From Campylobacteraceae bacterium (GTDB lineage: Bacteria; Campylobacterota; Campylobacteria; Campylobacterales; Campylobacteraceae), in the NCBI GenBank assembly GCA_012519705.1, contig JAAYPR010000049.1, positions 1-52,651 on the forward strand: a DNA stretch of 52,651 nt, written 5' to 3'. Below, piece by piece: positions 1 through 52,651 of this stretch. How positions within the stretch are numbered: position 1 is the first letter of the stretch; every line of letters starts with the position of its first letter. The position numbers and the translations under genes are program-made. The notes below the pieces were generated by a model. That model was not told where the DNA came from and searched no databases. It worked only from the letters and a program-made list of their open reading frames with translations.

Positions 1-43
1 AAAACTAAATCAAAAAACCACGAAGTTCAATAATGTAAATATT

Positions 44-62
44 GAGTATGATTATCATAAAA
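44..62. promoter_or_regulatory. candidate Fur box
   Basis: This 19-base site matches the classical Fur consensus (GATAATGATTATCATTATC) at 14 of 19 positions by eye, including the perfect core TGATTATCAT. It lies upstream of a TonB-dependent receptor gene, which fits iron repression. The match is seen directly; function is inferred. Confidence 0.6.
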
Positions 63-109
63 TTCATTAATTTTTAAGCTGATATATTGTAAAATCGCCA
101 GTTCATAAA

Positions 110-128
110 GATAACAATAATTTTAATC
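110..128. promoter_or_regulatory. second, weaker candidate Fur box
   Basis: It matches the Fur consensus at about 13 of 19 positions and lies between a TATATT-like -10 element near 83-88 and the receptor start. Two sites around one promoter would be typical of tight iron control, but this one could be chance in AT-rich DNA. Confidence 0.35.
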
Positions 129-159
129 GTTATGTAATATATATTAAAAAGGATATGAG

Positions 160-2301
160 TTGTATAAAAAAAGTTTATCAGCCGTAGCGGCACTTTTTTT
201 AGTCAGTTCTGCTTTTGCAGAAGAGAGGGTTAGTCTAGATACTATAGAGGTTAGTAGCACGATTTCAGGAGCTGAGACGGTAGATGCCTACAAAGTAAGA
301 GTTAGAAATGCTACTTTGACAAAAGATATTTTAAGAGATATCCCTGGCGTTTATATGAGCGGAACAAACGGTTATAACCAAAAGATTTTTATGCGTGGGA
401 TGAGCGATAGAGCGATAAATGTTACCATTGACGGTGCAAGACAGAGGGGAAATACCTTCCACCACGCTGCTGACTTGCTATTAGATCCAGCTATTATCAA
501 AGCTGTTGATGTTGGAGTTGGAGTTCACAGTGTTGTTGGCACAAGTGGAGCGATGGGGGGAAGTGTAGCTTTTAAAACCGTCGATGCAAGTGATTTGCTA
601 GAGCATGGCGAAACCATCGGAGCAAAATTAAGAATGGGCTATGCTTCAAACAACGACCAGTTTTCACAAGGAGTGACGGTTTATGGAAGTGATGAGGATA
701 GAGTTTTTGACTTTTTGGGATATTTCAGTCATAGTGGATATGACTTTGGAGAAGATGGAAAAGGCAGAGAGATAGGCGGCGAAGGTGATGACTATAACTA
801 TCTTTTAAAACTTGGAGCAAATATCGGCGACTACTCAAGACTTTGGGCTAGCTATGAACATATGGAGCATAAAGGGCTTTATCCATTTAGACCTGAGTGG
901 CCAGGAAATCTAGATAAACTTGGAAAAAGAGATTTAAGAGATAGTAAATATACAAGAGATACTTACACTTTGGGTTATACTTATAATCCAAATAATTATA
1001 TTGATTTAGAACTAAGTGGCTACTTTACAGACCACAACCTTGACCAAACCAAAGCAGATCCAACAGGTATAGATACAGGGGTTGAGACTTGGGGCATAAA
1101 AGTTTTAAATAAGACTAAATTTGACACGGGAGCGGTAAACCATACTTTAGTTTACGGTGCTGAATATTATCAAACATCCGCATATAACGACTCTAAACAT
1201 ACATCCGGAAAGCCTATGTACTGCCCACATCCAAAATTTTGCCCTCCAGGAATGCCAAGAAACGCAACTTGGAACAACATCGGAGTTGGAGATGACAAGG
1301 TTAAAAGCTACTCTGTGTTTTTAGAAGACCAGATTAGATATGGCGGTTTAACAATCGTCCCAGGAATAAGATTTGACTACTATAAGCTTGATACTTTAGG
1401 TGGTAAAGGTAGTACATATACAGCTGGGAAATCAAACCTTGACGGAGACCCGTTTGGCAGGTCTGAGTATAGCTGGAATGAGTGGTCACCAGCACTTCTA
1501 ATCGACTACCAAACAGAGTTTGGGCTTGGAATGCATGCAAGCTACGCAAGACTATTTAGAGGACCCGATGTTTACGAAGCTATTAGACTAAATGACGCTA
1601 ACGCGATGGAGCAAGGACATATAAACCTAAAAGCTGAGACAGGAGACTCATACGAGTTAGGGCTAAGATATGGAACACAGATAGGGGAGAACTCGCATCT
1701 TAATCTATCAGCAAAATACTTCTATGTAGATTACTATGATTTAATCGGCGAAAGCTCATCATCGCTTCACGGACTTGCAACTAGGATAAATACAGGGGAT
1801 GCGGAAGTTGATGGGTTTGAGCTAGCAGCAAGACTAAGTTTAGGAAATTTAAGTCTAGGGGCAAGCTACTCAAAACAAGATATAGAGTATAAGTACTCTC
1901 AGGCAGCTAAAACAGCTGGCGGAGCTGGTTTAGGAGTATATGGCTCAACTCTTGCATACTCAAATGTTGGAGATAAATACACTCTAAATGCAGAGTATTT
2001 TATAGACTCATTAGATATGTTTTTAGGGTGGAATATGATAGCTTATGATGGTATAAGAGAGACAAACTTTGACGGTCAAGAGCTTAAAAAGACAGGATAT
2101 GCAGTTCATGATATCTATGCTACATGGGCACCAGATAGTGGTAAGTTTAAAGGCTTAGAAGTTAACTTTGGAATTTACAATATCTTTGATAAAACTTATG
2201 CATCTCATAACCAAAGAACAAACGCATTTACAAGCGATACATTTAGAATGGACTGGGAAGAGGGTAGAAACGTTAAGCTAACTGCGAGCTATAAATTTTA
2301 A
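160..2301 (+). CDS. TonB-dependent outer-membrane receptor, probably heme/hemoglobin
   Basis: This is a 713-residue ligand-gated porin of the outer membrane that would import an iron source with energy from TonB. A signal peptide covers residues 1-20 (cleavage after AFA). The plug domain follows, with the IDGARQRG and GAMGGSVAFKTVDASDLL segments that are typical of the heme/hemoglobin receptor branch. The barrel carries an FRGP motif near residue 465, followed by NLKAETGDSYELG, which resemble the FRAP and NPNL motifs of heme receptors. The chain ends in phenylalanine (ASYKF), as outer-membrane barrels usually do. The start is TTG preceded by AAAAAGGA; an ATG five bases upstream is out of frame. 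Fur-like boxes upstream and exbB-exbD-tonB downstream support iron transport. The exact ligand (heme, hemoglobin or another chelate) is inferred; C. jejuni ChuA is the obvious comparison. Confidence 0.85.
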   Translation: MYKKSLSAVAALFLVSSAFAEERVSLDTIEVSSTISGAETVDAYKVRVRNATLTKDILRDIPGVYMSGTNGYNQKIFMRGMSDRAINVTIDGARQRGNTFHHAADLLLDPAIIKAVDVGVGVHSVVGTSGAMGGSVAFKTVDASDLLEHGETIGAKLRMGYASNNDQFSQGVTVYGSDEDRVFDFLGYFSHSGYDFGEDGKGREIGGEGDDYNYLLKLGANIGDYSRLWASYEHMEHKGLYPFRPEWPGNLDKLGKRDLRDSKYTRDTYTLGYTYNPNNYIDLELSGYFTDHNLDQTKADPTGIDTGVETWGIKVLNKTKFDTGAVNHTLVYGAEYYQTSAYNDSKHTSGKPMYCPHPKFCPPGMPRNATWNNIGVGDDKVKSYSVFLEDQIRYGGLTIVPGIRFDYYKLDTLGGKGSTYTAGKSNLDGDPFGRSEYSWNEWSPALLIDYQTEFGLGMHASYARLFRGPDVYEAIRLNDANAMEQGHINLKAETGDSYELGLRYGTQIGENSHLNLSAKYFYVDYYDLIGESSSSLHGLATRINTGDAEVDGFELAARLSLGNLSLGASYSKQDIEYKYSQAAKTAGGAGLGVYGSTLAYSNVGDKYTLNAEYFIDSLDMFLGWNMIAYDGIRETNFDGQELKKTGYAVHDIYATWAPDSGKFKGLEVNFGIYNIFDKTYASHNQRTNAFTSDTFRMDWEEGRNVKLTASYKF

Positions 2302-2328
2302 TAAACAAAAACTTAATTTTACTAAACA

Positions 2329-2352
2329 AATGCCCCTGTTAAAAGGGGCATT
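2329..2352 (+). terminator. Rho-independent terminator of the receptor gene
   Basis: A 9-bp stem (AATGCCCCT with AGGGGCATT) closes a 6-base loop and is followed by an A/T-rich tract ending in TTTT. The GC-rich stem stands out in this AT-rich DNA. Confidence 0.85.
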
Positions 2353-2364
2353 ATTATTTTAATA

Positions 2365-2370
2365 TATAAT
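2365..2370 (+). promoter_or_regulatory. -10 element for exbB-exbD-tonB
   Basis: A perfect TATAAT hexamer lies 30 bases before exbB and just after the receptor terminator, so the energy-transducing genes probably have their own promoter. Confidence 0.5.
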
Positions 2371-2399
2371 TTTGTAAATTTATTACATAAGAGGGGAAG

Positions 2400-2828
2400 A
2401 TGGAATTTTTAAAAGAGTATCTTGATTATATTATCATGGGAACTTTAGCATTTATGAGTTTTTTGGTTGTGCTATATACATTTGAGAGGCTTTACTTTTA
2501 TAGCAAGGTTAAATTTAATGACTACAAAAACGCCGATGAGTTTGAAGTCGCCCTTACAAAAAACCTAACTTTAATGTATATAGTATATTCAAACGCACCA
2601 TATATCGGGCTTTTAGGAACGGTTGTTGGGATTATGATAACTTTTTATGATATGGGGCTTGCGGGCGGTGTTGATGCAAGTGCTATCATGCTTGGTATGG
2701 GACTAGCGTTAAAAGCAACTGCTCTTGGTCTTTTAGTAGCGATTCCTACTCTTATGATTTATAATGCATTTTCACGAAAAGTTGATGTTATGGTTACAAA
2801 GTACAACAACGAAATGGCTAAGAAATGA
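2400..2828 (+). CDS. exbB: TonB-system proton channel subunit ExbB
   Basis: This 142-residue inner-membrane protein belongs to the MotA/TolQ/ExbB family. It forms, with ExbD, the proton channel that energises TonB. Three membrane segments are visible: residues about 10-32, 58-80 and 92-115. The conserved core APYIGLLGTVVGIMITF is present, followed by the LKATALGLLVAIP helix. It is shorter than E. coli ExbB, as in the short Campylobacterota versions. The stop overlaps the exbD start by four bases (ATGA), indicating coupled translation. Confidence 0.93.
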   Translation: MEFLKEYLDYIIMGTLAFMSFLVVLYTFERLYFYSKVKFNDYKNADEFEVALTKNLTLMYIVYSNAPYIGLLGTVVGIMITFYDMGLAGGVDASAIMLGMGLALKATALGLLVAIPTLMIYNAFSRKVDVMVTKYNNEMAKK

Positions 2829-3214
2829 GAAGAAGCAAGCTTAGACAAGATGGGCTTAATGTTATACCACTCATAGATGTAATGCTAGTACTTCTTTGTA
2901 TAGTTTTAAGTATCTCAACTTTTATAGCACGTGGTGATATCGCTGTAAATTTACCTAAGTCAAAAAGTGGCACTGGTGAAACCAAAAAAGAGATTATAAC
3001 TATCGCAATAGATGTGAATAATACTATTTATTATGATGGTGAGGTGATTTTAGAAGATGAATTTAAGGAAAAAATTAGTTCCCTAGACAAGCAAACACCC
3101 GTGGTTTTAAGAAGCGATAAAGACGCTAAATTTGAGAGCTTTGTTAAAGTTATAGATGTTTTAAAGTATAATAATCATGAAAATTTCGCAATCGCAACAG
3201 AGATTAGAAACTAA
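2825..3214 (+). CDS. exbD: TonB-system subunit ExbD
   Basis: This 129-residue protein has one N-terminal membrane helix (about residues 13-34) preceded by RRSKLRQDGLNVIPLIDVMLVLL. The aspartate of that segment (D18) matches the essential proton-carrying residue of ExbD/TolR proteins. The rest is a periplasmic domain. It overlaps exbB by four bases and tonB by 38 bases, so the three proteins are probably made from one transcript in fixed proportion. Confidence 0.92.
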   Translation: MRRSKLRQDGLNVIPLIDVMLVLLCIVLSISTFIARGDIAVNLPKSKSGTGETKKEIITIAIDVNNTIYYDGEVILEDEFKEKISSLDKQTPVVLRSDKDAKFESFVKVIDVLKYNNHENFAIATEIRN

Positions 3215-4064
3215 AGGCTTTATTTTAGGGCTTTTTATAAGCATAGCTTTACATGCTGGAGTAGTTGGGGCTTATATTTATAGACCAGCTACCAAAGAAG
3301 TGCCAGCTGTAAATATAACTAAAATAGATTTAGGATTTTTTGAGATAGGTGGAGGGCTAAATGATGCTCCGCCAGTTGAAGATGCTGAGGTGGCAGAGGA
3401 GCTTTTAGAAGAGCTTGAAGAGCCGGTTGAAGCTATTGAAGAGCCAGTCGAAGAAGAAATCATCGAAGAGATTATTGAGCCTATTGAAGAAGTGGTAGAA
3501 GAACCAGAAGTCATAGAAGAAGTGGTTGAAACCATAGAAGAGATAGAAGACCCAATCATAATAGAAAAACCCAAAGAAGAGCCAAAGCCTGAACCAAAAC
3601 CCGAGCCAAAAAAAGAGATTAAAAAACCCGAGCCTAAAAAAGAAAAACCAAAACCACAACCTAAAAAAGAAGTTAAAAAACAATCAGTTAGCGGATACAA
3701 TGCCTATAATCCAGACGCTCCAAACAAAGTCGCCTCAAGTGCCATAACAGGTGAAAACACCATGCAAAGCCTAAGCCCAAGCGAAAAAGCAGATATCGGA
3801 GCTCAAATTCAAGCCATCATCGCAAAAGAAGCTCAGAAAAACTACCCAAGCAGGGCAAGAAGGATGAACCAGCAAGGCACAACCACGATAGAGTTTACCT
3901 ATCACACAGATGGCAAAATAACGAATTTAAAAGTTACGAAATCATCGGGACATAAAATATTAGATGAGACAGTTTTGCAAGTGATTGATAGAGTTAAGTC
4001 TAGGTTTCCAAAAATTAGTGCAACTACAACATTTACAGTGCCGATAAAATTCACTCTTAGATAA
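3177..4064 (+). CDS. tonB: energy transducer TonB
   Basis: This 295-residue protein couples the ExbB-ExbD channel to outer-membrane receptors. It has one N-terminal membrane helix (about residues 15-33) with the His-containing ISIALHAGVV segment. A long acidic and then Pro/Lys/Glu-rich periplasmic spacer follows (about 70-165). It runs from EE-rich, with repeated EEP and VEE units, to EPKPEPKPEPKK-type repeats. The C-terminal TonB domain (about 210-295) contains YPSRARRMNQQGTTTIEFTY and the SSGHKILDETVL segment. The start codon lies inside exbD. The spacer charge pattern (acidic half then basic half) is notable but within what TonB proteins show. The receptor just upstream is the likely partner. 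Confidence 0.93.
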   Translation: MKISQSQQRLETKGFILGLFISIALHAGVVGAYIYRPATKEVPAVNITKIDLGFFEIGGGLNDAPPVEDAEVAEELLEELEEPVEAIEEPVEEEIIEEIIEPIEEVVEEPEVIEEVVETIEEIEDPIIIEKPKEEPKPEPKPEPKKEIKKPEPKKEKPKPQPKKEVKKQSVSGYNAYNPDAPNKVASSAITGENTMQSLSPSEKADIGAQIQAIIAKEAQKNYPSRARRMNQQGTTTIEFTYHTDGKITNLKVTKSSGHKILDETVLQVIDRVKSRFPKISATTTFTVPIKFTLR

Positions 4065-4092
4065 ATTTAACTAATATAAAGTAAACTTACGC

Positions 4093-4098
4093 TACAAT
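4093..4098 (+). promoter_or_regulatory. -10 element for infA and the ribosomal operon
   Basis: TACAAT preceded by GC lies 34 bases before the infA start and after the tonB stop. It is the only good -10 match in the spacer. Confidence 0.4.
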
Positions 4099-4131
4099 CA
4101 AAACTTTACTAAATTTATGAAAGGAGAAAAT

Positions 4132-4350
4132 GTGGCAAAAGATGACGTTATAGAAATAGACGGAAACGTTGTAGAAGCTCTGCCAAATGCAACTTTTAAG
4201 GTAGAACTTGACAACAAGCACGTTATTTTATGTCATATCGCAGGTAAGATGAGAATGCACTACATTAGAATCATGCCAGGCGATAGAGTAAAAGTTGAAC
4301 TTACACCTTATAGCCTCGATAAAGGTAGAATAACTTACAGGTATAAGTAA
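4132..4350 (+). CDS. infA: translation initiation factor IF-1
   Basis: The 72-residue S1-like OB-fold protein binds the ribosomal A site during initiation. The family sequence [25 protein letters not shown] follows the start directly. I chose the GTG at 4132 because it sits seven bases after AAAGGAG and gives the standard 72 residues. The in-frame ATG at 4117 would add MKGEN and would put the ribosome-binding site inside the gene. It heads the ribosomal protein/RNA polymerase alpha cluster but is separated from rpmJ by an unusual structured spacer. Confidence 0.95.
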
Positions 4351-4380
4351 ATTTAAAGCTTTTTTAGATAAAATGACGGT

Positions 4381-4495
4381 TTGCAATTAGCTGTGTGAAG
4401 AAGTATTTTCAAAATCACCACTATTTTGAAAATAGTTGGTTGGAAATTTCTACGTTAGAAAACACTCGTCCAACCTAGAAGTACAGTAGGCAAAT
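4381..4495 (+). ncRNA. candidate structured leader between infA and rpmJ
   Basis: The 176-base spacer contains two strong stem-loops. The first has a perfect 12-bp stem (4404-4415 with 4423-4434) and a 7-base loop. The second has an outer 7-bp stem GGTTGGA/TCCAACC (4438-4444 with 4469-4475). Inside it is a 6-bp TTTCTA/TAGAAA hairpin with a 3-base loop. CCTA at 4474-4477 could also pair with TAGG at 4487-4490, giving an alternative fold. It resembles an autoregulatory ribosomal-protein leader, but I match it to no known family. Confidence 0.4.
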
Positions 4496-4526
4496 TTTTA
4501 GTGGAATAATTTTTCAGGAGAAAAGT

Positions 4527-4640
4527 ATGAAAGTTCGTCCTTCTGTTAAGAAGATGTGCGATAAGTGCAAGATAGTTAAACGCCGCGGCGTTTTATTCGT
4601 TATATGTGAAAACCCAAGACATAAGCAAAGACAAGGATAA
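4527..4640 (+). CDS. rpmJ: 50S ribosomal protein L36
   Basis: This is a 37-residue zinc-binding ribosomal protein. The zinc ligands C11, C14, C27 and H32 are all present, so it is the zinc-ribbon form rather than the zinc-free paralogue. AGGAG lies seven bases before the ATG. It is three bases upstream of rpsM in the same operon. Confidence 0.96.
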
Positions 4641-4643
4641 GAT

Positions 4644-5012
4644 ATGGCTCGTATTGCAGGTGTAGATTTACCAAAGAAAAAAAGAGTAGAATACGGTCTT
4701 ACCTATATATATGGTATTGGTCTTTACTCATCAAGAAAAATCCTTGATGCAGTTGGAATTTCTTATGATAAAAGAGTTGCTGATTTAAGCGAAGACGAAG
4801 CAGCGGCAATCAGAAAAGAAATTCAAGAGCATTACCTAGTTGAGGGTGATCTTAGAAAAAGTGTTGCTATGGATATAAAAGCACTTATGGATTTAGGTAG
4901 CTTTAGAGGATTAAGACATAGAAAAGGTCTTCCAGTTCGTGGTCAAAAAACAAAAACAAACGCTAGAACTAGAAAAGGTAAGCGTAAAACTGTTGGTGCA
5001 GCAACTAAGTAA
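4644..5012 (+). CDS. rpsM: 30S ribosomal protein S13
   Basis: This 122-residue head protein contacts 16S rRNA and the P-site tRNA. The N-terminus [25 protein letters not shown] and the basic C-terminal tail with [18 protein letters not shown] are diagnostic. It lies between rpmJ and rpsK with short gaps, in the order common across bacteria. Confidence 0.97.
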
Positions 5013-5033
5013 GGTTAAGTAAGGATATAAAAA

Positions 5034-5426
5034 ATGGCAAAAAGAAAAGTAACAAGAAAAAAAGTAGTTAAAAAAAGTATAGCCAAAGGTGTTGTTTATA
5101 TCAATGCTTCATTTAACAATACTTCTGTGACTGTAACTGATGAGATGGGAAATGTTATATCATGGAGCAGTGCAGGAGCACTTGGCTTTAAAGGTAGCAA
5201 AAAATCAACTCCATACGCAGCTCAACAAGCAGTTGAAGATGCTATGGCAAAAGCTAAAGAAAATGGTATAAAAGAAGTTGGTATCAAAGTTCAAGGACCA
5301 GGAAGTGGTCGTGAAACAGCGGTTAAGAGCGTAGGTGGAATAGAAGGTGTAAAAGTAACATTCCTTAAAGATATAACTCCACTTCCACACAATGGTTGTA
5401 GACCTCCAAAAAGAAGAAGAGTGTAA
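5034..5426 (+). CDS. rpsK: 30S ribosomal protein S11
   Basis: This 130-residue platform protein carries the family segments [37 protein letters not shown] and the C-terminal [18 protein letters not shown]. It is preceded by AAGGA and followed after nine bases by rpsD. Confidence 0.97.
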
Positions 5427-5435
5427 GGATAGAAG

Positions 5436-6062
5436 ATGGCAAGATATACAGGACCAGTTGAAAAAATAGAAAGAAGACTAGGAGCTGACCTAGGACTAAA
5501 AGGCGAGAGAAGATTAGCTGGAAAAGACGCTTTTAATAAAAGACAATTCGCTCCAGGACAGCACGGTCAAAGAAGAGCAAAAATAAGCGAGTATGGTCTT
5601 CAACTTAGAGAGAAACAAAAAGCTAAATTTATGTATGGTTTAAACGAAAAACAGTTTAGAAACTTATTTAAAGAAGCTTCTAAGAAAGAAGGAAACACAG
5701 GTACTATCTTTATCCAGATGCTAGAACAAAGACTTGACAACGTAGTTTATAGAATGGGTTTTGCAACAACTAGAAGATTTGCAAGACAACTAGTAACTCA
5801 CGGACATATTCTAGTAGATGGAAAAAGAGTTGATATTCCATCATATAGAGTAAAACCAGGTCAAAAAATTGAAATTATAGAAAAAAGTAAAGATAACGCT
5901 CAAATTTCAAGAGCAGTAGATTTAACAGCTCAAACTGGAATAGTTGGATGGGTAGATGTAGAAAAAGATAAAAGATTTGGTATATTTACAAGAATTCCAG
6001 AAAGAGAAGAGATCAATATCCCAGTTGAAGAGAGATACATAATCGAGCTTTACTCAAAATAA
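5436..6062 (+). CDS. rpsD: 30S ribosomal protein S4
   Basis: This 208-residue 16S rRNA assembly protein begins [19 protein letters not shown]. Its S4 RNA-binding domain is at about residues 98-160 ([34 protein letters not shown]). The N-terminus lacks the zinc-binding cysteines, so it is the C-minus type. It sits directly before rpoA, as in most alpha operons. Confidence 0.97.
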
Positions 6063-6074
6063 TAGGGGGCATTC

Positions 6075-7088
6075 ATGAAAAAGATTACAACATCAGCCTA
6101 TATGCCAACTGAGATAAGAGTTGAAAATGTAAGTGAAAACGTAGCAAGAGTTATAGCATATCCATTTGAAACAGGGTATGCTGTTACAGTTGCCCACCCG
6201 CTTAGAAGACTTCTTTATACAAGCAGTGTTGGTTATGCTCCTATAGGTGTTAAAATTGAAGGTGTGGCACACGAGTTTGATAGTATAGCTGGGATGCACG
6301 AAGACGTTGCTCTTTTTATAATCAACCTTAAAAATTTAAGAGTTAAGTTAAAAGATGATTCCAGCAAAGAGACCGTAAGTTATGAGTTTAACGGACCTAT
6401 GGAAGTTAAAGGAAGTGACTTAAATAAAGACGGCATTGTGGTAGTTAATCCAGACCATCACATAGCAACTTTAAACGAAGATGCAACTCTAAAATTTACT
6501 ATCACAGTAGAAAAAGGTATCGGATATGTTCCAAGTGAGGAGCTAAAAGAGTATGTTGCTAAAGATTTCTTAGCACTAGATGCGTTTTTTACACCAGTAA
6601 AAAGAGCAGTTTATGATATAGAAAATACTCTAGTTGATGATAACCCAGACTATGAGAAAGTAATTTTTACCATCACAACAAATGGTCAAGTTACACCGAT
6701 AGAAGCGTTTAAAAACGCACTTGATACTATGTATCAACAACTCTCTGTATTTGGAAATATAGTTGAGGTTGAAATTCCAGCCGCTCCTATGCTTTCATCT
6801 GAGACAAGCGAGCATGCTAAACTTTTTGAAAGTATTGAAAACCTAAATTTAAGTGCTAGAAGCTTTAACTGTTTAGATAGAGCAGGATTTAAGTATATAG
6901 GTGAAATTGCTTTAATGGAAGAGAGTGTTTTAAAAGAGATTAAAAACTTAGGTAAAAAATCTCTTGAAGAGATAAAAGCGGTTATGGAAGAGATAGGCTA
7001 TCCGATTGACAACTTTGAACTTTTAGATCAAAAAGATAGGCTAGAAGCAAAAATTAAAGAGTTAAAAAAAGAAAGCGATGAAGGATAA
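6075..7088 (+). CDS. rpoA: RNA polymerase alpha subunit
   Basis: This 337-residue subunit nucleates assembly of core RNA polymerase. The N-terminal domain (about 1-230) includes [21 protein letters not shown], for dimerisation and beta contact. The C-terminal domain (about 255-320, [24 protein letters not shown]) contacts UP elements and activators. It lies twelve bases after rpsD and three bases before rplQ. Confidence 0.97.
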
Positions 7089-7091
7089 CAT

Positions 7092-7445
7092 ATGAGACAT
7101 GGACATGGTTATAGAAAACTAAATAGAGCTCCAGCTCACAGAAGTGCAACACTTAAAAACTTATCAATTGCCCTAATTAAAAACGGTAAAATTGAGACAA
7201 CACTTCCAAAAGCAAAAGAGCTTAGAAGCTATATAGAAAAACTTATCACTAGAGCAAGAGTTGGTGACTTTAACGCTCACAGAGTGGTATTTGCTAAACT
7301 TCAAGACAAAGAGTGCACAAAAGCCCTAGTTGAAGAGATAGCACCAAAATATAAAGATAGAAACGGTGGCTACACAAGAATAGTTAGAACTAGACTAAGA
7401 CGTGGTGATGCTGCTGAGATGGCTTACATAGAGTTAGTAGACTAA
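7092..7445 (+). CDS. rplQ: 50S ribosomal protein L17
   Basis: This 117-residue protein begins [19 protein letters not shown], the L17 signature, and ends in the [18 protein letters not shown] motif. It closes the ribosomal cluster and is followed by a terminator. Confidence 0.97.
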
Positions 7446-7455
7446 TTTATACCAA

Positions 7456-7487
7456 GCTAGAATTTGGCAAATTTGCTAAATTCTAGC
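7456..7487 (+). terminator. terminator after rplQ
   Basis: A perfect 10-bp stem (GCTAGAATTT with AAATTCTAGC) encloses a partly self-complementary loop. It is followed by AAAACTCCCTTTTT. Confidence 0.7.
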
Positions 7488-7574
7488 AAAACTCCCTTTT
7501 TAAACACTCATTAAATTTATAATTTATCAAATTTACGCTAAAATACATTCAAAAATTCAAAAGGAAACTTAAAT

Positions 7575-7850
7575 ATGATACCATTTAGCGATGAAGAACT
7601 AATTGACCCAGTTTTAAGTAGTTTAGATACCATTAGGCCAATGCTTCAAAATGATGGCGGAGACATAAAACTACTTGGCATTAAAAACGGAGTTATTTAC
7701 GTTCAACTTCAAGGTGCATGCCACGGTTGTCCATCAAGCGGAAATACTTTAAAATACGGCGTTGAAAGACAAGCAAGGATAGATATCCACCCAGAACTTA
7801 GCATTGTAAACATTCCTATTGGCGAGGATTTTGATATTGCAAAAGTTTGA
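7575..7850 (+). CDS. nfu: NifU C-terminal-domain (Nfu) iron-sulfur carrier
   Basis: This 91-residue protein consists of a single Nfu domain that carries and delivers Fe-S clusters. The motif VQLQGACHGCPSSGNTLKYGVE contains the CxxC pair that binds the cluster. There is no IscU or ferredoxin part. A TAAAAT -10 element lies near 7539. It starts an operon continuing through murE to tkt; C. jejuni has an nfu homologue before murE in the same order. Confidence 0.9.
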   Translation: MIPFSDEELIDPVLSSLDTIRPMLQNDGGDIKLLGIKNGVIYVQLQGACHGCPSSGNTLKYGVERQARIDIHPELSIVNIPIGEDFDIAKV

Positions 7851-8388
7851 AAAACTTGGAATTAACGCATTTAAAAACCAAGAACTAGATTTAGCGATAA
7901 CTTATTTTAGTCTTACAGAACGCGTGGATGATGAAGTGTTGTTTTTAGTAAATTTATGTGAAGTTGCTAAACAAAACTATGATGAGAGCGATATGCTTTT
8001 TGAGTATTATCAGTTTTTAAAAAGCGAAGATAGGCTAGATTTTAAAGAGTTAAATGACATTTTAGAAGCCATCGAAGAAGAGGTTTTTAGCGAACTAGAT
8101 GATGATTTAAGAGATGAAAATGCGATAACCTACGAAGACTTTAAAAATATAGTTTTAAATAGAGTTGGCTTTAAGGAGGGCTTAACAGGAGTTATGACTT
8201 CAACAAGACTTGTTTTAAGAAATAGCGATAACTTCTTAGACTTTATAGAAAACTTACTTGATAACGGCTTGGTGGATGCGGGAATTTCATACTTTGAGAC
8301 ATTTTTAGAAATTCACGGCTCAAGCTCGCTTAAAACAAAACACATTGCAGAGAAAATCAAAAATTATGAAGATAGAAATAAAAGATAA
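7837..8388 (+). CDS. uncharacterised helical protein between nfu and murE
   Basis: I do not recognise a functional family in these 183 residues. The protein is acidic and looks alpha-helical, with no signal peptide, membrane segment or metal-binding cluster. Its N-terminus (FEKLGINAFKNQELDLAITYFSL) could be a single TPR-like pair. The TTG at 7837 was chosen because GCGAGGA precedes it by eight bases; an in-frame TTG at 7819 would add six residues and lacks a site. It overlaps nfu by 14 bases and murE by 23. The same position in C. jejuni is also held by a hypothetical gene, so it is a conserved partner of unknown role. Confidence 0.75.
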   Translation: MQKFEKLGINAFKNQELDLAITYFSLTERVDDEVLFLVNLCEVAKQNYDESDMLFEYYQFLKSEDRLDFKELNDILEAIEEEVFSELDDDLRDENAITYEDFKNIVLNRVGFKEGLTGVMTSTRLVLRNSDNFLDFIENLLDNGLVDAGISYFETFLEIHGSSSLKTKHIAEKIKNYEDRNKR

Positions 8389-9652
8389 CTTTATAACCGA
8401 CAACTCAAAAGAGTGTGAGCAGGGTTGCTACTTTTTAAAGTGCGATTTCAACTCTAAATTTTGGGAAGATGCCAAGCGTCAAGGTGCAAATTTAGTAGGT
8501 GTAGATGAAGCAAAAAAGCTTTTAAACATAGATGAAAACATTAAAATAGTTGGAATTACGGGAACTAATGGCAAGACCACCACAGCAGCTGCGATTTACT
8601 CAACTCTTTTAGATTTAAATAAAAGCGTGTTTTTATGTGGCACAAGAGGAGCTTTTGTAAATGAAAAAGTTGTGGATGAAAAATCCCTTACCACAAGTCC
8701 GCCACTTAAAATGCTCTCGTATTTACAAACCGCGACAAAAGAGAAATGTGAGTATTTCATCATGGAAGTTAGCTCTCACGCCATCGCTCAAAACCGCATA
8801 GAAGGGCTAAACTTTGCTCTTAAGGTTTTTACAAACTTAAGCCAAGACCATCTTGACTATCACAAAACCTTACAAGAATACTACGCTGTAAAGTCAAGCT
8901 TTTTTATGGATGAGAGTTTGAAGCTTATAAACAAAGATGATGAAAATATCCAGTTTAATTATAAAAACGCTTATACTTACTCACTAAATAACCCCGCTAC
9001 TTTTAGCACTCTAGCATATTCTTTAAACAACGGTATAGACGCAATTTTACGCACGATGGACGCTGAGGCTGAGATAAGTAGTTCTATGGTTGGAGAGTTT
9101 AATCTTTACAACCTAATCGCTGCGTTTTGTTCTGTAAAATTGCTTACTAAAAAAACTAACGATGAAATTTCAAAAGCTTTATCAAATTTCGCCGGTGTTA
9201 GGGGTAGAATGGAAGTTGTGAGTGATGAGCCTAGAGTTATAATTGATTTTGCTCACACGCCCGATGGGATGGAAAAAGTCCTAAATGCTCTAAAAAACCA
9301 CAAACTTATAGTTGTATTTGGAGCGGGCGGGGATAGAGATAGGCTAAAAAGACCTTTAATGGCTAAGATGGCGGAGCATTTTGCTTATAAAATCATCGTC
9401 ACAAGTGACAACCCAAGAAGTGAAAAACCAGAGGATATTATAGATGATATAATGGTTGGTTTTGAAAACAAAGAGAGAGTTTTAGTAGAAGTGGATAGAA
9501 AAAAAGCTATTGAAAAAGCTCTGAGCTTAGCTAAAGATGGTGAATATGTCGTCATTTTAGGAAAAGGCGATGAAGAGTATCAGGAAATAAACGGGGTTAA
9601 GCACCCATTTTCAGACAAAGAAGTTGTAAAGGAAATTTTAAATGAAAATTGA
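8366..9652 (+). CDS. murE: UDP-MurNAc-tripeptide synthetase MurE
   Basis: MurE adds the third amino acid to UDP-MurNAc-L-Ala-D-Glu in the cytoplasm. The 428-residue protein has the ATP-binding GTNGKTTT motif (residues 66-73). It also has [13 protein letters not shown], the HTPDGM segment and the C-terminal SDNPRSE. DNPR is the motif that selects meso-diaminopimelate over lysine, so the peptidoglycan should be meso-DAP type. The N-terminal UDP-binding domain is short, as in other Campylobacterota. The ATG at 8366 was preferred over the upstream TTG at 8345 on family length. It overlaps panD by 11 bases. Confidence 0.94.
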
Positions 9653-9986
9653 AATGCTACAAAGCAAAATTCACAGAGCCACAGTAACGGACGCAAATTT
9701 AAACTATGTAGGCTCAATCACCATAGATAACGAAATTTTAAAAGCTGCAAATTTAAAAGAGTTTCAAAAAGTTGAAATTTTAAACGTAAATAACGGCGAG
9801 AGATTTTCAACTTACATCATAAAAGGGACAAAAAAAGGCGAAATTTGCATAAACGGAGCGGCAGCTAGGAAAGTTTGTGTTGGAGATATTGTAATTATCG
9901 TAAGTTATGCTACAATGACGCCTGATGAGGCAGATAGCTTTAAGCCAACAATTGTGCATGTAAATAGCAAAAATGAGATTATCTAA
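9642..9986 (+). CDS. panD: aspartate 1-decarboxylase precursor PanD
   Basis: This 114-residue enzyme makes beta-alanine for pantothenate and coenzyme A. It self-cleaves between G24 and S25 ([11 protein letters not shown]) to form the pyruvoyl cofactor. The downstream [20 protein letters not shown] segment is also typical. It overlaps the end of murE, so it is translated with cell-wall genes rather than beside panB or panC, which are not in this window. Confidence 0.94.
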
Positions 9987-9997
9987 AAAGGAAAAAG

Positions 9998-10312
9998 ATG
10001 TTTGAGGGAATTGATTTTTCAAAAATGGGCGAGATGTTTGAAGAGATTCAAAAAAAAGCCAAAGATTTAGAGACAGAAAACGAAAACAAAGAGTTTAGCG
10101 TCAAAGCTGGTGCCGGAATGGTTGAGATAAAGATAAATGGAAAAGGCGAAATTTTAGACGTAAATATCGACGAAGAGCTTTTTAGCGATAGAGAGAGCCT
10201 TCAAATTTTGCTTATCTCGGCGATGAATGACGCTATAAAGCTGGTAGAGAACGAAAAGAAAAACCTAGCAGCGAAAATGCTCGGTGGATTTGGCGGAGGA
10301 TTTCCTTTGTGA
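9998..10312 (+). CDS. YbaB/EbfC family nucleoid-associated protein
   Basis: This 104-residue protein belongs to the small dimeric DNA-binding YbaB/EbfC family. It has the typical FSVKAGAGMVEIKINGKGEI core and the LLISAMNDAIKLVENEKKN helix. The C-terminus is glycine-rich. It overlaps ispA by four bases. In many bacteria the family gene sits next to dnaX and recR instead. Confidence 0.88.
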   Translation: MFEGIDFSKMGEMFEEIQKKAKDLETENENKEFSVKAGAGMVEIKINGKGEILDVNIDEELFSDRESLQILLISAMNDAIKLVENEKKNLAAKMLGGFGGGFPL

Positions 10313-11142
10313 GAGCTAAATTTGAAGAGTTTTTAAAGGAAAACAAACTACAAGCAAAAAGTTTTCATCCCTACTATGAAGAAGCACTAAACTATATGCT
10401 TTTGAGCGGTGGGAAATATTTCCGCTCTCAGCTACTTTTAGGAACTGTAAAGGCACTAAATGAAAGCAAGGTGAAAGATGCCCTGCAAGTTGCTTTAGCG
10501 GTAGAGATGATACATACTTACTCACTTATCCACGATGATTTGCCTATCATGGATAACGCAGACCTTAGACGCGGACACATCACAACTCATAAAAAATATG
10601 ACGAAGTTACCGCACTTTTAGTAGGTGATGCTCTAAACTCAGCAGCTTTTTACATGGTAGCAACTTCAAACTTAGACGACGCTACAAAAGTAAAATGCAC
10701 AGAAATTCTCTCAAAAAGTGCTTATGATATGGTTTTAGGTCAGGCGATTGACTGCTTTTTTGAGAAGAAAAAAATAAGTCTTGATGAGCTAAAATTCCTA
10801 CACAACAACAAAACAGGAGCTTTAATAGCAGGAAGTTTTGAGCTTGGAGCTTTGATAGCTGGGTTTAAAAACCACGCTAAAATTTATGAGATTGGGCTAA
10901 ATTTAGGACTTCTATTTCAGATAAATGATGACATAATTGATGCAACTATGAGCTCAAAAGAGGCTGGAAAACCAACTGGAAATGATGAGTTTAAAAACTC
11001 TTTTACAAATTTAATAGGCATAGATAAGTCAAGAAAAATAAGAGATGAAATTTCAAAAGAGATTTTAGCCGACATAGAAAAAACAGAGCCAAAACTAAAA
11101 AGCTTACTAGAAAATTTAATAACCACATATCTAAAAGGATAA
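10309..11142 (+). CDS. ispA: (2E,6E)-farnesyl diphosphate synthase
   Basis: This 277-residue prenyltransferase condenses isopentenyl and allylic diphosphates. The first aspartate-rich motif is D76-D77-LPIM-D82 followed by RRGH. The second (FQINDDIIDAT) is near residue 205. GGKYFRSQLLLG is the substrate-binding segment. The start is GTG and overlaps ybaB. Its substrate comes from the MEP pathway, of which dxr is also in this window. Confidence 0.93.
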   Translation: MRAKFEEFLKENKLQAKSFHPYYEEALNYMLLSGGKYFRSQLLLGTVKALNESKVKDALQVALAVEMIHTYSLIHDDLPIMDNADLRRGHITTHKKYDEVTALLVGDALNSAAFYMVATSNLDDATKVKCTEILSKSAYDMVLGQAIDCFFEKKKISLDELKFLHNNKTGALIAGSFELGALIAGFKNHAKIYEIGLNLGLLFQINDDIIDATMSSKEAGKPTGNDEFKNSFTNLIGIDKSRKIRDEISKEILADIEKTEPKLKSLLENLITTYLKG

Positions 11143-11144
11143 AA

Positions 11145-13058
11145 ATGAACACCAAAATTTCAAACACTATCAAATTCTTAAGTGCCGATATGATTCAAGC
11201 GGCAAACTCAGGTCACCCTGGAGCTCCTATGGGACTAAGCGACATAATGACGGTTTTAATGAAAAAACTAAGTCATAACCCCAAAAACCCAAACTGGCTA
11301 AACAGAGACAGGCTGGTTTTCTCAGGCGGACACGCAAGTGCTTTAGTTTATAGTTATCTTTATTTAACAGGATATGATTTAAGCCTTGATGATATTAAAA
11401 AATTTAGACAACTTGGCTCAAAAACACCAGGACATCCTGAGATCACAACTCCTGGCGTTGAGATAGCCACAGGACCACTTGGACAAGGCGTTGCAAACGC
11501 TGTTGGGTTTGCTATGGCTAGTAAATATGCTGCAAATTTACTAAACACAAAAGAGAACAAAATCATCACTCACAAAGTTTATTGCTTATGCGGTGATGGC
11601 GACTTAGAAGAGGGTATTAGTTATGAAGCGTGTGCTTTAGCTGGCAGACACTCACTTGATAACCTAGTGATAATCTATGATAGCAATAACATCACGATTG
11701 AGGGCGACACATCTCTAGCGTGGGATGAGGATATAAAGGCTAGGTTTGAAGCTCAAGGATTTGAGGTTGCTAGGATTGATGGGCATGACTTTAACCAAAT
11801 CGAGTTTGCACTAAACGAGGCAAAAAATAAAACAAAACCTTACCTAATCATCGCAAACACAACCATCGCAAAAGGTGCTTTAAGCATGGAGGGCACAGCA
11901 GCGTCTCACGGAGCACCACTTGGGGAGGAGTTAATCAAACAAGCAAAAGAAAAAGCTGGATTTAACCCTGAAAAGACATTTTTTGTAAGCGAGGACGTGC
12001 TATTTGAAACAAGAGCGGCGGTTGAAAAAGGAGACTTAGAAGAGGCACTTTGGAAAGAGTGTGTTTCAAATTTAAATGATGAGAAAAAAGAACTACTTAA
12101 AAGCCTTCAAAATCCTGACTTTTCAAAGATAGAGTACCCTGACTTTAGCGGACAAAAAGTAGCTACAAGAGATAGTAATGGTAAAATTCTAAACGCTATC
12201 GCAGCAGCAGTTCCAAGCTTTTTAGGTGGAAGTGCAGACCTTGCTCCTTCAAACAAAACAGAACTAAAAGGAATGGGAACTTTCCCAACTGGCAAGAACT
12301 TCCATTTTGGTATTAGAGAGCACGCGATGGCAGCGATAAACAACGCTTTTGCCAGATATGGCTTGTTTATCCCGTTTTCAGCGACATTTTTTATCTTTAG
12401 CGACTATATGAAAAACTCAGTTAGAATGGCAGCTTTGATGGGCTTAAGGCACTACTTTGTTTTCACTCACGATAGTATCGGAGTTGGCGAAGATGGACCA
12501 ACCCACCAGCCAATCGAGCAACTTAGCACATTTAGAGCTATGCCAAATTTCTACACTTTCCGCCCAGCTGATGGAAATGAAAACGTTGAGTGCTGGAAAA
12601 TAGCACTTAAAAAAGGCATCCCAAGTGCGTTTGTCTGCTCAAGACAAGGGCTTGAACCACTTCCAAAAGCAGTTTTTGGAGATGCTAAAAATGGCGGATA
12701 TTTAGTAAAAGAGAGCAAAGATGCCAAAATCACACTTATCTCAAGTGGAAGCGAAGTTGAGCTTTGCTTAAAAGCGGCGAGTTTGTTAGAGAGTAAAGAT
12801 ATCAAAACAAACGTTGTTTCAGTTCCATGCTTTGAGCTATTTTGTGAGCAAGATAGGGAATACCAAGCTAGAGTTGTAAATAAAAATAGCAAAGTTTTAG
12901 CAGTTGAGGCAGCAAGTGGCTTAGAGTGGTATAAATTTGCAGACGCTGTTCTAGGGATGAATAGCTTTGGCGATAGCGGAAAAGCGGGAGATCTGTTTAA
13001 GCACTTTGGCTTTACAGATACAAATATCGCAAAAGTTGCAGAAGAACTTTTAGGTTAA
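11145..13058 (+). CDS. tkt: transketolase
   Basis: This 637-residue thiamine diphosphate enzyme moves two-carbon units in the pentose phosphate pathway. Visible are SGHPGAPMG near residue 21, the thiamine-diphosphate motif GDGDLEEGISYEACALAGR...NN, and GIREHAMAAINN. The HDSIGVGEDGPTHQP segment of the pyrimidine domain is also present. It begins two bases after ispA stops. Confidence 0.96.
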   Translation: MNTKISNTIKFLSADMIQAANSGHPGAPMGLSDIMTVLMKKLSHNPKNPNWLNRDRLVFSGGHASALVYSYLYLTGYDLSLDDIKKFRQLGSKTPGHPEITTPGVEIATGPLGQGVANAVGFAMASKYAANLLNTKENKIITHKVYCLCGDGDLEEGISYEACALAGRHSLDNLVIIYDSNNITIEGDTSLAWDEDIKARFEAQGFEVARIDGHDFNQIEFALNEAKNKTKPYLIIANTTIAKGALSMEGTAASHGAPLGEELIKQAKEKAGFNPEKTFFVSEDVLFETRAAVEKGDLEEALWKECVSNLNDEKKELLKSLQNPDFSKIEYPDFSGQKVATRDSNGKILNAIAAAVPSFLGGSADLAPSNKTELKGMGTFPTGKNFHFGIREHAMAAINNAFARYGLFIPFSATFFIFSDYMKNSVRMAALMGLRHYFVFTHDSIGVGEDGPTHQPIEQLSTFRAMPNFYTFRPADGNENVECWKIALKKGIPSAFVCSRQGLEPLPKAVFGDAKNGGYLVKESKDAKITLISSGSEVELCLKAASLLESKDIKTNVVSVPCFELFCEQDREYQARVVNKNSKVLAVEAASGLEWYKFADAVLGMNSFGDSGKAGDLFKHFGFTDTNIAKVAEELLG

Positions 13059-13081
13059 ATTTAAAAAAAGAGGAAAAAAGA

Positions 13082-13420
13082 ATGAGAAAAATTGTAGTTT
13101 TATTACTAACAGCACTGTTTTTTACAGGATGTTCGTTTTTTACAAATACCGAGCCACTAGGCATTACTCAAAGGGTAATTTTTACTTTAGAGGATAACTC
13201 AAGAGCTGAGCTTATCACAGTTGACAGCTGGAAAACAGCGGTTTTAAGAGATGATAAAGGCGATGCTTACTCTATGAAAAGAGAGAGTGCAGCCGATGGA
13301 ATTTATTTAGTTGATAAAAATGGCGTAAACATCCACTTTAAAGAAAAAGAGGGAGTTTTAGAGTATAAAAAAGGCGAAGCTATCCTAGTGAAAGTTAAAG
13401 ATCACGTCTGGCTAGACTAA
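13082..13420 (+). CDS. small lipoprotein, possibly MliC-like
   Basis: This 112-residue protein has a lipoprotein signal (residues 1-17, lipobox FTGC with C17 as the lipid-modified residue). The mature part is a small beta-rich domain. The pattern SAADGIYLVDKNGVNIHFKEKEGVLE resembles the C-terminal strands of MliC-type lysozyme inhibitors, but the usual paired cysteines are missing. The assignment is therefore weak. It is the last gene of the nfu-tkt operon, before a terminator. Confidence 0.7.
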   Translation: MRKIVVLLLTALFFTGCSFFTNTEPLGITQRVIFTLEDNSRAELITVDSWKTAVLRDDKGDAYSMKRESAADGIYLVDKNGVNIHFKEKEGVLEYKKGEAILVKVKDHVWLD

Positions 13421-13428
13421 ACAACTTT

Positions 13429-13458
13429 AAAGGCTAAATTTGGTATAGTTTAGCCTTT
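13429..13458 (+). terminator. terminator after the tkt/lipoprotein operon
   Basis: A perfect 10-bp stem (AAAGGCTAAA with TTTAGCCTTT) closes a 10-base loop just after the lipoprotein stop; the 3' arm ends in TTTT. Confidence 0.7.
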
Positions 13459-13486
13459 TAAACTTCTATAAATTATCTTAAATTTG

Positions 13487-13574
13487 GGGCAGATGTCCGA
13501 GTGGTTGAAGGAGCACGCCTGGAACGCGTGTGTGGGGCAACTCACCGTGGGTTCGAATCCCACTCTGCCCGCCA
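13487..13574 (+). tRNA. tRNA-Ser (GGA anticodon)
   Basis: The acceptor stem GGGCAGA/TCTGCCC, discriminator G and encoded CCA (13572-13574) are all present. The anticodon arm CACGC-CTGGAAC-GCGTG places anticodon GGA at 13521-13523, reading UCC and UCU. A long variable arm (TGTGGGGCAACTCACC) marks it as a class II serine tRNA. The T arm GTGGGTTCGAATCCCAC is canonical. Confidence 0.97.
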
Positions 13575-13614
13575 CAATTTAATTTTACAATTATAAACTA
13601 GATAGGAAAATAAA

Positions 13615-13890
13615 ATGTTAAATTTAGATAGAGTAAAAGAACTAACAAATTTACTAAATGAAAACAGAGAGCTTTTAGAAGAGTTTAAAGCTAATCCGCA
13701 AGGCGTTGTGGAGAATTTTTTAGGTGAAAATGCAAATTTAGATGAGATTGCCGGAGTGGTGTCAAATTTAAAAGAAAATTTTAGCCTTGAAACTCTAACT
13801 TCAAGCCTGGATGTGCTAGATACGGACGGTGATGGGAAATTTGGGCTAAGTGATGTGATAAATTTGATAGGAAAATTCTTTAAAAAATAA
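13615..13890 (+). CDS. EF-hand calcium-binding miniprotein
   Basis: The product is 91 residues, mostly helical, with no signal peptide or membrane segment. Residues 69-80 (DTDGDGKFGLSD) form one EF-hand or dockerin-like calcium loop, with Asp at positions 1, 3, 5 and 12. The flanking sequences (SSLDVL before, VINLIGKFF after) give the helix-loop-helix frame. A single loop suggests dimerisation or pairing with another protein. It stands alone after the tRNA, with an AGGA-type site before the ATG. No neighbour indicates its role. Confidence 0.75.
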   Translation: MLNLDRVKELTNLLNENRELLEEFKANPQGVVENFLGENANLDEIAGVVSNLKENFSLETLTSSLDVLDTDGDGKFGLSDVINLIGKFFKK

Positions 13891-13962
13891 CGTTAATAAG
13901 ATAATTTTTGTCTTGTTATAAAATGTTTAAAATAAGTTGGTTTTCAATTAAGAGATAAATAG

Positions 13963-14035
13963 TATTATTTCACTGTCCAACAAGATAAAACCTCCTTTTT
14001 GTAGAAAGCTGGGTGCCTCTGGCACTCAGTCTTAC
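13963..14035 (+). ncRNA. candidate small RNA or leader upstream of moaC
   Basis: This stretch holds a TATTAT -10-like box (13963-13968) and a pyrimidine tract ACCTCCTTTTT (about 13990-14000). The tract matches the anti-Shine-Dalgarno tail of 16S rRNA. A GC-rich 9-bp hairpin (14009-14017 with 14021-14029, loop TCT, one G-U pair) follows, then TCTTACTC. Such a GC-rich stem is exceptional in this AT-rich spacer. It could be a separate small RNA or the moaC leader. It does not match the Moco riboswitch as I know it. Confidence 0.4.
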
Positions 14036-14118
14036 TCAAACCACTAAAACTTAAAAATATTTCTTATTTATTTCCAAACTTTTGATAAAATCTTTTAAAA
14101 ATTTATAAAGGGAAAATA

Positions 14119-14583
14119 GTGCTTACACATTTAGATGAAAAAAATAGACCAAAAATGGTAGATGTCGGCTCAAAAGACGAAACCCTAAGGGTTGCAAAAG
14201 CAAGCGGAGTTATAAAAATGAGCGAAGATGCTTTCAGAGCTATCAAGGATAACACAGCAAAAAAAGGACCAGTTCTACAAACTGCAGTTGTGGCGGCGAT
14301 TATGGGGACTAAAAAAACAAGCGAGCTTATCCCGATGTGCCATCCGCTTCTAATAAACGGCGTAGATGTTGATATAGAAGAGTTAGAAAATGCTTTTAAA
14401 CTCTATGTCACAGTTAAAATCACAGGTAAAACAGGCGTTGAGATGGAGGCATTAACCGGCGTTAGCATAGGGCTTTTAACCATCTATGATATGGCAAAAG
14501 CAATAGATAAAAGCATGGTTATAGAAGATATAAAACTTTTAAATAAAAGCGGAGGCAAAAGTGGCGACTATCTGCGAACTTAA
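14119..14583 (+). CDS. moaC: cyclic pyranopterin monophosphate synthase MoaC
   Basis: MoaC converts the MoaA product to cyclic pyranopterin monophosphate in molybdenum cofactor synthesis. The 154-residue protein has [10 protein letters not shown], the active-site IPMCHPLLI segment and [24 protein letters not shown]. The start is GTG after AAAGGGA. It overlaps the DUF493 gene by 23 bases. mobA and the mod transport genes elsewhere in the window belong to the same process. Confidence 0.95.
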
Positions 14584-14824
14584 CCAAAAACCTGAGTTTT
14601 CATACCCAAATTTATGGACTTACAGAGTCATAATGGAAACAGAACAAAAGGCCGAAGCTAAAATAGAAGAAAAACTAAGTGGCTATGAGAAAAAAATAGA
14701 GTTTTCAAAACATAGTTCAGGTGGAAAATATATGAGCTTTGAAGCAAGAGTGATGGTAAAATCAGAAAAAGATAGAGATGAGGTTTTTGAAAAACTAAAA
14801 GAAATCTCTAAATTTGTATTATAA
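14561..14824 (+). CDS. DUF493 (YbeD-like) small protein
   Basis: This 87-residue protein fits the YbeD/DUF493 family, a small ferredoxin-like alpha/beta fold of uncertain, possibly regulatory, role. The pattern [14 protein letters not shown]...[35 protein letters not shown] is typical. The GTG start lies within moaC. Confidence 0.8.
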
Positions 14825-14845
14825 TTTATAATTTAAGGAAAAATT

Positions 14846-16024
14846 ATGCAAAAAAGCAGTTTTTATATAGAAATTGAAAAAAACAGAGAAAACAAAGATT
14901 TAAACAAAATCATCACAAAAAGTGCTTATGATGAGATTTTAAAAACAGGTGAAGAAAAAAATAAAGTCTTTGTTTCTTTGTGTGGCGATTTAGAAGCCTT
15001 AAATTTACTAAACAAAACAAATTTAAAAAGTGTTATAATAGGCTTTAAAAAAGCCACCACAAAAGAAAAAGAAGAAACTTTTTTAAATCTACTTTACCAA
15101 GCTGAAAAACTAAGAAAAGAGATAATCATAGTTGGCAGAGAGCTAAGAGATGAGAGTTTTGAGAGTTTAAAAGCTTTAGAAGAGACGGTTTCTACTCAAA
15201 GTTTAAATGAAAAAGAGAGCGTTCTTTCAGCCATAAACGAAGCTTTGGTCGATACAACCATCTCAGCTGATATCATCAAAGAAGTTAGTCAAAACGTTTT
15301 TGTTAGCATAATCGAGTCAGCCGAAGACGTGGAAGAGGTGGCTTATGAGTTTAGTAAAAATCTTGCTTATAAAAGCATCATAGAAGAGGATTTTAAACAA
15401 GCAAGGGTTTTAGATATTTCAAAAACTATACTCTCTGAAGCATTAAATGTTGCAGACGCTAGTCAAATTTACACTAAAGAGCTCATTTACGGTGTAGTTA
15501 ATGGTGTAAATGATGGGATTGTAAAGTCAGTTGAGAAATTTAAAGACGAGTTTAAATTCGCTCCCGATGAGATAGCCTCACAGTTTGCTTTGATAGAAAA
15601 TGAGCTTAAAAACCTAGATGAAGAGTTTGTTTTAATCCTTAAAAATCTAGCTCAAACTTGTGAAGGCTCAGCCAAAACTATATTAAACGAACTTCTTAAA
15701 AAAGAGTATGACAGTTATACAGCTAAGATGAAAAAACTTACATCTGAGACTATCTCTCAGCTTGGAGAAAAAATTTCAGATATGGAACTTTCAAGTAAAT
15801 TTGATGAGATTAAAAAAGAGATAGTTTCAAAAGGTGCTAAATTTATAGATGATTTTGAGTTAAATCAAAAATTTGAAAACATTAAAAAAGAGCTTGAAGA
15901 GACAAAAATTTTTAGTAAATTTAGAAACAAAGATGCAAAAGAGATCTCTAATAGAGCATTTACAGCCTCAAAAGATAGGGTTAGTGATAGCAAAGAAGAG
16001 TGTAGCGACTCTAATAAAGAGTAG
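14846..16024 (+). CDS. uncharacterised long helical protein
   Basis: I recognise no characterised family in these 392 residues. The protein is rich in Glu, Lys and Ser, has no signal peptide or clear membrane helix, and appears almost entirely alpha-helical. Residues about 130-250 contain repeated four-helix-like segments (INEALVDTTISADIIKEVSQ, LSEALNVADASQIYTKEL, AIN/GVN-type). The region 285-365 repeats a KFDEIKKE/KFENIKKE pattern, suggesting coiled coil. The last 25 residues are charged and serine-rich. It resembles phasin-like or apolipoprotein-like scaffolds in composition only. The next gene starts five bases later, so it may be co-expressed with the BacA-like transporter. Confidence 0.65.
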   Translation: MQKSSFYIEIEKNRENKDLNKIITKSAYDEILKTGEEKNKVFVSLCGDLEALNLLNKTNLKSVIIGFKKATTKEKEETFLNLLYQAEKLRKEIIIVGRELRDESFESLKALEETVSTQSLNEKESVLSAINEALVDTTISADIIKEVSQNVFVSIIESAEDVEEVAYEFSKNLAYKSIIEEDFKQARVLDISKTILSEALNVADASQIYTKELIYGVVNGVNDGIVKSVEKFKDEFKFAPDEIASQFALIENELKNLDEEFVLILKNLAQTCEGSAKTILNELLKKEYDSYTAKMKKLTSETISQLGEKISDMELSSKFDEIKKEIVSKGAKFIDDFELNQKFENIKKELEETKIFSKFRNKDAKEISNRAFTASKDRVSDSKEECSDSNKE

Positions 16025-16028
16025 CTAA

Positions 16029-17003
16029 GTGTTTAGATCTTTTTTTAAATCTAAAGAGTGGGCCGTTTGGGCTTACGGGGGTTTAGTTTTTATACTTCTC
16101 TCCCTAGTTTTTCAAACCCAGATAAATGTCGCTATAAACGACTGGTATAAAGACTTCTATGATATGATGCAAAACATAGAAGACCACAACCTAGAGGCAT
16201 TTTGGAAGGAAATTTGGCGGTTTTTATACCTTGCTATGCCTTATGTTATCATCTATACAATAACAACATTTTTTACAAGTCACTGGACTTTTAGGTGGAG
16301 ACGGGCGATGACTTTTTCATACCTTCATCAGTGGAGAGAGGTTGAAAAAGATATCGAAGGAAGCAGTCAAAGGATGCAAGAAGATATCTATAACTTCGCT
16401 AAAATCGTTCAAAACTTAGGCTTAAAAGCGGTTAGAGCTTTTATGATACTTATAGCTTTTGTGCCAATTTTATGGAATTTAAGTGAGAAAATGCCACTTC
16501 CATACTTAAAAGATATCCCAGGGAGTTTGGTTTGGATAGCACTTTTAGTAAGTGTTGGGGGGCTGATAATTTCTTGGTTTGTGGGTATTAAACTCCCAGG
16601 GCTTGAGTATAATAACCAAAAAGCAGAAGCTGCTTTTAGAAAAGAGCTAGTTTATGCAGAAGATGATAAAAAAAATTACGCTGATGAGCCAACTATCATA
16701 GGGCTTTTTACAGGGCTTCAAAACAACTATTATAGGCTGTTTTTACATTATGGGTATTTTAATATCTGGCTTATTTCGTTTTCGCAGTTTATGGTGATAG
16801 TTCCGTTTATGCTAATGGGTTCAGGACTTTTTACAGGGCTTGTAACTTTGGGGATTTTAGTTCAAGTAAGTAACGCTTTTTCGCAAGTTAGAGAGAGCTT
16901 TAGCGTGTTTATAGAAAACTGGACAACGATTACAGAGCTAAGAAGTATCCATAAAAGGTTAAGTGAATTTGAAGAGAATATCGGATATAAAGATAACAAT
17001 TAA
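16029..17003 (+). CDS. SbmA/BacA-family peptide transporter
   Basis: This 324-residue inner-membrane protein resembles SbmA/BacA proteins, which import peptides and some antibiotics using the proton gradient. Four or more membrane segments lie at about 13-31, 72-92, 135-155, 168-188 and 250-285. The segment INDWYKDFYDMMQ followed by FTSHWTFRWRRAMT is characteristic, as is the C-terminal QVSNAFSQVRESFSVFIENWTTITELRSIHKRL. It lacks an ATP-binding domain, which separates it from true ABC relatives. The start is GTG. In rhizobia and Brucella BacA acts in host interaction; a similar role here is inference. Confidence 0.88.
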   Translation: MFRSFFKSKEWAVWAYGGLVFILLSLVFQTQINVAINDWYKDFYDMMQNIEDHNLEAFWKEIWRFLYLAMPYVIIYTITTFFTSHWTFRWRRAMTFSYLHQWREVEKDIEGSSQRMQEDIYNFAKIVQNLGLKAVRAFMILIAFVPILWNLSEKMPLPYLKDIPGSLVWIALLVSVGGLIISWFVGIKLPGLEYNNQKAEAAFRKELVYAEDDKKNYADEPTIIGLFTGLQNNYYRLFLHYGYFNIWLISFSQFMVIVPFMLMGSGLFTGLVTLGILVQVSNAFSQVRESFSVFIENWTTITELRSIHKRLSEFEENIGYKDNN

Positions 17004-17069
17004 TATAATTTTTACTTTAATTGTTTAAGCTATTAAGGACTAAAGTTAGAAATAATTTAGGAGTTAAAA

Positions 17070-17864
17070 ATGAAAAAAGTTTTATTTGCAACTATTTTAC
17101 TATTTTTTGTAGGTTGTGCAACTACCACAAACCCAGGAGTTGTTGGAGCGAACCGCTCTCAGATGCTTTTAGTTAGTGCTGAAAAGATGGACCAAGGTGC
17201 AGCAGCTGCCTATACTCAGGTTTTAAAAAGTGCAAGCTCAAAAAAAGCTCTAAACACGGACCCAGTTCAGACAAAAAGAGTTAGAGGCATTGCAGATAGA
17301 CTTATAAATGAAGTTGGTGTTTTTAGAGCAGATGCTAAAAATTGGGACTGGCAAGTAAATGTTATAAGAGAAGATACAGTAAATGCTTGGTGTATGCCAG
17401 GGGGAAGAATCGCTGTTTATACAGGTATCATAAACAAACTAAACTTAACAGATGCCGAGCTTTCCGCCATAGTAGGACACGAGATGGCTCACGCTTTAAG
17501 AGAGCATAGCCGTGAAAAAGCAAGTAGAGATTATGCTAAAAATGCAGGCATTTTTGCTGTAGGAATTTTGACAGGAAGCGATGCGATTGCAAATTTAGCA
17601 AATACAGTTGCTGAGTATACTATTTCGTTACCATTTTCAAGAGAGCAAGAAATCGAAGCTGACAACATCGGTACAGAGCTTATGGCAAGAGCAGGGTATA
17701 ACCCAGAAGCTGCTGCAAATGTCTGGGTAAAAATGAAGCGTCTAAATCAAAAGCAACCCTTAGAGTTTATGTCAACTCACCCATCTCATGAGAATAGAGT
17801 TGAAAATTTAACTAAAATAGCAAAAAAAGTTATGCCTTTATATCAAAGTAGAGTTAAAATTTAA
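17070..17864 (+). CDS. M48-family zinc metalloprotease lipoprotein
   Basis: The 264-residue protein has a lipoprotein signal with lipobox FVGC (C16). It also has a peptidase M48 domain with H137-E-M-A-H141 and a downstream EQEIEADNIGTELMARAGYNP glutamate helix supplying the third zinc ligand. The family cleaves envelope proteins in the periplasm, including misassembled outer-membrane proteins (compare E. coli LoiP and BepA). There is no TPR tail as in BepA, so it is closer to LoiP. It has its own ribosome-binding site, 66 bases after the transporter. Confidence 0.9.
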   Translation: MKKVLFATILLFFVGCATTTNPGVVGANRSQMLLVSAEKMDQGAAAAYTQVLKSASSKKALNTDPVQTKRVRGIADRLINEVGVFRADAKNWDWQVNVIREDTVNAWCMPGGRIAVYTGIINKLNLTDAELSAIVGHEMAHALREHSREKASRDYAKNAGIFAVGILTGSDAIANLANTVAEYTISLPFSREQEIEADNIGTELMARAGYNPEAAANVWVKMKRLNQKQPLEFMSTHPSHENRVENLTKIAKKVMPLYQSRVKI

Positions 17865-17888
17865 TAAAGAAATTTACTAAATTTTGGC

Positions 17889-17894
17889 TATAAT
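17889..17894 (+). promoter_or_regulatory. -10 element of the CorC-like gene
   Basis: TATAAT preceded by GGC lies 38 bases before the TTG start, in the gap after the M48 gene. Confidence 0.45.
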
Positions 17895-17931
17895 GAAAAC
17901 ATAACTATTTTAAAATTTGAAAGGATTTTTT

Positions 17932-19263
17932 TTGGACACGGATAGTTCGTTGTTTATGCTGTTTTTAGCCTTTGTTTTCGTTTTTTTAAACGCATTTTTT
18001 GTTCTATCAGAGTTTGCTATTGTTAAGATAAGAAGAAGCAGACTTGAAGAACTAGTTAGAGATGGTGAGCCAAATGCTAAAATGGCACTTGAAATCACAA
18101 ACTCTCTCGATTCTTATTTAAGTGCTACTCAGCTTGGTATTACTATAAGTTCACTTGCACTTGGCTGGATAGGTGAGCCAGCTGTTGCAACTCTTATAGA
18201 AAAGCCTATGGTAAATTTACTTGGTGCAAATAATTTAGCCCTTCATACAACTTCGTTTATAATCTCATTCTCATTTGTTACCATTCTTCACGTAGTTTTA
18301 GGCGAGCTAGTTCCTAAATCTATCGCTATAGCTGAAGCTGAAAAATCAGTTTTAAGAATAGCAAAACCACTTCACGCATTTTGGGTGCTATTTAACCCGT
18401 TAATTAAAGTTTTTGATTTCTTAGCAAGAGTTATTTTAAAAGCTATAGGCATACAACCAGCAAGCGAGCATGACATCGCTCACTCTGAAGAGGAGATTAA
18501 AATCATAGCTGGAGAGAGCTTAAAAGGTGGGGTTTTAGACTCGTTTGAGACTGAAATCATCAAAAATGCAGTTGATTTTAGCGATACAGTTGCAAAAGAG
18601 ATAATGACGCCTAGAAAGAAAATGGTTTGTTTAAATAAACAAAAAAGCTATGAAGAGAACTATAAAAAAGTTATAGAGTCAAAATACACTCGTTTTCCAT
18701 ATATAGATGGAAGCAAAGATAATGTTTTAGGGATGATTCACATTAGAGACTTGCTTCGCCAAGAAGAAGAGGATTTTGATGCAATCGTTAGAAGAATTTT
18801 AATCGTTCCTGAAAACTCATCTATCTCAAGCATCCTTCCTATGATGAATAAAGAGCAAATTTCAGCCGCTCTTGTTATAGATGAGTATGGTGGAACTTCG
18901 GGGCTTATCACAATGGAAGATATAATTGAAGAGCTTTTAGGTGATATAAGCGATGAGCACGACGATAAGGTTGTAGAGTTTAGAACTATAAAAGATGGTG
19001 TTTTTGAGTTCGTTGGGGTTTATAATATTGAAGATTTTGAAGAGGTAGTTGGGGTTCGCCTTGATGATGAGATAGAAGAACTGACAATCGGTGGATATGT
19101 GTTTAATCTTTTAGGAAGACTTCCAGCAGAGGGTGATACAGTAGAGGATGATTGCTGTATATATGAGGTGATAGCAATGGATGGAAATATCATATCGACT
19201 CTAAGAGCAACTAAAAAAAACAACCCTTTACCTGAAGAGAGCACAGAAGAGGAAGAAGAGTAA
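17932..19263 (+). CDS. CorC/HlyC-type membrane protein with DUF21 and CBS domains
   Basis: This 443-residue protein has an N-terminal DUF21/CNNM membrane domain (about 5-190, with LSEFAIVKIRRSRLEEL and ATQLGITISSLALGWIGEP). A CBS pair follows (about 215-335), with the GLITMEDIIEELLGDI segment. The C-terminal transporter-associated domain is at about 350-430. Family members are implicated in magnesium or cobalt efflux; the old name hemolysin C is misleading. TTG at 17932 was chosen because AAGGA precedes it by six bases; an in-frame TTG at 17917 has no site. Confidence 0.88.
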   Translation: MDTDSSLFMLFLAFVFVFLNAFFVLSEFAIVKIRRSRLEELVRDGEPNAKMALEITNSLDSYLSATQLGITISSLALGWIGEPAVATLIEKPMVNLLGANNLALHTTSFIISFSFVTILHVVLGELVPKSIAIAEAEKSVLRIAKPLHAFWVLFNPLIKVFDFLARVILKAIGIQPASEHDIAHSEEEIKIIAGESLKGGVLDSFETEIIKNAVDFSDTVAKEIMTPRKKMVCLNKQKSYEENYKKVIESKYTRFPYIDGSKDNVLGMIHIRDLLRQEEEDFDAIVRRILIVPENSSISSILPMMNKEQISAALVIDEYGGTSGLITMEDIIEELLGDISDEHDDKVVEFRTIKDGVFEFVGVYNIEDFEEVVGVRLDDEIEELTIGGYVFNLLGRLPAEGDTVEDDCCIYEVIAMDGNIISTLRATKKNNPLPEESTEEEEE

Positions 19264-19292
19264 ATGTATAAAAATTTCACAGAGGAGACAGT

Positions 19293-20081
19293 ATGAAAAA
19301 AGTTTCATTAGTTTTGTTTATGGTTTTAGGTTTGGTTTTTCTAAGTGGATGTGTCAGAAAATCAAGTGAGTATGTTCCACAAGATGGGGTTATGACAAGA
19401 GATGAGGTTAAGTTTCCAGAACTAGACAATACTTGGCTTAAAGGAGCTATAAGTCCGAATATGGAAAATTTAAGAAAAGTTGAAAAAGGGATGAGTAAAG
19501 ATCAAATTAGAAGATTGATAGCTCCTCCTCATTATGCGGCAGGACTTGCTTATGTTGTTGAGTGGGATTATCTATTTAACCTAAAACAAAAAGCAGGCGA
19601 TAAGGATGAAATTTGTCAGTATAAAATTGTATTTGATGACAACTATACTGCACAAAGCTTCTTTTGGAATCCAGCAAGTTGCGAGAGTTTAGTAACTGGT
19701 AAAAAACCAAAATCAGAGAGTTTTAATTTATCAGCTGATTTTTTATTTGACTTTGGAAGTTCAAAATTAAAAGAAAATGGCAAAACTGAAATTTCAAATT
19801 TGCTAGCTAAATATAGCAAAAACGATATAAAAAGTATTAAAATCGTAGGATATACAGACCCTATAGGTAGTGAGTCATCAAATTTAAAGCTTTCACAAAA
19901 TAGAGCAAACTCAGTTAAAAATGAGTTAGTAAAACAAGGTGTTGCGTCAAGTAAAATTTTAGCTTATGGAGCGGGAGAGAGCGAACAAGTAAAAACTTGT
20001 AGTGAAAGCTTGTCTAAAAAAGAGCTAATTGAGTGTTTGGCACCAAACAGAAGAGTTACTATAGATATAGAAAGCTATTAA
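19293..20081 (+). CDS. OmpA-family lipoprotein with a BamE-like N-terminal domain
   Basis: The 262-residue protein has a lipoprotein signal with lipobox LSGC (C20). Residues about 60-125 (VEKGMSKDQIRRLIAPPHY, VEWDYLFNL and a final VFDDN) follow the SmpA/OmlA (BamE) pattern. Residues about 150-262 form an OmpA-like peptidoglycan-binding domain with VGYTDPIGSESSNLKLSQNRANSVKNEL and the NRRVTIDI end. It should anchor the outer membrane to the cell wall. The join of the two domains is the unusual part. Confidence 0.85.
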   Translation: MKKVSLVLFMVLGLVFLSGCVRKSSEYVPQDGVMTRDEVKFPELDNTWLKGAISPNMENLRKVEKGMSKDQIRRLIAPPHYAAGLAYVVEWDYLFNLKQKAGDKDEICQYKIVFDDNYTAQSFFWNPASCESLVTGKKPKSESFNLSADFLFDFGSSKLKENGKTEISNLLAKYSKNDIKSIKIVGYTDPIGSESSNLKLSQNRANSVKNELVKQGVASSKILAYGAGESEQVKTCSESLSKKELIECLAPNRRVTIDIESY

Positions 20082-20099
20082 ACATAAAAGGAAAAATGA

Positions 20100-20531
20100 T
20101 TGAAAAATATTTTAAAAACATTACTGGTTGCCGTTTTTTTAGTGGGATGTTCTAATGGTGAGTCAAAGACCGATGAAAAACCTACAGAGCAGGCAAAAGT
20201 AGAAAAAAGCTATGGTGTGGTTAAAAAAGAAGTTACTAAAGTAGAAGTGAGTGCACCAAAAGAGATAGATAAAACTCTTTTTGGTGGTCAAAGTTCACTT
20301 GATTACTTCGATGAGAGATGTGCATCGTGCCATGGAAGATATGGCGAACAAAAAGCCTTGAGTGCTAGTAAGGTTATCAATGCTTGTAGTTCTGAAGAGA
20401 TTGAAAAATCTTTAACCGGATATAGAAATGGCACTCATGGCGGGAATTTAAAAGATACTATGGCGGTGTATGTGCAAAGTCTAAGTGATGATGAGATTAA
20501 AGAGTTAGCTAGACTTATACCAACTCTTTAA
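20100..20531 (+). CDS. c-type cytochrome lipoprotein
   Basis: The 143-residue protein has lipobox LVGC (C17) and a charged linker (about 20-58). A small cytochrome c domain follows, with the heme-binding motif C74-A-S-C77-H78. M121 is a possible axial ligand. It is probably lipid-anchored and faces the periplasm as an electron carrier; the partner is unknown. The start is TTG after AAAAGGA; the ATG four bases upstream is out of frame. It follows the OmpA-type lipoprotein by 18 bases. Confidence 0.85.
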   Translation: MKNILKTLLVAVFLVGCSNGESKTDEKPTEQAKVEKSYGVVKKEVTKVEVSAPKEIDKTLFGGQSSLDYFDERCASCHGRYGEQKALSASKVINACSSEEIEKSLTGYRNGTHGGNLKDTMAVYVQSLSDDEIKELARLIPTL

Positions 20532-20542
20532 TTTTTGTGAAT

Positions 20543-20567
20543 AGTGACAAGGTTAAAACTTGTCACT
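20543..20567. terminator. bidirectional terminator
   Basis: A perfect 9-bp stem (AGTGACAAG with CTTGTCACT) and a 7-base loop lie between the converging cytochrome and tsaD genes. A/T tracts on both sides allow use in either direction. Confidence 0.8.
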
Positions 20568-20588
20568 AAATTTTTAAAATCCAAACTA

Positions 20589-21587
20589 TTACGCTTTTTT
20601 CAAATTTAGTTTTGGCTCTATTTGAAGCTCTTTATAGCTTATAAACTCTTTTTTATTATACTTTTCTATCCCAGCCCTTGCTATCATCAAAGCATTGTCT
20701 GAGCAGTATTTAAGTGGAGCTAGTAAAAGCTCGGAGTTGTGTTTTTTACATAAACTCTCTATCTCACTTCTAAGAGTTAAATTCGCACTTGCTCCGCCAA
20801 CTACTCCAAATTTAGCCCATTTTTTGACTTCAAAAACTTTTTTTAATTTATCCATTATATGCGAAATCGCAGCATTTTGAAAACCGTATGAAATATCGGC
20901 TCTATCTTGCTCGGTGATATTTTCTCCAAGAGCTTCGATTTCAAGTCTGACTTGATTTTTAAGCCCTGAAAAGCTGTATTCTAGCCTTTTACTATGCCTA
21001 AGTGGAACAGTAAATTTAAATCTCTCCCTATCCCCGCTCTTAGCCAAATTTTCGATAATTGCCCCACCTGGATAACCTAAATCCATCATTTTAGCAACTT
21101 TATCAAAACTCTCTCCAAAGCTATCATCGCCGGTCGTTAAAACTATCTCAATGTTACCGTTTTCATCAATGTCTAAAACCATAGTGTGCCCACCACTTAC
21201 TAGTAGAACTCCTAGTGGAAACTCTGCTTTGCGGTCTAAAAAAAGTGAATAGATATGTCCGATTAGATGGTTTACGCTAATTAAAGGGATATTTAGAGCT
21301 ACACTTAGAGCTTTTGCCATACTAACGCCACCTATTAGACTTACACTTAGACCTGGCTCATTTGTCACACAAACTGCTTTTAGCTCTTTAAAGTAGGGTT
21401 CAAACTCTTTTAGTAAGTTTGGCAAAGCCGCAGTATGAAGCCTAGCAGCAAGCTCTGGCACGACTCCGCCGTATTTCGCGTGCTCTTCTTCTTGAGAGAT
21501 TTTGCTATATTTTACGCACTCAAAAGTATCTATCTTCATAAGTGCTAGCGAGCTATCATCACAACTACTTTCTATGCCTAAAATCAT
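20589..21587 (-). CDS. tsaD: tRNA N6-threonylcarbamoyladenosine transferase TsaD
   Basis: TsaD transfers the threonylcarbamoyl group to A37 of tRNAs reading ANN codons. The 332-residue protein begins MILGIESSCDDSSLAL. It has the metal-binding pair H107 and H111 (VNHLIGH), then LLVSGGHTM and the GGASANLTLRSEI segment. It is first in a minus-strand group that runs 5' to 3' from cdsA through dxr and an unknown gene to tsaD. Confidence 0.95.
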   Translation of the reverse strand: MILGIESSCDDSSLALMKIDTFECVKYSKISQEEEHAKYGGVVPELAARLHTAALPNLLKEFEPYFKELKAVCVTNEPGLSVSLIGGVSMAKALSVALNIPLISVNHLIGHIYSLFLDRKAEFPLGVLLVSGGHTMVLDIDENGNIEIVLTTGDDSFGESFDKVAKMMDLGYPGGAIIENLAKSGDRERFKFTVPLRHSKRLEYSFSGLKNQVRLEIEALGENITEQDRADISYGFQNAAISHIMDKLKKVFEVKKWAKFGVVGGASANLTLRSEIESLCKKHNSELLLAPLKYCSDNALMIARAGIEKYNKKEFISYKELQIEPKLNLKKA

Positions 21588-21594
21588 CCTAACC

Positions 21595-22593
21595 CTACTT
21601 ATTTAATAAATTAAACAAATCAATAGCAATGCTTAAAAACAAAAATAGAGCTATGAGAACTCCTATCGTAGTTATATAAGTTCTAAATTTATCAGTTTTT
21701 TCTCTCTCAAGTTCAAGTTTTGCTCTCTCATCTTCTTTTTCTTTAAAAAGAGCTTCTTCTTTGGCAGTAGCGATAGCTTTTTCTCTTAGTTTTTGCTCTT
21801 CATCTTTTATACTAAAAAAGTCAGCTAAGCTTTGAGAAATTTCTTTGTATTCTTTTTCTAGGTTAAAGTACTCTTTTGCCATGTTAAAAATAGTAAATGC
21901 TTCTTTTCTACTCTCTTTAATTCCGCAGTTTGAAGTAATTTTATGGTTAAAAAACCTTTTTCTAAGCTCTAGAATTTCATCAGCTGAAATTTCATCAAAT
22001 TTAGGCTTTAGCTGTGAGTGGAATTTATCATTTATCGTTTTATAGCTTAGAGTTAAAAGCTGAATTAAAAGAACTTTTAGTAAATTTGGACTTTCATGTA
22101 ACTCTTTTAGCTCTCTTTGTCCATACTCATCTAAAACTACAAAAACATCGTTATTAAAAGCTACTTTATAAGCATAGGTAGGGGTTTTTCTAGTGTAGAA
22201 ATTCACACTTTCTAAAAGAGTGATATCTTTACACTCTTCTTCAAACTCCTCCGTAGTTGTTGTGATAATGAAATGCTTTGAGCCTTCAACCACTCTATTT
22301 TGCTCCTTAACTGCAAAATAAATTTCACCGTTAAAATAAGAGAGCAGATACTCACTATAAGGAACCTTTTCAAATCCTAAGTTTTTAAACTCTTCATAAA
22401 ATCCTGAGACCCCGACATCTTCATCTGTTTTTATATAAAGCTCGTAAAAATCATCCGCTTTAGATTCATCTTTTTTATATGCTAAATTTACAAATTTAGC
22501 AAATTCACCAAAAACACCTTCGCTGCTTTTTCCTTGCAACGCCTTTATAATATTTTCATTATTAATAGGCATAATCTCATATACTCTAGTCAT
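21595..22593 (-). CDS. uncharacterised tail-anchored protein between dxr and tsaD
   Basis: I recognise no family in these 332 residues. Residues 1-250 are a soluble, mixed alpha/beta part without obvious catalytic motifs. About 255-302 is a highly charged helix (EEQKLREKAIATAKEEALFKEKE) likely to form a coiled coil. Residues about 305-328 (YITTIGVLIALFLFLSIAIDLFNLL) form one membrane helix at the C-terminus, so the protein should be tail-anchored with its bulk in the cytoplasm. In C. jejuni the tsaD-dxr interval holds pgp1, a peptidoglycan carboxypeptidase; this protein does not look like Pgp1. Confidence 0.75.
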   Translation of the reverse strand: MTRVYEIMPINNENIIKALQGKSSEGVFGEFAKFVNLAYKKDESKADDFYELYIKTDEDVGVSGFYEEFKNLGFEKVPYSEYLLSYFNGEIYFAVKEQNRVVEGSKHFIITTTTEEFEEECKDITLLESVNFYTRKTPTYAYKVAFNNDVFVVLDEYGQRELKELHESPNLLKVLLIQLLTLSYKTINDKFHSQLKPKFDEISADEILELRKRFFNHKITSNCGIKESRKEAFTIFNMAKEYFNLEKEYKEISQSLADFFSIKDEEQKLREKAIATAKEEALFKEKEDERAKLELEREKTDKFRTYITTIGVLIALFLFLSIAIDLFNLLNK

Positions 22594-22602
22594 AGCTTCC
22601 CC

Positions 22603-23679
22603 CTAAATTTGATTTGCAAACTCTCTTACTTTTTTGTCTATTTCAAAAATTTCATCTAAACTATTAGCCTTAAAACCAGCAAATTTATCAAGACTTTCAA
22701 AAACGATTTTTTGATTATCCAGATACCCGCATTCATTTTTTAAAAACTTAGAGATATAAACTTCATTTGAAGCGTTGATGATAACTCCTAAATCAGGGTT
22801 TTTAATCACATCATCTTTTAGTTTAAAAATTGGGTATTTTTCTAAATCAATTCTTTCAAATTTTAGCCCATTTTCTAAACTCAACAGATCAAAAGGCTCT
22901 AAAATAGGCTCTTTTATCTCGTCCATCACAGCACTTGCGATGGCTAGTTTCATATCAGGTTTTGAGATGTGAGTTGTGGTACTTCCATCTATAAACTCTA
23001 TTAGAGCGTGAACCGTGGAAGTTCTTTCAATAAATGCGTCTAAATTTGTGACACCATATAAATGATAAGCTTCCATTATCTCAAAAAGTTTGTTTGTCAT
23101 AGTTGCACTATCTATGGTGATTTTGGCACCCATATCCCAGTTTGGGTGTTTTAGAGCGTCTTTTGGGGTTGCGTTTTTAAGCTCACTTAGTTTTGCATCT
23201 CTAAATGCTCCGCCACTTGCGGTGATTATCATCTTTGAAATTTTGGGACTATCTTTTAGTAGAAATTTAAGCCCAAAATGCTCACTATCAATGGCTTTTA
23301 TATTTTTCGTATCTAGAAATTTACCAGCTACAACAAGGCTTTCTTTGTTTGCAAGGCAGAGTTTTTTGCCAAGTTTTTGAGTTAAAACGCTTGGCTTTAG
23401 CCCAGCAAAACCAACAAGAGAGTTTATAACTTTTTGACTTTTGCACTCTTTTAGCATCTCTAAAATTCCGTTTTCACCCACAAAAACTTTGTCATGTTTA
23501 ACATCTTTTGCCAAACTCTCATCAGCGATAGCGACAAATTTAGGCTTAAATTCTAATATTTGTAAATTTAACAAATCAACATTTTTGTTACAGCTAAGTG
23601 CTTCTATCTCTAAGTTAAATTTCCTAGCTAAAAGCAGGGCATTTGTGCCGATTGAGCCAGTTGAGCCTAAAACTACCAT
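22603..23679 (-). CDS. dxr: 1-deoxy-D-xylulose 5-phosphate reductoisomerase
   Basis: DXR makes 2-C-methyl-D-erythritol 4-phosphate with NADPH, the committed MEP-pathway step and the fosmidomycin target. The 358-residue protein begins with the nucleotide-binding VVLGSTGSIG. It has LANKESLV, the metal-binding AIDSEHF segment, TASGGAFRD and HPNWDMGAKITIDSATMTNK. It overlaps cdsA by seven bases. ispA in this window uses the pathway product. Confidence 0.95.
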   Translation of the reverse strand: MVVLGSTGSIGTNALLLARKFNLEIEALSCNKNVDLLNLQILEFKPKFVAIADESLAKDVKHDKVFVGENGILEMLKECKSQKVINSLVGFAGLKPSVLTQKLGKKLCLANKESLVVAGKFLDTKNIKAIDSEHFGLKFLLKDSPKISKMIITASGGAFRDAKLSELKNATPKDALKHPNWDMGAKITIDSATMTNKLFEIMEAYHLYGVTNLDAFIERTSTVHALIEFIDGSTTTHISKPDMKLAIASAVMDEIKEPILEPFDLLSLENGLKFERIDLEKYPIFKLKDDVIKNPDLGVIINASNEVYISKFLKNECGYLDNQKIVFESLDKFAGFKANSLDEIFEIDKKVREFANQI

Positions 23680-24425
23680 GAAACCACCAAACTAAGAGCG
23701 ATACTTGCAAAAAGATAGCTATCTATCCTATCTAGCATCCCGCCGTGTCCAGGGAAAAGGTTTCCGCTATCTTTAACCCCGGCTTTTCTTTTTAAGTAGC
23801 TTTCAAACAAATCACCAAAAATAGAAGCTATTATTATAAAAAGAGTTGCAAGTAGAGGGTTTTTCAAACCTCCGTCCATAAAAATACCGTAGTAAAGTCC
23901 TCCAGCAAAAGTAGCGATAACTATGCCACCAATAGTTCCTTCAATGGTTTTGTTTGGCGAAGTTGGCGTAAATGAGTGTGAGCCTAAAAGTTTACCTACA
24001 AAGTAAGCCCCAGAGTCAGCCGCAGCAACTAAAACTAGCATATAAACAAGGTATTTCATCCCTAGCACGTCATATACACTAAACATCACAAAAATCGGTG
24101 CCATAGGGTAAAAAACTGGTAAAAGTGGCTTTAAACTCTCATGATTTTTAAAGACTAAAACCGAACTCACAACTAAAATAGTAGCTAGTATAAATTTATA
24201 AGTAGAAGCAAAACTACCACCACCAAACAGCACAAAAACACAAAATAGTATAACGCTAAAGATGGCTAAATCATTGTTTTCTATATCGTAAAGTTTTAGG
24301 CTTTCCATCACGGCGATTCCTAAAGCAAGAGCAAAAATAGCAAAGTTTAGCAGATAAATGTCAAGCCAAACTAAAACTATGAGAGCAAGTATCATCACAC
24401 CTGCTGTTTGTAAGCGAGTTTTCAT
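23673..24425 (-). CDS. cdsA: phosphatidate cytidylyltransferase
   Basis: CdsA makes CDP-diacylglycerol for phospholipid synthesis. The 250-residue membrane protein has about seven hydrophobic helices. The C-terminal signature is SPNKTIEGTIGGI, then IFGDLFESYLKRKAGVKDSGNLFPGHGGMLDRIDS with the conserved metal-binding aspartates. It is cotranscribed and overlapping with dxr. Confidence 0.94.
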   Translation of the reverse strand: MKTRLQTAGVMILALIVLVWLDIYLLNFAIFALALGIAVMESLKLYDIENNDLAIFSVILFCVFVLFGGGSFASTYKFILATILVVSSVLVFKNHESLKPLLPVFYPMAPIFVMFSVYDVLGMKYLVYMLVLVAAADSGAYFVGKLLGSHSFTPTSPNKTIEGTIGGIVIATFAGGLYYGIFMDGGLKNPLLATLFIIIASIFGDLFESYLKRKAGVKDSGNLFPGHGGMLDRIDSYLFASIALSLVVSW

Positions 24426-24473
24426 AAATTTCCTTTTTTATATTGATTTATAATTTTAGCCAAATTTACTTAT

Positions 24474-25796
24474 TTAAGGCTTTAAAACTGAGATAGTGCT
24501 GTAATTCACATAGTTTACAAACGCTCCCTCAACCACCTTGACATTTGCTCTTTTGGTGTAGTCTACAAGGTAAGACCCACTACTTTTAACGCTAAAATTC
24601 ACACAAATTTTAGCAGCGAACTCCACGATATCATCTCTTAAATGCTGTTTGTTTGTTTTAACTATCACATGGCTTGATGGGATGTCTTTTAAATGAAACC
24701 AAAAGTCATCTTTTTTTGACTCTTTAAGGAGAGCGATGTTGCCTTTTTCGTTTTTACCAACTGAAATTTTAAACTCATCTATGTAAAAACTCTCTATATT
24801 ATCGCTCATTTCTTTTTTGCTGTTAGTTTTTCCGCCAGCTTTTTTAGGCATGAGAATTTCAAGCTCGGCTAAATCGTTACTATTTGTAACAAGCTCTTTT
24901 AAATTTAGATTGAAATTTAACTTCTCATTTAAGCTTTCAAACTCTAGCTTTACGCCATGTGCTTTTTGCTTTAGTTTTTTGCTCTCATCAAAGAGCTTTT
25001 TAGCTTCAAATTTAGGGCTCTCTTCAAGGTTAAACTTAATCATTTCACCATCAAATCCAATAAGCTCAAATTTACGCTCATACTCTTTTAAATTATGCAA
25101 ATTTGCAGTCAGAAGTGCTCCTTTTTGGTTAAGCTCACTACTTTTTTCTAGGAAATACTCACTACTTTGAAGCTCATTTAAACTTGCTTTTAGGCTCTCT
25201 ATCCTTTTATCAAGTCTAGAAATTTTTGAAGCTTTAGCGTTTTCAAGTTTTTTAGAGTTAACTCTCTCAAACTCACCCCTTAAAAACTCGTCCATATTTT
25301 CTATATCAGGGCTCTCTTTTTCTTTTATGTTAAACGGCTCAAGATGTTCTAAAACTCTACCAACCTTTATAGAGCGGCGTTCATTTTCATAGTGGCTTAA
25401 AGCCTCTAAAATAGTGTCTTTTTCATCGGTTATGATGATGTTTGTAAAACGCCCTGTAAACTCAAAGTATAAATTTGTAACTATCTTTTTATAGCTTCCA
25501 TCTCTACTTGTTTGGATGTGAAGAATCCTATTATTTTCCAAAACTTTTGCAAACTCTAAACTGCTAGCATTTACTCTTTTGGCTAAAACCACGTCAAATG
25601 GGGCTTTGTAGCTTTTAGTTTGCATAAACTCATCTCTTTTATAGATGGTTGAGTTTCCTTTGTTCATATCGAAAAAAATAGCAGTTTTTTTCTCAAACTC
25701 TATCATCAAAACTCTATCATCAACTCTTTTTATGTTGTAAATTCTCTTAAATTTAGTTAAGTAATTGCTTATTTGTATTAAAACTTTGTATTTCAT
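24474..25796 (-). CDS. NFACT-family protein, RqcH/Rqc2-like
   Basis: This 440-residue protein resembles the NFACT family. B. subtilis RqcH, a member, adds C-terminal alanine tails to peptides on obstructed 50S subunits. The N-terminal NFACT-N part (1-180) includes FEFTGRFTNIIITDEKDTILEAL. A long charged helical region (about 175-310) forms the coiled-coil arms. The NFACT-R part (about 330-430) has DEFKISVGKNEKGN and FWFHLKDIPSSHVIVKT. It is often annotated as fibronectin-binding; that name is historical. The rescue role here is inferred from the family. Confidence 0.82.
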   Translation of the reverse strand: MKYKVLIQISNYLTKFKRIYNIKRVDDRVLMIEFEKKTAIFFDMNKGNSTIYKRDEFMQTKSYKAPFDVVLAKRVNASSLEFAKVLENNRILHIQTSRDGSYKKIVTNLYFEFTGRFTNIIITDEKDTILEALSHYENERRSIKVGRVLEHLEPFNIKEKESPDIENMDEFLRGEFERVNSKKLENAKASKISRLDKRIESLKASLNELQSSEYFLEKSSELNQKGALLTANLHNLKEYERKFELIGFDGEMIKFNLEESPKFEAKKLFDESKKLKQKAHGVKLEFESLNEKLNFNLNLKELVTNSNDLAELEILMPKKAGGKTNSKKEMSDNIESFYIDEFKISVGKNEKGNIALLKESKKDDFWFHLKDIPSSHVIVKTNKQHLRDDIVEFAAKICVNFSVKSSGSYLVDYTKRANVKVVEGAFVNYVNYSTISVLKP

Positions 25797-25862
25797 GCGA
25801 TAATTTTAGCTAAATTTAGATAAAATTGAACTATTTTAGACTAAATTTAGAAAAGGCATTAA

Positions 25863-27128
25863 ATGAAACAGACAATTACAGAGAAAATTTTTAGCGAACA
25901 CGTGGGTAGAGAAGTTCACGCTGGGCAAATCGTTACAAGTAAAATCGACATGGTTATAGGAAACGACATCACTACTCCTATCTCTATTAGAGCTTTTAGG
26001 GAAAGCGGTGCGAAAAAACTAGCAAATCCAGATGGTTTTTCTATAGTGATGGATCACTACATCCCAGCAAAGGATATCCTGAGTGCAAATCAGGCAAAAA
26101 TTTCAAGAGATTTTGCTTATGAGCATGATTTAAAGTATTTCTTTGATGAAAAAGATATGGGGATAGAGCACGCCCTGCTTCCTGAAAAAGGGCTTGTAAT
26201 ACCAGGTGACGTTATCATCGGTGCTGACTCACACACCTGTACACATGGTGCTTTAGGGGCGTTTTCAACAGGTATGGGAAGTACGGATTTAGCTTATGCG
26301 ATGATTACAGGTGAAAACTGGTTTAAAGTTCCACCGTCAATCAAAGTAGTTTTCACAGGAAAACCGGGCGAACATATTTACGGAAAAGATTTAATCTTAG
26401 AAGTTATTAGACAAATCGGTGTTGATGGTGCACTTTATCAAGCACTAGAGTTCACAGGCGATGCGATAGCTCATCTTGATATGGATAGTAGATTTAGCCT
26501 TTGTAATATGGCTATTGAAGCTGGTGGAAAGAGCGGTATAATCGCAGTTGATGATGTGACAAAAGAGTTTCTAAAAGATAAAACTTTAAGAGCTGAACCA
26601 AAATACCACTACTCAGATGAGGGTGCCTCTTACGCAAGAGTTTTAGAGATAGACGTTAGCAAGCTTGACCCAGTTATCGCTTATCCATTTTTACCAAGCA
26701 ACGGTAAAAGCGTTAGAGAAGCGGTAAAGGATGATATTCCAATCGACCAAGCATTTATCGGAAGTTGTACAAACGGAAGACTAAGTGACTTAAGAATAGC
26801 AGCGGAAATTTTAAAGGGCAAAAGAGTAGCTAAAAAAACTAGACTTATCATCACCCCAGCAACTCAGAAAATTTTCCTTCAAGCACAAAAAGAGGGTTTA
26901 ATGGATATCTTTGTTGAAGCAGGGGCTGTTGTAAGCAACCCAACATGTGGTGCATGCCTTGGTGGATATATGGGAATTTTAGGTGATGGGGAGAGATGCG
27001 TTTCTACAACAAATAGAAACTTTGTTGGTAGAATGGGTGCAAGAACAAGTGAAATTTACCTTGCAAACTCAGCCGTAGCAGCAGCGAGTGCTATAGCTGG
27101 AAAGATAGTTGACCCAAGGGATATTTAA
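25863..27128 (+). CDS. leuC: 3-isopropylmalate dehydratase large subunit
   Basis: LeuC with LeuD isomerises 2- to 3-isopropylmalate in leucine synthesis. The 421-residue aconitase-fold protein has DSHTCTHGALGAFSTGMGSTDLA and GSCTNGR. It also has NPTCGACLGG, supplying three cysteines for the 4Fe-4S cluster. It belongs to the shorter, about 420-residue LeuC branch that also includes homoaconitase-type enzymes. leuD is not adjacent; mobA follows. Confidence 0.92.
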   Translation: MKQTITEKIFSEHVGREVHAGQIVTSKIDMVIGNDITTPISIRAFRESGAKKLANPDGFSIVMDHYIPAKDILSANQAKISRDFAYEHDLKYFFDEKDMGIEHALLPEKGLVIPGDVIIGADSHTCTHGALGAFSTGMGSTDLAYAMITGENWFKVPPSIKVVFTGKPGEHIYGKDLILEVIRQIGVDGALYQALEFTGDAIAHLDMDSRFSLCNMAIEAGGKSGIIAVDDVTKEFLKDKTLRAEPKYHYSDEGASYARVLEIDVSKLDPVIAYPFLPSNGKSVREAVKDDIPIDQAFIGSCTNGRLSDLRIAAEILKGKRVAKKTRLIITPATQKIFLQAQKEGLMDIFVEAGAVVSNPTCGACLGGYMGILGDGERCVSTTNRNFVGRMGARTSEIYLANSAVAAASAIAGKIVDPRDI

Positions 27129-27165
27129 GATAAGAGATTTTTGAGCAAGAGATAAGGAAAAAGCT

Positions 27166-27735
27166 TTGAAATTTGAAATTTGCGTGATACTTGGTGGTGG
27201 CAAAAGTTCGCGAATGGGAAGGGATAAAACCCTTCTTCCATTTGGCGAATATCCAACCCTTACGCACTATCAGTTTGATAAATTTAGTAAGATTTTTGAC
27301 TCGGTTTTTGTTAGTTCAAAAGTCCAAAAATTTGAGCCAAGTCTACCTTTGATAAAAGATGCATTTGAAGACTACACGCCGATGGGGGCTTTATACTCAG
27401 TATTATCAAATTTCAAAGACAGAGCTATTTTTATAATACCGGCTGATATGCCATTTGTTAAATTTGAGACCATAGGGAAGCTTTATGATGAGTTTGAGGA
27501 AATTTGTGTAGCAAGAGATGATAAATTTACTCATAGTTTGTGTGGGTTTTATAGTTCAAGCTTAGCAAATTTGGCTTTAGAGTTTTATCAAAAAGATATG
27601 CATAAAATTTCAAATTTATTTGATAAGGCTAAATTTAAAAGTATAAAGTTCGAAGATTCGGAGCAGTTTTTTAACGTAAACTATCCAGATGAGTACGAAA
27701 AGTCAAAAGAAATTTACAAAAGTATAAAAATATAA
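27166..27735 (+). CDS. mobA: molybdenum cofactor guanylyltransferase MobA
   Basis: MobA attaches GMP to molybdopterin to form the guanine dinucleotide cofactor used by formate dehydrogenase and nitrate reductase types. The 189-residue protein has the nucleotide-binding loop GGGKSSRMGRDK (residues 10-21), LLPFG and IIPADMPFV. The start is TTG after AAGGAAAAAGC. It lies 37 bases after leuC. Confidence 0.92.
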   Translation: MKFEICVILGGGKSSRMGRDKTLLPFGEYPTLTHYQFDKFSKIFDSVFVSSKVQKFEPSLPLIKDAFEDYTPMGALYSVLSNFKDRAIFIIPADMPFVKFETIGKLYDEFEEICVARDDKFTHSLCGFYSSSLANLALEFYQKDMHKISNLFDKAKFKSIKFEDSEQFFNVNYPDEYEKSKEIYKSIKI

Positions 27736-27769
27736 AAACAAAAGTGCAAAAACACAAAAAAGGAAAAAA

Positions 27770-28777
27770 GTGAAAAAGATTATCTGTTTATCTATGGTGT
27801 GTGCAAGTTTTCTATTTGCCCAGACTAGAGATGAGATTTTACAAAAAGCTATGGAGTTTGAAGCGAACGGTGACTATAAAAACGCTATGCTTTATTATAA
27901 AAAACTAGCTCTTCCAGATGCGAGCATGGGCTATGACAAAGCATTAGCAAGTTCAGGTGGTGTAGATAGTAAAACTACAAATTTAGAAACTCAAGAGATA
28001 GCACAAGCTAACTATCAAAACTACCAAACAACCGCCTCTTACGCAACCACTTCAAAACAGAGTGAAAAATCACTTTATCCAACAGCAGGCGGAGATGAAT
28101 GGGCTTATATCTATAAGCCTAACTATTTTGGTTACGCTTACGACACTCACGACACAGCCGATAGAAAGCAAGGTGAGATTAAATTCCAAATCAGTGCTCA
28201 AAAGCCACTATTTGACAACTTACTAGGACTTGATGAGACATGGACTTTTGCCTATACTCAAACATCTTTTTGGCAGGCACATATGGAGTCGTGGCCGTTT
28301 AGGACAACAAACTATGAACCTGAGTTTTTTGTAACTATTCCAGCTAATTATTGGGGGCTTGACTACTGGAGAGTTGGGTTAAGTCATGAGTCAAATGGCA
28401 AAGGCGGTGTAGAGTCAAGAAGCTGGAACAAAGCATATCTTCAAACAAGTTTTGCTTTAGGAAATTTGAGAATTACGCCAACTGTTTGGCACTCATTTGG
28501 ACTTGATGATTACAACAAAGACATTAGGCAGTATATGGGATATGGCGATATAAAATTTGATTATGATATAAACAAACACAGAATTAGTGCCTTACTTAGA
28601 AACAACTTACGTTTTGATAGTGAAAATAGAGGAGCTTTAGAGCTAAATTGGTATTTTCCGCTATTTAAAGATACATATGGGTTTGTCCAGTATTTTACAG
28701 GATATGGAGAGAGTTTAGAAGACTATAACCGTCATGTTGATAAAGGCATGATAGGTATAGCTATTATTAATAAGTAA
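27770..28777 (+). CDS. pldA: outer-membrane phospholipase A PldA
   Basis: This 335-residue enzyme hydrolyses phospholipids in the outer membrane as a calcium-dependent dimer. The signal peptide is residues 1-17. Residues about 20-50 (RDEILQKAMEFEANGDYKNAMLYYKKLA) form a TPR-like helical extension before the barrel. The catalytic motif LSHESNGKGG places H206 and S208 as the active-site pair with N209. The start is GTG after AAGGAAAAAA. Outer-membrane phospholipase is linked to hemolysis in Campylobacter species. Confidence 0.92.
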   Translation: MKKIICLSMVCASFLFAQTRDEILQKAMEFEANGDYKNAMLYYKKLALPDASMGYDKALASSGGVDSKTTNLETQEIAQANYQNYQTTASYATTSKQSEKSLYPTAGGDEWAYIYKPNYFGYAYDTHDTADRKQGEIKFQISAQKPLFDNLLGLDETWTFAYTQTSFWQAHMESWPFRTTNYEPEFFVTIPANYWGLDYWRVGLSHESNGKGGVESRSWNKAYLQTSFALGNLRITPTVWHSFGLDDYNKDIRQYMGYGDIKFDYDINKHRISALLRNNLRFDSENRGALELNWYFPLFKDTYGFVQYFTGYGESLEDYNRHVDKGMIGIAIINK

Positions 28778-28800
28778 TTACCAACATAGGAGGAAACACC

Positions 28801-30177
28801 ATGAGTGGAATTTGGTTAGTTGTCGCTTTGTTTGTAGCGATTGTTTTAGTTGTTTATATGATAGCAAAGCTTAGAGTGCATGCATTCTTAGCTTTGATGA
28901 GCGTTGCGTTACTGCTTGCTATAGTTGTGGGAATTCCACTTGCAAAAATTCCAGGTATTGTTGGAGATGGATTTAGTGGTATTTTTAAAAGTATCGGTAT
29001 AGTTATCATCTTTGGAGCGCTCATTGGAACGATACTAGAAAAAACCGGTGCTGCTTTAAAGCTAGCTGATATGGTCGTGGGCTTTGTTGGTGAGAAAAAG
29101 CCAAACTTAGCTATGCTTATGATGGGTTGGATAGTTGGAATTCCAGTGTTTTGTGATAGTGGTTATGTTGTTTTAAACCCTATTAGAAAAGCTCTAGCTC
29201 AAAAAATAGCCGCCGCAAACCCTGTTGGCATGGCGGTTGCTTTAAGTGGCGGGCTTTATATCTCTCACGTTTTAATCCCCCCAACCCCAGGGCCGATCGC
29301 AGCTGCTGGAGCAGTAGGACTTGGAGAGCAACTTCTTTTAGTTATCTTAATGGGCGTTGCTGTTAGCATCCCAGTTTTAACAGCACTTTATTTTGTCTCT
29401 TTAAAAATCGGAAACAAAGTTGAACTAAACGACAGCGATAAAAAAGAGATAGTTAAAACTTATGAAGAGTTAAAAGCTGGTTTTGGCGAACTTCCAAACG
29501 GTTGGAATGCTATTATGCCTATTTTAGCACCGATTTTCTTTATGGCTTTAGGCTCAGTTGCGGCTATTTTAAAAGTAGGTGGATTTTTAGGTAGTTTACT
29601 AGCGTTTTTAGGAGCTCCTATCATCGCTCTTGCGATTGGCGTTCTGTTTGGTGTTTACCAGCTTTATAGTTGTGGAAAACTAGCTGAGTTTAGCGAGATA
29701 ACAGAAGAGAGTTTAAAAGTAGTTGGACCTATTATCTTCATCACAGCAGCGGGTGGAGTGCTAGGTAAGGTTATTACAGAGGCTGGATTTGTTACATTTA
29801 TGAAAGAAAATGCGGCTACTATCGCAACTGTTGGAATTTTCTTCCCGTTTATCATCTCAGCTATTTTAAAAACAGCTCAAGGCTCATCAACAGTTGCTAT
29901 CGTAACGACAGCTTCTATCATGGGTTCATATCTAGATCCAAACTCTATGATGGCAGTTTTAGAGCTAAACACAGCAGTTGGAGCAGCACTTTGTGTTATG
30001 GCGATAGGATGTGGCTCGATGTGTGTATCTCACGCAAACGATAGTTACTTTTGGGTTGTGACAAATTTCACAGAGCTTTCACCACAGCAAGGTTATAAAA
30101 CTCAAACTTTGATGACGTTTATCATAGGACTTGCTGGAATGGCAACTGTTTATATCTATTCACTACTTTTACTGTGA
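28801..30177 (+). CDS. GntP-family permease, probably for glycerate or a sugar acid
   Basis: This 458-residue inner-membrane protein has 12 or more helices. It carries GntP-family segments such as GALIGTILEKTGAA, IPVFCDSGYVVLNPI, LIPPTPGPIAAAGAVG and ILKTAQGSSTVA. The family imports gluconate and related acids with protons. The next gene, nine bases on, encodes glycerate kinase, so D-glycerate is the most likely substrate. That is inferred from context. Confidence 0.88.
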   Translation: MSGIWLVVALFVAIVLVVYMIAKLRVHAFLALMSVALLLAIVVGIPLAKIPGIVGDGFSGIFKSIGIVIIFGALIGTILEKTGAALKLADMVVGFVGEKKPNLAMLMMGWIVGIPVFCDSGYVVLNPIRKALAQKIAAANPVGMAVALSGGLYISHVLIPPTPGPIAAAGAVGLGEQLLLVILMGVAVSIPVLTALYFVSLKIGNKVELNDSDKKEIVKTYEELKAGFGELPNGWNAIMPILAPIFFMALGSVAAILKVGGFLGSLLAFLGAPIIALAIGVLFGVYQLYSCGKLAEFSEITEESLKVVGPIIFITAAGGVLGKVITEAGFVTFMKENAATIATVGIFFPFIISAILKTAQGSSTVAIVTTASIMGSYLDPNSMMAVLELNTAVGAALCVMAIGCGSMCVSHANDSYFWVVTNFTELSPQQGYKTQTLMTFIIGLAGMATVYIYSLLLL

Positions 30178-30185
30178 GATGAGAG

Positions 30186-31316
30186 ATGAGAGTTTTAGTA
30201 GCGATTGACTCTTTTAAAGGTTCTGTTAGCTCACTTGAAGCAGGAGAGGCGATAAAAGAGGGTATCGAAGAGCTTTCCAAAAGCGTTGAGATTATCCCTA
30301 TCGCTGATGGCGGAGAGGGAAGTGTGGAAGCTATGGTAACAGCTTTGGGGGCGAAATTTGTAAGTGTTAAAACTCTTGACCCGCTTGGTAGAGAGATGGT
30401 AGCAGAGTATGCTATCAAGGGTGAGCTTGCCATTTTAGAGATGGCAAGCTCATCTGGCATCACGCTTTTAACCGACGAAGAGAGAAACCCAAATTTAACT
30501 TCAACTTACGGCTTTGGGCTTATGATAAAAGATGCGATTTTAAAAGGTGCTAGGAAATTCATCGTAGGCATTGGCGGAAGTGCTACAAATGACGCTGGAA
30601 CAGGGATGCTAGAGGCTTTAGGCTTTGAGTTTTTTGATGAAAATGGAAATTTACTTAAAGGTAAAGGCGAGAGCTTAGTAAAAATAGCCAAAATTTCTAG
30701 CCAAAAAGTAATACCTGAGCTAAAAGAGTGTGAGTTTGAAGTCGCATGTGATGTAAATAACCCACTTTTTGGCACAAACGGAGCGGCTCATATTTATGGA
30801 CCTCAAAAAGGTGCGGACGAAGAGATGGTAAAAAGTCTCGACGCTGGACTAGAAAGCTTTGCTGAGGTTACGGCGGAGTTTAGCGGTATAGATAACTCAG
30901 GTCTTTCTGGAAGCGGTGCGGCCGGTGGGCTAGGCTTTGGGTTTGTAAGTTTTCTAAACTCTAAGCTTTTAAGAGGGTTTGAAATCATCGCAAAAGTTGT
31001 AGGGCTTGAAGAGGCTATAAAAAGAGCTGACTTAGTCATCACAGGCGAGGGAAAGCTCGACTATCAAAGCGTGATGGGAAAAACCCCAAGCGAAGTTGCA
31101 AAACTAGCTAAAAAGCACGGTAAGATAGTCGTAGCATTAGGCGGAACTGTAAGCGGGGATGCTAGAAGTCTAAACGAGTATGTAGACGCATACTTTTCTA
31201 TCCTAAACGAGCCGATAACATTAAAAGAAGCGATGAGCAAGGAAGTTACTAAGGCAAATTTGACTAAAACTTCAGAAGAGCTTGCAAGACTTGTTTTAGC
31301 ATGTAGAAAATTCTAG
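30186..31316 (+). CDS. glxK: glycerate kinase (GlxK/GarK family)
   Basis: The 376-residue enzyme phosphorylates D-glycerate with ATP. Family segments are the N-terminal VAIDSFKGSVSSLEAGEAI, IADGGEGSVEAM, VGIGGSATNDAGTGMLEALG and LVITGEGKLDYQS. GarK/GlxK-type members mostly form 2-phosphoglycerate, which would enter glycolysis at enolase (eno, also in this window). It is paired with the GntP permease. Confidence 0.92.
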   Translation: MRVLVAIDSFKGSVSSLEAGEAIKEGIEELSKSVEIIPIADGGEGSVEAMVTALGAKFVSVKTLDPLGREMVAEYAIKGELAILEMASSSGITLLTDEERNPNLTSTYGFGLMIKDAILKGARKFIVGIGGSATNDAGTGMLEALGFEFFDENGNLLKGKGESLVKIAKISSQKVIPELKECEFEVACDVNNPLFGTNGAAHIYGPQKGADEEMVKSLDAGLESFAEVTAEFSGIDNSGLSGSGAAGGLGFGFVSFLNSKLLRGFEIIAKVVGLEEAIKRADLVITGEGKLDYQSVMGKTPSEVAKLAKKHGKIVVALGGTVSGDARSLNEYVDAYFSILNEPITLKEAMSKEVTKANLTKTSEELARLVLACRKF

Positions 31317-31335
31317 CATAAGCTTTATGCTAGAA
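31311..31335 (+). terminator. terminator overlapping the glxK stop codon
   Basis: A perfect 11-bp stem (TTCTAGCATAA with TTATGCTAGAA) and a 3-base loop precede TTTCTTTTT. The TAG stop of glxK lies inside the 5' arm. Confidence 0.85.
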
Positions 31336-31361
31336 TTTCTTTTTAAAAAAGGAGCTAGATG

Positions 31362-31577
31362 ATGAAAACTATAACTATAAAAGCGAGTGAGAGTTTTTTA
31401 AAAAAGGCTGTTGAAATTTTGGTTGATTTGGCAAATTGCGAAAATGAAGAGGTTAGTTTTGAGATTTTAGATACAGAACTAAACCCTGAAGATGAAGCAG
31501 GGTTTCAAAATATTTTAGATAAATACAAAGCTTAGTGGCGAACTTAGCGAGGTACTAAATTTCATTATATAATATTT
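31362..31577 (+). pseudogene. decayed antitoxin remnant without toxin
   Basis: An ATG after AAAGGAG opens a 57-codon frame whose N-terminus (MKTITIKASESFLKKAVEIL) matches the antitoxins just downstream. The frame ends at TAG (31533-31535). Reading on in another frame from about 31530 restores a plausible continuation (KLSGELSEVLNF), so a one-base frameshift truncated it. No toxin frame follows before the next unit. It is a relic of the same family as the two TA pairs that follow. Confidence 0.6.
31568..31573 (+). promoter_or_regulatory. -10 element of the first TA pair
   Basis: TATAAT lies 53 bases before the antitoxin start. The stretch from about 31583 to 31650 is almost repeated at 32150-32219 before the second pair. 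Confidence 0.4.
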
Positions 31578-31625
31578 AGGCGTGTTAGCTAAAATACCCA
31601 CAAAACACTCTAAAAGGAGAAAGCT

Positions 31626-31877
31626 ATGCAAACCATAACTATACAAGCAGAAAACAGCACCATAGATAAAATTTTAAGTTTTATCAAAGAAAAGAAGCTA
31701 GATATAAATTTAGTTAGTAAAAATGATGATGAATTTTTGGAGTTTAGCCCTGAAGATGAAGCTAAATTTCGCGATACTTTGGATAGATACCACAAAGGCG
31801 AGCTAAATTTTATAAGTTTTGAAGAGTCAAAAGCTAAAAGCTTGGAGTTTTTAAAAAGCTTGGGTGCTGATATATGA
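31626..31877 (+). CDS. type II antitoxin, TA pair 1
   Basis: This is an 83-residue acidic protein. It begins MQTITIQ, like three other small proteins in this window, and ends in a charged helix (FRDTLDRYHKGELNFISFEESKAKS) resembling the toxin-wrapping tail of such antitoxins. It overlaps the toxin by four bases (ATGA). Family membership is inferred from pairing with a RelE/ParE toxin; I see no clear DNA-binding motif, though the N-terminal strand could pair in a dimer. Confidence 0.75.
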   Translation: MQTITIQAENSTIDKILSFIKEKKLDINLVSKNDDEFLEFSPEDEAKFRDTLDRYHKGELNFISFEESKAKSLEFLKSLGADI

Positions 31878-32152
31878 AAATCATCATAAAAGAGAGATTT
31901 AACGATGAGCTTAACGAGATACTAGCTTTCATCGCAAAAGATAGCTTAGATGAAGCAGTTAAATTTTATGACAATGTTTATGATAAAATTCACACTATCC
32001 CATTTATGCCAAATCGTTTCCCCAAAAACCGTATCGCAAACCAAGAAAATATCAGAAATTTACTATTTAAAGGTTATATAATTCCATTTGTCATTAGCGA
32101 CGAAGCCATAGAAATTTTAGGAATTTATAAGCACAATGTTTGGGAATATTAG
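31874..32152 (+). CDS. RelE/ParE-family toxin, TA pair 1
   Basis: This is a 92-residue basic protein of the RelE/ParE fold. It has an N-terminal helix pair (RFNDELNEILAFIAKDSLDEAVKFYDNVYDKI). A C-terminal sheet contains FKGYIIPFVI and ILGIYKHNVWEY, a signature shared with the toxins at 32408 and 38339. Whether it cleaves mRNA or poisons gyrase cannot be read from sequence. Confidence 0.8.
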   Translation: MKIIIKERFNDELNEILAFIAKDSLDEAVKFYDNVYDKIHTIPFMPNRFPKNRIANQENIRNLLFKGYIIPFVISDEAIEILGIYKHNVWEY

Positions 32153-32189
32153 CTAAAATATCTACAAAACACTCTAAAAGGAGAAAACT

Positions 32190-32411
32190 ATGCAAACTAT
32201 AACTATACAAGCAAATGAGAGTTTTCTAAAAGAAGCCGTAGAGCTACTTAAAAATTTTGCAAAGAAAAGCAACGAAGAGATTGAAATTTCTTTTGATGAA
32301 TTTCCAGAGTATGAGAGTAGATTTGACGAGTATTTAGAAGATATAGAGGCTTTTGAAAAGGGCGAGCTAGAAGTTTATCCGCTTGGAACAGGCTGGAAAT
32401 ATCTAAAATGA
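32190..32411 (+). CDS. type II antitoxin, TA pair 2
   Basis: This is a 73-residue acidic protein beginning MQTITIQANESFLKEAVELL, a close paralogue of the remnant at 31362. Its upstream 40 bases nearly repeat those of pair 1 (both contain AAAACACTCTAAAAGGAGAAA), indicating tandem duplication of the unit. It overlaps its toxin by four bases. Confidence 0.75.
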   Translation: MQTITIQANESFLKEAVELLKNFAKKSNEEIEISFDEFPEYESRFDEYLEDIEAFEKGELEVYPLGTGWKYLK

Positions 32412-32674
32412 TAATTCAAACCGAAAGATTTAAAAACGAACTAAACGATATCATAGATTTTATAGCAAGAGATAGCGAGCGTAGAGCCATTAAATTCTCA
32501 AATGAGCTTTTTACTAGAGTTTCTATTTTAGATGATTTCCCATATATCGGACGCCAAGTAGATAGTAAAAACAAAAGAGAGTTTATTTACAAAGGTTATG
32601 TTATTCCTTATATTGTAAAAGGTGATGATATTTTAGTTTTAGGAATTTATAAACAAAATATTTGGAAACCTTAA
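32408..32674 (+). CDS. RelE/ParE-family toxin, TA pair 2
   Basis: This 88-residue toxin has RFKNELNDIIDFIARDSERRAIKFSNELFTRV and the C-terminal YKGYVIPYIV...LGIYKQNIWKP. It is paralogous to the toxins of pairs 1 and 3 but clearly diverged, so the copies are old or under pressure to stay distinct. Confidence 0.8.
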   Translation: MIIQTERFKNELNDIIDFIARDSERRAIKFSNELFTRVSILDDFPYIGRQVDSKNKREFIYKGYVIPYIVKGDDILVLGIYKQNIWKP

Positions 32675-32692
32675 GCGATAAATCTCTCATTA

Positions 32693-32721
32693 GTCATTAT
32701 TAGAAGTCGTGGTAATCTAAA
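32693..32721 (+). repeat. palindromic repeat copy A (degenerate)
   Basis: GTCATTATTAGAAG followed by GTGGTAATCTA keeps the ends of the dispersed repeat but has lost most of the core. It lies in the gap after TA pair 2. Confidence 0.4.
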
Positions 32722-32785
32722 GGCTAAATTAAAATAACCTCCCGAAATTAACTTCATAAAACAAAAATATCTTACCGCTCATCAT

Positions 32786-33064
32786 TCAAAATTTTTCATA
32801 AAATACTTTATTTATAAACATCTTTTTATGTAAAATTTTAACAACTAAAATCACAAGTTTATCATCTAAAATTTGAGCTAATATCCTATAGCCCCCACTT
32901 CTATATCTCCAAAGCCCCAGCAAATTCCCAGCTAAAGGCTTACCACCATCTTTTGGATTATCTAAACTCTCTATAAATCTTAGCTTTTTTAGAATTTGAA
33001 TTTGTGCGGCTTTATCAAGCTTGAAAAACTCTTTTTTAGCCCTGTCGTTGAGTTCAACTCTCAT
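32786..33064 (-). CDS. RelE-family toxin, minus-strand TA pair
   Basis: This is a 92-residue basic protein of the RelE type: MRVELNDRAKKEFFKLDKAAQIQILKKL, then KPLAGNLLGLWRYRSGGYRILAQI. It differs from the ParE-like toxins nearby and matches mRNA-cleaving RelE proteins better. It is translated after its antitoxin with a four-base overlap. Confidence 0.82.
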   Translation of the reverse strand: MRVELNDRAKKEFFKLDKAAQIQILKKLRFIESLDNPKDGGKPLAGNLLGLWRYRSGGYRILAQILDDKLVILVVKILHKKMFINKVFYEKF

Positions 33065-33273
33065 ACATCTAAGCCATAAAGAGCTGAAATTTCATCCAAA
33101 GAATAAGTTTTTTTATTTCTGCTCTCGTTTATGGATTTCATCGCTTCTTTATAGTCATCAAGCAAATTTCTAACCGCCTCTTGAAGATAGTAAGACTTTG
33201 TTCTTTTTGTCTCATCAATAAGCTGTTCAAATCTTTTGGCTAGCTCTTCATCTAGCCTGAATGATAGTTGCAT
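33061..33273 (-). CDS. ribbon-helix-helix antitoxin, minus-strand TA pair
   Basis: This 70-residue protein begins MQLSFRLDEELAKRFEQLIDETKRTKSYYLQEAVRNLLDDY, a CopG/Arc-type ribbon-helix-helix DNA-binding domain. The tail (KTYSLDEISALYGLD) should block the toxin. I start at the ATG at 33273 because AAGGA precedes it and the domain begins there; a longer frame to 33333 has no support. Confidence 0.82.
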   Translation of the reverse strand: MQLSFRLDEELAKRFEQLIDETKRTKSYYLQEAVRNLLDDYKEAMKSINESRNKKTYSLDEISALYGLDV

Positions 33274-33364
33274 AAAAAATCCTTTTTTGTATTTTTTATA
33301 ATATTTGTAAGGCAAGTATAAACAGACTATCATTAAAGGGGCTGAAAATTAAAACTTTTTTTAT

Positions 33365-33397
33365 CCGTCATTGCAAACGTTGCGAAGCAACATAGAT
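33365..33397 (+). repeat. palindromic repeat copy B
   Basis: CCGTCATTGCAAACG...GAAGCAACATAGAT keeps both ends, with a short altered core. It is the first in a cluster of four in a gene-free 500 bases. Confidence 0.6.
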
Positions 33398-33415
33398 ATT
33401 AAAATTCACTCTCCA

Positions 33416-33453
33416 TCCGCCATTACAAGGAACGAAGTAACGAAGTAATCTAG
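33416..33453 (+). repeat. palindromic repeat copy C
   Basis: The outer stem here is CATTAC/GTAAT instead of ATTGC/GCAAT, a paired change that keeps the fold. The core is the AGGAACGAAGTAACGAA type. Confidence 0.7.
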
Positions 33454-33509
33454 GCCTTAAAATTCTAAAGTTGTGTTTAGCAAATTTAACTACAAAATTC
33501 GCCTTTCAT

Positions 33510-33549
33510 CCGTCACTGCGAGTTTGCGTTAGCAAACGTGGCAATCTAG
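33510..33549 (+). repeat. palindromic repeat copy D
   Basis: The core is GTTTGC-GTTA-GCAAAC inside the ends CCGTCACTGCGA and GTGGCAATCTAG. Confidence 0.75.
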
Positions 33550-33616
33550 CTCTTGAAATTCTAAAGTGAAATTTAACAAATTTGGTTTTTGAAATTTCTT
33601 TAAATTTATAAATACT

Positions 33617-33770
33617 GTTTTTAGTTTGGCTCTTTGTGGTTATTTAAATTCGGGGACTGGATTGCTTCGTTTATTTCATAAGCTCGCAATGACGATAGAG
33701 AACTAAATTTATAATAACGGATAGAGAGTGAATTTTAAAAATGAAAAAATAAAATGAGTAGAATTTAAAA
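33617..33770 (-). repeat. inverted repeat, 3' flank of pilin 1
   Basis: Read on the minus strand, this block follows the pilin 1 terminator. It aligns through its length, with scattered changes and short indels, with the plus-strand block after pilin 2 (37238-37391). It includes repeat copy E. Confidence 0.75.
33657..33695 (-). repeat. palindromic repeat copy E
   Basis: Read on the minus strand, the core is CTTAT-GAA-ATAAA. It lies in the block downstream of pilin 1 and is the inverted counterpart of copy F downstream of pilin 2. Confidence 0.75.
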
Positions 33771-33794
33771 AGGCTCTGACCGAAGCCAGAGCCT
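33771..33794 (-). terminator. terminator of pilin 1
   Basis: On the minus strand an 8-bp GC-rich stem (AGGCTCTG with CAGAGCCT) is followed by TTTTTAAATTC. The stem differs entirely from the pilin 2 terminator, although the sequence right after both T-tracts is the same. Confidence 0.85.
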
Positions 33795-33834
33795 AAAAAG
33801 TAAGCCTTATCAAGCCTATACAAACAATCTTATC

Positions 33835-34254
33835 TTATTCGTATATGCCTGTTCCGCCAATTTTGATATCTTTATCTTTGTACTTATCCTTAAATGTTGG
33901 TATAGCATATAAAGCTTTACACAGTGAAGTTTCAGCATCCTTGCTAGTAACTTTTACAGAAGTAGCAGTCTCCCCAGCAGCCGTAACTTTATTTGTGCCA
34001 TTATAGTACGCTATATCTACACACGATTGAAGCTTTGTATTGTCCCAAGCTTTAATATCATTCATATTCACAGTTTCACCTTTTGCGACATATAGCGATG
34101 ACATCTCCGTTGTAGCTTGAGAGATAGCTGTGATAAGTGCCGCTGCCTCAGCATCATCTCTTGTAGCTGTTAGCCTTGGAATAGCAACTGCTGCTAAAAT
34201 ACCTAAAATTACGATCACGAAGATCAACTCAATCATTGTAAAACCTTTTTTCAT
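33835..34254 (-). CDS. type IV prepilin-like protein, pilin 1
   Basis: This 139-residue protein has a class-A prepilin leader, MKKG cut before F5. The hydrophobic assembly helix FTMIELIFVIVILGILAAVA follows, with E9 (mature E5). The first ~36 codons are nearly identical to pilin 2, including silent positions, while the remaining ~100 residues are unrelated. A cysteine pair (CVDIAYY, SLCKAL) may form the pilin disulfide. It could serve type IV-like pili or the competence/type II secretion pseudopilus. It reads away from the recombinase and TA genes. Confidence 0.9.
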   Translation of the reverse strand: MKKGFTMIELIFVIVILGILAAVAIPRLTATRDDAEAAALITAISQATTEMSSLYVAKGETVNMNDIKAWDNTKLQSCVDIAYYNGTNKVTAAGETATSVKVTSKDAETSLCKALYAIPTFKDKYKDKDIKIGGTGIYE

Positions 34255-34302
34255 GGTTTTCTCCTTTTAAATGAATTTACACTTTACATACTCTTAAGTA
34301 AA
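34146..34302 (-). repeat. inverted repeat, left arm (pilin 1 leader and N-terminus)
   Basis: These 157 bases match 36581-36736 in inverse orientation with about six differences, one of them a single-base indel. The arm covers about 47 bases of leader and the first ~36 codons of the pilin. The matching arm is about 2.28 kb away. Confidence 0.92.
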
Positions 34303-34339
34303 AACCATAAACCAAGCATTGAAATTTAGGTAAAAATGC

Positions 34340-34345
34340 TATAAT
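34340..34345 (+). promoter_or_regulatory. -10 element of the PIN-type TA pair
   Basis: TATAAT preceded by GC lies 29 bases before the antitoxin start, divergent from pilin 1. Confidence 0.5.
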
Positions 34346-34374
34346 GAAATGTAAAGTTTAAGAAAGGATTTATC

Positions 34375-34605
34375 ATGGCTCAAACACTAACAAACAACGA
34401 AGTTAAAGCGTTTTACTTTGAAGTTCCTATCCAAGATGAAAAGACCATAAAAGAAATCACTAATTTTTTAAAAGAAAGAAATATAAAAACCACGAACCCA
34501 TCAAAACAAGAGCGTTTAAAGGCTATGTTTGGCAACATAAACACTTCATTTTCTGATGAAGAAGTCAAAGAATTTAGAGCTAAAGAATATGAAGATTTTT
34601 CTTGA
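34375..34605 (+). CDS. antitoxin of PIN-domain TA pair
   Basis: This 76-residue acidic protein has N-terminal MAQTLTNNEVKAFYFEVP and a C-terminal helix with SFSDEEVKEFRAKEYEDF. The next gene encodes a PIN-domain protein, overlapping by 17 bases. It resembles small VapB-like antitoxins in size and order only; no DNA-binding fold is obvious. Confidence 0.7.
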   Translation: MAQTLTNNEVKAFYFEVPIQDEKTIKEITNFLKERNIKTTNPSKQERLKAMFGNINTSFSDEEVKEFRAKEYEDFS

Positions 34606-35038
34606 TACAAACATACTTCTAGATTTACTTCTTAGCGGTCGACACAACTCCATAAATTCGCAAAAAGCTGTGCTGAATTACTCTGATGAAGGTTATAAAT
34701 TTGTTGTCAGTGGGCTTAGTTTAGCGACCATATTTTTTATAGGAGCTGAAAGATCTAAAAAATGGCTAGAAACAAAAGAGTTTATAAAAGCCATACACAT
34801 AAATAGAGATATTTGGGAAATTTATGATTTAAGCACAAGTGATAGAAACTGGATATTTTCATATATGGATGAAAATTACGGGAGCGATTATGAAGATTTA
34901 GAACAATATATTTGTGCTAAAAACAGCGGTTCAAAAGCCATCATCACAAACGACAAAAACTTTCCAAATATTGACATCCCACTTATTAGAACCGACCCGA
35001 ATTTACAAAACCACCAACCAAATTTACCTAGAGCTTAA
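34589..35038 (+). CDS. PIN-domain RNase toxin (VapC-like)
   Basis: The 149-residue protein begins MKIFLDTNILLDLLL, the PIN-domain first strand with catalytic D6. Later acidic residues (DYEDLEQYICAKNSG and IITNDKNFP) complete the active site of a ribonuclease of the VapC type. The ATG at 34589 was chosen because the PIN fold starts there; an upstream in-frame start (34556) would add residues from within the antitoxin gene. The C-terminal tail is proline and asparagine rich. It lies between the inverted pilin genes. Confidence 0.83.
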   Translation: MKIFLDTNILLDLLLSGRHNSINSQKAVLNYSDEGYKFVVSGLSLATIFFIGAERSKKWLETKEFIKAIHINRDIWEIYDLSTSDRNWIFSYMDENYGSDYEDLEQYICAKNSGSKAIITNDKNFPNIDIPLIRTDPNLQNHQPNLPRA

Positions 35039-35049
35039 CACCCTCTAAG

Positions 35050-35280
35050 CTACCCTTTATCCACATAAAGCATACCTTCAACACTTAACTGTAAATCCAA
35101 GCTTTCCCACTCAATCCCAGTTTTATCACAGATAAAATGCCACTCTTTTAGCTCTTTTATGGTAGCATTTGCAAACTCCTTATACCAACTAAGTGGAGTC
35201 GATATAGCTCTGCCATCATCAAGTTCTACGCTTAGATAAAACTCATCAAATTTTACATTTTTAGCTCTTAAAGTATTCAT
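35050..35280 (-). CDS. DUF2442-family protein, orphan
   Basis: This 76-residue protein follows the DUF2442 pattern (VELDDGRAISTPLSWYKEFANAT...WEWESLDL-type end, here GIEWESLDLQLSVEGML). DUF2442 genes often sit beside DUF4160 genes as proposed toxin-antitoxin partners. No DUF4160 gene is adjacent here, so it may be an orphan left from a lost pair. It converges on the PIN toxin. Confidence 0.75.
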   Translation of the reverse strand: MNTLRAKNVKFDEFYLSVELDDGRAISTPLSWYKEFANATIKELKEWHFICDKTGIEWESLDLQLSVEGMLYVDKG

Positions 35281-35387
35281 CCCAAATCCTTACAATTTGG
35301 TAAAGTATATCATATAATAGCTATTTCATTAAAATTCCCAAATTTCACAACCAAATTTCACAACCAAACCCACAAAAAAGGAACCAC

Positions 35388-36521
35388 ATGCAACTCATCA
35401 ACCACAACGGCACCATATATCTAGAGTTCACAAGCACTTCTAAAATCATCAAAAAATCCCTAAAGCTCCCATACAACAAGAAAAATCTTGCCTACGCCAC
35501 CAAAACCTTACTGCCTATATTTCAAAAGCTCTACACCATCACAACCCCAAATCAACCAACCAAACTCAAAACAAACCCGCATCAACGAACCAGACCCAAA
35601 GCAATCCCACACCAGCAAAATAAACCAAACCAAACCCCCACACCACCCCAGCCAACCCCACAGCCCAAAACCACAAAAACCCTAAGCCATATCTGCCATC
35701 TCACCCTAAACGAACTAAAACTTCACTCCAAACTTACCACCCAGCACACCGCAACTTACGCCTACAAAAGAGCTTTTGACTTCCTAGAGGACACGGACGT
35801 CCACACCTACACCGCCCACACTCTCCAAACAGCCATCTGCGAAATGCAAAAGTCCCTAAGCCCCAAAACCATCCATCTCATCATCTCCTACCTAAACTTA
35901 GCCTTCAAAAAAGCCATAAACCTAAAACTTATCAAAGAAAACCCCGTCCAAAAAGTCAAAAAACCACGCCTTAGCAAACCCTACAAAACCCTCCTAAAAC
36001 ATCGGCAAATCACCACCCTACTCACTCACGCACAAGGTGAGCTAAAGCTTTTCTTACACCTAGCTTTCTACACAGGTGCAAGAAGTGGAGAGCTACTTGC
36101 CCTAACCAAAAGCGACATAAACCTACACTCAAACACTCTTAAAATCAGCAAAAACCAAACCCGTTTTGAGCTCACCACCACAAAAGGCGGAGAGACTAGA
36201 ACCGTTCCGCTTCCAAAACTTTTAGCTCTGTTTTTAGCAAAAGTGTTGCCAAGCATTAAAGATGAAAAGCTTTTTCAAAGTGACTATTTTCAAATTTACT
36301 ATAAGTTCAAAAAACTTCTAAAACTCCTAAACCTACCACCACTTGGGCTTCACATCACAAGGCACTGCTACGCGACATTTCTTTTAAGCAACCAAGCATC
36401 GCCCATTTTCGTAGCGAAAAACTTAGGGCATTCAAGCTTAAAAGAGGTAAACCACACTTACTCACACTACATATTTGACAAAAAAGAGATAAGAAATTTA
36501 GAAAAAGCTCTGAATTTTTAA
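35388..36521 (+). CDS. tyrosine recombinase / integrase
   Basis: This 377-residue site-specific recombinase has the full catalytic set. It comprises R232 (TGARSGELLAL), K266, the HxxR pair H322 and R325 (LHITRHCYAT), H348 (GHSS) and the nucleophile Y358. The N-terminal part (1-98) is unusual, with a Pro/Thr/Asn/Gln-rich linker at about 52-96. The core-binding helices follow at about 100-190. The first two thirds of the gene are strikingly poor in G on the coding strand. It lies between two inverted pilin copies, which makes DNA inversion or cassette exchange its suspected job. It could instead be a relic integrase of a mobile element. Confidence 0.9.
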   Translation: MQLINHNGTIYLEFTSTSKIIKKSLKLPYNKKNLAYATKTLLPIFQKLYTITTPNQPTKLKTNPHQRTRPKAIPHQQNKPNQTPTPPQPTPQPKTTKTLSHICHLTLNELKLHSKLTTQHTATYAYKRAFDFLEDTDVHTYTAHTLQTAICEMQKSLSPKTIHLIISYLNLAFKKAINLKLIKENPVQKVKKPRLSKPYKTLLKHRQITTLLTHAQGELKLFLHLAFYTGARSGELLALTKSDINLHSNTLKISKNQTRFELTTTKGGETRTVPLPKLLALFLAKVLPSIKDEKLFQSDYFQIYYKFKKLLKLLNLPPLGLHITRHCYATFLLSNQASPIFVAKNLGHSSLKEVNHTYSHYIFDKKEIRNLEKALNF

Positions 36522-36562
36522 AAATGTTTTTAAATTTATTTGATTGTTTACCGTAATTTTGA

Positions 36563-36568
36563 TATACT
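36563..36568 (+). promoter_or_regulatory. -10 element of pilin 2
   Basis: TATACT lies 60 bases before the pilin 2 ATG, just outside the inverted repeat. The equivalent place before pilin 1 has no box as good (TATGGT at best), so the two genes may differ in expression. Confidence 0.4.
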
Positions 36569-36580
36569 TACAGTAAGCAT

Positions 36581-36736
36581 TTTACTTAAGAGTATGTAAA
36601 GTGTAAATTCATTAAAAGGAGTAAACCATGAAAAAAGGTTTTACAATGATTGAGTTGATCTTCGTGATCGTAATTTTAGGTATTTTAGCAGCAGTTGCTG
36701 TTCCAAGACTAGCGGCTACAAGAGATGATGCTGAGG
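36581..36736 (+). repeat. inverted repeat, right arm (pilin 2 leader and N-terminus)
   Basis: This is the counterpart of 34146-34302. The identity starts in the leader at TTTACTTAAG and ends at codon 36 (GATGCTGAGG), after which the two pilin genes share nothing obvious. Confidence 0.92.
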
Positions 36737-37182
36737 TTACAAAAGCATTGGCAAACATCAATACGGTTGTTGGTGATGTTGCAAATTTCTACACTTCACA
36801 AGGTAAATTTGTTGACAACATGGCAAACATGACGAATGTTAAATTAGTTACAAGTGCTGGAGCTGACATTGATGCGGATGCAGCTGCGGGAGACTTAGCA
36901 GCAGGAGCTACTGTAACAGCATATATACCAGTAGGTGGAAACCCATGCGTTGAACTTACTCTTACCGCTCAAAACTTTACGGTAGGACAACAAAAACCAG
37001 CGTTTATTGCATTAGATGATGCAACAGGTGCAGTAGGTGCTTGTGCAAAAGTTCAAAATGACACAAGTATAGTAGCATTGAAAGAAAAAGTATTCACTTA
37101 TACTTCAACTGACGCTGCTGGTGTACCTACAACAGCAAGTGAAACAGGTATTCCTGTATCAGGAACTGGCGTAGTTAGATAA
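36628..37182 (+). CDS. type IV prepilin-like protein, pilin 2
   Basis: This 184-residue protein has the same leader and assembly helix as pilin 1 (cut before F5, E9 present). Its C-terminal domain is longer and Ala/Thr/Val-rich, with two cysteines (NPCVELT and GACAKV) that could form a disulfide loop. A GGAG site precedes the ATG. It reads away from the recombinase. The different surface domain on a shared assembly helix is what pilin variation would produce. Confidence 0.9.
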   Translation: MKKGFTMIELIFVIVILGILAAVAVPRLAATRDDAEVTKALANINTVVGDVANFYTSQGKFVDNMANMTNVKLVTSAGADIDADAAAGDLAAGATVTAYIPVGGNPCVELTLTAQNFTVGQQKPAFIALDDATGAVGACAKVQNDTSIVALKEKVFTYTSTDAAGVPTTASETGIPVSGTGVVR

Positions 37183-37210
37183 TTGGTTATAAAATAAATC
37201 TAACAAACTA

Positions 37211-37240
37211 AAACCTTAAGTGAGATTTCACTTAAGGTTT
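37211..37240 (+). terminator. terminator of pilin 2
   Basis: A perfect 13-bp stem (AAACCTTAAGTGA with TCACTTAAGGTTT) and a 4-base loop are followed by TTAAATTC. Confidence 0.9.
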
Positions 37241-37391
37241 TTAAATTCTACTCATTTTGTTTTCATTTTTTTAAATTCACTCTCCAACTGTCATTATAAA
37301 TTTAGCTTTCCACCGTCATTGCGAGTTTATGAAATAAACGAAGCAATCCAGTCCTTAAATTTAAATAATTACAAAGAATCAAATTTTAAAA
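37238..37391 (+). repeat. inverted repeat, 3' flank of pilin 2
   Basis: This block after the terminator aligns with the reverse complement of 33617-33770 through its length, roughly 85% by eye. It shows that the duplication unit included downstream DNA with one palindromic repeat (copy F). Confidence 0.75.
37312..37351 (+). repeat. palindromic repeat copy F
   Basis: The core is GTTTAT-GAA-ATAAAC, the inverted partner of copy E. A half copy (CTGTCATTATAAATTT) lies just upstream at about 37288. Confidence 0.8.
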
Positions 37392-37460
37392 ACAACACTC
37401 TAAAAAGTTTAAAAAACTCTAAAAGCAAATTTGCTAAATAAAACTCTAGAATTTTAAGGT

Positions 37461-37496
37461 CTAGATTACTTCGTCGCTTTGCTCCTCGTAATGACT
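37461..37496 (-). repeat. palindromic repeat copy G
   Basis: This has the GATTACTTCG / CGTAATGAC outer stem (paired change) and a CGTCGCTTTGCTCCT core. Confidence 0.8.
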
Positions 37497-37502
37497 GCTA
37501 GT

Positions 37503-37544
37503 CCGTCATTGCGAGAATTTACGAAGTAAATTCGTAGCAATCCA
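37503..37544 (+). repeat. palindromic repeat copy H
   Basis: The core is AATTTAC-GAA-GTAAATT. Together with copy G it forms an ~82-base unit that recurs as copies J and K. Confidence 0.8.
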
Positions 37545-37643
37545 TTTGGATAAAGGTTGGTTAAATTTAAGGCTATTTTTTTATAGAATCTAAAGCTAAA
37601 ACCTTCTTAAGTATAGGACTTATAATTTTATTAAATTTTGTTT

Positions 37644-37679
37644 GATGGATTGCTTCAGCCTTACGGCTTCGCAATGACG
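37644..37679 (-). repeat. palindromic repeat copy I
   Basis: The core is AGCC-TTAC-GGCT, the shortest and most GC-rich palindromic core in the set. Confidence 0.75.
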
Positions 37680-37688
37680 CGTGAAGAG

Positions 37689-37723
37689 TGGATTGCTTCG
37701 TCGCTTTGCTCCTCGTAATGACT
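37689..37723 (-). repeat. palindromic repeat copy J
   Basis: Same core as copy G, but with GATTGC against CGTAATG, so only one side of the stem has changed. Confidence 0.8.
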
Positions 37724-37729
37724 GCTAGT

Positions 37730-37772
37730 CCGTCATTGCGAGAATTTACAAAGTAAATTCGTGGCAATCTAG
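37730..37772 (+). repeat. palindromic repeat copy K
   Basis: The core is AATTTAC-AAA-GTAAATT. It duplicates copy H with few changes. Confidence 0.8.
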
Positions 37773-37877
37773 ACTTTGAATTTAAAAAGAGATTAAGAAC
37801 CAAATTTAAAAGAAATAATTTTCAAAAACAAAAACTTAAAAATCAAATTTGCTAAATAAAGCTCTAGATTTTAAGGT

Positions 37878-37915
37878 CTAGATTACTTCGTCGCTTTGCT
37901 CCTCGTAATGACGGA
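37878..37915 (-). repeat. palindromic repeat copy L
   Basis: Same as copy G, and its left flank (from 37844) also matches the left flank of G (from 37426). Confidence 0.8.
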
Positions 37916-37935
37916 TGGAGAGTTAATTTTATAAA

Positions 37936-38008
37936 CTAGATTGCCACGTTTTTACTTCGCTACGCTCGTAACTGCAAGCAGAAGCTAACGCAAACCCGCA
38001 ATGACGGA
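37936..38008 (-). repeat. palindromic repeat copy M with nested insert
   Basis: Normal ends (CTAGATTGCCACGTTT and GCTAACGCAAACCCGCAATGACGG) are separated by about 32 extra bases. The insert contains its own palindromic core (TTAC...GTAA). Confidence 0.7.
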
Positions 38009-38111
38009 TGGAGTATTTAATTTTTTAATTTAGGTTTTAGGCTTAAAGAAAATAAAAAAAGACAAAATTTAACTCTTTTTAGCTATTATTTTAAAAACAA
38101 AAGGGGTTACA

Positions 38112-38342
38112 ATGCAAACTATTACAATACAAGGAAGCGAAAATTTAATATCTCAAATAATAGCTATAAGCAAGGCATTAGCTCAAACTTCAAACCAAAA
38201 GCTAATCATACAGGATAGCTATGATGAGCTTGTAAAAGATTACGAGCAAAGAGTAAGAGAGATTGAAAACGGCACAGCTGAGTTAATAAGCCTTGATGAA
38301 TTTAAAAAAGAAATGAACGAGTTTATCAAGGCTTATCAGTGA
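38112..38342 (+). CDS. type II antitoxin, TA pair 3
   Basis: This 76-residue acidic protein begins MQTITIQGSENLISQIIAISKAL and ends with EQRVREIENGTAELISLDEFKKEM. That tail is nearly the same as the tail of the DinJ-type antitoxin at 42870. It overlaps its toxin by four bases. Confidence 0.75.
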   Translation: MQTITIQGSENLISQIIAISKALAQTSNQKLIIQDSYDELVKDYEQRVREIENGTAELISLDEFKKEMNEFIKAYQ

Positions 38343-38608
38343 TTTTTACAAGACGATTTCAAAACGAAATAAAAGCGATATTTGATTTTATCGCTGATGA
38401 TAGCTATGCAAGAGCAGTTAAATTTTATGATGAACTGATAAGCAAAATTGAAAACATAGAAAACAATCCTTTAGCTTATCCAAAATCAAAGACAGCAAAA
38501 AGAGACAATGCGAGGGATTTAATCTATAAGGGATATGTGATACCGTTTCTAATTGATGATGAAATTCACATACTAGGAATTTACAAGCATAACATCTGGA
38601 AGCCTTAA
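38339..38608 (+). CDS. RelE/ParE-family toxin, TA pair 3
   Basis: This 89-residue toxin has RFQNEIKAIFDFIADDSYARAVKFYDELISKI and the C-terminal YKGYVIPFLI...HILGIYKHNIWKP. It is closer to the toxin of pair 1 than to that of pair 2. Confidence 0.8.
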   Translation: MIFTRRFQNEIKAIFDFIADDSYARAVKFYDELISKIENIENNPLAYPKSKTAKRDNARDLIYKGYVIPFLIDDEIHILGIYKHNIWKP

Positions 38609-38630
38609 TATTAAGACGAAGGGAGAGAAA

Positions 38631-38864
38631 ATGCAAACTATTACGATACAAGGTAACCAGCAAGAAATAAATAAACTTATTAATCTCATCAAAGATAACA
38701 AGCTAAATTTAGACTTTGAAACGACTAGAAGCCTTGATGATATTAGAGCTGAAATCGAGGATACTAGAGAGCAAATCAAAAACGGCACTATGAAACTTTA
38801 TACATTTGATGAAGTTATGGAGCATACAAACGAAATATTAAGAGCTAAAGGTGCTAAAATTTGA
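38631..38864 (+). CDS. type II antitoxin with a broken toxin partner
   Basis: This 77-residue antitoxin (MQTITIQGNQQEINKLINLI... with TREQIKNGTMKLYTFDEVMEHT) is intact and has its own AAGGGAG site. Its downstream toxin is a pseudogene, so it now stands alone. Confidence 0.72.
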   Translation: MQTITIQGNQQEINKLINLIKDNKLNLDFETTRSLDDIRAEIEDTREQIKNGTMKLYTFDEVMEHTNEILRAKGAKI

Positions 38865-39136
38865 TATTGTTTTTTAGAGAGATTTAAAAGTGAGGTAGGT
38901 TTTATCATTGACTTTATAAGTGATGATAGCATAGAGAGAGCCTTAAATTTTAGAGATGATTTAATGGCTAAGATTTACAATATCCCTAAATACCCTTTGA
39001 TTTATAGAAAATCTTTTTTGTTTGATGATGACAATATCAGAGAGTTAATTTTAAAGGTTATGCGATACCATTTGAAATTAAAAAAGATGAGTTTCACATC
39101 TTAGGAATTTACAAACATAATCTTTGGAAGCCGTAA
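38865..39136 (+). pseudogene. ParE-family toxin pseudogene
   Basis: Translation in shifting frames gives ERFKSEV...IIDFISDDSIERALNFRDDLMAKIYNIP, then FKGYAIPFEI and HILGIYKHNLWKP. The toxin family is clear, but at least two frameshifts break it, near 38870-38885 and near 39045-39055. The normal ATGA overlap start is also lost. The toxin is dead while its antitoxin gene remains open. Confidence 0.85.
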
Positions 39137-39293
39137 AAAAGCGAATACACTACTATTTCATTTGCTCGTATGCACTAAATCTAAATCCCAAACTTATTAC
39201 AAACCATCAGTAAAACCAAAATTTTACACTTTCTAAACTTCACTAAAACTTCACTAAAAAACTCTAGATTTACTTAAATTCGCTATTATTTTA

Positions 39294-39324
39294 ATATATA
39301 ATTAAGAAATTTTTATATATAATT
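39294..39324 (+). promoter_or_regulatory. modE promoter with direct repeats
   Basis: The 10-base string ATATATAATT occurs twice, 21 bases apart (39294-39303 and 39315-39324), two helical turns of DNA. The second contains a TATAAT -10 hexamer. The first could be an operator, possibly for ModE itself. ModE sites in E. coli are also TATA-rich, but this is not a clear match. Confidence 0.4.
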
Positions 39325-39341
39325 CAACACTAAGGATAAAG

Positions 39342-40124
39342 ATGAAATTAACATTAAATTTAGCCTTGAAGGCAGACGGCAAAGAGCTGATTTTAGACAA
39401 AAGAATCAAGCTTTTAAAAGAGATAGACAAAACAGGCTCTATCTTGCAAGCTGCCAAAAATGTCCCTATGAGTTATAAAACTGCTTGGGATAGCGTGGAC
39501 TTGATGAACAATCTCTCAAGTGAAGTTTTAGTTCATAGCAAAGCAGGCGGAAGGCAAGGTGGCGGAACGACGCTAAGTGAGTATGGCAAGAACCTAATCC
39601 TTGTCTATGACCAGATAAAAGAAGCTCAAAACTCTTTTTTAAAAACCTTGTCTGAATCTGTAAATTTAAATAGTGGCGAGATAGAAAATTTAGAAAGGAT
39701 AGCGATGCAAATAAGTGCGAGAAATGTTTTTACAGGAAAAGTTAAAAAGATAACTGAGGGCATGGTAAATGCGGAGGTTGTTTTAGAGCTAAAAGATGGC
39801 GTGGAAATTTCATCAGTTATAACTAAAAACTCAGTTGCAAACCTTGAGTTAGAGGTAGGAAAAGAGGCAAAAGCTATAATCAAAGCAACTTCTGTGATGT
39901 TTGCTACAAGTAGCGATATAGCAATAAGTGCTAGAAATATCATAGAAGGAAAAATCGTCAAAATAACTGATGGGCAGGTGAATGCCGAAGTTAGCATCGA
40001 CATAGGAAGTGAGCAGATTTTAACAGGAGTTGTGACTATAAACTCAGTTAAAAGGCTTGGCTTAAAAGAGGGGATGACTGCTTATGGCGTCATCAAATCA
40101 ACAGAAGTTATGATAGGTTTATAA
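39342..40124 (+). CDS. modE: ModE-type molybdate-responsive regulator
   Basis: This 260-residue protein has an N-terminal winged-helix domain. LLKEIDKTGSILQAAKNVPMSYKTAWDSVDLMNN is the typical ModE helix-turn-helix, followed by GRQGGGTTLSEYG. Two TOBE/Mop domains at about 125-190 and 196-260 bind molybdate or tungstate. It probably represses the mod genes just downstream when the oxyanion is plentiful. Unlike some Campylobacter regulators that lack TOBE domains, it keeps both. Confidence 0.92.
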   Translation: MKLTLNLALKADGKELILDKRIKLLKEIDKTGSILQAAKNVPMSYKTAWDSVDLMNNLSSEVLVHSKAGGRQGGGTTLSEYGKNLILVYDQIKEAQNSFLKTLSESVNLNSGEIENLERIAMQISARNVFTGKVKKITEGMVNAEVVLELKDGVEISSVITKNSVANLELEVGKEAKAIIKATSVMFATSSDIAISARNIIEGKIVKITDGQVNAEVSIDIGSEQILTGVVTINSVKRLGLKEGMTAYGVIKSTEVMIGL

Positions 40125-40142
40125 ATTTATTAAGGGGTAAAA

Positions 40143-40880
40143 ATGAGAAAATTTATACTTCTACTAGCAAGTGCGTGTCTGATAAATGCAGCTGAGATTA
40201 CCGTAGCAGCAGCTGCAAATATCGGCTATGTTTTTGAAGAGTTAAAAACCGAGTTTTTAAAAGATAGACCAAAAGATGATGTTAAGGTAGTTTTAGGAAG
40301 TAGCGGAAAGCTAAGTTCGCAGATTCAAGCAGGTGCTGACTTTGCTATCTTTATGGCGGCAAATATGAACTTCGCTCAGGATCTTGCCGATAAAGGCTAT
40401 AGCGTAAGTGGTGATGCGAAAGTTTATACTAGAGGTGTTTTAATGATGTTTAGCCATGAAAAAAGAGATTTAAGCAAAGGCTTAGAGCTTTTAAAAGACA
40501 AATCTATAGTTAAAATTTCAGTAGCAAATACAAAAACCGCACCTTACGGCATAGCTGCAAAAGAAGCGTTTGAAAAAGCTGGGATTTACGCTGACATTGA
40601 GAGCAAACTTGTCTATGCACAGAGCATTTCAGGTGTTATGCCTCACGTTGTGACTGGTTCAGCTGAGATAGGCTTCATCCCAAAATCAGGGCTTGTAGGA
40701 AAAGATGAGTATAAAGAAAATGAAAACTATGTAGAGGTTGCAAGGGAGCTTTATACCCCGCTTGATCAAGGGATGATCATCCTAAAAGGGTATGAAAACA
40801 ATGCTCTTGCCAAAGAGTTTTATGAGTTTATCCAAAGCGATAGAGCAAAAGCTATATTTGCCGAATTTGGTTATGAGTAA
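40143..40880 (+). CDS. modA: molybdate-binding periplasmic protein ModA
   Basis: This 245-residue protein has a signal peptide (1-17). It follows the ModA pattern EITVAAAANIGYVFEEL, VLGSSGKLSSQIQAGADFAIFMAAN, and ends FAEFGYE. It captures molybdate or tungstate for ModBC. It lies 18 bases after modE in one operon. Confidence 0.92.
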   Translation: MRKFILLLASACLINAAEITVAAAANIGYVFEELKTEFLKDRPKDDVKVVLGSSGKLSSQIQAGADFAIFMAANMNFAQDLADKGYSVSGDAKVYTRGVLMMFSHEKRDLSKGLELLKDKSIVKISVANTKTAPYGIAAKEAFEKAGIYADIESKLVYAQSISGVMPHVVTGSAEIGFIPKSGLVGKDEYKENENYVEVARELYTPLDQGMIILKGYENNALAKEFYEFIQSDRAKAIFAEFGYE

Positions 40881-40883
40881 GCT

Positions 40884-41270
40884 ATGAATAAAATAAACGT
40901 AAAAGTAGTTGACGTAAAAGAGAGTGGTGATTTGTGCCACCTCTTTTTAAGTTCTGGTGAGCTAAATTTAGGGCTTGTGATGCTTGCAAATCACTTTAAA
41001 AAAGGCGATGAGATAGCTGTAGGGTTTAAGGAAAGTGCGGTTGCAGTTTCTAGAAATGGAAATGAAAACCTTAGCTACTCAAATCAAATTTTAGTAGAAA
41101 TTGAGAGTCTAGTAGAAGGTGAAATTTTAACAAAAGTAGTTGGCAAAGTTTTTGATGATGAGTTAAAAATCACCAGCGTTATAACGGCAAGTTCGGCTAA
41201 AAGGCTGGAGTTAAAAGTTGGTGATAAGGTCACCTTTTTAGTAAAAGCAACAGATATGTTTGTGGTGTGA
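40884..41270 (+). CDS. TOBE/Mop-domain protein
   Basis: This 128-residue cytoplasmic protein has a TOBE/Mop-like domain at about 70-128 (VEGEILTKVVGKVFDDELKITSVITASSAKRLELKVGDKVTFLVKATDMFV). A second, weaker half precedes it. Mop proteins bind molybdate for storage or sensing. Three bases separate it from modA. Confidence 0.8.
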   Translation: MNKINVKVVDVKESGDLCHLFLSSGELNLGLVMLANHFKKGDEIAVGFKESAVAVSRNGNENLSYSNQILVEIESLVEGEILTKVVGKVFDDELKITSVITASSAKRLELKVGDKVTFLVKATDMFVV

Positions 41271-41307
41271 GCTTTAACAAAAGTGAGATAAAAGCAGGAA
41301 ATAAATA

Positions 41308-41985
41308 ATGGAAAATATCGATTTTACCCCGTTTTATGTGTCATTTAAGTTAGCTTTCATCACAACCATAGTGCTTTTTTTCGTGGTTTTACCACTTGCT
41401 TGGAAGCTTAGTCAAAGTAGGAGCAAGTTTAAACCACTTATTCAAAGCATTTGTGCGTTGCCTTTAGTGTTGCCACCCACGGTTATGGGCTTTTATATCC
41501 TCTTTGCATTTTCAAAAAATTCCCCTGTGGGTGGGTTTTTAAAAAACACTTTTGGGATAGAGTTTGTTTTTACATTTGAAGGGCTTGTTTTTGCAAGCTG
41601 TATTTACTCGCTTCCGTTTATGTTTCAGCCCCTTCTTAGTGGGTTTGAAAGTCTTAATAAAAACATTTTAGAAGCCTCTTATCTAAGTGGCAAAAGTAAG
41701 TTTGAGACTCTTTTTAGAGTTGCACTGCCTAACATCAAGCCATCACTTTTAACAGCACTTGTGATAACTTTTGCTCACACGGTTGGTGAGTTTGGCATAG
41801 TCTTGATGGTAGGTGGAAGTATCGAGGGAGAGACGAAAGTTGCAAGTATAGCTATCTATGAATACGCAGAAATACTGGATTTTAAATCGGCTCATATTTA
41901 CAGCCTTATAATGCTTGTGATGAGTTTTGCGGTTTTGATAGTGGTGTATATGATAAATCAAAGGTTAAAAGTTGATAGAGTTTAG
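41308..41985 (+). CDS. modB: molybdate ABC transporter permease ModB
   Basis: This 225-residue membrane protein has five to six helices and the permease loop EASYLSGKSKFETLFRVALPNIKPSLL. It also has the ModB segment LPLVLPPTVMGFYILFAF. It overlaps modC by 14 bases. Confidence 0.93.
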   Translation: MENIDFTPFYVSFKLAFITTIVLFFVVLPLAWKLSQSRSKFKPLIQSICALPLVLPPTVMGFYILFAFSKNSPVGGFLKNTFGIEFVFTFEGLVFASCIYSLPFMFQPLLSGFESLNKNILEASYLSGKSKFETLFRVALPNIKPSLLTALVITFAHTVGEFGIVLMVGGSIEGETKVASIAIYEYAEILDFKSAHIYSLIMLVMSFAVLIVVYMINQRLKVDRV

Positions 41986-42835
41986 CTTTAAAAAAGAGCT
42001 TTTTGGCGTTAATAAAAACATGATGCTAGATGTGAGTGCCACTTTAGATGATGGCGTATTTCTAGCACTAAGCGGGGAGAGTGGAAGTGGTAAAACCACG
42101 CTTCTTAGGTGCCTAGCTGGACTTGAAAAAAGCGATGGGTTTATCAAAGTTGATGGAGAAGTGTGGCAAGATAAAAAGCTCTTTTTACCACCTCAAAAAA
42201 GGCGAATAGGCTTTGTTTTTCAAGACTACGCTTTGTTTGAAAACTTAACTGTAAAAGAGAATTTTCTGTTTGTGGAAAAAGATTTTGAACTTTGTGATAA
42301 GCTTTTAGATATGTTAGGGCTTGAGAGCCTAAAAGATAGATATCCTAGCAAGCTAAGTGGCGGACAAAAACAGCGTGTGGCTTTAGGTAGGGCGATGATG
42401 AGAAAGCCAAAACTTTTGCTACTTGATGAACCACTCTCTGCGCTTGATCCGAGCCTAAGGGCTAGACTTCAAGATGAGATAGCTAAAATCCACGACGCTT
42501 TTAAAACCATAACCATCCTAGTAAGTCACGACCCAAATGAAATTTATAAACTTGCAAACTATATGTATGTGATAAAGGATGGGAAATTTATAAGAAGTGG
42601 AACGCCAAAGGAGATTTTGCTAAAAACTAGTGGGAGCCAGAAATTCGCATTTACAGGAACACTGTTAAACTTAGAAAAAGTTGATACCATTTTTATAGCC
42701 ACAGTTTCCATCGGTCAGCAAATCACACAAATAGTTCTAGCTGATGATAGCGGGCTAAAAATCGGCGATGAAGTTAGTATAAATACTAAAGCGTTTAATT
42801 TAAATATCAGTAGAGTTTTAGATGAAAAGAAGTAA
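41972..42835 (+). CDS. modC: molybdate ABC transporter ATPase ModC
   Basis: This 287-residue ATPase has Walker A GESGSGKT (residues 35-42), signature LSGGQKQRVALGRAM and Walker B LLLLDEPLSALD. A C-terminal TOBE-like part (about 225-285) follows. The start is TTG inside modB. It is the only ATPase in the region and could also serve the second permease at 44065. Confidence 0.93.
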   Translation: MIEFSFKKELFGVNKNMMLDVSATLDDGVFLALSGESGSGKTTLLRCLAGLEKSDGFIKVDGEVWQDKKLFLPPQKRRIGFVFQDYALFENLTVKENFLFVEKDFELCDKLLDMLGLESLKDRYPSKLSGGQKQRVALGRAMMRKPKLLLLDEPLSALDPSLRARLQDEIAKIHDAFKTITILVSHDPNEIYKLANYMYVIKDGKFIRSGTPKEILLKTSGSQKFAFTGTLLNLEKVDTIFIATVSIGQQITQIVLADDSGLKIGDEVSINTKAFNLNISRVLDEKK

Positions 42836-42869
42836 AATATCTTTATACTAACTTTATAAAGGATATACA

Positions 42870-43178
42870 ATGACAACATCAGTAAATTTTAAAATGGACA
42901 AAGAATTAAAAGAAGAGTTTGCAGAACTTTTGAAAAGCTTAGGTATGGATATGACAACGGCGTTTAATATTTACGCGAGAGCGGTTGTAAGAGAAAGAGG
43001 AATTCCTTTTGAGATAAAAGAAAATATCGCTGCTAAAAGACTAAGCGATGCAAAAGATGAGAATGAGCTAAGAGAAATTTTAGAAGCTAGGGTTAGGGAA
43101 ATTGAAAATGGCACGGTAAAAACTTACACTATGGATGAGTTTAAAGAAAAAATGGCTGAGAAAGGCTATGAGTGGTAA
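42870..43178 (+). CDS. RelB/DinJ-type antitoxin, orphan
   Basis: This is a 102-residue protein. Residues 1-60 (MTTSVNFKMDKELKEEFAELLKSLGMDMTTAFNIYARAVVRERGIPFE) are a RelB/DinJ ribbon-helix-helix domain. Residues 74-102 (ILEARVREIENGTVKTYTMDEFKEKM) instead match the tail of the unrelated antitoxin at 38112. No toxin gene follows; the next 200 bases are a structured non-coding spacer. It may be a regulator or protect against toxins from elsewhere in the genome. Confidence 0.82.
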   Translation: MTTSVNFKMDKELKEEFAELLKSLGMDMTTAFNIYARAVVRERGIPFEIKENIAAKRLSDAKDENELREILEARVREIENGTVKTYTMDEFKEKMAEKGYEW

Positions 43179-43240
43179 TAAATTTTTTACTAAATTTATT
43201 ACTAAGCTCGAGACTACACTTTGTAAAAAAATAGTAAAAC

Positions 43241-43255
43241 CTGTGCGAAGCACAG
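43241..43255. repeat. small perfect hairpin
   Basis: CTGTGC-GAA-GCACAG forms a 6-bp stem with a GAA loop, just before the G-rich element. Confidence 0.6.
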
Positions 43256-43271
43256 CACCTTGAACGTTGTC

Positions 43272-43336
43272 GGGGGATTGGGGGTTCAAGGGGGAAAGGG
43301 GAGCGACTTCGTAATTCAAGCCCACTTTCCCCCTTG
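43272..43336 (+). other. G-quadruplex-like tract nested in a long hairpin
   Basis: Four G runs (5, 5, 5 and 4 long) with loops of 3, 5 and 3 bases lie at 43272-43301, a canonical G-quadruplex pattern. The third run is also part of a perfect 12-bp inverted repeat (CAAGGGGGAAAG at 43287-43298 with CTTTCCCCCTTG at 43325-43336). The two structures therefore exclude each other. The element lies 43 bases before the second binding-protein gene. Confidence 0.7.
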
Positions 43337-43379
43337 CTATTGTTAAAGCTTGTGGAAAATCTAAAACAAAGGAGATAGA

Positions 43380-44075
43380 GTGAGAAAAATTTTAGTTTTA
43401 ATGTTGGCAGTTTTTGCCCTAAATGCAGCTGAGATGACGATAGCATCAGGTGCTGGGTATAAAAAGATGGTTCTTGAAATTTTAGAAAATTTTGAGAAAA
43501 AAGAGAGCATTGATGCAACTTTTGGAAATATGCGTCAAATCACAACTCAAGCTTTAAATCACGATATTTCGCTACTTATCGGAGATAAAACTTTCTTTGA
43601 CGGGGTTGAAGAGTTTAAAACAACGGTTAATCAAAAAGTTGGAAATGGAAAACTTGTTTTAGTTTACCCAAAAGAAAAAGTTGTGAAAAACTTAAAAGAT
43701 TTAGAAAAACCTGAGTTTAAAAAAATCGCTATGCCAGATGCTAAAAAGGCGATCTATGGCAAAGCCGCAACTCAGGCGATAGAGAGTGCAAATTTAGACA
43801 TCAAAAATAAGCTTATAGAGGTTGCAACAGTCCCACAAGCTGCAAGTTATGTGATAAGTGGCGAAGTGGACGCGGCGTTTATAAACTTAAGTGAGGCTCT
43901 AACTATAAAGGATAAAATAGGCGGTATTTTAGAAGTGGATCAGGGGCTTTATAGCGAGATAGAAATCGTTGTTTTAGAGCTTGAAAGCTGTGCAAAAAAG
44001 GGAATTTGCAAAGAGTTTTTAGACTATTTACAAACTGATAAAGTTAAGGAAATCGTAACAAAATATGGTCTATGA
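43380..44075 (+). CDS. ModA-like oxyanion-binding protein, second system
   Basis: This 231-residue protein has a signal peptide (1-17) and a ModA-type fold, ending VKEIVTKYGL. The ligand region (EMTIASGAGYKKMVLEILENFEKK, FGNMRQITTQ) differs from classical ModA: GAG replaces AAN, and there is no GSSG segment. It may bind tungstate or another oxyanion. GTG start after GGAG. It overlaps the permease by 11 bases. Confidence 0.82.
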   Translation: MRKILVLMLAVFALNAAEMTIASGAGYKKMVLEILENFEKKESIDATFGNMRQITTQALNHDISLLIGDKTFFDGVEEFKTTVNQKVGNGKLVLVYPKEKVVKNLKDLEKPEFKKIAMPDAKKAIYGKAATQAIESANLDIKNKLIEVATVPQAASYVISGEVDAAFINLSEALTIKDKIGGILEVDQGLYSEIEIVVLELESCAKKGICKEFLDYLQTDKVKEIVTKYGL

Positions 44076-44721
44076 GCCATTTATTTTAAGTGCTAAAATT
44101 CTAGCTATTTGTTTGGTTTTGTTCCTTGTTTTTGGAACTATGATAGCTAGTTTTTTAGCTCATACAAAATCAAAGTTTAAATTTTTAGTTGAGAGTTTGG
44201 TAACTTTGCCACTTATTTTCCCGCCCGTTGCGATAGGGTTTTTTCTACTGATGGGGCTTGGAAAAAGGGGATTTATAGGCTCGTTTTTTGCTGAGTTTGA
44301 TATATATTTTATATTTGAGTTTAACTCTTTAGTTATAGCTGGATTTATAGCAGGACTTCCACTTTACGTAAAACCAGTTCAAGCTAGTTTAGAACTTTTT
44401 CCTAAAAACATCAAAGAAGCCTCACTTCTAAGTGGTAAATCAAAGCTTGAAACTTTAGTTTTCATCATCCTTCCCTGCATTAAAAAAAGCATTCTCTCAG
44501 CCCTTATAATCGCACTAGGAAGGGCTTTAGGTGAGGTTGGGATAAGCCTGATTTTAGGTGGAAATATCATCGGTAAAACCGATACTTTATCACTTGCTAT
44601 TTATAACGCTGTTTATGACGGGGAGTATGAGTTGGCGATGAGACTTAGTGTGATTTTAGTTATAATTTCGCTTATTTTGTTTATAATTTTACATTTTTTA
44701 AATAAAAAAGAGAAAATTTAG
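44065..44721 (+). CDS. ModB-like permease, second system
   Basis: This 218-residue membrane protein has the ModB segment LPLIFPPVAIGFFLLMGLGKRGFIG and the ATPase-contact loop EASLLSGKSKLETLVFIILPCIKKSIL. That loop is nearly the same as the loop of ModB upstream. No ATPase gene follows. Confidence 0.87.
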   Translation: MVYEPFILSAKILAICLVLFLVFGTMIASFLAHTKSKFKFLVESLVTLPLIFPPVAIGFFLLMGLGKRGFIGSFFAEFDIYFIFEFNSLVIAGFIAGLPLYVKPVQASLELFPKNIKEASLLSGKSKLETLVFIILPCIKKSILSALIIALGRALGEVGISLILGGNIIGKTDTLSLAIYNAVYDGEYELAMRLSVILVIISLILFIILHFLNKKEKI

Positions 44722-44740
44722 ATATAAGATATAAAATAAC

Positions 44741-44777
44741 ACGTCATTGCGAGGAACGAAGTGACGAAGCAATCTAG
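44741..44777 (+). repeat. palindromic repeat copy N
   Basis: CGTCATTGCGAGGAACG...GTGACGAAGCAATCTAG is the GAGGAACGAAGTGACGAA core type. Confidence 0.8.
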
Positions 44778-44826
44778 CTTTTAAATTTTTAGAGTGAATT
44801 TTTGCTAATTTTTTATAATTTTAGAA

Positions 44827-44867
44827 CTAGATTGCCACGATTTGCTACGCAAATCTCGCAATGACGA
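44827..44867 (-). repeat. palindromic repeat copy O
   Basis: The core is GATTTGC-TAC-GCAAATC; it faces copy N. Confidence 0.8.
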
Positions 44868-44903
44868 TATAACGGTTGTTTAAATTTAGAAAAAAGGATA
44901 ATA

Positions 44904-45740
44904 ATGCTAGATAGTTATATAGAAAAATATATTGATGAAGATTTGCCTTATGGGGATTTAACCACAAGTTTGCAAGAAAATACTGATTTTAACGCAAAAT
45001 TAGAAATTTTTAGCAGAGATGAGATAGTGGTTAGCGGAAGTGAAATTTCAGCTAAGATTGGCGAAAAGCTAGGCTGTAAGGCGGAGATTTTTTTAAAAAG
45101 TCGCAAGCTAGCTAAAAAGGGCGATTTGATTTTAACTCTAACTGGAAGCTATGAAAACATCCATAAAGCGTGGAAATTATCACAAGTTTTTTTAGAGCAT
45201 GCAAGTGGAATTTCAACTTATACTTATAAGATGCTACAGAGCGTGCGAGAAGTTAGCCAAAAATGCCAAATTTTAGGTACTAGAAAGACATTTCCTTTTG
45301 CTAAAAAACTCTGTTTAAAAGCCCTAAGTGACGGTGGTGGATTTGCTCATAGACTAAATTTAAGCGATAGCGTGCTGTTTTTTGATAAACATAGAATTGT
45401 TTATGAAAATGACGCTGAGTTTTACAGGGAAATTTCTAAGTTTAAAACCAAACTACCTGAAAAAAAGATAGCCGTTGAGGCTCTAAGCTTAGAAGATGCT
45501 CTAAATTTGATGAAATACGGAGCAGACACTATCCAGCTTGATAAGATGAGTTTGGAAGAGACTGAAAAAGTAGTTGAGTTTAGGGATGAAAACTATAAAA
45601 GTGTCATAGTTCTTTCAGCTGGTGGGATAAATTTAAACAACGCAAAAGAGTATGCAAAACTAGGAATTGATGGCATCGTAACAAGTGCGATGTACTCAGC
45701 TAAGATGGCAGATGTGGGAGCTAGGATTTTTAGAGTTTAA
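44904..45740 (+). CDS. modD: ModD, quinolinate phosphoribosyltransferase-like protein
   Basis: This 278-residue protein has the nicotinate/quinolinate phosphoribosyltransferase fold. It starts MLDSYIEKYIDEDLPYGDLTTSL, then GTRKTFPFAKKLCLKALSDGGGFAHRLNLSDSVLFF and ADTIQLDKMSLEE. The FPFAKKL and HRLNLSDSVL form is that of ModD, found in molybdenum transport operons, rather than NadC. The reaction it performs there is not established. The mod genes upstream support ModD over NadC. Confidence 0.82.
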   Translation: MLDSYIEKYIDEDLPYGDLTTSLQENTDFNAKLEIFSRDEIVVSGSEISAKIGEKLGCKAEIFLKSRKLAKKGDLILTLTGSYENIHKAWKLSQVFLEHASGISTYTYKMLQSVREVSQKCQILGTRKTFPFAKKLCLKALSDGGGFAHRLNLSDSVLFFDKHRIVYENDAEFYREISKFKTKLPEKKIAVEALSLEDALNLMKYGADTIQLDKMSLEETEKVVEFRDENYKSVIVLSAGGINLNNAKEYAKLGIDGIVTSAMYSAKMADVGARIFRV

Positions 45741-45759
45741 TTTGCTGTAGTTAATACTC

Positions 45760-45813
45760 GCAAATCGCTTAAGAGCAGCAAGATAACAGCCCTCGCTACT
45801 CTTAAGCGTTTGC
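45760..45813. repeat. long hairpin after modD
   Basis: Arms of about 20 bases (45760-45779 and 45795-45813, centred on CGCTTAAGAG and CTCTTAAGCG) pair with one or two mismatches around a 15-base loop. It is followed by TTGTTTT and may end modD transcription. Confidence 0.7.
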
Positions 45814-45831
45814 TTGTTTTAGCAGACTGCT

Positions 45832-45873
45832 GATTGGATTGCCACGTTTACTAACGTAAACTCGCAATGACGA
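45832..45873 (-). repeat. palindromic repeat copy P
   Basis: The core is GTTTAC-TAAC-GTAAAC. Confidence 0.8.
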
Positions 45874-45915
45874 TGGAAAGTAAGTTTGCTCTATAAGCTC
45901 ACAAAGTACTCTCCA

Positions 45916-45953
45916 CTGGTCATTGCGAGGAGCGAAGTGACGAAGCAATCTAG
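45916..45953 (+). repeat. palindromic repeat copy Q
   Basis: The core is the GAGGAGCGAAGTGACGAA type, close to copy N. Confidence 0.8.
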
Positions 45954-46014
45954 ATGTTAAATTTTAAAACTAAATTTTAGCAAATTTGGTTTTAAAGTGT
46001 TTATAAATTCAAGG

Positions 46015-46056
46015 TCTAGATTGCCACGTTTGCTAACGCAAACTCGCAATGACGGA
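46015..46056 (-). repeat. palindromic repeat copy R
   Basis: The core is GTTTGC-TAAC-GCAAAC. It is the reverse complement of copy D with very few changes. Confidence 0.8.
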
Positions 46057-46092
46057 TAGAGTGTAAACTTTATAAATTTTTACCCTTAAAGC

Positions 46093-46833
46093 CTACAATC
46101 CATTTAAATTATGCCTAATAGGACCTTTTCCATGTCCTAAATTTGGAGCGTTTAAAATCGCTTTATGAACATAGTTTTTTGAAATTTTAAGAGCTTCTTC
46201 CAAGCTTTTACCAAGGGCTAAATTTGAAGCTATTGCGGTTGAAAACGTGCAACCCGTGCCGTGTAAATTTGAAGAGTTTATAAATTTAGTTTTTAACTCT
46301 TTTACGCTTCCATCTTTGTACTGAATTCTATCTATGCTTAAATCATCAACTTGAATGTTTTTTATCACCACATCACAAGGAGCATCCACCTCTAAACTCT
46401 CGCCAAAAAGCTTTTTTGCTTCATATAAATTTGGTGTTAGTATGGTAGCAAATTTAAAAAGTTTTTTTAGATACTCTACATTTTCATCCGCCATCAAAGG
46501 AGAGCCTGCTTTTGAGATAAATACAGGGTCTAGCACCACAGGGGCTTGGACGCCCTCTAAAAACTCATAAACTATGTCTATTATCTCTTTGCTTGATAAC
46601 ATTCCTATCTTGATAGCTGAAATTTCAAAGTCATCTTTGATGGCTTTTAGTTGAGACTTTATCACGCTTGTTGGCACGTCTAGGACATCGGTTACACCAC
46701 ATGTATTTTGTGAAGTTATAGAAGTTATCGCTGTTGTCATAAAAACACCAAAAAACTCACCCGTTTTTATATCAGCTTGAATCCCAGCTCCACCACCTGA
46801 GTCAGAGCCTGCTATGCTTAAAACTACTTTCAT
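46093..46833 (-). CDS. thiD: HMP/HMP-phosphate kinase ThiD
   Basis: ThiD phosphorylates hydroxymethylpyrimidine twice for thiamine synthesis. The 246-residue protein has the N-terminal SIAGSDSGGGAGIQADIKT and LDPVFISKAGSPLM. It also has LTPNLYEA and the anion-hole motif LHGTGCTFSTAIASNLA with the conserved cysteine. No other thi genes are adjacent. Confidence 0.94.
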   Translation of the reverse strand: MKVVLSIAGSDSGGGAGIQADIKTGEFFGVFMTTAITSITSQNTCGVTDVLDVPTSVIKSQLKAIKDDFEISAIKIGMLSSKEIIDIVYEFLEGVQAPVVLDPVFISKAGSPLMADENVEYLKKLFKFATILTPNLYEAKKLFGESLEVDAPCDVVIKNIQVDDLSIDRIQYKDGSVKELKTKFINSSNLHGTGCTFSTAIASNLALGKSLEEALKISKNYVHKAILNAPNLGHGKGPIRHNLNGL

Positions 46834-46878
46834 GATTTTCCTTATAAATGCTTGTTTAAAATAATGGAGTAAGTTTAA

Positions 46879-46900
46879 GCAAGAAGTATTAACTTCTTGC
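46879..46900. terminator. terminator after the cstA-ybdD pair
   Basis: A perfect 9-bp stem (GCAAGAAGT with ACTTCTTGC) and a 4-base loop lie between ybdD and thiD, both on the minus strand. Confidence 0.6.
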
Positions 46901-46939
46901 TAATAAAAGTATGATGTATCCTACATCTTTTTATGCTTA

Positions 46940-47140
46940 TCAGCACTTTATGTTTTTCGCTCTGCTTTCTTGAGCTTGCCTTATAAACTCCCCTCTAGTA
47001 AGGGGAGTTTTTCCGGGGTGATGCTTTTCAAAATGCTCTAAATACTTCTCATAACTTGGAAGTCCTATCAAAGGATAGAGAGCTTTGTCTAAATTTCTAT
47101 ACCCCTCCTTGACTTTATGCCATAGAGTATTTGCTTGCAT
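46940..47140 (-). CDS. YbdD/YjiX-family (DUF466) small protein
   Basis: This 66-residue protein matches the YbdD/YjiX family (LIGLPSYEKYLEHFEKHHPGKTPLTRGEFIRQAQESR). Such genes commonly follow cstA or btsT transporter genes. I start at ATG 47140, as family members are about 65 residues. An in-frame GTG at 47152 would add four residues. It overlaps the end of cstA by 26 bases, so expression is coupled. Confidence 0.85.
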   Translation of the reverse strand: MQANTLWHKVKEGYRNLDKALYPLIGLPSYEKYLEHFEKHHPGKTPLTRGEFIRQAQESRAKNIKC

Positions 47141-49205
47141 CGATATACTCACTTTCTCTTAGTGGGTATGATGCTGTGTCGCCGTTTTTAATCTTTAGGC
47201 AAATTTTTATAGTTTGAACGATAACTACAACAGTTACAAACATAAATAACGCACATAAAACCGCGTCTATTACGTTGTTTCTAATAATCGCTTCTGTTCT
47301 AGCGATAGCCGCTGGGTCAGTAAGCGTTGGTAGTTTTGCCATAGCGTTTTGTGCAGTTGCTACGTGGCTTATAGCATCATGAACTCTCTCACCATTTGCT
47401 GGTAGAAGTTTTTGGATAGCTGCGTACATAGTTGTGATTAGCACCCAAATAGCAGGAACTATCGTAACCCACGCATATCTTGCTTTGCCCATTTTAAATA
47501 TTATCACGGTTGCAAGAAGTAGTGCCATACCAGCTAGCATTTGGTTTGCAGCACCAAATAGTGGCCATAGAGTATAAATTCCACCCATTGGGTCAGTTAC
47601 GCCAGCGTAAAGTAGATATCCCCAGCCTGATACACAGATAAGTGTTCCTATGATTCCATAGAACATATTTTTTGTATCGGCCATTGGTTTGTAGATATTT
47701 CCTAAAATATCTTGAACCATAAATCTACCAGTCCTTGTTCCCGCATCAACAGCAGTTAGGATAAATAATGCCTCAAAAAGTATCGCAAAGTGATACCAAA
47801 AGCCCATCATAGCCTCACCACCGATGATTTGATGAAGTAGCATAGTTAGACCAATCGCAAATGTTGGAGCACCACCAGTTCTGCTTAAAATCGTGTTTTC
47901 ACCGATTTGATCAGCTAAAGTGTTGATTTGCTCAGGTGTGATATAAAAACCTATTTTTGCAAGCTCTGCTAAAGGACCGTTGATATACGCAGCAGCACTC
48001 TCTGCCGTGCCACCAAGAAGAGCAGCTGGAGTGTTGATAGCGAAGTAAATTTCAGGTGTTAAAATACAAGCAGCGATTAACGCCATAACACCAACCATAC
48101 TCTCCATTAACATCGAACCATATCCGATGAAAAGAGTCTCTCCCTCTTTATCAACCATTTTTGGAGTTGTTCCGCTTGAAATAAGAGCATGGAAACCTGA
48201 AATCGCACCACAAGCAATAGTTACAAACAAGAATGGAAATAACTTTCCAGCAAAAACTGGTCCTGTTCCGTTTGTAAATGCTGTAACCGCTGGCATTTTC
48301 AGATCTGGTGCAACTATGATGATAGCTACCGCCATACCAACTATAACACCGATTTTAAGGAAAGTTGATAAGTAGTCTCTTGGAGCTAGCAAGAACCACA
48401 CTGGTAAAACTGCCGCAACGAAACCGTAGCCAATGATTATCCAAGCTAGAGTTACTTTTGAGAAAGTAAAGTATTTAGCAAGGTCTGGGTCAGCTGCTAC
48501 GTGGTTACCGTAAATTAGAGCTATAACTAAAAGCACAAAACCAATAAGTGAAGCTTCTAAAACTCTACCAGGTCTGATAAATCTCATATAAAGACCCATA
48601 AAGATAGCAATCGGAACAGTCATCGCGATAGTGAAAAATCCCCACGGTGAGTCAGCTAAAGCATTTACAACAACCATCGCTAAAATCGCAACGATGATAA
48701 GCATGATGAAGAAAATCCCAACCATAGCAATCACACCTGTGGTTTTTCCCATCTCTTCTTTTATCATCTCGCCAAGGCTTTTACCATTTCTTCTAACCGA
48801 AATAAATAAAATAATAAAGTCATGCACCGCACCAGCGATAACAACACCAACTAAAAGCCAAATCATAGATGGCAAGTAACCCATCTGAGCAGCGATAACA
48901 GGGCCAACTAAAGGACCAGCACCAGCGATAGCTGCAAAGTGGTGACCGAATAAGACGTATTTGTTCGTTGGAACATAGTCTCTTCCGTCATTTAGCACGT
49001 GTGCAGGGGTTGCTCTACCATCATCAAGTTCTAAAACTTTATAAGCGATAAAACGCCCATAAAATTTGTAACCTATCATGTAGATACAAACGGCTGCAAC
49101 AACCATCCAAACGGCACTTATGCTCTCACCTTGATGAAGAGCCAAAACACCAAAGCACCAAGCCGCAACAAGTGAGACTAGTGCCCATAAAATTTTGTTT
49201 CCCAT
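47115..49205 (-). CDS. cstA: carbon starvation protein CstA (peptide/pyruvate transporter family)
   Basis: This 696-residue inner-membrane protein has about 16-18 helices. CstA segments include YKFYGRFIAYKVLELDD, NKYVLFGHHFAAIAGAGPLVGPVIAAQMG, FHALISSGTTPK and FEALFILTAVDAGTRTGRF. In Campylobacter CstA has been linked to peptide use; E. coli members also carry pyruvate. Substrate here is not resolved. It is preceded by a 126-base spacer with AT-rich promoter-like sequence. Confidence 0.93.
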   Translation of the reverse strand: MGNKILWALVSLVAAWCFGVLALHQGESISAVWMVVAAVCIYMIGYKFYGRFIAYKVLELDDGRATPAHVLNDGRDYVPTNKYVLFGHHFAAIAGAGPLVGPVIAAQMGYLPSMIWLLVGVVIAGAVHDFIILFISVRRNGKSLGEMIKEEMGKTTGVIAMVGIFFIMLIIVAILAMVVVNALADSPWGFFTIAMTVPIAIFMGLYMRFIRPGRVLEASLIGFVLLVIALIYGNHVAADPDLAKYFTFSKVTLAWIIIGYGFVAAVLPVWFLLAPRDYLSTFLKIGVIVGMAVAIIIVAPDLKMPAVTAFTNGTGPVFAGKLFPFLFVTIACGAISGFHALISSGTTPKMVDKEGETLFIGYGSMLMESMVGVMALIAACILTPEIYFAINTPAALLGGTAESAAAYINGPLAELAKIGFYITPEQINTLADQIGENTILSRTGGAPTFAIGLTMLLHQIIGGEAMMGFWYHFAILFEALFILTAVDAGTRTGRFMVQDILGNIYKPMADTKNMFYGIIGTLICVSGWGYLLYAGVTDPMGGIYTLWPLFGAANQMLAGMALLLATVIIFKMGKARYAWVTIVPAIWVLITTMYAAIQKLLPANGERVHDAISHVATAQNAMAKLPTLTDPAAIARTEAIIRNNVIDAVLCALFMFVTVVVIVQTIKICLKIKNGDTASYPLRESEYIDASKYSMA

Positions 49206-49331
49206 ATGAAACTCCTATCTAAAATATAGAAGTTGATTTTGTCAAAAATTAGCTTACAGTTTTATAAACTATTATGAATTATTATATTTTTATAAATTAA
49301 ATGTGTAGAATGGTAATAGATGTATAAACTT

Positions 49332-50824
<1,493 letters not shown>

Positions 50825-50837
50825 CTATTTTGTTGGT

Positions 50838-51872
50838 TTATTCTTCATCCGTTGGTTCATCGTCTGAACTACCTAAGACCCCAGCCTCGCCTAAACTTAC
50901 TCTGATTTTATCTTCAATTTCCTTCATAATCTCAGGATTATCTTTTAAAAACAGTTTTGAGTTCTCTCTTCCTTGACCTAGTTTTGTAGCACCGTAGCTA
51001 AACCACGCCCCGCTTTTATCAACCACGTCAAGACTAACACCGTAGTCTATTAACTCGCCTAGCTTGCTAATGCCTTCTCCAAACATTATGTCAAACTCTG
51101 CTTGTTTAAACGGTGGTGCAACTTTGTTTTTAACAACTTTAACCCTAGTTCTATTTCCGATGTTTTGATCGCCTTGTTTTAAAGCCCCGATTCTTCTAAC
51201 ATCAAGCCTAACTGATGCGTAAAACTTAAGTGCATTTCCGCCAGTTGTAGTCTCTGGTGAGCCGTATCCCATCATGCCTATTTTCATACGAATTTGGTTG
51301 ATGAAAACCACAGTTGTTCCCATCTTATGCACAACACCGGCTAGTTTTCTAAGAGCTTGACTCATAAGTCTTGCTTGAAGTCCAACGTGCTGATCTCCCA
51401 TGTCACCTTCAACTTCTGTTTTTGGGGTAAGTGCTGCAACTGAGTCAACTACTATCAAATCAATAGCCCCACTTCTAGCCAAAGTTTCCACGATGTCAAG
51501 TGCTTGTTCGCCGTAATCTGGCTGAGAGACATATAGGTTTTCAGTATCAACACCTAAATTTCCAGCATATTTTACATCAAGAGCGTGTTCGGCGTCCACG
51601 AAGGCACAAACCCCGCCTTGTTTTTGACATTCTGCGATGATATGAAGTGCAAGAGTTGTTTTGCCTGAGCTTTCAGGTCCGTAAACTTCGATGATACGAC
51701 CTTTTGGAATCCCGCCGATTCCAAGAGCGATATCTAGGCCTAGTGAGCCAGTTGAGATGCTATCTATCGGCTCGATTTCTTTGTCGCCAAGCCTTAGAAG
51801 AGTTCCTTTTCCAAAGCTTTTGTCGATTTGCTTAAGCGCTAAATCCAAAGCTTTTTGTTTTTTTTCATCCAT
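50838..51872 (-). CDS. recA: recombinase RecA
   Basis: The 344-residue RecA mediates homologous pairing and LexA-type signalling. It has the Walker A motif GPESSGKT (residues about 65-72) and [13 protein letters not shown]. The [39 protein letters not shown] region includes the L2 loop. The C-terminus is acidic ([10 protein letters not shown]). It begins the minus-strand recA-eno-ftsB group. Confidence 0.97.
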
Positions 51873-51941
51873 AAACTATGCCTTTTTAAAAAGTTTAATT
51901 AAATTGTAACAAAATTTACTTCAAGATAAGTAAATTTGTAT

Positions 51942-51947
51942 TATACT
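51942..51947 (+). promoter_or_regulatory. -10 element of the MqnA/D-family gene
   Basis: TATACT lies 27 bases before the ATG in the divergent recA spacer. Confidence 0.4.
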
Positions 51948-51974
51948 AGCTTAAAACTAATAAAGGGGTTAATT

Positions 51975-52651
51975 ATGTTAAAAGAAATAAGCGTCGCTCA
52001 CTCGCCTGATGCCGATGATATCTTTATGTATATGGCGATAAAATTTGGCTGGGTTGATAGTAAAATCTTAAGCTTTACAAACAAGGCTGATGACATCCAA
52101 ACCTTAAATGAGACAAGTCTAAGGGGCGAGTATGACGTCTGTGCGATAAGCTTTTCACTCTATCCACTCATCGCCGAAGACTACGCACTTTTAAGAACGG
52201 CTGTGAGTTTTGGCGAGGGGTATGGACCAAAACTTATAAAGAAAAAGGGTGTAAACTTAAAAAGAAACTTTAAAGTTGCTTTGAGCGGGGAGCATACAAC
52301 AAATGCTATGCTTTTTAGAGTGGCTTATCCTGATGCGAGAATTGTGTATAAAAACTTTTTAGACATAGAAGAGGCGGTTTTAAGCGGGGAAGTTGATGCT
52401 GGAGTTCTCATTCATGAGAGCATTTTAGAGTTTAGTGATGAGTTAGAGGTAGAAAGAGAAATTTGGGATATATGGTGTGAACTGCGTGGCGATGAGAATT
52501 TACCGCTTCCACTTGGTGGGATGGCACTAAGAAGAAGCCTGCCGATAACGGACGCGATAGAGTGTGAAAGAGTGCTAACAAAGGCGGTTGATATCGCAAC
52601 AAAATATAAAAAACTTTTATCAACTATGCTAATAGAGCGTGATTTAGTTAG
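51975..52651 (+). CDS. MqnA/MqnD-family menaquinone biosynthesis protein, 3' end outside the window
   Basis: The first 225 residues are visible. The chain begins LKEISVAHSPDADDIFMYMAIKFG, the MqnA/MqnD pattern of the futalosine menaquinone pathway, which Campylobacterota use. Further family segments are YDVCAISFSLYPLI, GEGYGPKLI and SGEVDAGVLIHES. MqnD makes 1,4-dihydroxy-6-naphthoate from cyclic dehypoxanthinylfutalosine, and MqnA dehydrates chorismate; I favour MqnD. The gene runs off the end of the window. Confidence 0.8.
   Translation, partial: MLKEISVAHSPDADDIFMYMAIKFGWVDSKILSFTNKADDIQTLNETSLRGEYDVCAISFSLYPLIAEDYALLRTAVSFGEGYGPKLIKKKGVNLKRNFKVALSGEHTTNAMLFRVAYPDARIVYKNFLDIEEAVLSGEVDAGVLIHESILEFSDELEVEREIWDIWCELRGDENLPLPLGGMALRRSLPITDAIECERVLTKAVDIATKYKKLLSTMLIERDLV

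Follow-up and report, generated by a model that had tools for sequence, protein, structure and literature searches.

A second ModA/ModB-like pair beside modD probably runs on the ModC ATPase of the adjacent molybdate importer

Results

Organization of the locus

The window, the whole 52,651-nucleotide stretch of Campylobacteraceae DNA analysed here, contains a molybdate-importer operon that continues into a second binding protein and permease. The genes are as follows.

39342..40124, + strand: modE, the operon's first gene, with a ModE repressor domain and two TOBE/Mop domains (TIGR00637 99.1 bits, cut-off 98.5; TIGR00638 140.3 bits)
40143..40880, + strand: modA, canonical molybdate-binding protein (TIGR01256 171.6 bits; aligned to 7t4z)
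40884..41270, + strand: mop-like gene, single TOBE domain (PF03459 39.7 bits)
41308..41985, + strand: modB, first permease (TIGR02141 225.7 bits, cut-off 182.6; coupling loop EASYLSGKSKFETL)
41972..42835, + strand: modC, the locus's only ATPase (PF00005 114.2 bits; TIGR02142 200.4 bits)
42870..43178, + strand: RelB/DinJ-like antitoxin gene (TIGR02384 58.7 bits, cut-off 45.65)
43380..44075, + strand: BP2, second ModA-like periplasmic binding protein (231 aa, GTG start; TIGR01256 88.1 bits)
44065..44721, + strand: PERM2, second ModB-like permease (218 aa; TIGR02141 178.3 bits; coupling loop EASLLSGKSKLETL)
44904..45740, + strand: modD, quinolinate-phosphoribosyltransferase-like enzyme (TIGR01334 204.5 bits, cut-off 178.85)

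The first-pass annotation described a second ModA/ModB-like pair that lies beside ModD and lacks an ATPase of its own. The reading frames at 43380-44075 and 44065-44721, together with modD, bear this out. The BP2-PERM2 pair sits between modC and modD, and its two frames overlap by 11 nucleotides. No ATPase gene is present within 43380-45740, the nearest being modC at 41972-42835. In the window, the antitoxin gene at 42870-43178 lies between modC and BP2 together with a GC-rich segment; both are absent at the same place in five linked-operon relatives (L031-L035). We do not think that the antitoxin gene is part of the importer. A dispersed repeat lies between PERM2 and modD in the window. An E. 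coli-like ModE-box pattern has no match within 400 bp upstream of BP2, and it finds none upstream of modE either, which makes this search uninformative.

Distribution of the pair

Among 153 genomes of the family, matches to BP2 were found in 47 (E <1e-30, partial sequences included), to PERM2 in 45 (E<=1e-50), to ModD in 65 (E<=1e-40) and to ModC in 132 (E<=1e-55). The order modE-modA-mop-modB-modC-BP2-PERM2-modD recurs in G077, G065, G071, G134 and G152, where BP2 follows closely after modC; modD of G077 is split by a stop. Two genomes (G150, G151) have the order modE-modA-BP2-PERM2-modD-mop-modB-modC, in which a single ModC again accompanies both binding proteins and both permeases. The pair is on its own in genera g2 and g3, frequently next to dcd-like and biotin-carboxylase-like genes (assigned by eye), and no cognate ATPase was seen there. 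In G068 it adjoins modD without modC. Since the pair lacks a nearby modC in these genomes, sharing of ModC would need to act in trans.

The pair can be lost: G131 retains the linked operon order with both BP2 and PERM2 broken, and PERM2 is split in G058. The BP2 sequences of G039 and G057 carry one internal stop each. One could take the pair for a decaying duplicate without function, but this is extremely unlikely. Apart from the broken and split copies, the listed PERM2 frames are open, G065 having a stop only at its end; an upstream element is conserved where the pair is unlinked, and the pair is spread over several phyla.

A wider search of genome contigs matched 227 stretches; 133 of them could be confirmed, and the 80 best were retained. 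In these best 80, PERM2 follows BP2 in 78 loci. A ModC-like gene is located just upstream of the pair in 25, a count that includes the Campylobacterota operons, and just downstream in 4; in 38, the locus contains no ModC-like gene above 140 bits. ModD is present within 33 of the 80 loci, in 20 of them directly 3' of PERM2. The order from modE to PERM2 is also seen in named Arcobacteraceae and Sulfurospirillaceae. In loci of Desulfovibrio type and those of Azonexus and Chromatiaceae, an ATPase adjoins the pair and groups apart from the Campylobacterota ModC. As these other groups have their own adjoining ATPase, sharing would be a trait of the lineage. Our literature search, which had most subscription journals beyond its reach, found no description of this widespread branch.

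PERM2 and ModB carry similar, co-varying coupling loops

PERM2 scores just under the cut-off of the modB profile (TIGR02141, 178.3 against 182.6 bits), and its relatives in L184, L188 and L205 score 172.9, 163.1 and 189.6 bits. Its matches to the TupB profile (55.1 bits, cut-off 320) and to WtpB (NF040839, 77.8 bits, cut-off 340) are far below threshold. A quickly built tree with 71 sequences places PERM2 and ModB on opposite sides of a branch with modest support (SH-aLRT 81 and 77). The two permeases thus appear to be old, separate paralogues, and, given this separation, a recent duplication does not account for the likeness of their loops.

The EAA loop is the ATPase-coupling helix. Near-identity of this contact loop in PERM2 and ModB had been proposed from the window and holds up: 12 of 14 positions agree, while the rest of the two proteins is only about 0.33-0.36 identical. 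For the analysis of co-variation, 36 PERM2 and 41 ModB sequences longer than 200 aa were aligned from the fetched loci, and the two permeases were compared within 34 genomes that contain both, divided into 9 hand-made groups. Over the whole protein, PERM2-ModB identity is nearly the same within (0.345) and between groups (0.339). Segments of 12 residues at 112-125, covering the coupling loop, reach 0.53-0.62 with the partner from the same genome versus 0.41-0.51 with partners from other groups. This excess of 0.12 ranks 1-3 of 207 segments (z ~3.6) and was equalled in 0 of 2000 group permutations, a count that overstates independence because the loop has switched independently few times, perhaps two or three. 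With the comparison restricted to the 23 genomes containing TupB as well, the loop segments rank 1-2 (p 0.0015-0.0020). TupB served as a control, with a negative excess at the loop (rank 195 of 207) against both ModB and PERM2, although its great distance from them gives this comparison low power. At one loop position, both permeases have Ser in three groups (those of the window, G134 and G152), while both have Leu in five others; in G014 the same position is Cys and Leu.

Within genomes that have one ModC, loop identity is 0.62 where the pair is linked (18 genomes) and 0.75 where it is unlinked (26 genomes), compared with 0.39 in 10 outside loci. Identity of the remaining protein is similar throughout (0.36, 0.33 and 0.34, respectively). 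Five of the ten outside loci (L182, L197, L210, L225, L235) have two ModC-like genes and a mean loop identity of 0.35; in the remaining five, the presence of a separate ATPase was assumed or only partly seen. The Azotobacter loops are unlike each other (EAARVLGK in PERM2, EVASTLRA in ModB). Recent gene conversion as the source of the likeness was rejected, as identical residues share the same codon without clear excess in the loop (180/382, versus 870/2174 elsewhere).

A common loop in co-encoded permeases would also be expected if PERM2 and ModB formed mixed dimers over the ModC dimer, so that one complex takes cargo from both ModA and BP2. We regard this arrangement as very unlikely. In L205, L187, L188, L190 and L191 the pair has an ATPase but no ModB within range, and PERM2 presumably works independently of ModB there. 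The Syntrophorhabdus locus L205 has the order mop-modC-BP2-PERM2; modA and modB are absent from its 12.7 kb, and its ModC groups with the ModC of two family genomes. The low identity outside the loop (0.33-0.36) likewise argues against mixed dimers.

No unpaired importer-type ATPase among the matches read

The modC product matches TIGR02142 with 200.4 bits over residues 16-219, under the equivalog cut-off of 285, and this is still its best NCBIfam match. All 45 PERM2 genomes contain one ModC match (E<=1e-55), whether the pair is linked or unlinked.

The source genome, a 52-contig draft with 99.2% completeness, contains 41 PF00005 and 19 PF00528 matches; an ATPase gene may be missing from it. 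We read 38 of the 41 PF00005 matches in context, the window's included, with six ATPases typed by NCBIfam and types assigned mostly by eye and by counts of membrane segments. The three unread matches (C7:6389, C21:14199, C17:95922) fall under the Pfam cut-off. A dedicated ATPase elsewhere in the genome would have spoken against sharing, and none of importer type was found unpaired among the 38 matches: each importer-type ATPase read adjoins a permease. Those without an adjoining permease are exporter-like, one resembling LolD (TIGR02211 best, below cut-off) and one LptB (by eye). Each of the 19 PF00528 matches has an ATPase gene nearby. In the window one ATPase stands by two permeases, and PERM2 is the sole PF00528 permease of the genome without its own adjoining ATPase gene.

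A 216-aa ATPase upstream of BP2 in L045, L050 and L054 was considered as cognate and rejected. It follows ECF nickel/cobalt-like genes (by eye) and does not accompany the pair in any other relative inspected.

A rival of ModC would be TupC, or some other ATPase in the genome. TupABC is present, TupB is distantly related to PERM2 (the 55.1 bits given above), and the two exporter-like ATPases stand without an adjoining permease. It is nevertheless highly improbable that one of these powers PERM2. TupB is unmatched in 7 of 30 PERM2 genomes, so TupC is not the general partner; the TupB loop differs from the PERM2 loop and shows no co-variation with it, and the importer-type ATPases read adjoin permeases of their own. 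The first-pass suggestion that both permeases use the single ModC is backed, at the level of sequence, by the loop co-variation and by the lack of an unpaired ATPase, and we consider such sharing very likely.

BP2 retains half of the ModA contact positions

BP2 matches the modA profile above cut-off (TIGR01256, 88.1 against 62.5 bits), with an alignment limited to residues 61-230. Its AlphaFold2 model (pLDDT 91.5) was compared with known structures, Foldseek also being run, and the best PDB fold matches are ModA proteins (Z 26.0, 7t50).

In P. aeruginosa ModA, the published description names Asn33, Thr60, Tyr141 and Ile168 as the residues holding the oxyanion, Asn33 and Thr60 binding via main-chain NH groups too, and it notes that contact residues differ among true ModAs (PMC9171197). 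By sequence alignment, ModA of the window has Asn, Ser, Tyr and Ile at these positions. BP2 has Gly26 and Met51 in place of Asn33 and Thr60, and Tyr126 and Val151 at the positions of Tyr141 and Ile168, again from sequence alignment. Gly26 is found in 24 of 24 BP2 sequences, and position 51 is Met, Ile, Leu or Pro in all 24. Tyr126 is likewise conserved in 24/24 and Val151 in 23/24; Lys28 and Asp69 are also invariant. The expectation that the binding protein departs from ModA at the ligand segments was therefore correct for two of the four known contact positions. Judged by these residues, lobe B of BP2 resembles an anion site and lobe A seems to have been rebuilt, with the ModA side-chain contacts gone. 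Main-chain contacts could still hold an oxyanion.

The first-pass annotation had further suggested that the two sets split molybdate and tungstate. This division is unproven and disfavoured: TupA, TupB and TupC all score above their NCBIfam cut-offs in the source genome, and the side-chain contacts of lobe A are missing from BP2. Since BP2 keeps only the lobe-B contacts, and ModA and TupA already serve molybdate and tungstate, we consider it more likely that BP2 carries another anion, or molybdenum or tungsten in a form that is not the bare oxyanion, than that its cargo is plain molybdate.

A second molybdate/tungstate importer of other affinity or preference, which would be compatible with ModC sharing, is possible but on balance doubtful. 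The ModA fold of BP2 (Z 26.0), the Tyr and Val that it has at the contact positions of lobe B, and the operon led by modE are all in keeping with it, as are the 7 of 30 PERM2 genomes without a TupB match. Binding through the main-chain NH groups of Asn33 and Thr60 and the variation of ModA contacts (PMC9171197) would soften the loss of side chains. A precedent may exist in D. desulfuricans, where Table 6 of PMC545781 lists a modC-less modAB2 operon with a predicted ModE-type site, provided that this operon is of the BP2 type. The weight on the other side comes from the positions of Asn33 and Thr60, which are Gly26 and Met/Ile/Leu/Pro without exception in the 24 sequences, and from the TupABC already in the genome.

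ModD is associated with PERM2 in the family

The modD product scores above the cut-off of TIGR01334 (204.5 against 178.85 bits) and below that of nadC (TIGR00078, 154 against 198.4 bits). In the family, ModD is present in 44 of 45 genomes with PERM2 versus 21 of 108 without, a contrast inflated by shared ancestry. The one exception, G014, is 82% complete. PERM2 and ModD may lie far apart in g3, for example at 156,872 and 1,200,792 in G020. Outside the family, 33 genomes lack ModD in the locus; 18 of these have it elsewhere and 15 do not (E<=1e-30). The idea that PERM2 always needs ModD was dropped on account of these 15, and the association is not universal.

For the active site we used the numbering of the quinolinate phosphoribosyltransferase residues R105, R139, K140, H161, R162, K172, E201 and D222, whose roles we take to be those generally assigned. 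The equivalents of R139, K140, H161, R162 and E201 are kept in 57 of 57 ModD sequences. The K172 position is Phe in all 57, and the R105 position is Lys in 50. The source genome contains no NadA (PF02445, E<=1e-10) and no NadC above cut-off. The same is true of 20 of the 26 genomes searched, the window's included, and 13 of these 20 carry a ModD-type match, of which one has a stop and one is incomplete at a contig end. The remaining 6 have NadA, with a separate NadC above cut-off in addition to ModD. NAD synthesis from quinolinate by ModD, acting as NadC, is disfavoured by the Phe at K172, the sub-cut-off score and the absence of NadA. As NadA and true NadC are missing from 20 of 26 genomes, and a separate NadC exists where NadA is present, ModD is unlikely to be an enzyme of the NAD pathway.

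Discussion

A proposed second importer on the ModC ATPase

We propose a second type-I ABC importer, with BP2 as its binding protein and PERM2 as its permease, powered by ModC of the neighbouring importer. In the periplasm, BP2 would bind an anionic cargo and dock on a PERM2 dimer. PERM2 would form a complex with ModC through an EAA loop that is held compatible with the ModB loop, and the cargo transported would then be used in a process involving ModD. Given the gene content and loop co-variation, we consider it probable that the pair is driven by ModC and that its cargo is tied to ModD. Our confidence is slightly reduced by the three ATPase matches left unread, by the draft state of the genome and by the modest tree support.

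In this proposal the cargo and the reaction of ModD are linked. The association of PERM2 with ModD in the family, in cells without NadA, offers a concrete handle on ModD function. More speculatively, and with rather low probability, BP2-PERM2 and ModD could form a separate, ModC-driven route for molybdenum or tungsten in a form that is not the bare oxyanion, for example an organically complexed or thiolated one. ModD would in that case be a phosphoribosyltransferase with a pocket that quinolinate no longer fits, and would process or recycle the organic part. If true, two importers on one engine together with an orphan enzyme would constitute an unrecognised pathway across several phyla.

Comparison with known systems

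ModABC is the closest relative. It has in common with BP2-PERM2 the binding-protein fold, the permease family, the operon and probably the ATPase. It differs in that the BP2-PERM2 pair has no ATPase of its own, PERM2 forms a separate group just below the modB cut-off, and BP2 replaces two of the four P. aeruginosa ModA contact residues. TupABC (NF041772-NF041774) is also an oxyanion ABC importer of the same genome, but it has its own ATPase and a different loop; TupA gave no match to BP2 at E<=0.01. PEB3 of Campylobacter jejuni is related to BP2 in fold (profile match E 9.3e-9, Z ~21), whereas its PDB title describes a complex with an organic phosphate, L-phospholactate.

MsmX and MsiK are multitask ATPases of type-I sugar importers. 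FhuC is an ATPase that also serves S. aureus heme uptake, according to PMC10147376. ATPase sharing is thus already known for sugar and siderophore/heme importers; for a molybdate-type importer, our literature search, with most subscription journals out of reach, found no description. As in these systems, one ATPase would serve several permeases, and BP2-PERM2 likewise comes without a cognate ATPase. While MsmX, MsiK and FhuC belong to sugar or siderophore/heme systems and are backed by experimental proof, BP2-PERM2 is of the metal-oxyanion type, both sets are encoded together, and the sharing is read from sequence. Genome-by-genome co-variation of the loop provides a simple sequence test for the ATPase of an orphan permease.

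An AT-rich element upstream of unlinked BP2 genes

Where the genes for the second binding protein and permease (BP2 and PERM2) stand apart from the modC operon, a loosely palindromic, AT-rich element of 23 bp, about TATATAAGAnTATATTTTATAna, is found at a short distance from the BP2 start.

L036-L045, L048, L050-L057, L059 (relative loci): 23-bp element, ahead of BP2 by about 30-40 bp

A matrix built from 12 copies was scanned over 863 kb of relatives, in which stretches overlap. The 20 top matches (21-30 bits) all lie upstream of BP2 or of a broken BP2 copy, and the next match in these overlapping sequences scores 18.4 bits. One match of 17.2 bits precedes modE of G068. The scan found no element in genome G014 or in the window.

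Disrupted genes and the surroundings of modD

In G131 (L046), modD is open, yet BP2 and PERM2 are interrupted; in G077 (L031), BP2 and PERM2 are open, yet modD is split by a stop. The window's modD lies between two copies of a dispersed repeat with the core ATTGCGAGGANCGAAGTGACGAAGCAATCTAG, which has 16 genome copies at ≤2 mismatches, against 0 for the reversed control.

44743-44811 and 45919-45987: dispersed repeat, one on each side of modD
44904-45740 (window); L120-L124, L132-L135, L138-L139 (relative loci): modD neighbourhoods compared

In genus g3, modD is often preceded by a gene for a heavy-metal P-type ATPase (481 bits against TIGR01525), and sometimes by a sodium:alanine symporter gene. 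Small proteins are also encoded ahead of it; four of them were searched and gave no Pfam match.

Toxin-antitoxin-like reading frames

42870-43178: RelB-like antitoxin gene, between modC and BP2
38339-38608: ParE-toxin-like ORF (PF05016, 48.2 bits), 4.3 kb upstream of the antitoxin gene

No toxin gene was noticed adjoining the RelB-like gene. Repeats at 31896 and 32427 in the window resemble the start of the ParE-toxin-like ORF and may be further copies of it.

Comparison with Azotobacter vinelandii

The genome of Azotobacter vinelandii CA (L184) gave no ModD match at E≤1e-30. Its modE-modA-modB genes lie ~2.7 kb away from BP2-PERM2, with a ModC-like gene on the opposite strand between the two groups.
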